DNA from: Owenia fusiformis
Lineage: Eukaryota > Annelida > Polychaeta > Sabellida > Oweniidae
DNA length: 64,000 bases
Direction: 5' to 3'
Assembly: GCA_903813345.2 (NCBI GenBank)
Contig: CAIIXF020000007.1
Location: 17,905,564 to 17,969,563, forward strand
Both the position numbers and the translations under genes were made by a program. How positions within the stretch are numbered: position 1 is the stretch's first letter; each line of letters opens with the position of its first letter. The notes under the pieces were generated by a model. It did no database searches. It was not told the origin of the DNA and was given only the letters and a program-made list of their open reading frames with translations. Positions 1 to 64,000 of this stretch are shown here, piece by piece.

Positions 1-88
1 TCGTACCTCTTGAGATTGCACCCTTGCACCCCTGTAAGTATTGCTTCTGTAACTTCCTCCACTTAGCGCGTCTATTCTGGAACCAAAC
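1..88 (-). CDS. Homeodomain recognition-helix exon (exon 4, partial)
   Basis: Read on the minus strand, the acceptor tttgtctctag is followed by codons for [12 protein letters not shown], completing the recognition helix that exon 3 leaves open after residue 46. Trp48, Phe49, Asn51 and Arg53 are all present. The frame continues through LQKQYLQGC to the window edge. A possible donor (AGAG|GTACGA) lies in the last bases, so whether the exon ends here or continues is unresolved. Confidence 0.9.
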
Positions 89-3000
89 CTAGAGACAAAA
101 GCAGGTGCACGAATTACAACACATAAGTATCCCCCGAGGCTTCATGACATTTCTGAGAAAGCTAATAGGTACACCTCAGCGGTGAATTATGTAACGTAGC
201 ATGTCATATTTCGAATCTTCGATTGCAGTGACAAACACCGATCTAAATAATTTTTTGTGAATTATAAGTTTGTTATAAACCCAAATAAATTCCTTATTTC
301 GATCCATCACTGCAAAAAAACAAAAGATTTCTCAGAAATGATAGGATGTGTAATATCCAATTGCTTCTATAATACATATGAAATGTGAAATAATATTATG
401 GAAAATGAAAAAGTTTAATGGTGGATCTTCTCTTAAAATTAGTCGCGGGGTTTAACATGGCACGCAAATATGATGTGCTCATTTTGATTAGTATTCCGAT
501 CTTAGTTGTAGAAATTAATTTTCACAAAATGACTGCGTTGGTTTTGTGCAAATCACATACTCATATTACTTATATTAGCCTACTATTCCTAGAATCGATA
601 AGAATAGATAATCTATGTCCTTTGTAGTATCATATTAATACAATACAAGAATATAAAAGTGTACATGTCCCCACCAATGGGCAATTCTATATAATTTTTT
701 TCATCCTGAATGCCAAACACTAATCAGTTGAAGAAAACTTTTTAGAAAAAATCAAAATGGCCAAAAATCCCAAAAGGCAGTCATTTTGAAATTTTCATAC
801 AAAGAATCATTCCTGAAAATTTGAAATCCATCCGTCAAACAGTTGGCCAGGAAACCTGGAAATGCGTAGACAAGACTTTACAGACAACATTTTAGGACAG
901 AAAATCCAAAATGGTCATCTAACATTTACCAAGAATGTTGGAAAATTAATCAGTTCTGGATTTTGAGATAAAGAATCATCCCTGAAAATTTGAACTTGAT
1001 CCGGAAAACCATTTGCTTCAAAACATGTAGACCAACAAGACTTTATACAGACAAGATTTTTGGACGGAAAATCCAAAATGGCCACCTTAGCATTTAACCA
1101 GAATGACCAAAACCTAGTCAGTTCCAGAATCTCTCAAACTAAGAATCATCCCTCAAAATTTAGGAGAGAAAATCCAAAAGAGCCACCTTGACATTTACCC
1201 AAATGCCCAAAACCTTATCAGTTCGAAATTATTTTTAAAGCTAAATAAATTAGTACCGTGGGTACTGGGCTCACATGGTGACAGAAAAAACGGATATACT
1301 TTTTTGTTGATTTTTTGTAAGAAAAATATTTCAAGCCACTTGCCACTATTTTGGACTGACTGAGAGACAGATGGACAAATCGCTGTTAAGTAAAATGGCT
1401 GAAAAAAAAACGAAAAACATTTTTTGCCAATTATTTGTAACAAAATTATTTCATACAACTACTCTTTACAGTGACATGGCTTTTTGCAATGCAGACATCT
1501 GAAATTATTTGTAAAGCTAGGAAATGGGCCAAAATTGAATTTCGCGAGACAAAAATGGCGACCATTTTGAAATCAGGCAAGCTTTTGAACCAGGAGTCAT
1601 AGAGGAGTTTTTCTATTGATGTTGAACAAAAATAGCTTGAAACTGGAATCCTATCGACAGAGGTTTGAAGCAAATGGTCCAAAAGAGGATTTCGCGAGAC
1701 AGATGGACAAATCAATGTTAACTAAAATGGCTGAAAATAAAACAAGGCACAGGAAGTGAACGAGATCACACCATCAAATAGGCAGACACTATATGCACCA
1801 GGAAAACTGTTCTCCTATTATGTTTACAAATTTCAAGAACAAGAAAACAAGATGGCCGCCCAAAAGTTAATCAGCTCTAGTACTTGATATCCTCTATCAT
1901 TTGTGTAAATTTGAAGGAAATCCAATGAGCGGTTTTCCTGAAATGGTGATGACAAGATTTTTCGAAAAACCTTCAAAATGGCCGCCAGAAAACAAGATGG
2001 CCACCCAAAAGTTAATCAGCTCTAGTACTTCATATGCTCTATCATCTCTGCGAATTTGGAGAAAATCTGATGAGCAGTTTTCCTTAAACGGCGATGACAA
2101 AAAGCGGGACGATCACGATCACGATCACGATCACGACCACGATCACGACCACGATCACGACCACGATCACGACCACGATCACGACCACGACCAGTATGAC
2201 GACGATGGTGTGATAAAAAACGGATATAATATTTAGCCGATTTATTGTAACAAAATTATTTCATACAACTACTCTTTACAGTGACATGGCTTTTTACAAT
2301 GCAGGACAGCTGAAATTATTTGTATAGCTAGGAAATGGGCAAAAAGTGAATTTCGCGAAACAAGAATGGCGACCATTTTGAAAATAGGCGAGCTTTTGAA
2401 CCAAGAGTCATGGGAGAGTTTTTTGTATTGATGTTGAACAAAATTAACTTAAAACGGGAATCCTATCGACAGAGGGTTTAAGGTAAATGGTCTAAGGTGG
2501 ATTTTGCGAGACAAAAATGGCGGCCATTTTGAAAATAGGCGAGCTTTTGAACCAGGAGTCATAGGGGAGTTTTCTGTATTGATGTTGAACAGAAATAACT
2601 TAAAGCAGGAATCCTATCGACAGAGGTTTTAAAACGTGCCACTGTTATTGACGGAAAATGGATTTCACGAGTCAGATAGACAAATCAATGCTAACTAAAA
2701 TGGCTGAAAATAAAAAGATGGATATAATTTTTCGCTGATTTTTTGTAACAAAATTATTTCATATTATCTACCCTTTACATTGACATGGATTTTTACAATG
2801 TAGGACACCTGAAATTATTTGTAAAGCTAGGAAATGGGTCAAAAGTGAATTTCGCGAGACAAAGGTGACGGCCATTTTGAAATAGGCGAGCTTTTGAACC
2901 AGGAGTCATAGGGGAGTTTTCTGTATTGATGTTGAACAGAAATAACTTAAAACAGGAATCCTATCGACAGAGGTTTTAAAATGTGCCACTATTGTTGACG

Positions 3001-6000
3001 AACGGACAGACAGACGGACGGACGGACAGACGGACAAGTGAGTGATTGCAAAAGCTCACCATGTGAGCTAAAAATAGTTTAATTATGAGAGCTCAAAAAC
3101 ACCTTATTAATATGATACAAAGTATTATTGCTCGGTCACTTTTCTTTAGACATCCAAAATGGCTGACATGACTGAGCCAACATGTCCAAAATCTAATTAG
3201 ACGTAGAATGAAGTGAGTTGAAGAAGATGTTAAAGTTACTTTTAAGGACGTGGTGGACAAATTAAAGCAATTTTTAATTTTTGTAAAATGTAGTTTAAAT
3301 GAAAGATCTTTCAATTTCCTAAAAAATAAGACCAAAAAACTTTTTCGTTACAGACCTTACAAAAGTATCTCCAAAACAACTTATTTCGGGCATTTTATGG
3401 GCAGAAATGTGCTCCCCATATTATTTCACTGGGGATTTTTACTGTTAACAGCTTTCAAAATATTTAAATTTCCCCAACTTTTAACAAGTTTTAGAGAATA
3501 TCGAGTAGATTCAGATAAAAGAATAAAAAATGGGGTCGCCGTCTTTTTATGCTAGAATCATCAGATGTTACAGTTTTAAAAGTAACTGAGACGCCGTTTT
3601 TCTTAAAGTTTGCAGACAAGGATTTTAACATTTGAATTCAAAATGACCGACAGGAAGTGGGTATCGAGTGGAATTTTTTACTACTGGATCTGTATATATA
3701 TAAGTTATCCCTGAAAATTAGAAGGTGATACCTGTAGCGGTTTTTGAGAAAACTGTCGGACGGACGGACGGACGGACGGACGGATGCGCCTAGGCCGACA
3801 ATATGGCCCCACACTATGTGGCGGGGACATAATAAAACGAACTCAAAAGCGTTTTAATGTACAATTTATATCGGGTGGGCATAAAATGGGCCGCACTAAT
3901 CAAGTGTTGTCTGGTTGTATTGTCAAAGAACTTCTGCCAGATAGACGGGCACAGGTTTGGCCGAATCAATATGTTTTTTTCTTTGGCGTACAAGAAATTG
4001 TTCGCAACATGTATCAATGAAAAGGGTTGAAGAAGGACAAAAATTGCGAAAGAATTCCTGGATAAAAGTTCCGTAAACTATTTGATCAGAAAGTTGAAAG
4101 GACAGGTTCTGTAGAAAGAACGTACGTACAGTGGACAACCAAAAACTGTTTGCTCCCAAAGAACAAATAAGCGAATACGGACTTTAAAAAGGATAGAATA
4201 GAAAACATGCTGAAGAAATGTTTATGATAAATTTTCGCTGGAAAATTTACAGAAAATTGGCTTCATGATTTTCCATTTGAGATCGCGTGCAAACCGGAAC
4301 ATGCGTTTTTGACTCATTTTATCGATTTTGGTCCCATGAATAGAAATCTTAAGGGATTTGTGACATGAGAGGTATCAAAGTATTTATGCCCACCATGCCC
4401 ATATAATTGAAATACCGGGGTTATATACAAAAATATTGAACGATATTTATCGCTAAGCAATGTTGAGAGATTGATGTACGCTAGTCCGTCTTTTACAATC
4501 AATGACCTCTAATTATATCATATACATTGTAGTTTCTAATTAGCTGACGTCAATACTTATCTTCACTTATACTATATCCCACACCTTCAGATGATGTCAA
4601 TACCATGAGAGTACACTCACCTGTACCCTAGCTTCTGTCAAATCAATGCGCAGAGCGAGTTCCTCGCGACAAAACACATCAGGATAATGACTTTTCTGGA
4701 AAGATTTCTCTAGCTCCCCAAGTTGGTAGCTGGTGAATGTCGTTCTGTACCTTCGCTGCTTCCGTTTGAATTGGGCATCTGTGGGTATAATTATCATAAG
4801 AGTGAGAATAAATTATAGATGCAGAATTTTGTATACAATACAATGTTTGTAATGCAGCAAATCAAAGAATCGTTAAGCCCCCTTTCAGTTGTTTTTAGTC
4901 ACAATTTAAGCCGTACCCAATGCTCATATTTTTAACCAGAATGTATGTGTTGCTACCCTAGGGTAGTGTGTTGCCTATTTATATGATCAAAATTGTGCTT
5001 TGGCATCGTAGAAAAATTGATATCATAGAAAAATGCATCTTTGAATTCCAAGGTGGCTATAACACTGAAATTGGAGTAACTGAAATAAAACCTTGTGAAT
5101 CAAAACACAATCAGCCTGAATGTGGACGATCATCCAAGTCAGATCACCGCCAGCTAGTCGTAAATGAATAAAGATATCAAATATATGCAACTTCCAAGGT
5201 GTTATAACACATGAAGTTGGAACAACTAAAACCTTGTGAATCAAGACTCCATTTATTACACACTACTGGTACTTCATGGGTGATACAGTCACCTTATGTA
5301 TTTTAAAATGTGAGATACATGTAGGATAACCACCATTAGAGCAATCCTGTACTAAAGCCCCACATATCCGGGCACACATCCCCGCATTTACTCCAACCCG
5401 CATACCAGGAAGGCTCTTGCGCATATAGTTTATGCCTAGGTCACATTTGCTCCGATCCATCGGCCGGCGCCCGGCCGATTGAGTGTTTTGCTTAATATTG
5501 TATTCAATTTTGAACAAAATACTCAATCGGCCGGGCGCCGTCGGGGAAATCGGAGCAAATGTGACCAAGGCATTACCGTTTTTTTGTTTAACAAAGTAGC
5601 TATCTAATTACCAAACGTACACGTTTGAAATCTATCTAGTTGTTCAACAAATCAACCTTATGATGCTGAAAAGAACATTACATTAAAGATGATTTTAAAA
5701 TCGTTTTAATGAAGTAATGTAGATCAATTCATTGGAAATCATTTCCCTGATATCAGTCATGCATAAAATGCAATTATGAAGATTTATTTATATAAAACTG
5801 TTTTTCCTTTTATGGCCCACCCTGTAGATGTAGGCGCTGGTCGAACAAGTTGTTTTCGAATGCCAAAGACATCACGTGACTGATGCATTTGTATTTCTCT
5901 GGAAGGTAAATTAATGACTCCCATTTCGATATTATTTTATATTATATTGAATTGTAATAACAGCTCTAGTTACTCAGGAGGGAGGCTTCTAAGATACGAT

Positions 6001-7480
6001 TATTGACTACTTTAAATTACTAACGATCCCGGGCTAACGATCTATGTTGTTAATATATTTTCGATAATAAATATATGTACGGAAGTTTTTCACATACCAG
6101 GGGAGAAATCTGCAAAGCTAACAGATGGATTACATTGGAACAGAGGTTTCGATTTCTCACGTTCATTTCCTCGCACATGTAGGTTCATAGGTTCCACACT
6201 TGGTAAAGCTACTGCATCTCCTTTAGACGTACCTATATGAATAAAAGAATAAAATAGTACTAAGGGCATTGAACTTCGGAGTGAAAGTGCATTCAAAAGA
6301 TCAATTGAAAATATGATCATTTGGAAAGTCATCTCACAAATAAGCTTTAAGTTTTAAAGTCTCGTATGTGTACATGGTTCCTTTTTTAACAACGTTAGTA
6401 AGTTTAACAATAGGGAGTTTAAGCTTGCATATAAAATCGAAACGGGTTAATACGAACCGAATAAACAGGGAAATGTACTCGAAGTGGCGATTGTGTTTTC
6501 TGTCAGTCAGTATTACCCCCCTTACCCAGCTCTATAGCGCAGTATAAGGTGACCTGATTTTGCAAATGAGAAGACCCCGTTAGTTTCTCGTTAGAGCCGT
6601 TAGCGCAATCAAAACGGACGCGGACAATCTTCGTTTTAACTGTTGTTTCCAAACGGTTCGTGACCGAAATTCACTCAACTATAGAAAATATGTTACGTTA
6701 TAGGATGGATTGTTTTTATTTACCAATCATCAACATGTGCTGATATATTCAGCTCTGGACTTTATGTCCAGAGAGGGGTAAGACACATCGTCAGAAAAAA
6801 GTTCATGTTTTCACACCCCTATTTGTTTATTGGCTAATTCAAATCGGATGCGGTAAAAACCGAACGGTAAAAAACGAACCAATTTGCGAACGTTCCGGGT
6901 TTTACGTTCGCCCTTGGTTTGTCCGGCCGGTGATATGCTCAATGGCGCTATTTACCACAAGTTGGTAAACATGTCATTATGGATCTGTTTTAAAAAACAT
7001 TTGATGATTACTTTTAATAAAGATCCCCCGTAAAGTTTAAACCACTTTAGTAAGGTAAGCTTATGAAAATGTGAAACGTCTTTAATTCAAGAACTGACGT
7101 TTTTGGGGATTTCTTTACTTACAATTGGTAAAAATAGAAAATAAAAAAAACTTAACTCTTAAATGGTGGGGTTTAAATATTTCAAAATAATAAAAACTAA
7201 CAACTTGTTTCAAATTAATTATGGATGGAGCCTTTAAGGTCTGAAAAATACATGCATCCTAAATATTCCTACCTGCGTCCACGTGGACAGTGGGAGATGA
7301 TGAAGCAGATGGCGGAGTTGCTTGTTGGCAGGCTGGTGTATTGTTACTTCTGTATGTGGGGCAACCGAGTCCTCCAAATGAATAGGACTGAAATGTTGGT
7401 CGTAAACCATGCATATTGGACAAGCCAAACGACCCTCTTCTTAGCAATACAGACTCGTCCATACAGTCATTCCTCTCCAT
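1..7480 (-). CDS. Aristaless/Arx-like paired-class homeobox transcription factor (3' end off window)
   Basis: Four coding exons on the minus strand: 7480-7273, 6232-6098, 4778-4621 and 88 to about 1. Donor/acceptor dinucleotides are canonical and junction phases agree (1, 1, 0). The ATG at 7480 has an in-frame TAG two codons upstream. Exon 1 (69 residues) and exon 2 are low-complexity S/P-rich sequence of no recognised domain. Exons 3 and 4 encode a full 60-residue homeodomain: [15 protein letters not shown] at its start, then [12 protein letters not shown] at the start of exon 4. The intron lies between homeodomain residues 46 and 47, the usual place in paired-class genes. Gln50 marks the paired-like, non-Pax group and the [10 protein letters not shown] start is typical of Arx/aristaless. 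Oddities are Gly14 where Glu is usual and Cys30 where Thr or Ala is usual. By family it is a nuclear DNA-binding developmental regulator. Orthology to Arx rather than Alx or another relative is not settled; the C-terminal OAR region is not visible. Confidence 0.88.
2107..2192. repeat. (GATCAC/GACCAC)n microsatellite
   Basis: A hexanucleotide repeat that settles into a 12-bp period 'gatcacgaccac'. In one frame it reads as alternating His-Asp, but it lies inside the non-coding repeat field, so the reading frame is incidental. Confidence 0.95.
2998..3036. repeat. GGAC/AGAC microsatellite
   Basis: Runs of 'ggacagacagacggacgg' close the 690-3060 repeat field. The same kind of run appears at 3755-3785 and 10684-10710 and, on the opposite strand, near 17400. 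Confidence 0.9.
3755..3785. repeat. (GGAC)n microsatellite
   Basis: About seven uninterrupted GGAC tetranucleotides preceded by 'gcggtttttgagaaaact', the same arrangement as at the ends of the other repeat fields in this window. Confidence 0.92.
3935..4205 (+). pseudogene. Possible Tc3/IS630-type transposase N-terminal relic
   Basis: Translation around 4077-4105 gives [13 protein letters not shown], resembling the linker after the first helix-turn-helix of Tc3/IS630-type transposases. After a frameshift, YSGQPKTV follows, resembling the SGRPKT motif of that linker. Stops and frameshifts break the frame on both sides. This rests on short motif similarity only and sits in homeobox intron 3 in the opposite orientation. 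Confidence 0.4.
4621..4778 (-). CDS. Homeodomain exon, helices 1 and 2 (exon 3 of the homeobox gene)
   Basis: The acceptor ...cccacag lies just before 4778 and the donor CAG|GTGAGT follows 4621. The 158-nt exon takes one base from exon 2 (G+AT, Asp) and ends in phase 0 after ...TEARVQ. It carries homeodomain residues up to 46, including Phe8, Leu16, Phe20 and HYPDVF of the turn between helices 1 and 2. Confidence 0.93.
5433..5572. mobile_element. Hairpin MITE, 140 bp, TTA target duplication
   Basis: Left end TGCCTAGGTCACATTTGC and right end GCAAATGTGACCAAGGCA are near-perfect inverted repeats that continue inward through CGGAT/CGGCC-rich stretches to an AT-rich centre. The direct repeat TTA flanks both sides (5430-5432 and 5573-5575). 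The GC-rich arms stand out from their AT-rich surroundings. A 3-bp TTA duplication suggests PIF/Harbinger mobilisation, which is inference. It lies in intron 2 of the homeobox gene. Confidence 0.85.
6098..6232 (-). CDS. Homeobox gene exon 2
   Basis: The acceptor ttattcatatag precedes 6232 and the donor CCTG|GTATGT follows 6098. At 135 nt with phase 1 at both ends it joins exon 1 (G+GT, Gly) and exon 3 (G+AT, Asp). It encodes no recognised domain: [10 protein letters not shown] at the start and SVSFADFSP at the end. Support comes from splice sites, phase and position. Confidence 0.75.
7273..7480 (-). CDS. Homeobox gene exon 1 with start codon
   Basis: The ATG at 7480 starts [10 protein letters not shown]; an in-frame TAG lies two codons upstream. 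The exon ends GACGCAG|GTAGGA after 208 nt, phase 1. The peptide has a Ser/Pro/Thr-rich end ([12 protein letters not shown]) and no recognised domain. Phase agreement with exon 2 is the main support. Confidence 0.75.
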
Positions 7481-8329
7481 TGTCTAGTTAAGTCGAAGAT
7501 TTTCTAACGTTGATTATTAATAATTAATTTATTCTGTTGTTGAGTTTTAAAACATTTAAGAAATTGTTTATCCCATTTAAGATATAAATTGACTTTTTCT
7601 CCAATTACAATTGCCTTGAAAAAATTGATAACGTTAAATTATCACAGATTCCTTCATGGAATTTAGTAAACTAATATATTATCATTAAAACATTGCTTTT
7701 ATATGGGAGATCTTTTAGGATTTCTAACAAGAACAACATTTTTAATCTGTTTCTAGATTTCATTTCATGGCTTCACGAAGGATTATGATCCTCTTAATAA
7801 ACCATGTGTCAATTATCTAATTGCGGTAATACACTTAGGTTTACGTTGTTTAATTGATAATTTCCCTATGATATTTGTTTTGCTGGATAGTTGAATTCAA
7901 TCTTAAATGTTTACAGGATTCCCAATCCCATTAGACCTTAATAATATCAAACAATAAGCTATAAGTTCGTATTGAAATCAGACTCATTATCGGAATTATA
8001 GTGATACTTTGTTATCTTATTTCCGCGTATTCAATACATACAAGTGATGTGAGGATTAGCATGGTGTTTTTAGCTTCAAATATTCATAATATTTCCCATT
8101 TAAAGTCTGTCAACATGAGCATTGCATTGAAAAGCGGGTATGCGTTAGTTGGGCTTGATGCCTCTTTATTAGCGTTCCATCTTTATTCATCCTGTGAACC
8201 AATCGCAACTATCGCATATTATGTATCTTCCATACGCAACTTAAGCGTAATGATTAGAACGTGTTTTTGAAATATAGAATAGATGTCATTGGTTAGCTGT
8301 ATTAAGTCCCGTAAGGGTACAGAAGTGTA
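7481..8329. other. Upstream flank of the homeobox gene, no gene seen
   Basis: AT-rich sequence upstream of the homeobox start codon. It must contain the 5' UTR or promoter if 7480 is the true start, but no TATA box or CpG-rich block can be picked out with confidence. Confidence 0.4.
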
Positions 8330-9174
8330 GGGGAACATGGGGCAAAACGGCCCTGTGGGGCAAAGTGGCCCATCGAAATATCTTTTGAACTACAAAAAGA
8401 TGGTTCTTCAAAAGTCACATAATCGAATTTTGAAATTTCCGCCACCTTCTCGACCGCCCATTTTTAACCAAGCAGCGTCTCGCTTTACGTAAGAGATAAT
8501 TCTAATTTTCACTCTCTTTTTTGCAAATTACCCCTCCCACGAGAATCTCTAAAAAATCCGGCAACGATAGAATATCTCTTAGATTTAACATTTTACATAG
8601 AGTATGCATATTTATTCTTTATTTGTAAAAATTTCGAGCTTCAAATATTAGGCAAATTAAAATGACGTCTTTTTGAAAATTCATATGTCTTTGGGGCAAA
8701 ACGGCCCACACATGTTATAACATACAAAAATCCTTTTGTACAAGAACAACTGGTTTTCAAATATAACGATTTTAACATTTGGTTTGTACCTTATTTCCCT
8801 CCGACACATATCGAATGACTAGAATTATTGTAGCCGTTAAGAATACTTTATCTGTCAAAGGTTTGAACGTCTGAGATAAGATGTGTGTGGACGAGTCTTG
8901 CAATTGATTAATTTTGCTTTTAAAACCCATGTAACAGAGGGTGGGCCGTTTTGCCCCGCCCATGGGCCGTTTTGCCCCTCTCCCGACATTATTTTTGACC
9001 ATTGAAAAATCACAGAAGATAGTCCTAAGCAAGTATAAAACATTCGAAAAATGTAAACCACAACCCATTAATAAAGTGGAACATCAAAGTGCGTGATGAT
9101 TGACAGATAAGAAAATACCTCGTATGGAACAACTCAAAATTAAATTTTTAGGGCCGCTTTGCCCCAGGTTCCCT
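8330..9174. mobile_element. Non-autonomous DNA transposon with GGGGCAAAACGGCCC subterminal repeats
   Basis: Ends are GGGGAACATGGGGCAAAACG on the left and, read inward on the other strand, AGGGAACCTGGGGCAAAGCG on the right, flanked by TA on both sides. The motif GGGGCAAAACGGCCC or a close variant recurs inside near 8358 and 8693, and inverted near 8942, 8963 and 9151. No transposase frame is present. The TA flank suggests a Tc1/mariner-like or other TA-targeting superfamily; subterminal repeat clusters are usual transposase-binding sites. Confidence 0.75.
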
Positions 9175-9330
9175 TACGTGTACGTCCGAGTACTTGGCAG
9201 ACAAATAAAATCTTTGGCATTCTCTACTCGTCACTCTCCGTCATCGCGTAGTTTTCCTCAACAGTTCATGTTTTGGTTATTCAGGTTATTTGGTAGAGTT
9301 GGCAGTGCACTTATCCCATCTATTCCTATT

Positions 9331-9623
9331 CACGGCTACTATCCAGGCCAAGTATATATCGAGCAAGTTCCCGCTGACATCGCGAGCAAAGAGCTCATCT
9401 TAGAAGTGGAGCCTTGATAGATATGATGAAATTGAAATATAAAATTTTAGAAGTGAAACTCAGTAGAACTTTTCAATTGCAGGGCAACGATGTTCTTCAA
9501 TTATAAAATTTTATATTTCAATTTTACATATCTCTTAAGGCCCCGCTTCTATCATGAGCTCATTGCTCGCGATGTCAGCGGGAACTTGCTCGCAATATAT
9601 ACGGGGCCTGGATAGTCACCGTG
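9331..9623. mobile_element. Palindromic element, CACGG...CCGTG ends, 5-bp CTATT duplication
   Basis: Arms of about 115-120 bp are inverted copies: CACGGCTACTATCCAGGCC at the left and, on the other strand, CACGGTGACTATCCAGGCC at the right, continuing through 'gcaagttcccgctgacatcg' in both. The direct repeat CTATT flanks it at 9326-9330 and 9624-9628. Total length 293 bp, no open frame of note. The CAC terminus with a 5-bp duplication matches the palindrome at 32621-33616 in kind. Confidence 0.85.
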
Positions 9624-9769
9624 CTATTGTGTTCTTTGTCGTACACTGGAATAAAAACGAGAATATATTCATAATACCATGTTACGTAATTCAAATATGA
9701 ATGAAATAGTTTCAGGTATATTTAAACTAGAAAACAGCAACGTCATTGAGTATAGCAATTCCCACCGAA

Positions 9770-10710
9770 CAAAACATATTTTTGATTAATAGTGGCCATC
9801 TTGAAAATTTCTTCTTGAGCAGAGCTTGTTTGTCCCTTGGCATCAACATATAAAATGTAAACCATATCCGTTAATTAGCATTTGAGTTATCAAAGATTAC
9901 ATTCCTTTTTACGAAAATCAGCCGCCATTTTGAAAATCTTTCTCGAACAGAGTCCCTAGGCATCAGCATATAAAATTTGAACAAAACCCATTCACTACTA
10001 TTTGAATTATCAAAGATTAGATTTTTTACGAAAAGGGGAGGCAATTTTAAAATTCAGCTGCCGTTTTGAAAACTCTTTGTCAAATAGAGGAACTGTGTCT
10101 CTACCATCAGGTATCTGAGTTATCAAAGATAACATTTTTTACGAAAAATGGCCGCCATTTAGATATTTAGTAGCCATTTCCCTCTTCGGGGTCACCCCTT
10201 TGTCCTGAGGCATCAGCATATAAAATTTGAACCAAATCCGTCAACTAGTATTTGAGTTATCAAAGATTAAGATTTTTATGAAAAATTGCGGGCATTTTGA
10301 AATTCAGCCGCCATCTTAAAAATTATTTCTTGAACAAATCTACTTTGTCCCTAGGCATCATCATATAAAATTTGGACCAAATTCGTTCACTGGTAATTGA
10401 GTTATTATGGCCGCCATTTTTATATTTAGCAGCCATTTTGAAAACCTCTTCTTCAGGGTAGCTCCTTTGTCTCTAGGCATCAGCATATACAATTTGAACC
10501 AAATCTGTCAACTAGTATTTGGGTTATCAAAGATTACATTTTTACGAAAAATGGCGGCCATTTTGAATTTAGCGACCATATTGAAAATACCTTTTCGAGC
10601 AGAGATTCTAGCCCCATAAGGCATAGCCTATAAAATTTGAATCAAATCCGTCAACCGATATTTGAGTTATCGCCCGGACAAACAGGCGGACGGACGGACG
10701 AACGGACGGA
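9770..10710. repeat. Degenerate ~130-170-bp tandem repeat ending in GGAC microsatellite
   Basis: About six units, each with 'gccgccattttgaaa', 'ggcatcagcatataaaattt' and 'gagttatcaaagatta' blocks in the same order. The last unit runs into a GGAC microsatellite (10684-10710) followed by 'tatatccccctcgat'. A related piece lies inverted near 17400-17720. Confidence 0.85.
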
Positions 10711-10739
10711 CGTACGGCTTTCCTATATCCCCCTCGATC

Positions 10740-13270
10740 TTCGTTCGATGGGATAATGAATTAAGATAGTAGGTTAATCCGGTAGCCGACAGCCGAATGT
10801 TGCATTCACGAATGCAAGCTTAGATATCAGATTTAAAAAAGAAATCAGACTAGAACCCACATATACAGTAGTCTAGTGACGCATGCGCTTTGTATAACGA
10901 ATACGCTCGGGAGTTAAATTGCACCAAGTTATAATAAGATATTCTCGAATAATCAGTAACTTTATTAATGCCCCGGTTGTATTTTATGTGTCAAGCTAGA
11001 AGAGGTTCTCTATTGATTTAGGAGTTAATGAGTTATTCAAATATACCCGAAGGACTTAAAAAACGTTCCTGAATCTTGCAAAATAATGGCATTTTCGCGA
11101 AATATAAAACGTGCCACGCGTGACTGTTGATGGTCGTTCAACTTCTCCTCATGTTATCTATAGTTTAGGTTACTATAACAAAAATCTAAGCATCGTAGCT
11201 CCAATATAAGTTTTCATTTGTTATTCCATTTGTTTGTTTTCCTAAGAGAATGTCGACAGTTCATATTGTAAGCGAGGTTTCTTTGACTTGTTACTTTTGC
11301 GCTAAATTGTTTCCATCGATTAGTGCCCGTAACAATAGTTGCGTGACAGAAAGAGTTGGATTCTAAATATGAAATATGTTATATGATTTAACTATAGGAC
11401 TTATATGGATTTGATGCAATAGTTTGCCAAGACCGTAAAGAGTTCAAAATGTCGAAATATATTCGAAATATATTCTATATATATATATATCTATGTTCGG
11501 CAAGGAGTCTTTTTATTGTTGAGATTTCACTCCAAGCTCAGTAACAGGGAATGTTTTAAACGCAAAAAGCACAGTTCATAGAGATTTGCGGAATTAATTT
11601 ATCCAGTGAGAAAATCCAATCAGTGACACGTTAAGGATTCTTTTCTGAATCTTTATTAGTTTAGCTTCGAGATATAATCTCTTAAAACCGGCTCATTTTA
11701 CCTCAACTGCAGCATAGCGCTCAATACACCACAGTAGGCTTACGGGTAATGTAAAGTACTCGAATAAAATAGCTTGAACACATCCCAGTAAACGTTATCT
11801 ATTTCAGATATCGAGAATCGAAGCAAGCTGTGAATCTAAAAAATAACCAAATATAAAGAGAAACGATGCATATGGGATCAATGCGATAATCAGCAGTTCG
11901 GTATATAACACACCCCACCTTCAACACAACTACACATGGTTTTCATAATTCTGTGATGGATTTGAGTAGTGCGAAAAAAGAGGTATTGAAACTGTGGTCA
12001 TGTTAGGAAACCCAAGCTCATATTATTCATAACATTAGTCAAATCTAGATCTAGGGTGAGGAATTTTCTTCCTGTGTCGGGGGTTTCAGTAAAAAGGTAA
12101 ATGTAATTTGCGTATTCATTATAACGATACGTTTTAGTAGACGGTGAACGCATAATGTAATATGTATCCGTTATAACCATACGTTTTACCGAGACAGTGA
12201 ACGTTGTTGCAAATTGAAATGTAATGTAATACGTATTCGTTACATTACGTTTTACGAGACGGTGCACGTATTTGCCGTTAACAGGGTGTGCTGAATCGGG
12301 GCTGAATCCGGTTAAAACCACTCCGTTAATAGATGGGAATCAGTAAATCATTCAACAGAGGCGCGATCCAATCAATTACGACGCTTCGAAGCAATAAATG
12401 AGCGACTATCAATTTTCCTAAATTGAATTTTGCCAACAAACTGCCGCTTTAAGAATATCAATTCCCAAGTGGGGACTGTATGATAATTTAAGGCTTCTAT
12501 TACACAGACAATAGTCACAATACACCAAGGATAAAGACAGGAGCTGCGTAATCTGGTAATGCTCTATAAAATCCATATTACACACAGTCGGGGAGGCATT
12601 ACACAATATGTTCCGGTTGGTATTGGTATTGGCCATGGTGACCTATCTTGGAACTCGGGTAAAACGCCAGTGCCGGAATTGTTTTAATTTGACAAACTGA
12701 CAATGCCATCCGAAGAACAATGAAACTGCATCTAGTACTAGTCATACAAATATAGACTGTTGGTGGATTATCAGTTACAATAATGCTGCAAGGCTTAACG
12801 CTAGATTATCTCGCGGATGTGGAATATTCTGTCGTAAGAGGCCTTTATTGGTTTAGATCTATATAGTTCTACTATGCGATGCACGCAACTTAGATGTAGA
12901 GCTACACGAGGAAAAATATTCTTATCGATTTGTTGAAGATAATTCAGTGTGGTAATTCGAAATCAAAGGGGAGAAGATTTGAGGATTAGCCATTAGAAAC
13001 CTTCGTAATGATAAATCAAAAAGTGTATATCTTAACTCATCACCACTTGGGATATTTACTTGGGATGTTACTGGATTTCATTCCTGTTCTATAAATACTG
13101 CGTAGTATGTATTACATTGGCTAACAGTCTGTTGTGTGTTAATACTGGTCAGTATTGATGGAAAAAGAATTGGATTTTTTAGACTTACGTAATGCTTCAA
13201 CAAATGTTATAGGAATATTGACAATTGATTAATCATATTAGTGAACGGATCACTATACCAAACTGCATCG
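10740..13270. other. Intergenic, no gene recognised
   Basis: AT-rich, with many stops in every frame. The only structure seen is a loose tandem repeat at about 12115-12275, where 'tacgttttac/tagagac(g/a)gtg(a/c)acg' recurs three times about 60-75 bp apart. Confidence 0.5.
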
Positions 13271-13291
13271 ATGATCCTCACAATTTCTACC

Positions 13292-14464
13292 ATGGAAATC
13301 CGCTTCAACAAGCCAGTCATCGGCAAGATATGCGCCATCATCGCTTTCTGCATACTTGTCTCTTGGGTGCTCAGTGACGCCAATGTTTACACCTCCAGTC
13401 GTCTACCACACGAGGAGCGCAAGGCTTTGTTTTTCAAGACCTTACTTAACCTAAGCGAAGCAGAAGAGGCGGATCTTCTCGATGAACATCAATATTTTGC
13501 TTATGAACCGGAATGTGAAACTGATATTAGAAAGTTAGATATTAACATGCCAATGGTAGCACGGGGTAGTACAAGAGCTGTGGGTGCGAAACTTACGTCT
13601 CTGATTACTGTTTTACCAAATGACCTAGTAAAGGTTGCGAACAAGAAGTTCAGAAAGACGGAAGTGATATACACAGCTTTGGTTACAGAGGAAACACTGT
13701 TGTTCGCAAAAAGTTGGTTGTGCAATACAAAATATTTAGGAATACATCCATCGGTTTTATTGTTCTCTCCAATGCTAAGCGTGATTGAAATCTTGAAAAA
13801 AGAATGGCCTGGTGTAAACGCTTTGTTTATTCCCATTTCTCAAGCAGATGAGCTGAAAGAAAAGCATGGATTTTTCCACACTAAATTAAAAGGTTTATCG
13901 ATGATGGTTGTAAAACTTTATGTAATCTCTACACTTATTCAAAATAATTTCCACACCGTTCTATTCGAGACGGATTCTTATTGGAAAAAGAATCCTTTAT
14001 CTCATCTTAGAGGATACTCAAAATCTGACGTCATATTTTCTAGTGCGTCCCACCTCAGTGATCATTTGTCACGTGGTCTCCTATACTTTAAACCGATTGG
14101 TCAAGTACATTCAGCTTTATCCAATACAACGAAATACGTCCACGCAGCCATGCGTAGACTTGTATCGAGTAATACAACGGACGAGTGCACAGTTTACACA
14201 TTCCAGGCGTTTCTTCAATGGAATATCATTGACTCTGGGAAAGTGAAGTACAAACTGCTACCATATTCCATCGTGGCAGACGGTATGTGGTACGTCTATC
14301 ACTCTAAAGAGTCGAATCGGAGATATGTTAAACAATCACCCCACGACCCAATTATCATTTTAAATAATGGTGTGCGAAAGACTCGTCTGAAAATATTTCG
14401 TGCTGAAAAGCACAAGCATTGGTTCTTGAGAGATGATACAATTTCTTGCAAATGGCAACGTTGA
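13292..14464 (+). CDS. Type II membrane glycosyltransferase-like protein (Nucleotid_trans-like), single exon
   Basis: A 390-residue uninterrupted frame from the ATG at 13292, which sits in ACCATGG, an excellent start context. An in-frame ATG at 13271 could add seven residues, and an in-frame TGA lies upstream of both. Residues ~10-27 (IGKICAIIAFCILVSWVL) form one hydrophobic anchor after a short basic tail, giving a Golgi-type type II topology. Mid-protein, HTVLFETDSYWKKNPL resembles the strand-plus-DxD region of the nucleotide-diphospho-sugar transferase family (Nucleotid_trans, DUF271-like), where an acidic-x-Asp followed by a hydrophobic pair and Trp binds the metal-nucleotide sugar; here it is Glu-x-Asp. 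Family assignment is from this motif, length and topology. Donor and acceptor sugars are unknown. It is convergent with the EGF membrane gene to its right. A candidate AATAAA lies at 15114-15119. Confidence 0.8.
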   Translation: MEIRFNKPVIGKICAIIAFCILVSWVLSDANVYTSSRLPHEERKALFFKTLLNLSEAEEADLLDEHQYFAYEPECETDIRKLDINMPMVARGSTRAVGAKLTSLITVLPNDLVKVANKKFRKTEVIYTALVTEETLLFAKSWLCNTKYLGIHPSVLLFSPMLSVIEILKKEWPGVNALFIPISQADELKEKHGFFHTKLKGLSMMVVKLYVISTLIQNNFHTVLFETDSYWKKNPLSHLRGYSKSDVIFSSASHLSDHLSRGLLYFKPIGQVHSALSNTTKYVHAAMRRLVSSNTTDECTVYTFQAFLQWNIIDSGKVKYKLLPYSIVADGMWYVYHSKESNRRYVKQSPHDPIIILNNGVRKTRLKIFRAEKHKHWFLRDDTISCKWQR

Positions 14465-15169
14465 GACCGCTTTTCATGAGACCGACTACATTAAATTCTT
14501 ATTTAAGATGAGACTGAGTGTTTATTAAAATAACGTGATATCAAGAAGATCCAGAGTGAAAAACGACAATTTATAAAATACTGGCCAAATAGTCTAATGT
14601 AGGTCCATGAATGTAGCAATAATCTCATTTCAAAGGGCAACATAGTGGGCCAAGGGCCATCTTAACTTGTACTGATACCTGAGAACAGATCTTGCAGGGT
14701 GATGACTGAGAATAATTGGTGCCTGTAACATTCTTCCAAACACACTAGTAAAAGATGAGTAAATTCTGTTTGTTTAAATGTCAGTACAAATCTTATTCAA
14801 TTTATACAAAAGTAATTGTCACAGTAACTTGATACTATCATGTCGAGAGACAGTTTATTCTGAATAGTTTATCTTTGTAAACTAAATATCTAAACCCACG
14901 TCCCTATGCATGTATATGCGATTGATTGTATATTTACAGTATATATGTCATTGATTGTATATTTACAGTATATAATATGCAATTGATTGTATTACGACAT
15001 AGCTTACAGAATCTGATTATGAAAATAGAAATTTCATCAGGATGCAATTACTCAGTTACATTTTCAATTATGATTTTGAATGTAAATCAGTGTCATGGAC
15101 TCTTGGTTTGTAAAATAAATAAGCAGATTTCGATATCGTCAATTTCTGCAAGATATATGTAGCAGTTCA
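14465..15169. other. Convergent intergenic region with a short tandem repeat
   Basis: Separates two genes that face each other. At 14915-14990, 'ttgattgtatatttacagtat' recurs about 2.5 times with a ~36-bp period. Nothing else is recognised. Confidence 0.5.
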
Positions 15170-18100
15170 CTATATTTTGTATGGTCGTTGTTCTATGTAG
15201 CTTGGTCGGTCGATCTTCCACTAAAAACAAACACGGCATAGTATTAATGAAAATATTCCCTTTGTGAGAACAAGTACCACTGCTTGTTTGTAATGTTGAT
15301 TGTGTTCATATTTTATCATTACACATTGTACAGTACTTCCAAATAATTTCACACGATTTAGGGGCCCATCAATATTAAACCTGTCTAAACTAAACAGATA
15401 TTTTGCATAAGCCCGGTATTTCGTTGAAATATTTTATCCTACTTATCATGATTGGGATAAACATCATATTCAACAGACATGTGGATGCTGACGAGGGTCT
15501 AATTTATTGTACGGGAGATTACCATAAAGTGGGGAACGTGAGTTGGTATTGATTTCCGCAATGTCAATAACGAAGGTTGCAGCAGTGCTTACAAAACCAA
15601 ACAATAACGATATTATCCAATTTTGCTGGGGATCTGAGTAATGAAATAGATAAGAAATTCTATAAATTGTAGAAATTAATCAAATTGGGAAATTGACTTA
15701 CGTTTGGTTTATCAAAGACAGGGACGCCTCCAATTCTTGCCATCAATTCTGAAAATATCAAACATGTCAACATTTCATACACGAAAGCTTAGTAATGGTC
15801 ATTCAGTAATTAACACCGTGCCATGTCTTAGATTGCACAAAAGCCACCCTTTATGAATTTTCCCGCTTTCTCTGGTTTACGAGTATTCACGTAAGACAAT
15901 TGAAAAAGTCACGTCTACCTGTTTGTGATACCAGAATTTATCATCTCATATAGTCGTCGACCTCTTTTCCCCTTGGGAGAGATCCATTGACACTACATGA
16001 TTAGGAGTAATCGTGGTAATTTCTAATTAGTATAAAGTACTTGAAATCTCAAATAAATCTTGATTCTAGTGTGAGATGGCATTGTATTGGAATGATATAT
16101 TATGGTGCTGTTTGTATTTTGGTAGCTAGTTTCGTGTTTTTATGGTTGTTATTTATCGTTTTCCGTTCGGTCTCATAAATGTATTCATGAATAACATGTT
16201 GAATAAAATGTTGAATAACATGGTTGACTTCAGTGCAAGATTATTGCTTAACAATCAGTTCCTTTCTTTTGAGATACAGGAGTATACGATACAGTTACTA
16301 ATGTACCTTCATCAGTGACGTAGGCCTTATTCTCCAAAGCATTCTTGACATTTTCTTCTTCACGTCTCTTCCTTATTTCATCTACCAGCTCATCATTGGT
16401 GAATATCTCTATCGGTTCCTTGTTGCTCACCACTATCGTGGATGTACTCGGCATCTCTGTTTCGGTTTGCTACATGACAGAAGTAGGAAGTTTGATGCAT
16501 TATTAGTTTGCATATTCGTTTCATTTCATCAGTTTATCATGTTAAGTTTAGAGGCAACTGACACCCATATGGATTATGTTTATATGGTTTATGATATCAT
16601 ATAATTGTACTTATCGAGATGACAAGATAAGATAAGGTGTTTTAAAAGATAGAAAGAAGAAAATAAACGGAAATAAGAAAGAAATATTCAGAGTTCTCAT
16701 GTTTTATGCGATTAAACATAAAATATGCAACAACGTCATTGATGTAAATAAGGAACAGGATGAGACCAAGAATCGTAACCAGTGGAACCTCAGAGGTTAC
16801 TACATTTGTGCTTGAAATCTTGCCGTTATATTCAGTTTCCTGAGTTCCATTTGAACGATAAATAATAGTTTTTGAAGAAGTTTCTCATGATTTGCAGTAT
16901 CGAAAGCTTTAGACAAGTCGAAGAATATGACAATTTGAAAACGAAATTCGATTAGATGTACTAATGTTTCTAAAAAGCTAGTGATAGCTATATGTGTATA
17001 TATGTTTTGAAGCAAAATTGCTTTCATAGTATATAATAATTATCTTGGAATTTTAGTGTTGAAAAGTAGTCGATGCATGATAAATACTTATACAACCATC
17101 TTTTCATTAATGATTTATTAATTTCAATAATATGTATTTGAATACCATTTGAGTTGATAAGGTAAGTATGAAATAGTTTCTTCATGTGTTTAGCTTAATC
17201 AACGATGAAACCTACCTTGTCTGACAGAATCTTAGTAGGTACAACAGCGGGCAAGGGCGGACAATATGGTTCTTCTTCATAAGGACGGAAGTGTACGCTG
17301 CGGATATCTTTCTCTTTCCTTGAACAATATAATATTCAAAATGTATCTCATTATCACAAGGAACGTTGTTCTGTGAGACATAATAACCCGTTCATAACCC
17401 ATCCGCCCGTTCGTTTGTTCGTCCGTTCGTCTGTCAGAGCGATAACTCAAATACAAGTTGACGAATTTGGTTCACGAGTTAAGGGCTGACAGTAGGACCT
17501 TGAGAAGGGATTCTCAATACGTTCGTCTCTATTTGAAATGAACACCACATTTCATAAAAATGTAATCGTGATAATTAAAAGACCAGTTGACAGATTTGAT
17601 CTAAAATATTATATACTGATGCTTAAGAACCGTTAGTTCAAGAAAACATTTTCAAGATTGCCTCTGAATTTGAAATGGCCGACATTTTTGTGAAAATGTT
17701 ATCATAATATCTGCTCCGCTTTGGGAAATTATTTATATTTTCATTATTCTGTTCAACACCTCATCAGACCAAAAATTGGGGATACCTCGCATTATTTATA
17801 TAAATGAAAAACGTTATAATGTTATAATGTTACATCTAAATGTCTCACCTTTCGAGAATCATCATTCTCCTGTCACCGTCCAGGTCAGAGAAGAGACGAC
17901 TGACAGTGCGGCACATCCAGATGATGTAGCAAAGGAGCATCAGGAAGAGGATCCAAAGAACACACAGGCTGGCTATACCGATACCACCGAGAAGCTTGTT
18001 CATCAGTTCATCTGTGATAAAGATTGGCGTGTATGTTAACAAACAATTAAGAATATGAATAAATCCGATCAGTAAAATGTTTTGTTTCAAAGCTAGTGAG

Positions 18101-19071
18101 ACATATTAAGAAAGTTCAGCAATAGTAGAGGCATTAAGAGCGCAAGGCTACATTCACAATTTCCATCATTATTCTGTATTTTTGATTATAGTCTACTTGT
18201 GATTTAGATTAGGAATCGGGTCAACTCTATGTTCAGGTGTAATGATTTATTTGCCTTTATTTATTTTCATCTGAGACACTATGATTCAGTAAATGAAAAT
18301 GTACCCCTCTCGCAATAAGTCCCAGTGTAGCCCAAGCTGCATCTGCAGACGAATTTAGTGTTGTTCCCTGCACATGTACCACCATTGAAACAAGGGTTGC
18401 TCGAACATGGGCCTAAAATTAGAAAGACGTTTCAAATCATACAGCAGTCTAACATACTGTTTGTGAATTAAACAATATCATCATAATTATTACAATCTTT
18501 ACGGACTTTTTTTAATCAGTACAGCAAATAAATATTGAAATTAAAATAAATGAACAGTATAAATAGATATTATCAAAATTATAAAATGTGGATATCGACA
18601 TTATTTTTCTGGGGACTTTTTTATCCTTGAATAACTGAATAAAGTATCGAGCATTTTAAAAGGTACGCCAATAAACGGGACAACAATAATACGAAATTCA
18701 ATGTAATTTTGGGAAAGTTGGTTTTATCTCTGATTCGACCATTTAAAATTAGATATTACCTGATGATTGTGCTGTTGCCAGAGGGAGACATACAAGGAAG
18801 AGCAAGTCTGAAAACATGAGTAACAATTATATATAAGATTTCATTTTCATTTCAAACGGTGCCTCGCAAAGATACACAGTTTCAATTGCGATCACGGAGT
18901 CATCTTTGGCTTCCAAAGAAGCTCAATGAGTTTGTTAGACTTAATAACTGAAACCGTTTCATCAAAATGGCATGGAGACGAGAATATTTCATAATTCCTG
19001 GTTTTAAATATACAATCACAAATTGAAATTTTAAGACTGTACTTACAGAAATATACGCAGTATGCCATCAT
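15170..19071 (-). CDS. Single-EGF, single-pass type I membrane protein (complete, 8 exons, 235 aa)
   Basis: Exons on the minus strand: 19071-19047, 18807-18760, 18412-18305, 18011-17849, 17318-17216, 16469-16307, 15748-15702, 15220-15170. All splice sites are GT...AG, phases agree throughout, and the sum is 708 nt ending in TAG. Residues 1-~22 are a signal peptide ending ...PLATAQSS. Residues 27-58 are one EGF-like domain with six Cys spaced x4, x5, x8, x1, x8; CFNGGTC fits the O-fucose consensus between Cys2 and Cys3, and NNT at 41-43 is an N-glycosylation sequon. Residues 69-94 are the membrane span. The ~140-residue tail is charged, with a proline/tyrosine-rich stretch (RPYEEEPYCPPLP) and an acidic/basic helix-like stretch (DELVDEIRKRREEEN). 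The EGF spacing is Delta/Notch-like rather than EGFR-ligand-like. It may be a cell-surface ligand or adhesion protein; no orthologue is recognised. Confidence 0.85.
16800..17027 (-). pseudogene. LINE reverse transcriptase fragment
   Basis: The minus-strand frame contains FFDLSKAFDTANHEKLLQKL, the hallmark fragment of the non-LTR reverse transcriptase (usual form DLSKAFDTVNHxxLLxKL, with the catalytic Asp in the first part). Only about 70 residues are open and no YADD block follows, so it is a truncated relic. It lies in intron 5 of the EGF membrane gene in the same orientation. Confidence 0.85.
17395..17720. repeat. Inverted copy of the 9770-10710 repeat family
   Basis: A 'cgttcgtttgttcgtccgtt' run (GGAC/GAAC repeats read on the other strand) followed by 'gcgataactcaaatacaagttgacgaattt', the complement of the 'aaattcgtcaactagtatttgagttatc' type block at 9770-10710, then a 'gaaatggccgacat' block. 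It lies in intron 4 of the EGF membrane gene. Confidence 0.7.
18305..18412 (-). CDS. EGF-like domain exon (exon 3 of the membrane gene)
   Basis: A 108-nt exon in phase 1 at both ends, the classic shuffled EGF module. It encodes GPCSSNPCFNGG through GYTGTYCER, with all six cysteines of the domain in this one exon. Confidence 0.92.
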
Positions 19072-19519
19072 TATCCAAGTCCCTCTTCCTCACACACGCG
19101 CTATCCAAATTGTTAATCACTAGTGTATTTAGTGACGATGGTATAAAATGTAAAAATTGTAGTGTTGTACACCCAAAATACTTACATTTTGGGAAGGGAA
19201 TTGGACTTTTGAACTCAAATTTGCGTTTGTCGACTCCCTAATACTTGTTATCAATGGTATCAAATATATCCAATACTATCAATATGCACTTCACATTTTC
19301 CGACTTTTCAAGCACCGGAATTAAAGACACTTAAGCTCACTAAATGATCAAAAGCTCCCTCAATTTGCCTCATTTACGATGTCCCAAAATGTATAAACGG
19401 GTACCTTTTTACAAATTATATGCATAGTTTAGAATATAAATCCTCATATTATTCCTAGTCATCTTGTACTAAGCGTCTCAGAACTATGCTGCATTTCTAA
19501 GGGCCCAGGTGAAGCTAAA

Positions 19520-19800
19520 TGATTCCCATTAGATGTCATGAAATTTTAAAATGCCTCATAATATGGAGTCAAGGTTGTAATGAAGTTGTAATGAAATTGA
19601 CTTTGAAAATATATTTGTAATACAATCGAAGAAAAATAACATTGTAATGATTCCTATTCTATTGGATGTAATTTAAAATGCCTCATAATCGGGAGCAAGA
19701 ATTTGAAATTATAAGGAATTTGAAATACTTGTGTAAAATTCGAAAAAATAACATTGTAATGGTTCCCATTGGATGTAATGGAATTTCAAAATCTAGATTT
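19520..19800. repeat. Degenerate ~130-bp tandem repeat, about 2-3 units
   Basis: 'tgattcccattagatgt', 'aaaatgcctcataat' and 'aaaaataacattgtaatg' recur at about 130-bp spacing, upstream of the EGF membrane gene. No gene is seen between 19072 and 20145. Confidence 0.6.
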
Positions 19801-20145
19801 AAGATTCAATAAAAAAAACTAATGAAATATACTTCTAAATGGCATATAAAACTGACAGTATACTAGTATTAGTAGTACTTCAAAGTAAAAAGTACTCTTA
19901 TAATCGTCTAGCCCTTGTGTAAGGTAAAAAAGCTTTTATTACGGTCTATTTCATAACAATAAAAATCCAAATTTTGCAAATGGCTACCCTTAAATCGTGA
20001 CACTGTTGGCTAAATGTTACCATAAGATTTTAATTCTAATGATCACTATCGATTATTTATAACTTTTATTGCATTGGCTACTTTGACTCAAGAGGAACTT
20101 TTGGTCCCGACGAGAGTCAACAAACAGATTAACATTACAAATCAC

Positions 20146-21893
20146 CAATCCAATTGTTGTTTCAGTCACCAGCAATCACTGAGGTTTTTTCCAAACTGGA
20201 CAATAAACCGATTGTTGTTTCAGTTACCCATCACTGAGGTTTTTTCAAATTGAACAATAAACCGATTGTTATTTCAGTCACCCATCACTGAGGTTTTTCC
20301 AAATTGAACAATAAACCGATTGTTGTGTCAGTCAACAATCACTGAGGTTTTTTCCAAACTGGACAATAAACCGATTGTTGTTTCAGTCACCCATCACTTG
20401 AGTTTTTCCAAATTGAACAATAAACCGATTGTTATTTCAGTCACCCATCACTGAGGTTTTTCCAAATTGAACAATAAACCGATTGTTGTGTCAGTCAACA
20501 ATCACTGAGGTTTTTTCCAAATTGGACAATTAACCGATTGTTGTTTCAGTTACCCATCACTGAGGTTTTTTTCAAATTGAACAATAAACCGATTGTTGTG
20601 TCAGTCAACAATCACTGAGGTTTTTTCCAAATTGGACAATAAACCGATTGTTGTTTCAGACACCCATCACTGAAGTTTTTCCAAATTGGACAATAAACCG
20701 ATTGTTGTGTCAGTCAACAATCACTGAGTTTTTTTCCAAATTGGACAATTAACCGATTGTTATTTAAGTTACTAATCACTGAGGTTTTTTCCAAATTGGA
20801 CAATTAACCGATTATTGTTTCAGTTACCCATCACTGAGGTTTTTTCCAAACTGGACAATAAACCGATTGTTATTTAAGTCAACAATCACTGAGTTTTTTC
20901 CAAATTCGACAATAAACGAATTGTTATTTCAGTCACCCATCACTGAAGTTTTTTCCAAATTGAACAATAAACCGATTGTTGTTTCAGTCACCCATCACTG
21001 AAGTTTTTCCAAATTGAACAATAAACCGATTGTTGTTTCAGTCACCCATCACTGAAGTTTTTCCAAATTGAACAATAAACCGATTTTTGTTTCAGTCACC
21101 CATCACTGAGGTTTTTCCAAATTGAACAATAAACCGATTGTTGCTTCAGTCACCCATTACTGAGGTTTTTCCAAATTGGACAATAAACCGATTGTTATTT
21201 CAGTCACCCATCACTGAGGTTTTTCCAAATTGAACAATAAACCGATTGTTATTTCAGTCACCCATCACTGAGGTTTTTCCAAATTGAACAATAAACCGAT
21301 TGTTATTTCAGTCACCCATCACTGAGGTTTTTCCAAATTGAACAATAAACCGATTGTTGTTTCAGTCACCCATCACTGAAGTTTTTCCAAATTGAACAAT
21401 AAACCGATTGTTGTTTCAGTCACCCATCACTGGAGTTTTTCCAAATTGAACAATAAACCGATTGTTGTTTCAGTCAACAATCACTGAGGTTTTTCCAAAT
21501 TGAACAATAAACCGATTGTTATTTCAGTCACCCATCACTGAAGTTTTTCCAAATTGAACAATAAACCGATTGTTATTTCAGTCACCCATCACTGAGGTTT
21601 TTCCAAATTGAACAATAAACCGATTGTTGTTTCAGTCACCCATCACTGAAGTTTTTCTAAATTGAACAATAAACCGATTGTTGTTTCAGTCACCCATCAC
21701 TGGAGTTTTTCCAAATTGAACAATAAACTGATTGTTGTTTCAGTCACCCATCACTGAGGTTTTTCCAAATTGAACAATAAACCGATTGTTGTTTCAGTCA
21801 CCCATCACTGAAGTTTTTCCAAATTGAACAATAAACCGATTGTTGTTTCAGTCACCAATCACTGAGGTTTTTCCAAATTGGACAATAAACTGG
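20146..21893. repeat. 54-bp satellite-like tandem array, about 32 copies
   Basis: The unit contains 'acaataaaccgattgttgtt', 'cagtcacccatcactga' and 'gtttttccaaattga'; the distance between equivalent points is 54 bp (10 units = 540 bp between 21241 and 21781). Two variants, CACCCATCACTG and CAACAATCACTG, are mixed in the left part, while the right part is more uniform. Every unit contains AATAAA. Some left units are 1-2 bp longer because of the T run. Confidence 0.97.
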
Positions 21894-24640
21894 ATCCATA
21901 ACTTTACGTCTGATGTAGACATGGACCAAAGGACTTGGCTTGGTATGCGTATGTGATGAAGAACAGGCCAGTGCGCCGAAAAAGGTAACCCAGACAAATC
22001 TTAATAACCCAATCAAGTCCAGGATTGGTTTTAAGTCATATTTAACACAATTGGACCTTGTTCAATGTACTTTTCTCAAAAGTATAATTGGTCTATGCCC
22101 AATGGTCATGATTTTATGGGCACTTTACAAAACATGCTCCAAATGCCTAAACTTACCGAAGGCACCCATTATGAACCCCCACAATATAAACTTTGGGCCG
22201 GGGCAATTTCAAAGATAATGTGTATAGTAACAACCCTAGAAGCATCAGAGAATTGAAACAAGAGATTAAAAGGGGGATTAGAGTCACAAGATATTTGTAA
22301 GCGGGTAGTCAGACAACTTCACTCGATGCGTTCAAACTTGCCTCCAAAAGACAAGAACAGCATTTTGAGCATGTTTTGTAAAATGGCCATCAAATTATGA
22401 CCATTTGGAATAGAATGATATCTAGCAGAAGGAAATGACATTGACATTGCGCCAAATACTTAACGTCCATACCGTATGACTGAGTATTTAAGATTTATTT
22501 GGGTTGGCGTTTTTGGCTCACCTATGCACAACCTGAGACTCGATCTGGTCATTTTCCATCTACACCGATGCCATCTATCACAACAAAGCTAAGCTTAAAG
22601 TATATACATTCGATAAATCTAGTGAATTACATAAAATGTGTCACTGACAATCTGAAATATTCAAATCCTTTTTTGGGCACAATATGAATATTTTTCAGTT
22701 TTCAGAAACAACAGAAGCCGATGCCAAAACGTGTGATACGGATGGCGATGATGATAGTTTAATACGGATTCTGTTTCACACGGCGTAAGGCCTATACTAG
22801 AGCTACTAGGAAACACAAGCGCAGTATCGCTTGTAGGTAGCACGTCGAAAGAACACCGAACACAATAATCCACATCTTGACATCGCCTAATTCAGATAAT
22901 TGACTAGCAATTTACTTTACAAGCTATCAATATTATAATATTATAATTCTCCACCGATATAAAAAAAATGTGCGGAAAGATTATGTATATTAAAACATCA
23001 AATTGAAGTGAAGTGTAGTATTCAGATAATAAATGGTGGAAATCTTGCACGAAATGAAATGGGTACACAGAACCGAGCAAATCATGAGGTCATCTGTGTA
23101 TTCCTCTTAAATGATTATCAAAGTGGCATCCTTAAAAAGACAAAACGTTCCTAAAACGTCGTGGTAGGCCCTATTTACTATGTATTCATTTTCTTCATAC
23201 CTATGTAAACGTGAACCAATAAAACTGATTGTATATGACACCCTCCTTTAATATGAAAATAGTACCGTTCATTTTATATCTCACGGTTGCCTTTGCAATG
23301 GCATTCATGAAAATTAATTTAAATTCAACTATTTTGAACCTTGTCATGTTGATAGCAGATGAATACCTTAACCTTAAACTTGAAAGAATGTTTCGTTTTG
23401 TGAAACTGGATAAGTTTTTATCAAGTTAATCATCGTAATCATTTGTAAATATTGAATTTTGTTTATTAGCCAAAATCGTTTCAAGTAGATTTGATCGATT
23501 GTGACCGATTGAAATATCAGCAATGCGAATCTTAGAATAACTTTAATATCGGCCAGTGCATTTAGAAAGTGGTATTTAGAAATCTGAATCGCGGTATCTC
23601 ACAATAGGAATTTACTTTGTTTAACTAATTTGATGGAAATAAAATGAATCATAGATTGTCAAATCCCCAGGCGATTTAAACTAAAACAGACACGTCGCAG
23701 TTCAGCATCCACATGTTCACATATGGACCTCGTGTGCCAATAAACAAAATATCATCAGGAATAATATGCGTCATATTACATGTTCTAATATCGTGTTACA
23801 GCTCCGTTGGCATAATTACATCTTAATTGTAAACTGTTGTTTACTTTTAATTTCATTACTGTTTTAAAGTTATATCTATGAGTAATACTAGATATATAGC
23901 TTACCCGGTGGGATTAACTAGCTTCTTTTACTTAGCATAATATGGAATAGGAGCCATTTAGTAGTACAACAGCATCTCTGAGTACGGAGTCTACCATAAC
24001 GTTTGTTACCATACAGTACAACCGATGGGTAAAAATCACACATGGAAATAAATACATAAATCAAGATATTAAATAAAGCAAGCCTTGGGAAGTCAAGTAT
24101 TACTTGTTTAAATGAATAATGTCGGATCAAGGCTGTATAACATTATTTAGGTACATATGTCTTTTAGCTTGCCTTTCTCAGCTTACCTAATTTATTTAGC
24201 TGGAATGGTTTATATGGTTTAACTAATGATATTGAGCAGTACTAAAAACTCTAAAAGTAAAAAAGTAAACCTTTGTTATTTTGTAAATGTTTAACTTGAG
24301 ATGTATCATTAGGTCTTATTTGACGTCGTAAATACTTTATGTTGACATATTTATCAAAGTGTTATGACCTTCTAAGAACAGCAGGCTTGTTAGTTTGCTG
24401 ATGTCATGGCGTAATACCAGATGACGAAAAACGATACTATGATCAGAGACTTTAGGATGTGAGTAACAGCAGTAAATTCCTGGGATAAGTACAACTTGAA
24501 GATGTACTAACATTTCGTGTATACTGACATTCAAACAATATAAGATCAGATGACTGTTGGGGAATAAGTATCCGGGAGACAAACGTTGGAACTGAATCAT
24601 GTATTTGACATGAAAATCAGTAATAGAAGTAGAAGTAAAT
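21894..24640. other. Intergenic, no gene recognised
   Basis: Short open frames occur around 21940-22690 and 23229-23429 but none shows a domain, splice-compatible neighbours or a good start context. Confidence 0.45.
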
Positions 24641-25030
24641 CATATATGGAGCATTGGACTTATTAAAAAAGAATCGGTGTATTAAACGAGGAGTTGAAAC
24701 ATAGTTACCAAACCGAGATAAATAGCATTGGACAACGTTATTAAAAAAAAGAATCGATGTCTAAAAAGGAGTTGAAACATAGTTACCAAACCGAGATAAA
24801 GAGCATTGGACAAAGTTATTAAAAAAAGATTCGGTGTATTAAAAAGGAGTTGAAACATAGTTACCAAACCGAGATAAATAGCATTGGACAACGTTATTAA
24901 AAAAGAAATATTAAAAAGGAATTGAAACATAGTTACCAAATCGAGATAAAGAGCATTGGACAACGTTATTAAAAAAGAATCGATGTATTATTAAAGAGTT
25001 GAAGCATAGTTACCAAACCGAAATAGACTA
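24640..25030. repeat. ~78-bp tandem repeat, about 4.5 copies
   Basis: 'gttgaaacatagttaccaaa' recurs near 24692, 24769, 24848, 24918 and 24999, followed each time by 'cgagataaa(t/g)agcattggac'. Unit lengths are about 70-80 bp because the A run and a short segment vary. Confidence 0.92.
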
Positions 25031-25835
25031 ACTTTCATTGGTTCAGTTCAGTTAACTGAGCATTCATGGTCATTGGATAGTAAATAGACTGCAATTTCAT
25101 AATCGTAAGTATATACTTGATCATCATTGTGTCCCTACGATCGACTGGCGTAGTATTAGTGGGTTGGGATTTAATGAATCGTGTCAGCTGTCAGGGACCA
25201 CATCATACGATCGACTTGTTGTATCGAAAAGGAGGGTAAAATATCGTTAAAACTTAAATTGAGAAAAGTTATATAATTCCTATATATTTGATCAATTTGA
25301 TCCCGATGATGATAAGATCGAGCGGGGTAGCTATCGGTTTATTGTTTATTGAAATACTAAATTAGAAATCCTATACATTACATAAAATGCTCAATATTTT
25401 AAAGATACATTCAACGTGAAATGATCTGTTTGTCTTTTGTTAGGGCAATCATTACCAAGCTTAGTACTCTCTAATTACTTTATTGTTGGGGCGGATTTCA
25501 CAAATATAGATAATTGTCACTATGCAATTAGTGAGGATTAACGTCGAAAGTATGCGTTCCACCATTAGTTACACATACGAATTCCGGAACAAAAAGTATT
25601 AAACAATTATTAACATATAATAAACCAATGATAATGGATGACGAGCACACACCACCGGCGTCGCTCCGCTTTTAATACGCTGAAAGGCTGAACAATTATA
25701 TCCGTTTTCTCAAAGCCCGAGCCACACCAGACTGCCATTATTTTTGGGGTTTGATGTTCAAGAAAATGACAAAATTGCGTGACACACTGGGTCCATTTGA
25801 CGAAATTTAAAGAATAGTTGACCCACTTTCTGACA

Positions 25836-26230
25836 AAAGGACGATTCTCGGTTTGGAGAACGAAGTTCATCAATCTAAATGAGCATTATCCCTGCTTCGG
25901 ACAAATTTGATTTTTTTACATAATATAGATTTGAATGTCCTCTTTTGAATAGTCATAATTTGATTTGGGTAATATTTCTAGATTTTTCGCAAAAATATAT
26001 TAGCGCAGTACACTGATGAACTTCTTTCCCCAAAATCGAGACTTGTATTTTATTGAATCGGTCTAATTGAGCGTTATCCCTGCTTCAGACCAATTTGTTA
26101 TTTTTACATCTTGTAGATTTAAATGTCCTCTTTTGAAAATTCATAGTTTAATTTGGGTAATATTTCTATATTTTTCATGAAAAAAATTATAAGCCCAGGA
26201 GACTGTTCTCCAAACCGAGAATCGTCCTTT
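25836..26230. mobile_element. MITE family M1, full-length copy, 395 bp
   Basis: Inverted ends AAAGGACGATTCTCGGTTTG and its complement. Two other copies occur at 48354-48747 and 50488-50694 in the opposite orientation. The interior consists of two diverged ~190-bp halves, each with a 'tgagc(a/g)ttatccctgcttc' block and a 'gggtaatatttctaga/tatttttc' block. No coding sequence. Confidence 0.9.
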
Positions 26231-27021
26231 ATAACATCTCTCCAGAAAGAGTCTTGATCTTTTTTTGAACAAGCTTTCTAGCAACCATTTATTTCAATAT
26301 TCCATCAACGATTTTCATGTGTGAGAGGGGCCATATGACCACTTATTATCCGTTCGTGAAATGTTGCCAACATCAGTCTGCCGACCACAAGACATAGCAA
26401 CGCAATTACAGATTTGTAGTACAGTATTACCAAAATGGTAAATAACTCAGTTGTCTGATTGAAACGTTCAAAGTATACATATCAATATAAATGTATGCAT
26501 AGCTGGATGGAACATGATAAACCTTCAAAACAAACAAGGACAACCACTCTAGGACATTCTAAATATTTATGATTAACAAGCATCGTGTATGTATAACTTT
26601 TTTATTATCTACATAGATCTTTCATCGTTCTTCTACATACAACGTGAGGACAACTCTTTGAATGTCCTCGAACAAATCTTCAAAACACGATGGAGCTGAA
26701 TATTTTGCCAAGCACCATAGAGTGAGGGTAGTTCCAACAAACCTTTTCGAACAACGTGTCTAAAAATGACCAATCAATTGTGAGAGAAATCGCATTAATA
26801 TGAACTTCCAACTGCAATACTATACCTCCTTTGATAATCGCACTTATCTATTTTATACTTAGGGAGCACTTTAAAGTATCGGTAAATGGTAAATAACTAA
26901 ACAATATTTTTTGGGCTTTATGGCTTTGAGTCCCACACCCTAGTCTAAAACAGAGACGTATAAATCTCGTAAAGTGAGAGATGATCTTCAAATACAGCAT
27001 CGTTTGGGTTGAACATAAAGT
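26231..27021. other. Intergenic, nothing recognised
   Basis: AT-rich, no supported gene or repeat. Confidence 0.4.
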
Positions 27022-27235
27022 AGCGGTCACACTTGCCGTGTGGGCTCACCGTTCGCCACCGTGTGGCTAATTAAAAATTTCATGTTTTAATAAATTAATT
27101 AATTTTGTATTTGATGCGATAGGGATCATCTTGCTGTATTTTTTTTTGTTTTGCCCACTGTGTGTCTATGCCGTGCCCTGCCGTCTGGCCCAAAAGTTTT
27201 TACACGGTGGCGAACGGTGCCTAAGTGTGACCGCT
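27022..27235. mobile_element. Inverted-repeat MITE, 214 bp
   Basis: Left end AGCGGTCACACTTGCC and right end, on the other strand, AGCGGTCACACTTAGGC. Both ends share CACCGTTCGCCACCGTGT about 25 bp inside. The centre is AT-rich. No clear target duplication was found. Confidence 0.8.
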
Positions 27236-28232
27236 CCATAACATTTCTATAGATAAACAGGACCGTTTATTTTATTTGGTATTTTACATGCACTGAACTA
27301 CAATGTATATGTAAACCAAGAGAGGTCCCTTTTTGATGTTCTACCTTACCTTGATATGTTTTATCAAAGACACCCCGAGACCCAAGTATGACTCACAACC
27401 TCATTTCCCCGTAAATCGTTCGATTGAACAAATTATGGAGCTCTGACGAGTTCATTTCAACATCGTAAGGACATGATAGAGGGTCGAGTTGGGCAAAGGC
27501 TGAGGATCTAACTAATTCTCAATACCTAGTTTAGTATACGGAAATGTCATTGGGACTTTTAATACTTAACTGTCAAGTATTTGTTATTCTTTGAATTGAC
27601 TTTTGTCAAGCAACGAGAAGAGAGATGTTCAACATGCAATATTACAAATGGGACAAATCTAAATCTATTGTTATTTGATGAGTAATCAAATGTTTTACAT
27701 TCTGGTGTCCCTAATGACTGATAACGTATATTTCACTTCCTCGTCCCATTTGGAGCGATAACACATTGTTATATTGTGTGAGCAAGTGGATGCATGCTCG
27801 AGTGACGTGTGATGCTCGAAAGATCACTAATCATAACTTTCGATTTGCCTTGTAAGCTTCAAATCTTCTTCGCTGATGATACGATTATATCATACATAAG
27901 TAAAATTCTTTATTTCCTCGAGAAACTACATGTAATTTCTTCTTATTTAGTCCGTAGAAGTTATTGTCTGTAGGGTTTACCTTATTATACCAGTGAATTA
28001 CCAGTCGTCTTGCAATATACGTATATTAGCTTCAGAACACTGATAAGATAGCATACAAGGCCAAGTTGCATAACACACAACATCAATTCTAAATAATATC
28101 AGCTAAATTTGTATGTCAGAGATAAAAGGATGCTTAGTTTATCTGTTTCGTGGTAACAGAAAATTGCAAATATTTTAATTAGAACAGGATAGGTTTCAGT
28201 ATGAGCATGAGCACTTTTGTTTTCTCATTTCA
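27236..28232. other. Intergenic, nothing recognised
   Basis: AT-rich sequence upstream of the four-exon membrane gene; any promoter could not be identified. Confidence 0.4.
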
Positions 28233-28514
28233 GGCCAAGTTCCTTGAAGGATCGCCCGACAGACATAAGAAAATACAACGTATAAAGCGACAAAACAAAG
28301 AAACGAACTGTTTCACGACAAGAACAGGGAAATTGCTGTATCCGAAATAATGAGACGAATCGACTTAACAGGATAATATCGTCTAGATATACATCATATG
28401 CTGTCGGTTTTCACAATTAAATTAGACAAAACAAGGGATTTCTTAAACTATTGTGAAGACGGGAATATTAAAGCCCATAAGTGACTTTGAACATACACGA
28501 AGTGTATACACACA

Positions 28515-30510
28515 ATGGCTGGTGAGACAGTATCGCCACCTATTGGAGTAGATTGTCGAAGAGTGTGTGTGACTGACTCTCCACACGAAGGAACTAAACT
28601 ATGGACTCAGTGCGCTTGTTGGGAAGGGTACCATAACCCAGGTCCCGCAACAACAGGTTAGTCTGGAACTTACATATAATTAAACGAAAATTAGCAAATA
28701 TCATGTCTTCTTACACGTAGGCACAAATGTGTGTGCCAAAATCATACAAGTAGCAAGTGTGAGAAAAGTAGGTCTGTTATCAATTAGGAGGGCCCTTGTG
28801 GATGATTAACCAAATTCAGACGGAAGGGGGGTATAATCCATTCCAATCATATTTTAATTTCTAAAAGCAACAACAATAACAACTGCTTATAGTCTTGATA
28901 ATTCGTTACGTAAAAGAATAGATTTTTCTTTCTGATTTAGAGAAAAATGTCAAGACGTAGTTTTAATCTTACAAATATTTGGCATACTTTTGAACGCACA
29001 AAAGTAACTATACCATTTTAGAGTATGTTTTACTTTGGTTGAAGGGGACAGACCACCTTCCCTATATGCGTTATGACAAAAGGGTCGTTCGTAACACAAT
29101 ATTATCAAAATTATTCTGCCCAAAATATAGCACATGAAATAGGCCATGCGTTTTCTCAATTGCAGCACCAAACACATCTATATCACCGATGGACGTTAAT
29201 GGCAGCCATACAAAGCCAAGCAGTGAGAACATAATTCACATATTAGTGCCATCTATTGTCATGGCAGTCATCATTACTGTAGCGATAGGTGCTGCTATTA
29301 TACTCTACAGAAAGAGACGAAAATCGTCTGCAAATAAGATGAAATCAAAGGCAGCTTACATGAAGGTTGAAAACAGCTACGATTATAATGGTCACAGTGG
29401 AATGAATGGGTCAAGGTAGGAAAATTAGTGTATAGGTGAGATCTGCTCCAAATATTCGTTCTTAAAAACGAATTTGTAACACTTTCAAAACGGTCTAGCG
29501 AGTGTGCTAGTTAACGAACATATGTAAGACTTACAACGAAGTCTCGAGGAATCGTCACGTGACAAAAATCTGAAATCTCCCTGAATAGTCACGTTGACCA
29601 TTGACTCGTGTTACATCTCTACAGTAAACCATTTTTTGTATTTTTCCAGGAACAACAATGATAAAAGAGGGGATATCTATAAACAGCCATCCAGGCAAAC
29701 AGGTAAGGGCATACAGTTGATGTCCAACGACTCCGATTCAAGAAAAACTGCATGCTTGTTAATGGCTTTAAGGACGTCAATAGATGGCGAGGAATTCAAA
29801 TTGCTTCAAAGATTTCCCAAGATTGTCATTAAAAATATCCAATACCTTATGATATTCAATTTTAGAAGATGTTTTAGTTTTAATACAGTAATACTTCCAC
29901 ACGAACAAATGGGACTGGTATAAAGAACAACCCACGAGAGAAAATTGATGAACTGCGATCTTTACGAGTCCTGGCTCCCAGTAACAATAATGTTTTGAGT
30001 TTCACTTATGGTTACTATCTAATGATCACTGTTTAGTATTGTAATCCTGCTACATGACCGTACGTACCTATAGTGGAACTAGGTGCACGCTGCAATCTGA
30101 AGTGGATGCCATCCTTTAATTCTCTAGTGTCTTCATTAAGATTTTCGTCTATACCGAAACTAAGTTCACCTAGCCATTCTTTTTTCATTTCAGAAACAGC
30201 TGAACAACAAGACTACAAAGCTAGAGTATCATTCCTAAATAACAAGGAAGAAACACAGTCTCATAGCCCGGGTGGAACCAAACGAACACTCTTAGGGAAA
30301 TTCCCCACATCCGGCTCCAAGGGACTTCAAGATAAGATCCTTGAAATGACGGAGATCGTAGATATCGAGAGCGACCAGGAAGGATCGCCAATTAAATCTA
30401 AACGATCGAGAAGCACCGAGAGACGGAGCGGGAATACATCCAAGACATCTAGGAACTCATATGCACATTTACCAACGGATAGTAAATATCACAGTGGAAG
30501 CTTTGGATAA
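28515..30510 (+). CDS. Single-pass membrane protein with a basic, serine-rich tail (4 exons, 253 aa)
   Basis: Exons 28515-28656, 29166-29415, 29650-29702 and 30194-30510; all GT...AG, phases 1, 2, 1 agree, 762 nt ending in TAA. The ATG at 28515 is preceded in frame by two TGA codons, and a good acceptor at 28231-28232 suggests the leader exon starts at 28233. Residues 1-47 hold two Cys pairs (CRRVC and CACWEGY), the second resembling the end of an EGF-like domain. Residues ~70-95 (HILVPSIVMAVIITVAIG...) are the membrane span, followed by RKRRK. There is no signal peptide, so by the positive-inside rule it would be a reverse signal-anchor protein with an outside N-terminus, unless an alternative 5' exon adds one. 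The cytoplasmic tail is rich in Ser/Lys/Arg (SPIKSKRSRSTERRSG) and may be phosphorylated. Candidate AATAAA at 30919 and 30937. Function not recognised. Confidence 0.75.
29735..29975. repeat. Dispersed repeat related to 31620-31920
   Basis: In the last intron of the membrane gene. It shares 'gtcaatagatggc', 'cccaaga', 'acttcca/tacacacga/aac' and 'tacgagtcctggctccca' type blocks, in the same order, with the interior of the element at 31541-31953. Its own ends are not clear. Confidence 0.6.
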
Positions 30511-31540
30511 ATAATTCATCGTAATTACAAAATCCAATTAAAGTATCAAAGTTAGTTACTGCTTAAATCGGAAAATTATTTATTGAAGAGATGCCAATTA
30601 TATACAACATGCAAAACTGAATGCCACAAGAATTATCCCTGCAGAAAATGAAGTGACAAGCACAGACTGACATAGTCTTTCTTAATCTTAAATATATGCA
30701 TGAATATGATGCGGATCATAGGATAATACTAATATAACAAGGCATCGTCATCCGTCCAGTAGTTCAAAAAAGGAATGGATAGCAGAATTGCTTGTATTCA
30801 TTGAAAGATGGCAGGGTAATCCATCTTGTCTATCAATGCCATCTTTGTTAGAAAAATGTTTATTAAAGAAACACAATTCTTAACCTGACCAGATTCTGTC
30901 GGTCTATCTTGAAGTGGCAATAAATACTAGGTATGAATAAAGAGTAAGTTTCAGACAATTCTACATTGTCGTTTGCTCTCATCATTCCATGTCATGCCCA
31001 TTTTCTACAGTCCAAAAGTTCTGATTTTATTCAAGATAATCTATTCTTGAGGTTACCTGTTTCTGTAATTGATCTTTCTCAAAATAAGGAGTGCAAAGGA
31101 AACGCTGACACACAAGTTTGCTTCCGAAATTTCCCAGTCTTTAGTCTTTGCTGCCACTTTAACTTCCAGCCATTGGTTTTCTACAGCCTTGTGTCAGAAA
31201 CTAAATGTATCTGCTCTGATGTGTAATGATCTCTAATAATTATAGACTACTATATGGATGCTAAAACTACAAATGACTTGAAATCTAGTTGAAACAGAAA
31301 GTCACTATAAATTGTCGAATAATCTTATTCAGTTCCCTTTTCAAAGAAATTAGTCGAAAATTCATGCGTAGATATAACAATCATATTATGATTCATTAAG
31401 CACAAAACAGAAAATGGATATCATAGTTTACTTTTATCCTCCCCAAGGGCGTTACAATACCCAGTATAGTTCCTCACTTCCGTTACGTGTTAACGGAACT
31501 TTTAAAAACAGTTATAACATCTGCAGTTATAAATATGCAT
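30511..31540. other. Intergenic and 3' UTR
   Basis: Contains the putative polyadenylation signals of the preceding membrane gene (AATAAA at 30919-30924 and 30937-30942). No other gene is seen. Confidence 0.5.
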
Positions 31541-31953
31541 TTGCTGGAATTACACCAGAAAAACCGCTAAAAGCGCTTTAGTGGAAAGCGCTTTACAAAA
31601 TCGCCATCCTGATTACACCAACAATGGCCTTCAGGACTGTCAATAGATGGCATAAAATCCACTAGGTTTAACAGCATGTAAAAATATCTCAAAAAATCTC
31701 CCAAGATAAATGTTATTGAAAATGTCCAAAACTTTATGATTTTGAATCTTCAAACATGTTTGTAAGTAATAATGAAGGAAAATTTAATATTTATTTGATA
31801 AATGTAGTAAATTTGAAGTTTTAAAACAGCAATACTTACACACAAACCAATTGGCCAGATGTGAACAACAACCTAGTAGTTAACTGTCATCTATACGAGT
31901 CCTTGCTCCCATTCCAAAGCGCCTTGTATCTTTTTCGGGTGTAATTCCAGCAA
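31541..31953. mobile_element. Terminal-inverted-repeat element, ~413 bp
   Basis: Left end TTGCTGGAATTACACCAGAA and right end, on the other strand, TTGCTGGAATTACACCCGAA; AGCGCTTT/GGCGCTTT follow inside each end. The flanks are compatible with a 3-bp ATT duplication if the element is taken to begin TGCTGG. No transposase frame. Confidence 0.75.
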
Positions 31954-32620
31954 TTCTGCTCTACGAACAATCAAGAAATTAACACCGTAAACGGAGGAGT
32001 CAACCAGACAGTTGGCAAGAAGATGGAAGAACATGTCTCCTAATGCAAAAATACAAAAGGGTGCTCCCATCACACACTGTCTCTTTAATCGTTCAGCCTC
32101 CGTAACTACATGTACTGTACATGTATAATGAGTAATTGTTTAAATCATTCTGGCGTCTCACTAACTCATTCGTTTACAAACGCTTATTTTCTGATGCTGA
32201 TCATATTATGTTTCTGCAACACATTGTCTTAAACATTCTTGCCTACAACTCATGAAATCATGGAAAGGTTTTATTACCGAACCGGATCCGTTTTCAAACC
32301 AGTTTGAATAGTTTCACAACACCATGGCGTTTGAATCGAAGAGTAACATGTTATTCATATAGATATAGTATTTGCAAAACTTATGCATTGACATATTAGC
32401 GCAACATTTGTTATCACAGGGGTTAACCCAATCTCACGACATAATTGTTACCTATCTGATTGATACACCGTTCTCAAACTTTAATAGATTCACTTCAGAA
32501 CAGGGAGGGCATTGTGCGCGTAGCAAATGATACAAAAACCGAACGTACATCAATAGAGCGCGGGTGTTCTACACAATGGGCCACCATAAAAGACTAATTA
32601 GCGAATTTGAAACTTGATAA

Positions 32621-33616
32621 CACGGGGTACCATCGAATAATTTTGGCAACGTACCGGAGAACGACATTTTACTAAGAAATGACAATAATTTAGCACAATA
32701 TATTTTTTAACTAGAGTTCTATTTTTATTTTGACAAAAGTAAGTATTCCATGCAATAACTATTTCATCCATGAGTTTGTAGGAATTCTGTTGGAACCCAG
32801 TTCTGATCAAGTACGAAGTTATTGAAATCGGCGCAGACGGACTTTACTCCGAAAGATGGTTTTTCGATTATAACTTTTCACAACATTTAAGTATAGACTT
32901 TTGAAAAAAGTACAGAATAGTCCTTATACTTTTGAATAATTCTGTTATTTCTGATTCACACGACTCTGATTTGTTTAATTAAAAAAAAGTTTTAAAAATA
33001 TTACTTAGGAACGTAACCGGAGCTGGGAACGTAACCGGAGCAGATCAGTTGAATTATTTAATCAAAAAAATTAAAATATATGATTTAAAGCACATATACT
33101 AATTCAAAAACATTCGGGATTGTTCGAATGCGTATTTATTAATATATATGCTTTAAATCATATATTTTTTTAAATTATATAATTCAACTGATCTGCTCCG
33201 GTTACGTTCCCAGCTCCGGTTACGTTCCTAAGTAATATTTTTAAAACTTTTTTTTTAATTAAACAAATCAGAGTCGTGTGAATCAGAAATAACAGAATTA
33301 TTCAATAGTATAAGGACTATTCTGTACTTTTTTCAAAAGTCTATACTTAAATGTTGTAAAAAGTTATAATCGAAAAACCATCTTTCGGAGTAAAGTCCGA
33401 CTGCGCCGATTTCAATAACTTCGTACTTGATCTGAACTGGGTTCCAACAGAATTCCTACAAACTCATGAATGAAATAGCCATTGCATGGAATACTTACTT
33501 TTGTCAAAATCAAAGTAGAACTCTAGTTAAAAAATATATTGTGCTAAATTATTGCCATTTCTTAGTAAAATGTCGTTCTCCGGTACGTTGCCAAAATTAT
33601 TCGATGGTACCCCGTG
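32621..33616. mobile_element. 996-bp near-perfect palindrome (foldback element), 5-bp GATAA duplication
   Basis: The arms 32621-33116 and 33125-33616 are inverted copies along their whole length with few mismatches or small indels, separated by an 8-nt loop between CATTCG and CGAATG. Ends are CACGGGGTACCATCG and its complement. GATAA flanks both sides (32616-32620 and 33617-33621), which marks it as an inserted element. Each arm also carries a direct repeat GGAACGTAACCGGAGC twice. No coding frame. A transcript through it would fold into a ~490-bp hairpin. Confidence 0.95.
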
Positions 33617-33949
33617 GATAAATACTCATAAAATCAATTGTAAAGTTTAGCAATTATGAGTTCGGTAGGTTCAAGATTGAGTGAATCCAAATAAATAATG
33701 TATCTACGCAGTTGAAATTAATGTGAAATGTTTTTCGATTTACCATTGATTTAGTCTTGCTTTAGATTGTGAATCAGACCTCCCCCTTATCTACTTCACC
33801 AACCACACGACTCACAGGGGCTCGTAGCTGGACTTACAATTGATTTTCCCGATCGATTTCAAAACCTACAGAAACCTATAGCCACGGAGCAAATGTTACC
33901 AAGTAATTCCACACAGAGAAGCCCACTTCGCGAATCCAATGTAACGAGC

Positions 33950-34530
33950 TACCCCTACTATCACACCAAACTAGTTCTCACTACGTTCTCGCAAACGGGC
34001 TTAAACTGTGCATGGACGGATTTGACGTACTAAGAACCCACTAAGAACCGTTTGGGATCTGTTTACAAACTTCATGAAACTACTAGAACGAGTAGGTCCT
34101 CCAGCACTTAGAGCATGCTCAAAATTTTCCAGGTGATCGTCAAAACGTTGCCGAATCGGTTTTAAACTGTGTGCGAACTGAATGAACGTAGCTACAACGT
34201 TCTACGGTCTGTTTACGAACTTCATGGACTTTCCCGGACGGGGTATGTGATTTAGAATTTTGAATCGATTCAAAATTCGATGGCGACCATGCCGTTCTAT
34301 AATCAGGTCATGATGACCTTCTAGACTAAGGGACGGTTTATACTTCGTTGCACACCGACGAACACTGAACGAACTGCGAATGAGATGGACGTATTGAAGA
34401 CTGTTTATGAACGAAGTAGCTAATTATTTTAGACATATATCCCGACCGCAGCCAGATTGAGGCCGTTTTACGACATTTCCGTAGGACTGGCAAGAACGGG
34501 TAAGAACTAGTTTGGTGTGATAGGGGGGTA
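33950..34530. mobile_element. Terminal-inverted-repeat element, ~580 bp
   Basis: Left end TACCCCTACTATCACACC and right end, on the other strand, TACCCCCCTATCACACC, each continuing AAACTAGTTCT. TA lies at both edges. Inside, blocks like 'ggtctgtttacgaacttcat' and 'ttaaactgtg' repeat loosely two to three times about 120-160 bp apart. No transposase frame. Confidence 0.75.
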
Positions 34531-37500
34531 CAGTAGAACTTCCATTTTAAAATTTTCAATTTGCATGAAAGTTAAAAATCATTGAGCTAACCAAACTTGC
34601 TTTATTCACTTCTTAAGCCCCGCTAAGGTGGCAGTACTATAGGAATTGTATTTATTTTTAAAATGTACAGTTGTGACAAAAGAAGGGTACATTCTTTTTG
34701 TATTGTTTTTTTTAAAAACTGATGTACCACAGATTGAATAGTACAGTTTAAGCTAAGTGAATTCGATCGTGGCCCTTGCTCATTAGTTCACCTCCAAGTA
34801 CTCATCGTTTATACATTACATAAATGTAACACAAATTGCAACACCACGCGAGAATCAATCAAATTATCAAACAAACTACCACTGCCATCTTTCTGTATAT
34901 ACAATGCAGGGTTTTTGGTTTAAACAATAAAGATGGTAGTTATTGTTTGACTAGAATGTCCGGTCCGTAAAACGAGTATATTCAAAATCACCAATGTTGA
35001 GAGTTATAAACTACAATTCTAAATTAAAGTTTGTCATTTCTCATAGCCGCTGTTCATCGATTAAGTCATTTTACTATTGCTCACATTCATATTATCCTTG
35101 ACTAGTTCTATACATGATCTTAATCCGGTGAAGGCTTTTCAAACTAATTTAACTTTAATATGAATAGTTATGTTTTAGACATGCTTCTCATGGCAGGTTA
35201 AGCTAAACAACATACTCTGACCAGTGTCAACTTTCAATCAGTTCTAACATTCGCTAGATGTTAATGGTTTGAATATTTAAGGACCAAGTACCTATTGTGT
35301 CATGATTCATAGTGCTAAGTTGCTAACTATAAATGCTCGTTAAAGCAATCGAATAGGAGATGATGTTACCGTACGAGCTTGTGGAAAAACGAGAATCCAT
35401 GTATCTCTCTTAAAAAGTATCCACTTGGAACACTAGCATATAATTCTAATCCGTATGACATCTCTTTTATTTGTATATGCTTTCATAAGTTTTAAGGCAT
35501 CATTTTACATCAAATTAAACATAATTTAGGTGCCTGCATACTTGCCTTTGAAACAAGAATGTGCGCTTTACAGGTTTAAACATTAAGGTGAATTTGTTAA
35601 TAAAGAAAACAGTATATATATGTCATCATGTGAAATCATATCGAGGTGGCCCTATATGAAAAAACATTTAGACTTGTGCCTTGGAATTCGTACAGGCGCG
35701 AATAGAGGTTCGGGCGCACCTATTCAGAGATCACACCTTTTTAATAACATGAGATAATATCTTCGGGATTTCTTATAAGCTCTGGATATATCTAGCTTGC
35801 TTGAAGTTAGCAGCAACTGACCAAGGTCAATTCAGACCTAATTATTTAGCTGAATTTCTTCACAGCGGAATACAACGAAGCAATACAGGTAAGAACGACG
35901 CCGAAACAGATTGTGACAGTTTGAATTTAGACGGCATGATTGGCGGCATGTTAGGAATGTTGTTATATCATTTGGTTGTAGTCGTATGGCATAATGCTAT
36001 TCATAAAACCGAGATTTTTCGGAATAAAGGTGTTTTCATTTTATTAGTTAATTGTCGACTTTGTATATCGCAGATAAACAACATTACAATTCTGAATGCA
36101 TAGGAGCGGAACGAACTTCAAAGAGCGAACAATGAGTAAACATAAATAAACACTTGTATTTACTATTAATAATCTTTGGAATAGTTTCATTTACATTTCT
36201 TGTGACCAACCATTTATTTTCCATGTGTTTGTAAAAGTACGGTACACACTTCTACACATAGGTTCAAATTAAATTTCGTGGCATGACCGATCAAAAACGA
36301 CGTCGACATTCATCAGTTAGTAGACAAACACGTTCTACTCCGTCAACTCTTTGATAGATTGAGTAAAATTGTTTCCAATAGTTCACCACAACGTCCACCC
36401 CCGTCTGTCACGTCAAAAAGGCCTTTGAATGCCAAGGGAAGTCATTACAACCGACGTTTAATTTACAATCCCCGAAACATTGGTGTTGAATCTTTAGGCC
36501 AATGGAGAGAGCTACGTACTCAGAAGCCCGGAATGTCGCGGTTGATGCGCTATATAGTGTTTGGCTTAGGGGAAAGGGAGGAACAAATTTGCAATGATTC
36601 CTTTGAAATGAATTGGTCGGTATGTCAGCAGTAAATGTCACGTGCCATTGTCTTGCAATACAATAAATAACGAGTTATTTACTTTAAGGGATATTTTTAA
36701 ACAATCTAGGAACTATTTGTTGATATTAATGTGGGCATAGTGCAACGTCAGTGTCCAAGCCTACACTTAGGAAGTTAACTGGTTTGTCAGAATGTTTATA
36801 CTTTGCCCACCTTAAGGAATGCATCAGCATAAACTTCACCCATCATCACATTTTTTGTGTGTCAATTTAATCAATTATGAAAAATTCTTCAAAAAACATC
36901 GTTCACATTTTGCGAGTTATATGTCCCCAAAAAGATGTAGAAGAGCAACCTTAATTAACCTCAGAATATGTCCCCTTAATTTATATTCTTACAACACGTG
37001 TAATGAGACATGATTCGAGACTTGAATTCATAGCAAAGAAACAAAAAACACCTATCGTATGTCATATTTTACTTAACAGGTGAAATCTTTATATAAACAA
37101 GAATTTCATATTAAGATTCCGCATGGTGTCACAGCGACCGCTGACGACAGGTGATGGACGACGAGTTTCAATTTAGGACTCATTTCCCTCGGCGTTCGTT
37201 TGCGTTTCGGATGAACCTCCTTTACTTGCAAACGGGAAACGTTGATTGGCCAAATTCAACACGTGACTTGTAAAAGAAATCTGGTTCATATACTCGTGTG
37301 CTTTCTGCATTCCAACATGATAAATCAGCAAAATTGCGGTAAATATGAATTATATGGGGGTTGAATAAGAGGCGAAAGTTTGTCAGACGATATTCTTCAA
37401 TACAGATGGTGACACCTTCTTACAGAAAGGGATTTTTGGAACACTTTGACTATTGACACAAGAGTACGAGTACAAGTTTTCAAGAATACGATATTAGGTA

Positions 37501-40500
37501 TCTAGGACAGGATAAATACATGTGTGATCATCTAATTACTATTGAGTCGATCAAAAAGGCAAAAAGACGCAGGTATGTGTTTAACCTATTTGATTTGAAA
37601 GATGTGTATTTTGGATTGATGAATGAAAGTCTGTGATCGGCTACGGGTGTATACCTGAACAAAGTAAATCTGTTGTGGACTTTTATTTCAACATTTACCA
37701 TTCTGATTGTCTTGCTGACATTTGTCCGATTGTCTTGATCTTGATAACTTGTATCAATTCATATTGTTTTCTCGAATTTTGCCAATCAATAAACGCATAA
37801 TAAACCAATTTAACCGATAAGATCAACATAAAAACTAAAATGATGTATATGTTTGCACTTGTAGTACAGTACTATTTATAACAATTGTAAAGGTCGACCT
37901 ACTGAACAATTATAGCTTTTATTCAATATGTTGAATTCCAATTTAAAAAGTTGTAGAATGACGTTGGATGTATAGTATATATAGCCTCTCGTCGACCTTT
38001 GAATAGGCATGGCACATCTATGCTGGGAGGTCTTTGGCAGAAAAAGCATAACCTGTTTTGAAGTGGACGTGATTGTCAAAGACCTCTTTCATTCAATAAC
38101 CTGTAACAACTTTACTTACATACGATTAATTTATGTGTGAGATTATATAAATAACAATTTAGAGGCTAAAAATTAATGTTTTTTTCATTGAACTCTTGCT
38201 TTGACAGCTGAAAAGAAATGAGATGTTTAATTCTGATGGTCACTCAAAATCCTGGCTACGACACTTATTGCAAAGGCATCCTTTTGCACTAATACCGTCC
38301 CCAGTAATAAGTATCTGCAGGGGTGGAAGACAGGATGTGATGATAGAAAAATCATTAGCAGTCTACATGCCGTTCTACCACTCCGTTGTAATTTGGATGA
38401 AAAGGGGTGGTTCCTATTCCAAATCTAATTAAATATATACAATGGCTTAGCTTCCTTGTATTGCATCGACTACTTTCAATATATTGTACTTAACGTACGC
38501 AACCACGTTTACCGTATCTGGGGATCAGAGGTCTTTTTCACCCAAAAGAAAGAAAACATTCAACTCATCCAATTTCAAAGTACAAAGTCAACATGGAACT
38601 AAATTACTACTTGAACTAACTGGAAGTGTTTAACATGTTCTGATATTATAATAAAATATTGATGCGAACATTTCTAAGCACTTTGAGACCAACTGAATTA
38701 ATTATCATCTGGAACGAATGGATGGAATATAGTACTTCATTAACAGTTCCACATCATACCTAGCAAGAGGATAATCTTAAACAAGTCTTTCTGTTTTCTG
38801 TAGAGAAAACATTAAGGACTTGTATAAGCGTTTCATCACCGGTATCTGTATTTTACGTCTCTCGGGGCCTCGTGTTAGAGCAAGCATCAACAATATTACA
38901 TTTAACTGACGCATGTATACGTATAAGGGCTATGTACTGGGGGTGCCTCCTTACTGGGTTGTTTCATTTTTATTAGATAATAGAAAATCCTCGACATCGA
39001 TTTTGTTTTCGAATCTTACATTGGTAGCACCTTCTTTATCACTCAAATTAGTGTTATTTTTGTGTCTATTATCAATTTTTTACGGAATTTCACTCTTTTC
39101 AGATTTATTTTTAATTTTTCGTCTGAAGAAGTCCCAAAATACATCGGGAAACTGCACGAAAAAAAAACAATTATATTGAAAATATTACATCATTTGGTCT
39201 GGAGCGGGACATATACAGGCGTCAAATAAGTCTGTTCCCCCTTAACTCTTTTATTTTTAAATTCATCAGACTTCCCCAGATATCATTTTAAAGGTTATGG
39301 AAAATGCTGATCACCCTTTAAAAAATAAATAATGACCTCTTCCTATTCCTACAATATTTCTTGTAAGGCAGCACGTACTTGACTATTGATAACATCAAAA
39401 CATGTAAAATTACGAGGATAGTGAATGAACGTTGAAAACCTGATACTGCAATTATGAAGGACAGGATCGAAAAATTAATCAAAGATCAACCAAAAGTTCA
39501 TCTTCTCTTTGGAGAAATCCAGAAAAAATCTGATCAAAGTTAGCAAAGAATTAGACATTGGCAAGGACCCTTAAATTGGAAGGGACAATACATCTGGAGT
39601 CATTCAATGTAGAAAAATGCCGCTTTTCCTCGGGGTATTTCAGAACTGGTGATTATTAGTTAATTATACCCTTTTGAGTTGATAATTAGAGCTATGTCCG
39701 AAAGTTCAAATCCCCATATGCTCGATGAGAATCCATTTACGGTTTTCTCGCCACCCTTTTCAGGAGTTTAACTTCACGTCTTTGTCTCAGGGTAATTGTC
39801 TCACCCATACACATACTACTGTACGCCTCTTGTCAATATCACATGACACAGGATGCTGAGAGCGATTCAATATTTTTTCGATCTTCACAAGTGCGTCTTT
39901 ATACAATTGAAAGCAAACATTTCAAGAAAATACCTCAAGAACTCTTCGATGCCATTATAGTGCAAAATCGTATGTGGTCTCAACGTTAACTCCATCACAG
40001 ATTGTCTCAAAACATTTCTCTTATTTTACTTGATGACCTAGAAGGATCGCAAAACAACTATTCATCCTTTTTATCTTTCAGTGGACATATTGTTCGAAGC
40101 ATTGGCCAGGGTAATTAATAGTTGACCATATATTTTGTATTTTAAGTTTCATAGATTGATGTTATGTTATTATGAATCGATTTTGTATCATATACTTATC
40201 CGACATGAATGCGTATGTAATACATGTTAACATAAAATATGTTCACAAATATACTTTTAAAGGTCTCTATTCTAGTATCCTAAGCGTCCAAGAGTAAACA
40301 ACGTCTTTGAATATCTTCTACTTAGCCAATGACATATTTGCCAACCCAACTATTTGCAACCAATTCAAGATCAAATATATGGGTACACGCCCTATTTTCT
40401 TCTAATGTTGATATATCTCAATCTTCTTCTCATAAAAACTACACATGTACGAGAAAGGACCACCGGGTATTGCAAAAAAATATTTCCCAAAATTGCAGAG

Positions 40501-41023
40501 AATGCTTTTGTTCGTATTTTACTATTAGTCAATACAAAAAAACAGAAGAGTCTGTTGCTATACAAATGCTTCTATATTTTATCCAATATGAATGTATGTG
40601 TTAAGTAAATATCTGTTATAACGGATGAATTGACAATTGTAAAGATATGTTAACGTCTTCATGAAAAACATCGCCTCGGTATTTTAGTTTTTATCATACA
40701 TGCATTAATGCTCGATTTATTAAAAGAGAAAATTCCAGTACACACATTTATAAATGATCAAAAGAAAGATAGAAAATAAAACGTATGTCAGCATACTGTT
40801 CTTAACTTAGATGGGACAATTATAAATTACGAGCCACGGTTTAATTATAAAGTTCAATTGCCGAAGGAGTATGTAATTACACTCAACATTGGTAGAGATA
40901 TTATATAAACTTATGATGTAGGGTACATGATAGTAAAGTAGAAATCTATAATAGTTGTCATTTGATTGTGTATCGAGATAGTAGGGTAAATATCAATGTT
41001 TGGTATCAATTTATGTATTTCAG
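34531..41023. other. Gene-free stretch, nothing recognised
   Basis: About 6.5 kb of AT-rich sequence with short unconvincing frames (for example near 35801-36103 and 36359-36634). None shows a domain, a signal peptide or compatible splice neighbours. The 5' UTR exons and promoter of the VWA gene should lie in or near its right end. Confidence 0.45.
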
Positions 41024-41116
41024 AAATGATGGACTGGACCATGTCTTCAAGAGGCTTTACCATTTGGTTATTTATAGCATGTTTGCAATGGAGCCTCAGT
41101 CATGCCCAGATATCTG
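41024..41116 (+). CDS. Signal-peptide exon of the VWA gene
   Basis: An acceptor tatttcag precedes 41024, so a non-coding leader exon lies upstream. The ATG at 41026 (with a second ATG next to it) opens a 30-codon exon with hydrophobic core [14 protein letters not shown] and a likely cleavage after SHA. It ends TCTG|GTAAGT in phase 1. Confidence 0.85.
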
Positions 41117-44100
41117 GTAAGTACGTTCTGATTAAAATGTTAGATATTTGATATTGTTGTGGGGATCATGAATAGGAGTCAAATAAATGTGGTATTACCA
41201 TCTCACACATACATATTTTCAAAAATATCAATTTGTTTAATGAATTTGATGGAGTTTAGAGAAAAATATCAATATTAAAGTTTACCTATTTCCCCAAAGA
41301 TATGGACTTATTGAATCCAAATACGGGTATATTGAGCAAAAAGTGATTAAGTGATTGGTATCTTTATCAAACCAGGCATTTTCAGTGGTGTATTCTTGAC
41401 TAACATGAATTGTGATAACTTAGGAATTCGAATTCGAAGTAATTCATTGTAAATAAACTTGAGATCTGAGGAAATTTTACTACTCGTATTACGTGACTTT
41501 AAATCAGAGTGTAACTAAGGTACATTGTTACTATAAAACCCGGGTTATGAAGTGGAATTAATTCTGTGACAAGTAAACATTAAATATCGAATTATTCAAG
41601 GCTCTATTTTAGAACTCCTTCTATTTATCTACTTTGAATATATTTTATCTTGACATCTAAACGAATACAAGGTTAAGCTATGATCAACAGAAGCATAATT
41701 GTTTCCCATTCAGCAATTTTTCAATTTATTCACCGTGTTTTATAAATACTAACCATATTGTTTATTGTTTAGAATTTTATCGAAAGATAAGAATCAATGT
41801 ATTCAATCAATGTAAAGTTTAAACCATATACCCAAGAAAAACATTGTGTATACCATTAAAAGTTAATAAGAGTTTGAATGAGCTCAAATGTACGGACATT
41901 AATTATAAGTTTGAGAGTCATGACCTTAGTATTGGATGTAGGAGTCTAAGCGGTGTATCTAATGAGTAATGACTGTGGCTTCGTTTCACCATCGTCCCTC
42001 TGCCACATGTTATAACTTTGGTAATAATAAATAGAAAGTATTACATCTCAAAAACTAAAGCAGTTGAAACATATTGATAAAAGAATATTTCAAATGTACG
42101 TGTGTATTCCAAACACACGATTTTGAAACCTGTGATTACAAATTTTAAAAAATCAAATTGCTGTTGAAATGATGCTTACTAATGATTATAGTGCCTATAA
42201 ATGTGCATGTGAGAAATATAAATAATGTTTGTATTCAAAGTAATATTTAGATGAATACACAAACAAATATTTGAAAACGTAGACTAGTGAGGTTCACTTG
42301 CTGGCATGGGTAACACCAATACCTAATGGTAATGGTATGTTTTTGCAGGTTTTATTTCAATGACTATTAAAATACACCCATATAATAAATCACTATACCT
42401 TTAGTAACAATCCTACGAGCCATTTACTTTTACAAAGGCAGCTTATATAGTTCCAACAATGTTAGTCCATTGTCGGATCCAAAGCATATACTATCCATTT
42501 TGGAGTAGAAAATCTTTAAGGTTCAGCTGGAAAGTAACATTTGGGAAAAAATTGCTATACCTGCACATGTTATTTTCTGGTACAAAATTAAGTATGAAGG
42601 CATGTGTGTATTTCCTTGCTTTTTTCAGGAAAGTATCATTACACTGTCTACTTTTAGTAAACCTGGAAACAGGTCAATGGTAGCCCCTGTGTTGTCTGGA
42701 AACTTTGAATGAAAATTTGGAAAAATAGAAAGTGTGAAATATCAGAATTTCCTGGAGTTCCCATTGAACTCCTACTAGATATTCTTAAAGAAGACAATGT
42801 AATGATACTTTCCTGAAAACAGCAAGGCAATTGACACATGTCTTCATACTTTATTTTGTACCAGAAAATAACTGCTGGTATAGCAAATTTTTACCAAAAT
42901 GTTACTTTCCAGCTGTACCTTAAAGAGAGACTCTTATAAATCAGAATGAAGTTAGTCTGATTAGAGACAATGTGGCGTTACGTAGTTTCCCCAGAAAATA
43001 AGAACAAGGAATTATAACGCGTGTCCTATTTGGTTTCTAAAACTATTTTTAGTGTCTTCATTCAATTGTGACTTCGACAGTGGAACGTTTTGTGGGTCTG
43101 GAGTTGCAACCTGGGAGATCTACAGAGGAAACACTGGGGGCTCAGACACAGGACCAGACTCGGACCACACATCCCAAGACGAACGAGGTAAGCCTACTCC
43201 CAATAAAACATCCTCCAGAGAATTCGTCTCTGTATATACGTACCACGTATTCACTATATACCATCTTAACTGATGAATGTCTCTGGCATTTCAGTTATGC
43301 ATTTTATGATACACAAAGTCCTAAAGTATAGGGATATTAACAATCAGGGAGCAATAAATTAATGTGCAATGATTACTTTATGTCCAAAAAGCATACAGTG
43401 TCTTCAAAGCTAGCCAGGAGCAAATAGTTCATACAGGTGACATCAGCAGAGTCTTAGGCGATGGTGTGAGGAATTCTAAATATCTTATAGAAATAAATCA
43501 TGAGGAAATTGCACGAGAAATTATGATGATGTTAAAGTGTGCGTGTGTCATCCAGTTATCGTTACGGGTGCCTGGACATTTCTTCTGATCTTTTCTCTTT
43601 TTCTCCCTGGTCAGTTTGATAAGACATGTACATACTTGGTGTGATTTGAATCAGCAACTTATGAATCATTAGTACGTGTAGAATACCATATCATTATAAG
43701 CATTTATATTGACCTTATTCCCTAGATTGTGACTGATAGAATACAGAGTGGACCGAATCATCATCCAAACTTAGTACTAAGCTAATGTCTAGAATGACTT
43801 TTTTCCTAAAGTTAAAAAATGAAAGATACTCAAAGATGAGTTATAAAACCAAGTGGCGATAGTGTGCATGATACGCAAAACAGAACAACATAACTTGTCA
43901 TCAGAGTTACAGCTGAATGTGTGAGATAAGAAAACATAATGTGTATGATAAGAAGAACATTCTATCATCATACCAGGTTATATTATTTTGTTGATATAGG
44001 TCGATATGCATCAATCGACGCCTCTAGCATGTCCACATCCCAAATTGCCACGCTCACCACTCCTAAAATCTCTCGTGGCGCTGCCTACAGGGTGGATTTC

Positions 44101-47100
44101 TACTACCATATGTACGGAATTGGCATCGGCTCACTCACTGTGTACACAAATACCAGCGGCACAATCAAACAGATATTTAAACAAGAAGGTACGTTTACCA
44201 TTTTTTCCTTCCAGATGTCTCTTTAACGTCAAACTCTACATTTACCAAAAAATGTTTCTTTTAAAATCGCAAAATACAATTATAGATTGAATTAAAAACT
44301 TTTTAAGAATTTGGTGCAATGACTTACTTACGTCATGCAATAGCACTGTTTGACTCGGAGGACCTATGAGACTGATCATACCATTTCGGTTTAGATACTA
44401 GTATATTTTTCCTTTAAAGGTTTTTACCTTTAAGTACTTTGAATTAAATTTACGAAAGGACATTACAATTCAAGCATTTCTCCTCAAAACAACTTTATCT
44501 TTTTAAATTGCAATATTTTGTCATCATCCCTTCATAAACTATATTCTTATTCACAGGACAAAAAAACTAAAGTGATTTTTGCCAAGATATTCTTTTCAAA
44601 ATGACATTTTTACTCAATACTTTCATAACTCCGCTAAATAGTTTCATAGTCATAGTAACATGTTTTTCACTTAGAGCCTTTGGGAAACACAAGGGCGTTT
44701 TCGACAGAAATAGCTTTTCAAGTATCTACACGTTTTATTCCCGTGGGTGTATTTAAATACGCGTGAAATGATTCAATTACAGAGTATAATGTTGATCTAG
44801 GTCAGATTGTAATTTACAGCATCATAAATAATGAACACATTTCCAAAACTTATACATAAGCTGTTTTTAATCATGTCACAGTTTTGTTAACTTAAAAATC
44901 ATTATATTCGAGATGTCATTTGCCTTTAAAGTGTAATCATAATTTCAAAAAGTAGCATTAAAAGGCTCCAAATTGCATATTTACTTGATCTTTGGCCTGT
45001 TAATCGTAGGTAATCAGGGAACGGAGTGGCAACCCGCCACTATAACTTTAGACGTAACAGATGAAGACTTCAACGTCATATTTGAGGCAAAGTCAGCTGA
45101 TGACAGTGCCACTGTCCAATTTGGAAATATCGCTCTGGATGATATAAGTATTGCAGAAGTTGGGTCAGGTACGTGTTTACTCCCAGTTGGTATCGCCCGC
45201 TTCCATAGCATTTACTCGCACTGATTTAGTTCAAATTAATGAGGAAAATGTGCTTGTAATATCGCGAACCCCCCTCCCCCTCTCCCCCTGTTCAAAGATT
45301 CTTTCTAAATCAGGCAGTTTTTCACCATTCTTAGCACTTTCAAGTGATTTGGGCCATTTTTGGGCAAAAGTAAAGTGACCCCCTGGAATCTTTTAAAAAG
45401 TGAACAACGTCATCAATTGCAACCTGTCAAATCCTGGCTACAGTCCTGTATTGCAAGGATAGCCTGGGCAGACAAACTTTTTAACATAATTGTATGATAT
45501 TCACATTTAAATCTTAAAATGGGCTCATTATAATAGGTCTCCGTGATATGTGAATTGAAATGTTCGAATGCTCAATATACGAATATGATGCAGTGATGCA
45601 TTTGTCGCCACCAAAAAGGTATATAGGAATATATGTTTGTTATAATGTAGGATGTGGTATGAGAGATATCATATTTGCAATCGATTCATCTGGAAGTATC
45701 GGAGATGCCAACTTTACCCTCATCCTCGACTTTGTGGCTGGGATCGTTCAGGATATTGAAATAGGCCCGACTGCGAACAGAATCGGTGCTATGAGTTTCT
45801 CTAGTGATTCGGTCATCCGGTTCCACCTGAATAAATATTTATCTAAAACGGTGACGATTAGGGCAATACAGGCGATACCCTATGACAAAAGGGGAACTAT
45901 GACTGCAACTGCTTTGGATATGGCTGCATCGATGTTTTCAACGAAGAATGGGGATCGGCCAGAGGCAGATAATGTTGGTAAGTGTGTCATCAGGCCAAAA
46001 CTTTCTGTCCTTTTAGTGCATCTTTTTATCTTGCAAAGAATGAGCTTCAATTTCATATTTTGCCTGACGCCAGTCATTTTCTTTATTTTGATCATGGAAT
46101 TTTTGACTAACACATAACTGAATCCAAAATAAAAAAAATAAAAATGTAACAAGATGATCTTGTTCTCATTTATGTGAAGTTCAAGAGTCATAAATACTTC
46201 TTAATAACTGCTGCAAAATATTTTCCCCATTAGCCATTGTGATAACTGATGGTCGTTCGGATGAGCAGGGTGCTCGAGAGGCAGCCGAGAGGTTGAGGAA
46301 CGCCGCAGGCGGTGTACAGGTGTTTGCCGTAGCCATTCTAACCAAAGAATTGAACAAGGCAGAAGTAAGAGCGATCGCCTCTGATCCAGATGCTGACTAT
46401 TATTTCGAAGTTATGACATTCAAAAACTTGCCAGATATCAAAGGAAGACTTGCTTCTGCCTCCAGTGGATGTGAATTTTGTAAGTGCACCATCATTAATA
46501 TCACATTCCTTTCCGGCAAGGTGATATTCTGTTAAACCAAATATTGCAAAACAGAACAACTCCTCGTGCATCTATATGCATCCTCATACATTAGTACATG
46601 AAAATGTATAGGCATTTCATAATTTTGACTTGAGGTTAGGATAATAGTTTCTGCTTTTGGTTTTCATTGTATTATATTTTTGACAGACTGTGAAGGATCA
46701 AAGGTTGACGTTGTATTTGCTGTTGAAAGAAGTGTCAACGTGTCTGACATTGAGAACATCATGACATTTCTCAAGCGAACCATGGAAGAACTGGGAGTCA
46801 GTGAGAACGAAGGTTTCAGTTTTGGATTGATTACATTCTCTGGAGAAGCCAAAGTGGAATTCAAACTTGGAGAATTCAATAATTTCCCTGCCCTGAAAAA
46901 TGCCGTAGAAAAGATCGAGGTATATCTAATTTATTTTGGTTCTTCTGTTTTAAACTGCGGCTTACTTTGGTGAGAAATATATCATTATTAGCATATATCA
47001 GCCATTGCTGGCTTGTTTATTGTGACAACAAATAGTAACCTTTCTTTGACTAGGTTGGAACCGGAGGGAGGGGAACGTACAATGCTTTGAGGCTACTACG

Positions 47101-50100
47101 CGAGATGTTCACAGAGGAGAACGGCGACAGGGCAGATGCCGCAAATGTAGCTATCGTACTGACCAAAGGGATATCAGATGACGTTGACAACACAATGAAT
47201 CAGGCTAGGAGACTGCATGATATAGGAGTCAAGGTATGCTATTCGATATAATTACACACTTTGTCTATTTCATATTGGATTCTGCAAAAACATATATGGA
47301 TCACTTGGTATTTTAAGTAGTTTCCCACTGCCAGAAATACCAGGTATTCTTCAAGGGGGTGCTTCTTGTTCTGTTTCTGCCGATGATGTGCATGCGCGTA
47401 ACCAACATTTCAGTATCTCCTGTTCGTCTAACATTAGCTTGATACTACATACATTGAGTTTTTTCAAAATTAAAAAGACATAGAAGAGTCTAGGCGCAAG
47501 TTTAGCCTACTCCCTCGTGCTTTGAAAGGAAATAATATATAAGAAATACCAAAATGAAAGCTTCATATTTGTAGGTGTATGCTATTGGAGTTGGTGAGAT
47601 GGTGAATCATGACGAACTGAATGCCATAGCAACAAGCCCCGTAAAAACCCACGTCCTTAACGTAACTAAATACGAGGATTTGGTTGGTATCATAAACCCT
47701 GTCAAGGAAAGAGCATGTTACGACACAGGTAATTTATAGCAATGTTATGATTCGATACAATGTAGCATTTCAAGTTAGCCAGTGGAAGGGAATTCAAATG
47801 TTGTTCTTCTGGAATAATTGTCAAAATTGCACTCTTACTGGGTCTGGCTGAGCATTTATAAACGAAAAGTAATTAGGTCACTCTAAAGTATCTGTGGACA
47901 GAGGGACAACTATCAAAGGCTATTTCTTTATCAGACATGAGATCCTTCCTTCAAAAGTAAAGCATCAACATGCAATTTTCTATTCATATTTCAGAATGTC
48001 GCAAGCGTGAACTCGACTTGGTATTTATGGTCGATGACTCTTCTAGTATTAATAGCGCTGACTACGCTCGTTGCCTTGGATTCATCAGAGCGGTTATCAG
48101 CCGATTGGATGTAGACCCCAAGTCCACCAGAGTCGGCCTCATCACAATGACTGGCACGACAATTCATTTCAATCTGGACACATATCAAACTAAGATAGAT
48201 ACGCTGAAGGCAGTTGAGGAAATACCCAAGTCAAGTGAGTCAGAAGATGAATGAGTTCTAAATAACTGGATCATCCCTCTTTTTAACCTGAAAGTGACAC
48301 CGGTTTTAAAGTCGTTTTGATAAAATTCAACCAGCAATATTTTGGTTTTCATAAAAGGACGATTCTCGGTTTGGAAAACAGTCTCCTGGGCTAATAATTT
48401 TTTCATGAAAAATATAGAAATATTACCCAAATTAAACTATGAATATTCAAAAGAGGACATTTAAATCTACAAGATGTAAAAATGACAAATTGGTCTGAAG
48501 CAGGGGTAACGCTCAATTAGACCGATTCAATAAAATACAAGTCTCGATTTGGGGAAAGAAGTTCATCAGTGTACTGCGCTAATAATTGTTTGCAAAAAAT
48601 CTAGAAATATTACCCTAATTAAATTATGACTATTTAAAAGAAGACATTCAAATCTATATTATGTAAAAAAAATCAAATCTGTCCGAAGCAGGGATAATGC
48701 TCATTTAGATTGATGAACTTCGTTCTCCAAACCGAGAATCGTCCTTTATAATGATTTATACATGTGCATGTTTGACCTACTTAATAGTAAATGGTACCTT
48801 TATATTTTCCATTTAGCCGTCTGTAATAGTGAACACTAGTCGGTTGTCATTTTTAATAGTCCCACCGTCAGAATTCAGATGGAGTAATTGATGTTTTCTA
48901 GTGTCTGCATCTATCAATATATAACAGCACGACTCTTAAATACTGTGCCTATGTCAACAAGTGTGATTAATTCATGAATACTGCAATTTGTCTCCTGTTC
49001 ATTCAGATGGTTTGAGCGATCTAAAGGCTGCAATATCCACTGTACGAAATGATATGTTTGGTAGTAAAAGCAGGGTCAATGTGCCCAGGATGGTTATAGC
49101 CCTGACTGACGGTAAACATACTGATAAGCAAGGCATCGCTGAACAGGTGGCAGAGGCAAAGGTCAGTCAAAGCATAAGAGGGTTGATACACTAGAATTCA
49201 GGATTGTTATTCCCTTCAAATTATGAATTTTAGCTCAGATCTCTGTGATTATTTCTACCTTTTACTAAATCTTATTGAGAAATTGAAAATGAAGAACGTA
49301 TTCATGGCTTAATTGAACCATATACGACTTTATCGAAAGGTCGTAATCTACACTTAGGTATTAAATGCGGTCGCATATGATGATTATGGTTCAAATTGGG
49401 CTGGGACAAGTTTTAAAATCTTGCTCATATTTTATCATGAAACACAGATGTTATTCGTAGTTAGTTATTAGACGAAGCTCTGTTTGAAGAAGCAAGATCA
49501 AACTGAATTGATTAGATGTTCTGTACTGGGGTCACTTTCTTGTAACATTAACTAAGAAATCTCAAAACACATGAAGTTATATTTATGTCAAGATGCCTGG
49601 TTTTTGATTGTGCATTGTGCAGAGAGAAGGCGTGATGTTCATAGCTGTTGGTGTTGGAAACGAGGACAATGTGGACATGCCGACTTTGAAACTAATCACT
49701 GGAGACGCCAGGCGTCTCTTCATCATTGATGATCATATGCAGCTCAGAGATGTGGCGGCCAGGGTTACACAAAGTGCTTGCAAAGTTACTGGTATGGCGT
49801 TAGACAAGCTCAGCAATTCTGAGTTTCTTTAATTTTCTACTTGATTTCTGAGAAAAAATTTACATTTTGTACTCTTAAAGACGTGCAGCATAACCTCCCT
49901 ATTATGTTTCGGTTAAGACTTGAAATAAAGAAGATTTAATATGAATTTTCCAAGTGCAGTAATGCAAGTGCCCCTTGTCCATTTGCAGTGTGTGAAATCC
50001 CCGTTGATATCGTCTTCGCACTGTCTCGATGTGGAAATATCACTGGAACTGAGTATGCTGATGTACTGGAGTTTGTTGGTAGTCTTGTGGATGAGCTGGA

Positions 50101-53100
50101 CATTGACAGTGGTCGTGCTAGGGTCTCAATCATTTCTTACTGCCAGGATGTATCATATTTTGTTTACCTTAAAGAGTACGTATTCATTATTTTCTTTTTT
50201 TATGTTTTATTAAGTTTAGATTTGAAAGTTTGAGATTTCTCCAGATATCTTGCATATATCATTCATATTGCAGAAGTTTTAATAAGTGTAAAATAATAAA
50301 ATATTACTATTTAGTTTAATATAGTACCATAACAGTGATGACTCATCTAATTTCGAAATTATATATTATATATATGTATATTTTTCATCGGTTTAAATGA
50401 GGTTTCCAACTTATATATTCCAACAATATATGTAAGATGTACACATCAGATTGCAGCAGATGCTCCATAAGTAATCAAGATATCTTCAAAGGACGATTCT
50501 CGGTTTGGAGAACAGTCTCCTGGGCTAATAATTGTTTTCATGAAAAATATAGAAATATTACCCAAATTAAATTATGAATATTCAAAAGAAGACATTTAAA
50601 TCTACAAGATGTAAAAATAACAAATTGGTCTGAAGCAGGGATAATGCTCATTTAGATTGATGAACTTCGTTCTCCAAACCGAGAATCGTCCTTTTGCAAA
50701 AGCCTTTAATAACCATTTCCATTCTCCAAATACTGTTTTGTCTTCATGTCATCGCATCATCCATTGCAGCTATTCTAGTCGTCTCGCTATAAGAGATATC
50801 ATATCTGACATGCCAACCGAAACCTCTGGGACACCTGACCTTGTAAACGTCTTGAACAAACTCAAAAGTGATGTGTTTAAACAGAGCAATGGTGATCGTT
50901 TTGGAACACACAATGTAGCAGTGTTTATTGCAAAGGGTGAGAACACGCAGGCCGCCAGTAGCATCGAGGCAGCCGCAGCAGACGTTCAAGCAGCTGGCAT
51001 AGAGATTTTCTCAGTTGCATTCGGAAGTTCTCTTGCTGAGACAAAGTTGGATCTTGTTGCATCAATACCAAAAGAAGTACATCAGTTTCAAGTGGAGAAG
51101 GCCAACAATCTGCCAACTATTGAGAGAGGTTTAGCTCGTACGGCTGCTTGTCCGAGTGGGTGTGAAGGAATTGCAGATATCACTTTTATTGTTGATAGGT
51201 CGGGTAGTATTGGTGTGGCCGATTTTGAAAAAATGAAAGCATTTCTTATTAGTATCGTAAATGATTTGGCTATTGATGGTGATAATAAAAACAAAATAGC
51301 AGTCATTACATACAGCGATACTGCAAGATTGGAGTTTGGATTGAGCAGTCATGGAAACCGAGACGCTGTGAAAGATGCAATTACAAACTTGCCATTTACA
51401 AGTGGAGCGACTCACACTGCGGACGCCTTACGTATGATGAATGAAGAAGTCTTTACACTCACTGCCGGTGATCGTCCTAAAGTACCAAACATTGGTGTTC
51501 TCATATCAGATGGTGTGTCCACTGTTAACGCTTGGAATACCCCAGTGGAGGCGCTTAAAGCCAAACAAGCAGGAATAGAAATATTTGCTCTTGGTATAGG
51601 ATCGGATTCTATTGAGAAGGAATTAAATGCAACTGCTAGTGATCCTGATGAGAAATATGTGTTTAGAGTGAGAGAAGGTATAGATGCATTGCCTTCTATC
51701 AAAGCCGCTCTTGTACAAGGGATCTGTAATTGTAAGTATACATTTGCCTAATACAGAATTCTATCAAAAAAATAGATAACATAACGTGAAGTTCATGAAT
51801 GTATAAATGATATCTAAATTAAGTCTTCAAAAGAGTTGTCTTTGAGACCCATTATTTAATGGCCAAGTGTCTTATATTTTCTACATTGCCACCTATTATG
51901 TCCTTCCATTGTAAACTTTGTCTTGTCTTTGTCTTTGGGATTATACTTTGGATTTTTACTGAGGTTCTATATAACTTTCTCTTGTAGATCTTGATAGCTG
52001 TGATCCAGACCCATGCCACGGCAAAGGGACGTGTGAGGACAACTTATACGGATATGAATGTACTTGCCAAGGAGAATCATCTGGAGACAGTTGTGACAAA
52101 AGTAAGAATATATAAGCACAAGTGCCAAAAGTTGTAATGGAACTTAGCAAGAAAAAGCAAACTCTAAGTATTTGACTAGAAAATTGACTCAGTAAGCTCT
52201 CTGGACAAAAAATCTCAAGAGTAATCATAAATGATACTTGCCTCACTAAATGATACAACCTATAGTCAAACAATAAGTATCAGCAGACCGGAGAACATTG
52301 CAACCGGTAAAACCCACAAACAAAACAAACGACACAAACACTCAATGTCCAATTATTTTCTTATGTATTTACAGCTTGTAACGTCCATAGCGATGTTGTG
52401 TTTCTGATGGATTCATCCGGCAGTATTGGTGCTGACAACTTCATCATAATGAAGAACTTCATCAAGGCTATCGTCAACGATCTTAATGTGGGCGCTGGTA
52501 TGTCTCGCATTGCGCTCATCAGCTTTGGTTCCGATGCTTTCATTCACTTTTCCTTGAGCGACTATGATACAAAGGCGGGTGTAATGCACGCTGTGGATAG
52601 AATACCATATACAGGTAAGCCCATGGTATACGACCCTACAATTGTTGGTTTGCAATTTGTAGACTTTAGAAGCCCAAAAATCAAAAAAGGAGCAATATAA
52701 ATCTTATAATTAACATCACTCTATTTCATCTTCTAATACAGGTGGCGCTACCAACATTGCCGACGCTATACAGCTAGCAAGATTTGGAGTCTTCAAAAAG
52801 CCTAGTGAAATTGGCAACAATCGAAAAATTGGTTCGTATTTAAGATCAAATATATGCATTTACTGTAGTAGATGAATTTGTGATACCGCATGGCACTTTA
52901 TCTAATGCCTGAGAGGGAGTACTCCAAGGAATAATGCAGGTTGTGGATCTTGTTTTCAGCAATCATGATCGGTGATGGGAGATCCACTGTTAACGTAAAG
53001 GACACCGTATTGCAAGCCCGACAGGCCAGAGATGAAGACATTCATATATTTGCAATAGGTAATGGTCTACTCTTGATTCAAGATCCTGGACTCCCTACAA

Positions 53101-55197
53101 ATCTTCTTCGACAACTGTTGTTGAAGAAGGGAAGTCTTGAAGCAAGACCAGTAATGGTCCTATTCCTAGTAATCACTCTCTGAAATAATCAATTAATTGA
53201 GAATACAATTCTCTTCTGCTTGGTGGAAAATCAGTTTACATTTAGTAACTTAAGATCAATTGTTCCATTCCTTACGCCTTGCTCATTTAAATTGTCTCCT
53301 ATTGTTTCATTTTATCAATGGTTGAGGCGTAGGACGTCGTTGTTTTCTTGTAGCTGGTCGTAGTTCTAAATATTTCCTGGTTGAATGTATTATTCTTATT
53401 CTGTCATTATCCTTTTTGCCATTCAGCATATTGCTATGTCTTTAATGACTACGTATATAAACATACATTTGCAATTTGATTATTACTATCCTAGGTATTG
53501 GTCAAGAACTGTTGATGTCTGAGTTAAGAGGTATTGCAAGCGATCCAGACGAAAAAAATATTTTCCAGGCTGATAACTTTGATATGCTCATGAACATCCG
53601 AACGATACTTGTTGACCCTGTATGTAATTGTAAGTACACGTCTTTCAATTTGATGCTTATAGTCAAACAAGTCCAGTTCCAAGGAGTTATACTGTACAGC
53701 TTAGATTTACACTAAGTCTTTTATTTTCTGTCCTGTTTTATGTGGTCTGCCAGCTGGGATGATATCAGAAATTGTAAAATGTAACATAATCACGTGTTTT
53801 TATTTAATAGATGTCGACGAGTGTAGCAGTTCACCATGTCAGAATAATGCAACCTGCGTGGATGGAGTAACTGGCTATCACTGTCAATGCAAACCTGGTT
53901 ATTCTGGATACCGATGTGAAAAACGTAGGTCAAGTATACCCAATTCAGTTTAAGGGTATTAAGATAGTATTGTGAAGACGGACGAAAGAATGGGTCCACG
54001 GTGTCCTTCATCGTTTTTATTTTTCAGATATTATTTCATTTTACCTAATATCAGCTGACACACTAGAGATAGGTGCAGATTCTTAATTGTCAAACCATTT
54101 ATAAGATACATCGATCTTCTAAGGATATTCTTCTCTCAATAGTAAAGACCGATCGAGGAGTCGGAAATTTTGCTTGCATTTGTCACTCTCACTTCCCTTA
54201 TCCTAAATGTAGCCCTTCGTATTCCAGAATGCGAAAAGAAGGTGGATGTGATGTTTGCTCTTGATAGTTCTGGTAGTTTGGGTGTGGACAACTTTTACAA
54301 ACAACTTTACTTTATGCAGGTATGCAAGTTAATACATTCCGGTTTTTGTCGATTCTGAAATTATGGACTTTACCACTGACGCTTGGAGAACTAAATATTT
54401 TTCACATATTCCATTTCCATCAAATATAGTACAGACACTGGTAAATATACACTGTCGTAAAGATGAAATTGGTTTATCTTTGCATTTCTTGATATGTAAA
54501 CATAGCATTTTGAATGTTCTACAGGACCTCACCAGCCAACTAGGCTATAATGGTGGAGAGGGAGTTCGAGTCGGCCTGTTGACCTTCTCGGATAGAGTCA
54601 CTAACGAGTTCTCATTCGATCGCTTCCTTGACAAAAACGCCATTTCCAACGCTATAGGCTCGATACCTTACGTAAATGGTAAGCAAATTATATATCATTT
54701 GTTTTGGCACTGTCCATTAATGAATATCGTTAGACTTATCAATGGGATATCAAAACAAATTGTTATATCGGTGGATAATTGCACAGTAACTCGGAACAAG
54801 CTTCAATGATTTTAATGTTTAGTAGTAATGTCACGTACATAATGTATAAATATGTATATCAATTTCAGGAGCAACGAATACACAACTTGCGTTTAAAGAA
54901 CTTCGTAAACAATTTGTTCTCAAAGGACGCGGTGACGCCGACAAAATTGGTATCCTTATCACAGATGGCATTCCCACTTGGAGTTTGAATCGAAACCAAG
55001 ACATAGTCGAGGCAAACATTACACGAACAGCTGGAATAAAAGTCATATCAGTAGGAATAGGAGATGCAATTGAGAAAAAAAGACTTGAAAAATATTCATC
55101 TGAACCTAAAAAAGACAATGTTTTCCAAGCAAAAGATTTTGATAGTCTAAGTATTTTAGTCAGTGCATTGGGAGAGAAGATCTGCAATGGTTTATAG
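41024..55197 (+). CDS. Secreted MAM-VWA(7)-EGF(2) mosaic extracellular protein (23 exons, ~1,597 aa)
   Basis: Coding exons: 41026-41116, 43053-43187, 44000-44188, 45010-45168, 45651-45977, 46234-46479, 46687-46919, 47054-47233, 47575-47728, 47995-48234, 49007-49161, 49623-49791, 49989-50175, 50770-51731, 51988-52101, 52375-52614, 52742-52831, 52960-53058, 53495-53629, 53811-53924, 54228-54319, 54525-54678, 54869-55197. All junctions are GT...AG with matching phase; the sum is 4,794 nt ending in TAG. Order: signal peptide (1-~28), MAM (~31-191), VWA1 (192-382), VWA2 (383-571), VWA3 (572-759), VWA4 (760-~940), VWA5 (~945-1142), EGF (1143-1180), VWA6 (1181-1368), EGF (1369-1406), VWA7 (1407-1597). 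Domain edges are phase 1, the mark of exon shuffling. With no membrane span it should be secreted. Matrilin- and collagen-VI-like VWA proteins, and some shell-matrix proteins, are the nearest functional analogues. AATAAA near 55849. Confidence 0.9.
42515..42924. mobile_element. TTAA-flanked inverted-repeat element, ~410 bp, in VWA gene intron 1
   Basis: Left end TTTAAGGTTCAGCTGGAAAG and right end, on the other strand, TTTAAGGTACAGCTGGAAAG; inverted similarity extends about 140 bp inward ('gtaacattt', 'cctgaaaa', 'gtatcattacattgtct'). TTAA is present at both edges, as expected for piggyBac or Kolobok targets. No coding capacity. Confidence 0.85.
43053..45168 (+). CDS. MAM domain of the VWA gene (three exons)
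   Basis: Exons 43053-43187, 44000-44188 and 45010-45168. Family hallmarks appear in order: [12 protein letters not shown] with W after it, then GPDSDHT in exon 2; [18 protein letters not shown] in exon 3; and IALDDISI at the end of exon 4. MAM domains mediate adhesion or oligomerisation. The usual Cys of the FWYHMYG region is not obvious here. Confidence 0.92.
45651..46479 (+). CDS. VWA domain 1, MIDAS intact
   Basis: Two exons. DSSGS follows the first strand, Thr is present in [10 protein letters not shown], and Asp in VITDGRSD, so all metal-ion-dependent adhesion site (MIDAS) parts are present. The second exon ends with the family's [12 protein letters not shown]...LPDIKGRL stretch and a Cys just before the splice. 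Confidence 0.92.
46687..47728 (+). CDS. VWA domain 2, MIDAS lost
   Basis: Three exons (46687-46919, 47054-47233, 47575-47728). The fold is clear ([43 protein letters not shown]), but the DxSxS motif is replaced by ERSVN and the TDG loop reads TKG. Metal-dependent ligand binding is therefore unlikely; a structural role is inferred. Confidence 0.88.
47995..49791 (+). CDS. VWA domain 3, MIDAS partly kept
   Basis: Three exons (47995-48234, 49007-49161, 49623-49791). DDSSS and LTDG are present, but the Thr-bearing loop reads [10 protein letters not shown] without the usual Thr. The first intron carries a full copy of MITE family M1 (48354-48747). Confidence 0.88.
48354..48747. mobile_element. MITE family M1, copy in a VWA gene intron, 394 bp
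   Basis: Same inverted ends (AAAGGACGATTCTCGG... and complement) and dimeric interior as the copy at 25836-26230, in inverse orientation. It lies in the intron between 48234 and 49007. Confidence 0.9.
49989..51731 (+). CDS. VWA domains 4 (MIDAS lost) and 5 (MIDAS intact)
   Basis: Exon 49989-50175 begins VWA4 ([12 protein letters not shown]: DxSxS lost). The 962-nt exon 50770-51731 holds the rest of VWA4 (loop IAKGENT, Asp lost) and, with no intron between, all of VWA5: [27 protein letters not shown], all MIDAS parts present. Every other VWA domain here is split over two to four exons. VWA5 keeps the coding pattern but lacks the internal introns. Confidence 0.92.
50488..50694. mobile_element. 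MITE family M1, short copy, 207 bp
   Basis: Same ends as the 394-395-bp copies but only one interior half. It starts like the first half of the 48354 copy and ends like its second half. It sits 75 bp upstream of the acceptor of the 962-nt VWA exon. Confidence 0.9.
51988..52101 (+). CDS. EGF-like module 1 of the VWA gene
   Basis: A 114-nt phase 1-1 exon with six Cys: [13 protein letters not shown] then YECTCQG and DSCDK. The last loop ([11 protein letters not shown]) is short and lacks the usual Gly-Tyr. Confidence 0.88.
52375..53629 (+). CDS. VWA domain 6, MIDAS intact
   Basis: Four exons (52375-52614, 52742-52831, 52960-53058, 53495-53629). [15 protein letters not shown] and MIGDGRS supply the metal-binding residues, and [15 protein letters not shown] marks the end. 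One intron more than in any other VWA here. Confidence 0.92.
53811..53924 (+). CDS. Calcium-binding-type EGF module 2 of the VWA gene
   Basis: A 114-nt phase 1-1 exon. DVDEC at the start, CQNNATC, then [14 protein letters not shown]. The DxDEC start and the aromatic residue before Cys4 fit calcium-binding EGF; the middle consensus D/N residue follows ATC as VDG. Confidence 0.92.
54228..55197 (+). CDS. VWA domain 7 and C-terminus, MIDAS intact
   Basis: Three exons (54228-54319, 54525-54678, 54869-55197). [14 protein letters not shown] and ITDGIPT are present. The frame ends EKICNGL-TAG just after the domain's closing Cys, so the protein stops with this domain and has no membrane anchor or collagen repeat. 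Confidence 0.92.
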
Positions 55198-56318
55198 CGG
55201 AATCACAGAGAGCAAACAAACATTACATGGCCTTGTTTTCTTCATTCCAAGATTCAAAAGATTGAATGAGAAGTCAACGTGTTCTATAAAGAGAAACAAC
55301 AAATGAGAAAGAATTTTTTGGAATCTAAATTGATTCCCCTCCATAATGAAATAGCTGTTTGACACTCGACGCATGCGCAGTCAATGCATGATGTCATGAC
55401 CCCCATTTCTCTGACTCCCATTTCTCAAAACTATTTATTTAAAGATTGTGGGCTTTTGGACGTAAAGCTAACTTGATTATTTTGTTTTGTTCTAGTGTTA
55501 TTGAGAATCTCTTCTTCATATCACCTACCTTATAATTCATACAATGTAAATCTACAAGTATTGTACATATCATTTTCAATCGCAAATCGCATAATACTCA
55601 ATCATGCAAAATAATGACCTAACACGCTTTTTCGTGTTAACGATGTATAATATGTATTTATAAAGCTGGCATGTGTCAGATCATTTTAAGTGTAAATACT
55701 TGAGTATGACCTAGTTATTTGCGGAATACATTTTCCTCAAAAACTTGGAACTTCCCACAGACCAATGTTATTTAAAGTCTATTCAACATTATTACTAAAT
55801 TGTACATAAATCTAAATCTTTTATTGGTGCTACATACTGATTAACTGAAATAAACTATAAACTATTTTAAATAGTTTATGTCAATGTGTAATCATCATAA
55901 TGTGAGAATAGTTTGGTAATATTTTTGGGGGGATAAAATAAACTATGTTCTAGTATTTAAGTACGACATTAATAATATTTATCTAAATCAAACATTTTTG
56001 TTATATATTTCTTATTTTGGAATAGCATATACTTTACCATAGTTTCATTAATATTCGTGTATTAAAGTCAATAAACAGACCAGACAAGTTTTGTTTTATA
56101 GTAAACGTACCGTTTTATACAATGACTTCCCACCATCAGTTTCCTTTCTATCAATTTTTGGATGATCAGGTCAATTTGTCCCATTGTCTTATCAAATATG
56201 CAATTATTACCTTGATGTTTCAAGTAAAGGATGACATAATAATTGTAATATTACAGTTTCCATATAGCTTTTGAAATATCGCTAAATCTCGTTTTCTTGA
56301 GATTTTAAGAGATTTGCA
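55198..56318. other. 3' flank of the VWA gene, no gene seen
   Basis: AT-rich. AATAAA at about 55849-55854 is the best polyadenylation candidate, about 650 bp after the stop codon. Confidence 0.5.
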
Positions 56319-56320
56319 TA

Positions 56321-57269
56321 CAGGGTGTCCAAAAAAACAGGACCGTAGGAAAGTTGAATAACTCGACCATATTTTACCTTGAAATTTCAGAATTATTTAG
56401 TTCATTCAATGTGAATATTGTTGTAAAAGTTTAATAATAATCTGCCAGTTGAGTCAAAACCTACAGTTCCTTACAAAACATGCCCCAAATGTGCACCTCT
56501 CCTCTCTATGCACAATTCAATCCGGCTAACAAAGTTGTTGATGATCTTCCTCCACACATATCTTTCTGAATGTACAAGTTTATTCCAAGAACGATTGAAA
56601 CTAGGGCTTACATCCTCCTGATGAAATGTTACGGCATTTATTGCATTCTGAACAATGCATTGCCTGGATGGCAATGAGGAAAATGGAATCATCAGTCCTT
56701 TTTGGTTCGAATGTGAATGGGGACGTGCTTTCACCATGAACACGGACCAGTAAGTTCTCGCTTAGTTTTGGAGGTCACTAAGCACCAGAAGGGAGATAAG
56801 TAGTGGTTTCAACAAGCCAATACCACCCTAACACTTCAAATGATATGCTGAAATGGTTTAGGCAATGCTTTGGTGGTCAGCTCATCAGTCGCAGAACGCA
56901 AACCATATGGGCAGCTCATTTGTCAGATCTAAATCCCCCAGATTTTTATCTTTGGGGATTTCTCAAAGCCAATGTGTATACTGACAGGCCCCTTGCAATC
57001 TTAAGAGGGCAATAACTACCCCAATATGTACCATCCACATTGATCTGTATCAGTTAGGGTCATTTACAAATTGGTTCACATGTATATAGAGAGGTGCCCA
57101 CTTTGAGCTTGTTTTGTAAAGTACTGTAGTTTTTGACACAATTGGCAGATTATCATCAAACTTCCAGAACAAAATTCATATTGAATGAACTAAATAAATT
57201 ACCAAGGCAAAATATGCAAAATTGACCGAATTATTCATTTTTCTTACGGTCCTGTTTTTGGACACCCTG
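56321..57269. mobile_element. Rearranged Tc1/mariner-type element with palindromic 3' ends
   Basis: Ends CAGGGTGTCCAAAAA and complement, TA on both sides, CAGGACCGTA following in both. On the plus strand 56840-57000 reads FGGQLISRRTQTIWAAHLSD then LNPPDFYLWGFLKANVY, the third-Asp region of a DDE transposase. On the minus strand 56743-56471 ends RIELCIERRGAHLGHVL, the C-terminal tail of the same kind of protein. The outer ~170 bp of the two sides are also inverted copies. Both ends thus derive from the transposon's 3' end and no functional transposase remains. Confidence 0.82.
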
Positions 57270-57719
57270 TATTAGACCTCTGATAACACACCTTTCCTTC
57301 TTTAAAATGGCATATTTGAATTCAATTAAATGTTTTCTCCTACGCTATTTATAAATTGGTGAAGTTATGATGGATTCAAAGTGCAAAAATGGATAAAAAA
57401 TGTTTAAATTCTCCCAAATAATAAGAATGGTAACCATTCTAATAGAAAAATAATACATTATATATTATAATAATACAATGTCATTATATATTTAAACTTT
57501 TTAGTTTTCCTGAAATAAAGTGTGCACTTAGGAGATTTGGGGAAAATAGACATGAAAGGAATGACATTAGCCAGAAATATTCTAAAATTGAAACAATTTT
57601 TGTTAGGCTGCTCGCTAGATCTGATTCTCTCTTTAAGGTCGGTTGAAGATTTAATATATATTTACGTTTTGGCTACAATTTAAAAAAAAACCATATGTGT
57701 ACGTTGTCAACTCGATGTA

Positions 57720-59681
57720 CAGGGTGATCCAGAAGTAACGTCAAAGACATTGTAATTTCAAAAGTATTCATCAGATCTTCATGAAATTTGGTATACATGT
57801 ACCCACAACATTTCTGAGTTACCATCTCAAAGATTGGAATTCAATCATTTCATTGGTTGAAATTATGGTTGCTATAGTAACCCGATATCGCGTAACCCGG
57901 GGCAAATTGAAGAGAAACCATAACGTTTTTGTGAATTTCTCTAATTTAAAAAGTCAGTAACATTTGAAAATGTTCATTGTTTGTTTTCTATGATTTTTAT
58001 ATTTGTTGCCATGGTAACAAATATGTAATAGTTGTGATGTCACAATAGGCATTCATAAAAAGCTTTCAATTTCTTTGAATTGCTTCCATCATCCATGACA
58101 AATACTAACATGACCAAGGACACTAACCCACCCAATTCAAGATGGCGCCAAGTCAGAGTAAAATAGAGCAAAGAACAAACATTAAGTTCTGTGTAAAGTT
58201 GGGGAAAGGTGTAAAAGAGACTATAAGACAGATAAAGAAGGCATATGGTAAAGCTGCCATTGCTGAGAGAAACATTTACAGGTGGTTTAACAAGTATTCC
58301 AGTGGATATGATGAAGTGGTAGACAAGCAGCGAGGAGGCAGGCCAGTGTCGTCATTCGATGATCAAACCATCAAAGCAATTGAAGCTGATGTTATGGACA
58401 ATAGGCAAATTTCTATCAGAGAATTGGCTGAAAAACACGATCTGAGCTATGGGACTGTGCAACGGATACTGACAAAGAACTGTCTGTTAAAGAAGGTGTC
58501 TGCTAAATGGGTGCCGCATGACTTGACACAGGAGCAGAAAGACCGGCGTGTTAAGGCTTCAAGGGACTTTCTTGCAAAATATCGGAGAGATGGAGATGAC
58601 TTTCTTAACAAGATCATTACGAGTGACGAATCATTGCTATCATTCTACATCCCAGAGACCACGCAACAAAGTTCATCGTGGAAACATGACAACTCCCCAA
58701 CACCAACCAAGCCTGAAATAGTACCAGGAATTCCACAAAAGAAACAAATGGTTGTGACATTCTTTGACATTAGAGGAATGGTGTTAACCCATTTTGTTCC
58801 CATTGGCCAGAGAATTAATGCCGTTTACATTGCAAAGGTAAGATATCATTTGTTCTAATAATACATCATACTGTGAATTTTATTTTTAAATTAAAGTATT
58901 TAAATGTTGTTCACTGTCAATATAATTATAACTCCATGGCCATGATTCAAATCCAAATCCAATCAATGAAACAACTGGTTTAACAACCATTAAACATTTG
59001 TTTTTCAGGTTCTGAAGCGTGATCTTCAACGTTCCCTGAGGAAAAAGCGTCCCGGACATCTGCAGCAGTTTATCTTGCATTGGGACAATGCCCCTACGCA
59101 CACTGCAATCCTGACCAGCAACACAGTCCAAACACTTGGATTTCAACAACTTGAACATGCCCCTTATTCACCTGATCTTGCCCCCAGTGACTTTTATTTG
59201 TATGGGGAACTAAAAAGAAACCTTAGTGGAAATAATTTTCAATCCTGTGAGGAATTGAAAAATGCCGTAGTACTAGCCCTACAAGGAATGAGTTCTAATG
59301 GATTTAATTCTGTGTTCAAGGAATGGGTATCCAGACATGAGAAATGTGTTGCAAATGGTGGCAATTATGTAGAATGAACTATTATTAGTAACTGTGCAAT
59401 AGTATGATTTATATTGTTGTGAAATAAAATGTTGAGGATATAACAATTTCAGATCTTGTTGATATTTTGAGATTACGCATTACACGTTAAGTAATTTGCC
59501 CCGGGTTACGCGATATCGGGTTACTATAGCAACCATAATTTCAACCAATGAAATGATTGAATTCCAATCTTTGAGATGGTAACTCAGAAATGTTGTGGGT
59601 ACATGTATACCAAATTTCATGAAGATCTGATGAATACTTTTGAAATTACAACATCTTTGACGTTACTTCTGGATCACCCTG
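57720..59681 (+). mobile_element. Apparently intact mariner element, 1,962 bp, ~190-bp terminal inverted repeats
   Basis: Terminal inverted repeats 57720-57910 and 59492-59681 start CAGGGTGATCCAGAAG and differ at only two positions by eye over about 190 bp. TA (within GTAC) flanks both sides. The interior codes for a complete transposase. Near-identical repeats and an unbroken frame indicate recent insertion. Confidence 0.93.
58142..59377 (+). CDS. Mariner transposase (D34D), with one intron, 354 aa
   Basis: Exons 58142-58837 and 59009-59377, joined across GT...AG (GCAAAG|GTAAGA ... tttttcag|GTTCTG) in phase 0. Residues 1-~60 form the first helix-turn-helix (HTH_48 type), followed by a GGRPVS linker and a second helix-turn-helix (ISIRELAEKHDLSYGTVQRIL). 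Catalytic Asp residues: ITSDES, HWDNAPTH and LAPSDFYLYGELK. There are 34 residues between the second and third Asp, the mariner D34D signature. Length is close to the usual ~345. No stop or frameshift is present if the intron is spliced. It cuts and pastes the element by binding the flanking inverted repeats in the nucleus. The ATG sits in AAGATGG. Confidence 0.93.
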
Positions 59682-60735
59682 TACATTGTCCCGTTGAACT
59701 TACATATCTCAATTCATACCCAATACAAAATATTTATCGAATTTTCTCTCAACCTAAATTGTGTAGTTTAGAAAACATATTCTCATGAAAATAATCGACT
59801 CTCTAAGACGACAGGGGAAAAATGATCGAAGGAAATGTGAAAAAATCAACATTTCCAACCGATCAATTTTTGTGGAGTGGTTTATTACGAAAAAAATCGA
59901 GCACTGCTCCTAAATATTTTAACATAATCAGAAAGCTAAGAGTCGTTCCAAGCAAATGCACACGAAATCAAACATATCATTTTATTCCTCAGATTCATTT
60001 TTAAAACCTACACCAAACCCACATCATAGTTTTCGCTTCAAATCAGTTAATAGTGACACCATACATCTTAAGTGTACGACGGTATATTTTGTCACTGTAC
60101 GTTGTCGATGGTTAGACGTGTGTACGTTAACGTGTAGTCTTATGACCCTACGAATAACTGTCCCCTCACAATGGGATTTTAAGGGACCAAATTACAACTA
60201 TTTTCCCGATATCTTTATACTCAATCTGGCAAGTAAATACTATGAATGGGAGGACTTATCCCTAGAGGACCATAATTCTAACGCTCACGTACAAGTTCTT
60301 TGAACTTCTATTATCCAGCTAGAAGTCTGTAATAACGGCTACTAACAACCATTGATCAATGAAGTCTCTATGTCATACTATATCGTATTATTCTGGTACC
60401 AGGAAATCATGGTTTTCGTATCATAATTTTGTTTGGAAAGGATTACCTCTAATCGCTGATCAATAATCCGCTTAGTGGATACAGGAGAATACCAGGTGGT
60501 ACCTTGGGGAAACAGGTACTGGACAATTTCATAAAGTGATATAGACACAACAATCAACAGTACTAAGTTGGTCCGAGTTCCTGGGACTTGATTATCAGTG
60601 CAATAGTCTTGAATTGTTAATGCGTTAATTGAAATTTGAAAGAGTTTATTAGGAATAATATCGAGTGATTTTATGTGTGAATAAGTCATTTTTGAACATT
60701 TTAATTATTTTTTCGTACTAAGAACAACTCAGATA
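59682..60735. other. Intergenic, with a dispersed repeat fragment
   Basis: No gene is seen. About 60010-60130 contains 'tattttgtcactgtacgttg' followed by 'tcgatggttag', repeated near 61810-61850 within the element described next. Confidence 0.5.
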
Positions 60736-63331
60736 TACAGACAATACGGAGATATCTCAATTGAAGCTAAGATGGGTGAGAGTGGCGATGGGGACTACGT
60801 GCTGAGTGACGAGAGCGCTAAACAGCTCGTAGAAGCTCTTGATGTTGGCCAGGAGATATCCATTGAGATGAAGGTCGTGGGAGAATTCCGACTATGGATG
60901 ATACTGGGAATCATTCTATCTGGGATCACAATAATAGGTGAATTTCAAATCATTTTTACAGCGGCAATTGAATCAATCGAATATCATACCTCTATTATAC
61001 GACTCTTATAAATAATTGAGCAAAATGTTTTAACTAATAGTCCAATCAGCAGATTAAATGTTCTATCACCACTGTCTGCCATATAAGCATTCACATTATC
61101 CTGAGGTAGAATCTTTCTTCAGTTGTTTGAGGATTCGTCGTTCGTCATAAAATGTAAACTGTCAAAAGTGGCAACTCTAAGTTAGAATCGAGAAACCTGA
61201 ATTTTTAATTACGCTAAAGAGATAATAATATGTGCATAAAAAGAAGTATGTTCATGACAACCAGAAATGACAAGCTTCCAGGTCATAGTTCTAAGTCGCT
61301 ATTTGGTTGATAATTCTTATTAAACGCAAATTATTCTTAGTTTAACTATAACTGCTAGGCACGGGGTAGTCAAAAAATGGAAACCCTTCCCACTTGACAT
61401 TTTAAGTAAATAACTCCCTGATCTTTTATACACTTGTACATCAATTTCCTACCAGTCTACAATATTTCATGACCATCAGATTGATAGTCACAATGTTACA
61501 GCATTTTAAAGAACATACTTCAGTGGCCACTATCGCGCTATAGGCAAACCTGCACACGTCGTCCAAAAGTCCCTACCTGACTTCTACCTGTGGGGATACG
61601 CCAAACATAGAGTGGATGAGAATGACCTCAGAACAACTGCAGACCTCAAAAGAGAGATCATCCGTGTCATTACTTGCTGAGAAATGCATTCGAGTCATTG
61701 CACGCCTAATCATCGACGCATGTAAGCATGTAATACTTCATCATATTCCTTATATAAAAACTTAAAACCCGCATCACAACTTTTGCTTCAAAAAGCTAAA
61801 GTGTACAACCGTATATTTTGTCACTGTACGTTGTCGATGGTTAGGCGTGCATTGACAACTGTGCAGGTTTTCCACAGCGCGATGATGGCCAAGAAACCTG
61901 AAGCAAGTTGTTCAAAGTGCTGTTACATTGCGAATATTAGTCTGATGGTCATGAAATATAGTAGGATGGTGGGGAATTGAAGGATGTACAAATGTGTCAA
62001 ATATCTGGGGTAATTTCCTAAAATGACAAAGATATAAGGACAATGCAGGGTTTCCGTTTTTTGACCACCCTGTATTTACGAATAGTTTGAGTTTCGTTTA
62101 CACGTAGCAATGGAAACACCAGGGAGTTTGAAATATTTATTTGTAATTTTCATTTTTCTAATTTAGTTATTACTCTTGTAATAGTTACTTCATTTTTCGT
62201 TTGTGGTTTTCATTTTCCAGAGCATATGGGAGGAGGGATCAATTTGACAATTTCCATTCCCCTTTTATCAAGTGGAAAATAATAGATTACGATTACGGAA
62301 CCGTACACAGAATCGTAATGCTGTATTTGCATAAGTGCATTTAGTCCCAGTTCAAGAGCCCTTCACCAATCATAATGTGACTTTTCCATCAATATTTTAT
62401 TGCATTAATGGAGGCACGGGTATCTGAATACTCTGCAATTAGTAAAAACACATAGATCAATAATGTAAAGTAGATATGATTCGCAGCGTTTTGCCTATAG
62501 TATTGATTGTACACTGGGGGTGCAAGTATGACCGTCTATCTAAACGTGTCTCTTAAAAAACAATGTTTGTTCCACATTATCAAGGTTTAGATGTATGTGA
62601 AGGGCATGCTAGAATACAAAATACGAGTACCTCCAACTTATATTTCACAAATTTTATTTGAAGCATTTTGTATATCATGTTGTTATTTAATAACGTAGAC
62701 TAATGATTATGTTGTTATCGTCATAGGAAATTCTGATACACATTTCTAATATTAATTCCAGTCGTAATACTGTGCTGTATTTTTGACTGCCGGGTGCCAC
62801 GTAGCAAACAAGAGATTGAAGAGGACAAGAGGCGCCGAAAGATGGCACAACGATATGTCGAGGAATTTGATCGTGTAACACACTCTGTTTTTGAACAAGA
62901 GAATGGTATGAATACATTTTTGTACTTAATCATTTCCCGTTGAAAACATTTTTTGATATTTTGAGAATGTCCTCAGTTAGAACATTTTCAACTTACAATT
63001 GTTCTCTATTATAGCACCGACCAAGAAAAATACCTCTCGTGAAAAACAAGGAGTCCACAACCCAGCATTTAACGACGGGACCACTGAAACCCTAAAAGGG
63101 GGGCGCATTGGTAACGGTCACAACTACCCAGGGGCAGTCCCCGGGCCGAGTGATTACACTCCTGGGGAACAGGAATGGACAGTACATAATGATGATGATG
63201 CAACAGCTGTCAAACGCAGTACTCATACTTCTACTACTCATTACAGACCAATGGATGGGAATGCAAGAGTACAAGACAATGGTGGACCGAGGAAATATAG
63301 ACAAGATGTGGAAAAGGGGGAGACCGAATAG
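60736..63331 (+). CDS. Single-pass membrane protein, 3' exons (possibly complete from ATG 60772)
   Basis: Exons: about 60736 (acceptor gatatacag) or ATG 60772 to 60937, 62762-62905, 63015-63331, all with GT...AG and phase 1 junctions, ending in TAG. From 60772 the product is 208 residues. The frame is open upstream of that ATG to the acceptor (QYGDISIEAK before Met), so the gene may begin further upstream. An acidic, soluble stretch (GESGDGDYVLSDESAKQLVE) precedes a span of ~24 residues (LWMILGIILSGITIIG, continuing VVILCCIF in the next exon). The tail starts basic (KRRRKMAQRY) and ends in polar, Gly/Asn/Thr-rich sequence. AATAAA at 63407-63412, 76 bp after the stop. Family not recognised. 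Confidence 0.7.
61361..62073. mobile_element. Degenerate Tc1/mariner-type element in an intron
   Basis: Left end ACGGGGTAGTCAAAAAATGG and right end, on the other strand, ACAGGGTGGTCAAAAAACGG. Near 61575 a broken frame reads PDFYLWGYAKHRVDEN, the third-Asp region of a transposase, so it is a decayed copy. It lies in the intron between 60937 and 62762. Confidence 0.75.
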
Positions 63332-63406
63332 AAATGCAACCTATAATTGTTGTTAACAGCAAGGCCTTTTAAGTGATTTTCATTTCAATGAAATACACGG
63401 TTGATC

Positions 63407-63412
63407 AATAAA
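63407..63412 (+). terminator. Polyadenylation signal AATAAA
   Basis: Canonical hexamer 76 bp downstream of the TAG at 63331, the only one nearby. Confidence 0.6.
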
Positions 63413-63619
63413 TACTGAGACTACGGTTCTCATTTCACCATCCAATTTATAAACAGTTTTAAGGATTTGTACTTTGCACACATCTTAATTCGTCTCAAGA
63501 ATTATTGCAAATAGGAAACATATACATTAGATCATTTGAGAGGGACCCATGCCAAATTTTTAATGTTTTTAGTGGTCCACCAAATATTCATGATAAAGCA
63601 AGCGCATTCACTAGGGCAG

Positions 63620-63975
63620 AGCATTTGTACTGAAAGGAGCGTTTTCAGTACAAATATGTACTGAAAAATGTACTGAATTTTTAAGTATATTTTTCAGTAT
63701 AAATATGTACTGAAAAATATACTTAAAATTTCAGTGCAAATTTCAGTATAAATATGTACTGAAAAATGTACTGAAATTTTAAGTACATTTTCAGTATATA
63801 TTTATACTGAAAAATATACTGAATTTTAAGTGTGATTTTAAGTGCAAATATGTACTTAAAAATATACTGAAATTTAAGTGTGATTTTAAGTGCAAATATG
63901 TACTGAAAAATATACTGAAATTTAAGGGCATATTTAAGTGTAAATTTATACTGAAAAATATACTTAGATTTTGAA
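63620..63975. repeat. AT-rich tandem repeat (TGTACTGAAAAATATACT units)
   Basis: 'tgtactgaaaaatatactga', 'ttttaagtgcaaata' and 'ttttcagta' alternate with variable spacing, with longer units of about 48 bp in the right half (two close copies from about 63830 to 63925). Many short stretches are self-complementary (AGTAC/GTACT). Confidence 0.9.
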
Positions 63976-64000
63976 TTACGACATCTTCCTGACTTTGACT

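Follow-up and report, generated by a model that had tools for sequence, protein, structure and literature searches.

The window analysed here is a 64,000-nucleotide stretch of the Owenia fusiformis genome (C7:17905564–17969563 of 498 Mb), and its forward strand carries a gene of 23 exons between positions 41026 and 55197 (Table 1). Rebuilt from the DNA, the model has a coding sequence of 4,794 nt which stays open throughout and encodes 1,597 amino acids and a stop codon, and all 22 introns have GT–AG boundaries. Exon boundaries were hand-picked with the domains in view, and frame and splice signals were checked afterwards. The rebuilt model reproduces the product length given in the original prediction, while the 23 junctions counted there become 22. 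GC content is 44% in the coding sequence versus 33% in the introns. The encoded chain runs from a signal-like start, judged by eye, through a MAM domain, five VWA domains (V1–V5), a first EGF domain, V6, a second EGF domain and V7, and stops three residues past the last VWA cysteine. All ten domains score above their curated Pfam cut-offs, far beyond chance, with the seven VWA domains at 99.9–146.6 bits against a cut-off of 23.8. A simple scan of the protein found no 19-residue window with hydropathy above 1.6, indicating no membrane-spanning stretch, and no Gly-X-Y run longer than three triplets, that is, no collagen repeat. The window contains no Rfam match at gathering score. The open 23-exon model, the Pfam matches and the hydropathy scan together uphold the earlier proposal of seven VWA domains in one signal-led chain with no anchor, and the locus appears to be an intact animal gene whose product is secreted and of matrix type.

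Table 1 Exons and encoded domains of the multi-VWA gene, in positions of the window. MIDAS states are given as motif/Thr position/second Asp.
Feature	Position	Strand	Evidence
Exon 1: start codon and signal-peptide-like N terminus	41026..41116	+	Rebuilt model; signal by eye
Exons 2–4: MAM, residues 34–190	43053..45168	+	PF00629, 94.0 bits, E 1.1e-26
Exons 5–6: VWA1, MIDAS intact (DSSGS/T/D)	45651..46479	+	Pfam 146.6 bits
Exons 7–9: VWA2, MIDAS lost (ERSVN/R/K); sequon N400-V-S in former MIDAS loop	46687..47728	+	Pfam 118.1 bits
Exons 10–12: VWA3, Thr to Ser, both Asp kept (DDSSS/S/D); odd Cys598	47995..49791	+	Pfam 114.0 bits
Exon 13 and 5' part of exon 14: VWA4, MIDAS lost (SRCGN/-/K); sequon N776-I-T; extra Cys774, Cys811	49989..51157	+	Pfam 99.9 bits
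Remainder of exon 14: VWA5, MIDAS intact (DRSGS/T/D)	51158..51731	+	Pfam 139.3 bits; exon-14 structure model
Exon 15: EGF1	51988..52101	+	PF00008, 24.7 bits, cut-off 21.5
Exons 16–19: VWA6, MIDAS intact (DSSGS/T/D)	52375..53629	+	Pfam 133.3 bits
Exon 20: EGF2	53811..53924	+	PF00008, 44.9 bits
Exons 21–23: VWA7, MIDAS intact (DSSGS/T/D), then TAG	54228..55197	+	Pfam 117.3 bits

The MIDAS state of each VWA domain was read as the motif, the Thr position and the second Asp, after alignment to a model of the seven domains. Intact sites had been predicted for V1, V5, V6 and V7, and in each of these DxSxS, Thr and Asp are complete. The predicted loss in V2 is likewise borne out, with Arg at the Thr position and Lys at the second Asp, and this domain is also short of two residues right after the motif. 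V4 has lost its site as well: no Thr aligns at the expected position, the second Asp is replaced by Lys, and the motif in register is SRCGN and not LSRCG as first reported. V3 had been described as partial with its Thr loop lost. The Thr is indeed altered, but the change is milder, from Thr to Ser, and because both Asp are kept V3 may still bind metal. The fold had been described as well kept where the site is lost, and the Pfam scores of V2 and V4 agree.

Related genes are found elsewhere in the genome. A genome-wide Pfam search for VWA domains, with 150 of 685 candidates scored, gave at least 156 matches; from the best of these, within a larger VWA set that has further clusters outside the reading (e.g., those on C1 and C8), we read 11 loci including the gene in the window (locus E), comprising 57 domains after the partial domains B_7 and L6_3 were dropped. 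The order VWA(5)-EGF-VWA-EGF-VWA occurs at three more loci, namely D (C7:28.925–28.934 Mb), A (C7:5.902–5.917 Mb) and B (C5:15.945–15.953 Mb, where the last VWA was partly read and upstream reading covered only 2 kb). In what was read of locus C (C5:37.73 Mb), four VWA domains are followed by an EGF and one more VWA. Variants in which MAM is followed by one or four VWA domains and then EGF-VWA-EGF-VWA are present at three loci: F (C7:5.867–5.891 Mb), with four VWA domains after two consecutive MAM pieces of 25.0 and 22.4 bits in a Pfam scan (whole-protein cut-off 26.4), and L6 (C7:18.58 Mb, last VWA partial) and L8 (C7:30.23 Mb), each with one VWA domain after MAM parts. Locus G lies ~20 kb downstream of the stop codon of the window gene, outside the window, and contains five VWA domains, with no EGF found there.

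In the window gene and at loci A, B, C and D, a single open exon covers the second half of V4 together with V5 (the stretch examined for openness in B stops within V5), and the stop codon falls 0–3 residues past the last VWA cysteine in all seven genes whose end was read (window gene, A, D, F, G, I and L8). Loci A, B, C, D and F share the C-terminal VWA/EGF order of the window gene as far as they were read, and differ from it in their sets of lost MIDAS sites. Among these five, a MAM domain was found upstream only at F. A model built from the one MAM of the window gene detected none in the 11 kb upstream of D, and a genome-wide Pfam MAM search, with 150 of 276 candidates scored and at least 140 matches, listed none near D; this search also missed two of the three MAM exons of the window gene and the pieces at F, so its silence near D says little. 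On the grounds of sequence, namely the VWA(5)-EGF-VWA-EGF-VWA order and the shared V4|V5 exon, the window gene is a member of an in-genome family of VWA-EGF multi-domain genes. The remark that its domain order was unrecognised is fair as regards named proteins, but without the MAM the same order stands at three more loci of this genome.

Loss of a MIDAS Asp affects V2 and V4 in the window gene, V2 and V3 in D, the first and second VWA in F, and the first and fourth in G, while none is lost in A (0/7), B (0/6 fully read) or C (0/5). Across loci A to G, 8 of the 26 domains of the N-terminal block have lost an Asp against 0 of 17 in the V5-EGF-V6-EGF-V7 module (Fisher p = 0.014); without locus G, whose domains were placed by order alone and not by tree, the counts are 6/22 versus 0/16 (p = 0.030), and both p-values are only a guide since the test treats as independent domains that are related within the family. 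None of the 14 domains at the remaining loci (H, I, L6 and L8) shows such a loss, with one ambiguous case, I_4, whose second Asp can be read from ITDG or LFAG and was counted as kept. In the strings used for FastTree branch lengths, the Thr column of several domains split between exons runs partly into introns (E_3, E_6, E_7, C_5 and A_13). The Asp-based count is unaffected, and Thr was corrected for the window gene and taken from the second exon fragment for the others.

Domains that have lost an Asp tend to sit on longer branches. The median end branch was 1.09 for the 8 lost domains versus 0.58 for the 49 kept domains by FastTree, and 1.49 versus 0.80 in a more careful tree from which the MIDAS columns had been left out. 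Branch length does not cleanly separate lost from kept domains, as 14 of the 49 kept domains, including V3 (1.77), V7 (1.57) and V1 (1.28) of the window gene, have end branches exceeding the shortest lost one. The careful tree pairs the window gene with locus D at V4 (support 98/90), V6 (99/92), V7 (99/93) and, less firmly, V3 (92/91), with V1, V2 and V5 left unpaired with their D counterparts. Within the V4 pair, the end branch of the window gene is longer than that of its intact sister (1.16 versus 0.46 from the FastTree strings, 1.68 versus 0.71 in the careful tree). Seven changes of MIDAS state are counted on the careful tree (6–8 over bootstraps), of which the starred branches force two. 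Asked whether they form one clade, the lost domains proved no more clustered than shuffled labels, with 155 of 500 shuffles giving a count as low.

MIDAS loss in the N-terminal block is recurrent in the family, and the longer branches of the lost domains resemble relaxed constraint more than a kept special task or a fixed code. The reading we favor, with a probability of roughly 0.6, is that of a secreted, unanchored matrix protein in which V5-EGF-V6-EGF-V7 keeps metal-dependent binding and the V1–V4 block drifts towards spacers, the loss of sites reflecting relaxed constraint. The product would be a rod-like secreted protein of the extracellular matrix or of a secretion matrix, drawn from an expanded VWA-EGF family. 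Its C-terminal module, in which the metal site is kept at the loci read, would be the likely binding end, and this module and V1 would bind acidic groups of a ligand by means of a MIDAS-bound divalent metal. V1–V4 would form a folded arm under weaker constraint, where V2 and V4, and perhaps V3, would be metal-free folded spacers setting reach and spacing. By analogy with PTMP1, integrin I domains and collagen VI alpha-3, the ligands are perhaps collagen-like or other matrix proteins, although this is a guess.

Selection might instead have made V2 and V4 metal-free and glycan-capped, V4 being disulphide-locked as well, and either non-adhesive on purpose or able to bind through another face. We regard this as rather unlikely, but the two domains do share unusual features. 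In both, the last Ser of the motif has become the Asn of an N-glycosylation sequon (N400-V-S and N776-I-T, at the same motif place). Lys at the second Asp, where it would fill the place of the cation, is seen in only 2 of the 57 family domains, which are V2 and V4 themselves. Cys774 and Cys811, which may bridge the former site of V4, stand at columns that each lack Cys in 56 of the 57 domains, the exception being V4 both times. V2 and V4 are just 23% identical, and the supported sister of V4 at C7:28.93 Mb is intact. The sequon and Lys common to the two domains could point to selection and not to drift. The numbers are small, however. In the 57-domain alignment V4 is the one domain with a visible sequon at that column, as a gap masks that of V2, which was recognised in the protein itself; another could be masked likewise, since 3 of the 57 domains have a gap two positions later. 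Ser or Thr stands two places after the last motif Ser in 32% of domains, so a sequon created by a Ser-to-Asn change is not rare, and alignment places an Asn at or beside the same position in collagen VI alpha-3 also. Forcing V2 and V4 together costs 12.24 log units, yet the resulting tree is not rejected (p-AU 0.25), and convergence is therefore not proven. The glycan and the disulphide are predicted, and the closeness of the two cysteines is argued from the fold. The shared sequon and Lys, and the cysteine pair of V4, may be a product of chance. That one recipe turned V2 and V4, in parallel, from metal-binding into metal-free domains, with Ser replaced by a glycosylated Asn, Asp by Lys in the place of the cation, and a disulphide added in one of them, strikes us as quite improbable. 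If true, it would amount to a repeatable evolutionary switch from an adhesive to a passive VWA domain.

The original prediction had interpreted the pattern as divided labour, in which some repeats bind ligand and others space or self-associate. Its spacer component is supported at the level of the block, given the concentration of Asp loss described above, but a fixed role for particular repeats is not supported. In its strict form, with V2 and V4 dedicated to self-association or spacing, this explanation is unlikely. It draws on V2, which is lost in the window gene and D alike, Glu replacing the first Asp and Arg occupying the Thr position in each; holding both V2 domains together improves on the unconstrained tree by 1.82 log units (p-AU 0.551), and the two may be true counterparts. 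Against it, V4 is intact in the paralogue at C7:28.93 Mb, where V2 and V3 are the domains lost, other paralogues lose other repeats, the paralogue at C7:5.90 Mb keeps all seven, and the lost domains tend to longer branches. That the model fuses two genes, or that the dead domains come from a wrong choice of exons, is very improbable: intron 1 is 1.9 kb long and exon 1 is supported by a single splice pair and a signal-like peptide, but the paralogues keep the same domain order, MAM and VWA lie in one open frame at L6 (C7:18.58 Mb), and the motif residues of V2 and V4 lie within exons 7 and 8 and exons 13 and 14, respectively, so splice choice does not explain their loss.

By itself, the window gene is an ordinary matrix-type gene. 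Its family matters because one genome shows VWA arrays repeatedly losing metal sites in one block and keeping them in the other module. A fully intact paralogue serves as an internal control, and the question of spacer versus binder can be tested on matching domains, such as V4 of the window gene and its counterpart at C7:28.93 Mb.

Searches by domain name, in the parts of the literature that they reached, gave no named protein with the order MAM-VWA(5)-EGF-VWA-EGF-VWA, which is a weak statement, and nothing in the literature searched combined MAM, VWA and EGF domains in an annelid. MAM and VWA proteins are described in a coral skeletal proteome, and these are different ones. The exon-14 product, comprising half of V4 plus V5, was predicted from 17 sequences with a mean pLDDT of 89.9 and a pTM of 0.65. 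Foldseek matched this model best to PTMP1 with a zinc-occupied MIDAS (E 1e-25), and also to the integrin alpha-1 I domain and to collagen VI alpha-3 N5. By sequence, the best PDB match was collagen VI alpha-3 (E 7.4e-109), followed by PTMP1 (E 6e-38).

PTMP1 of the mussel byssus (PDB 4cn8, 4cn9) resembles the window gene in being an invertebrate matrix protein with tandem VWA domains. A PTMP1-like byssal matrix protein was considered and rejected; the likeness is by domain only, two VWA stretches being matched in a 454-residue chain against seven VWA domains with MAM and EGF in the window gene. The order V5-EGF1-V6-EGF2-V7 matches the VWA-EGF-VWA architecture of vertebrate matrilins and AMACO (VWA2). 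Matrilins oligomerise through a C-terminal coiled coil, and the window gene differs from matrilins and AMACO in having no tail past its last VWA that could house one, as well as in its seven VWA domains and MAM. PTMP1, for its part, reportedly binds collagen. Collagen VI contains a Gly-X-Y triple helix; the window gene, whose longest Gly-X-Y run is three triplets, has none and carries MAM and EGF domains instead. The alpha-3 chain of collagen VI (PDB 9han, 4igi, 6snk) is nonetheless like the window gene in being a long VWA array with several domains lacking a MIDAS; in alignment its first four VWA domains have no Asp at the second position, whereas four of seven sites are fully intact in the window gene. 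According to PMC3919171, most VWA domains of collagen VI have no conserved MIDAS. VWA arrays in which some MIDAS sites are kept and others lost were therefore already known from collagen VI, and the window gene provides a further example.

The last VWA domain of the MAM-VWA-EGF protein (VWA7) contains the tripeptide RGD at a place where GDR stands in most of the protein's other domains. That this RGD serves in integrin binding is only a guess. In locus G, the five-VWA paralogue lying ~20 kb beyond the stop of the gene, the second VWA domain has an intact MIDAS along with an extra cysteine at the DESCS loop and another directly before the Thr loop, a pair which could possibly form a disulphide beside the metal site. 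Among the matches listed in the genome-wide Pfam VWA search, those forming a regular array on contig C1 had identical or nearly identical scores, and perhaps belong to a VWA gene that is very long or has expanded recently.

Positions of features at and around the VWA gene and at other VWA loci of the genome
Feature	Position	Strand	Details
Open frame upstream	window 13229-14464	+	411 residues; PF03407, 45.9 bits
Inverted repeats, intron 1	window 42513-42926		41 nt at 93%; 119 nt at 83%
Repeat, introns 10 and 13	window 48349-48713 and 50483-50661		127 nt at 94% (63% for a third copy); 55 nt at 93%
RGD, VWA7	window 54928-54936	+	residue 1509
Element-like stretch	window 56333-57259		inverted repeats, 42 nt at 81% and 109 nt at 84%
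Transposase	window 58127-59377	+	HTH_48, Transposase_1; DDE_3 weak
Second VWA, locus G	L002 1733-2209
VWA match array	C1:37.840-37.860 Mb	-	period ~1,885 bases

Upstream of the gene, an open frame encodes a nucleotide-diphospho-sugar transferase domain. Downstream, a mariner-type transposase is present as two open pieces separated by a frame break. The nearby element-like stretch, for which Pfam gave no match, includes a short open frame resembling, by eye, the end of a transposase. Within the gene itself, introns 10 and 13 share a repeat, and the inverted repeats of intron 1 are nested and MITE-like.
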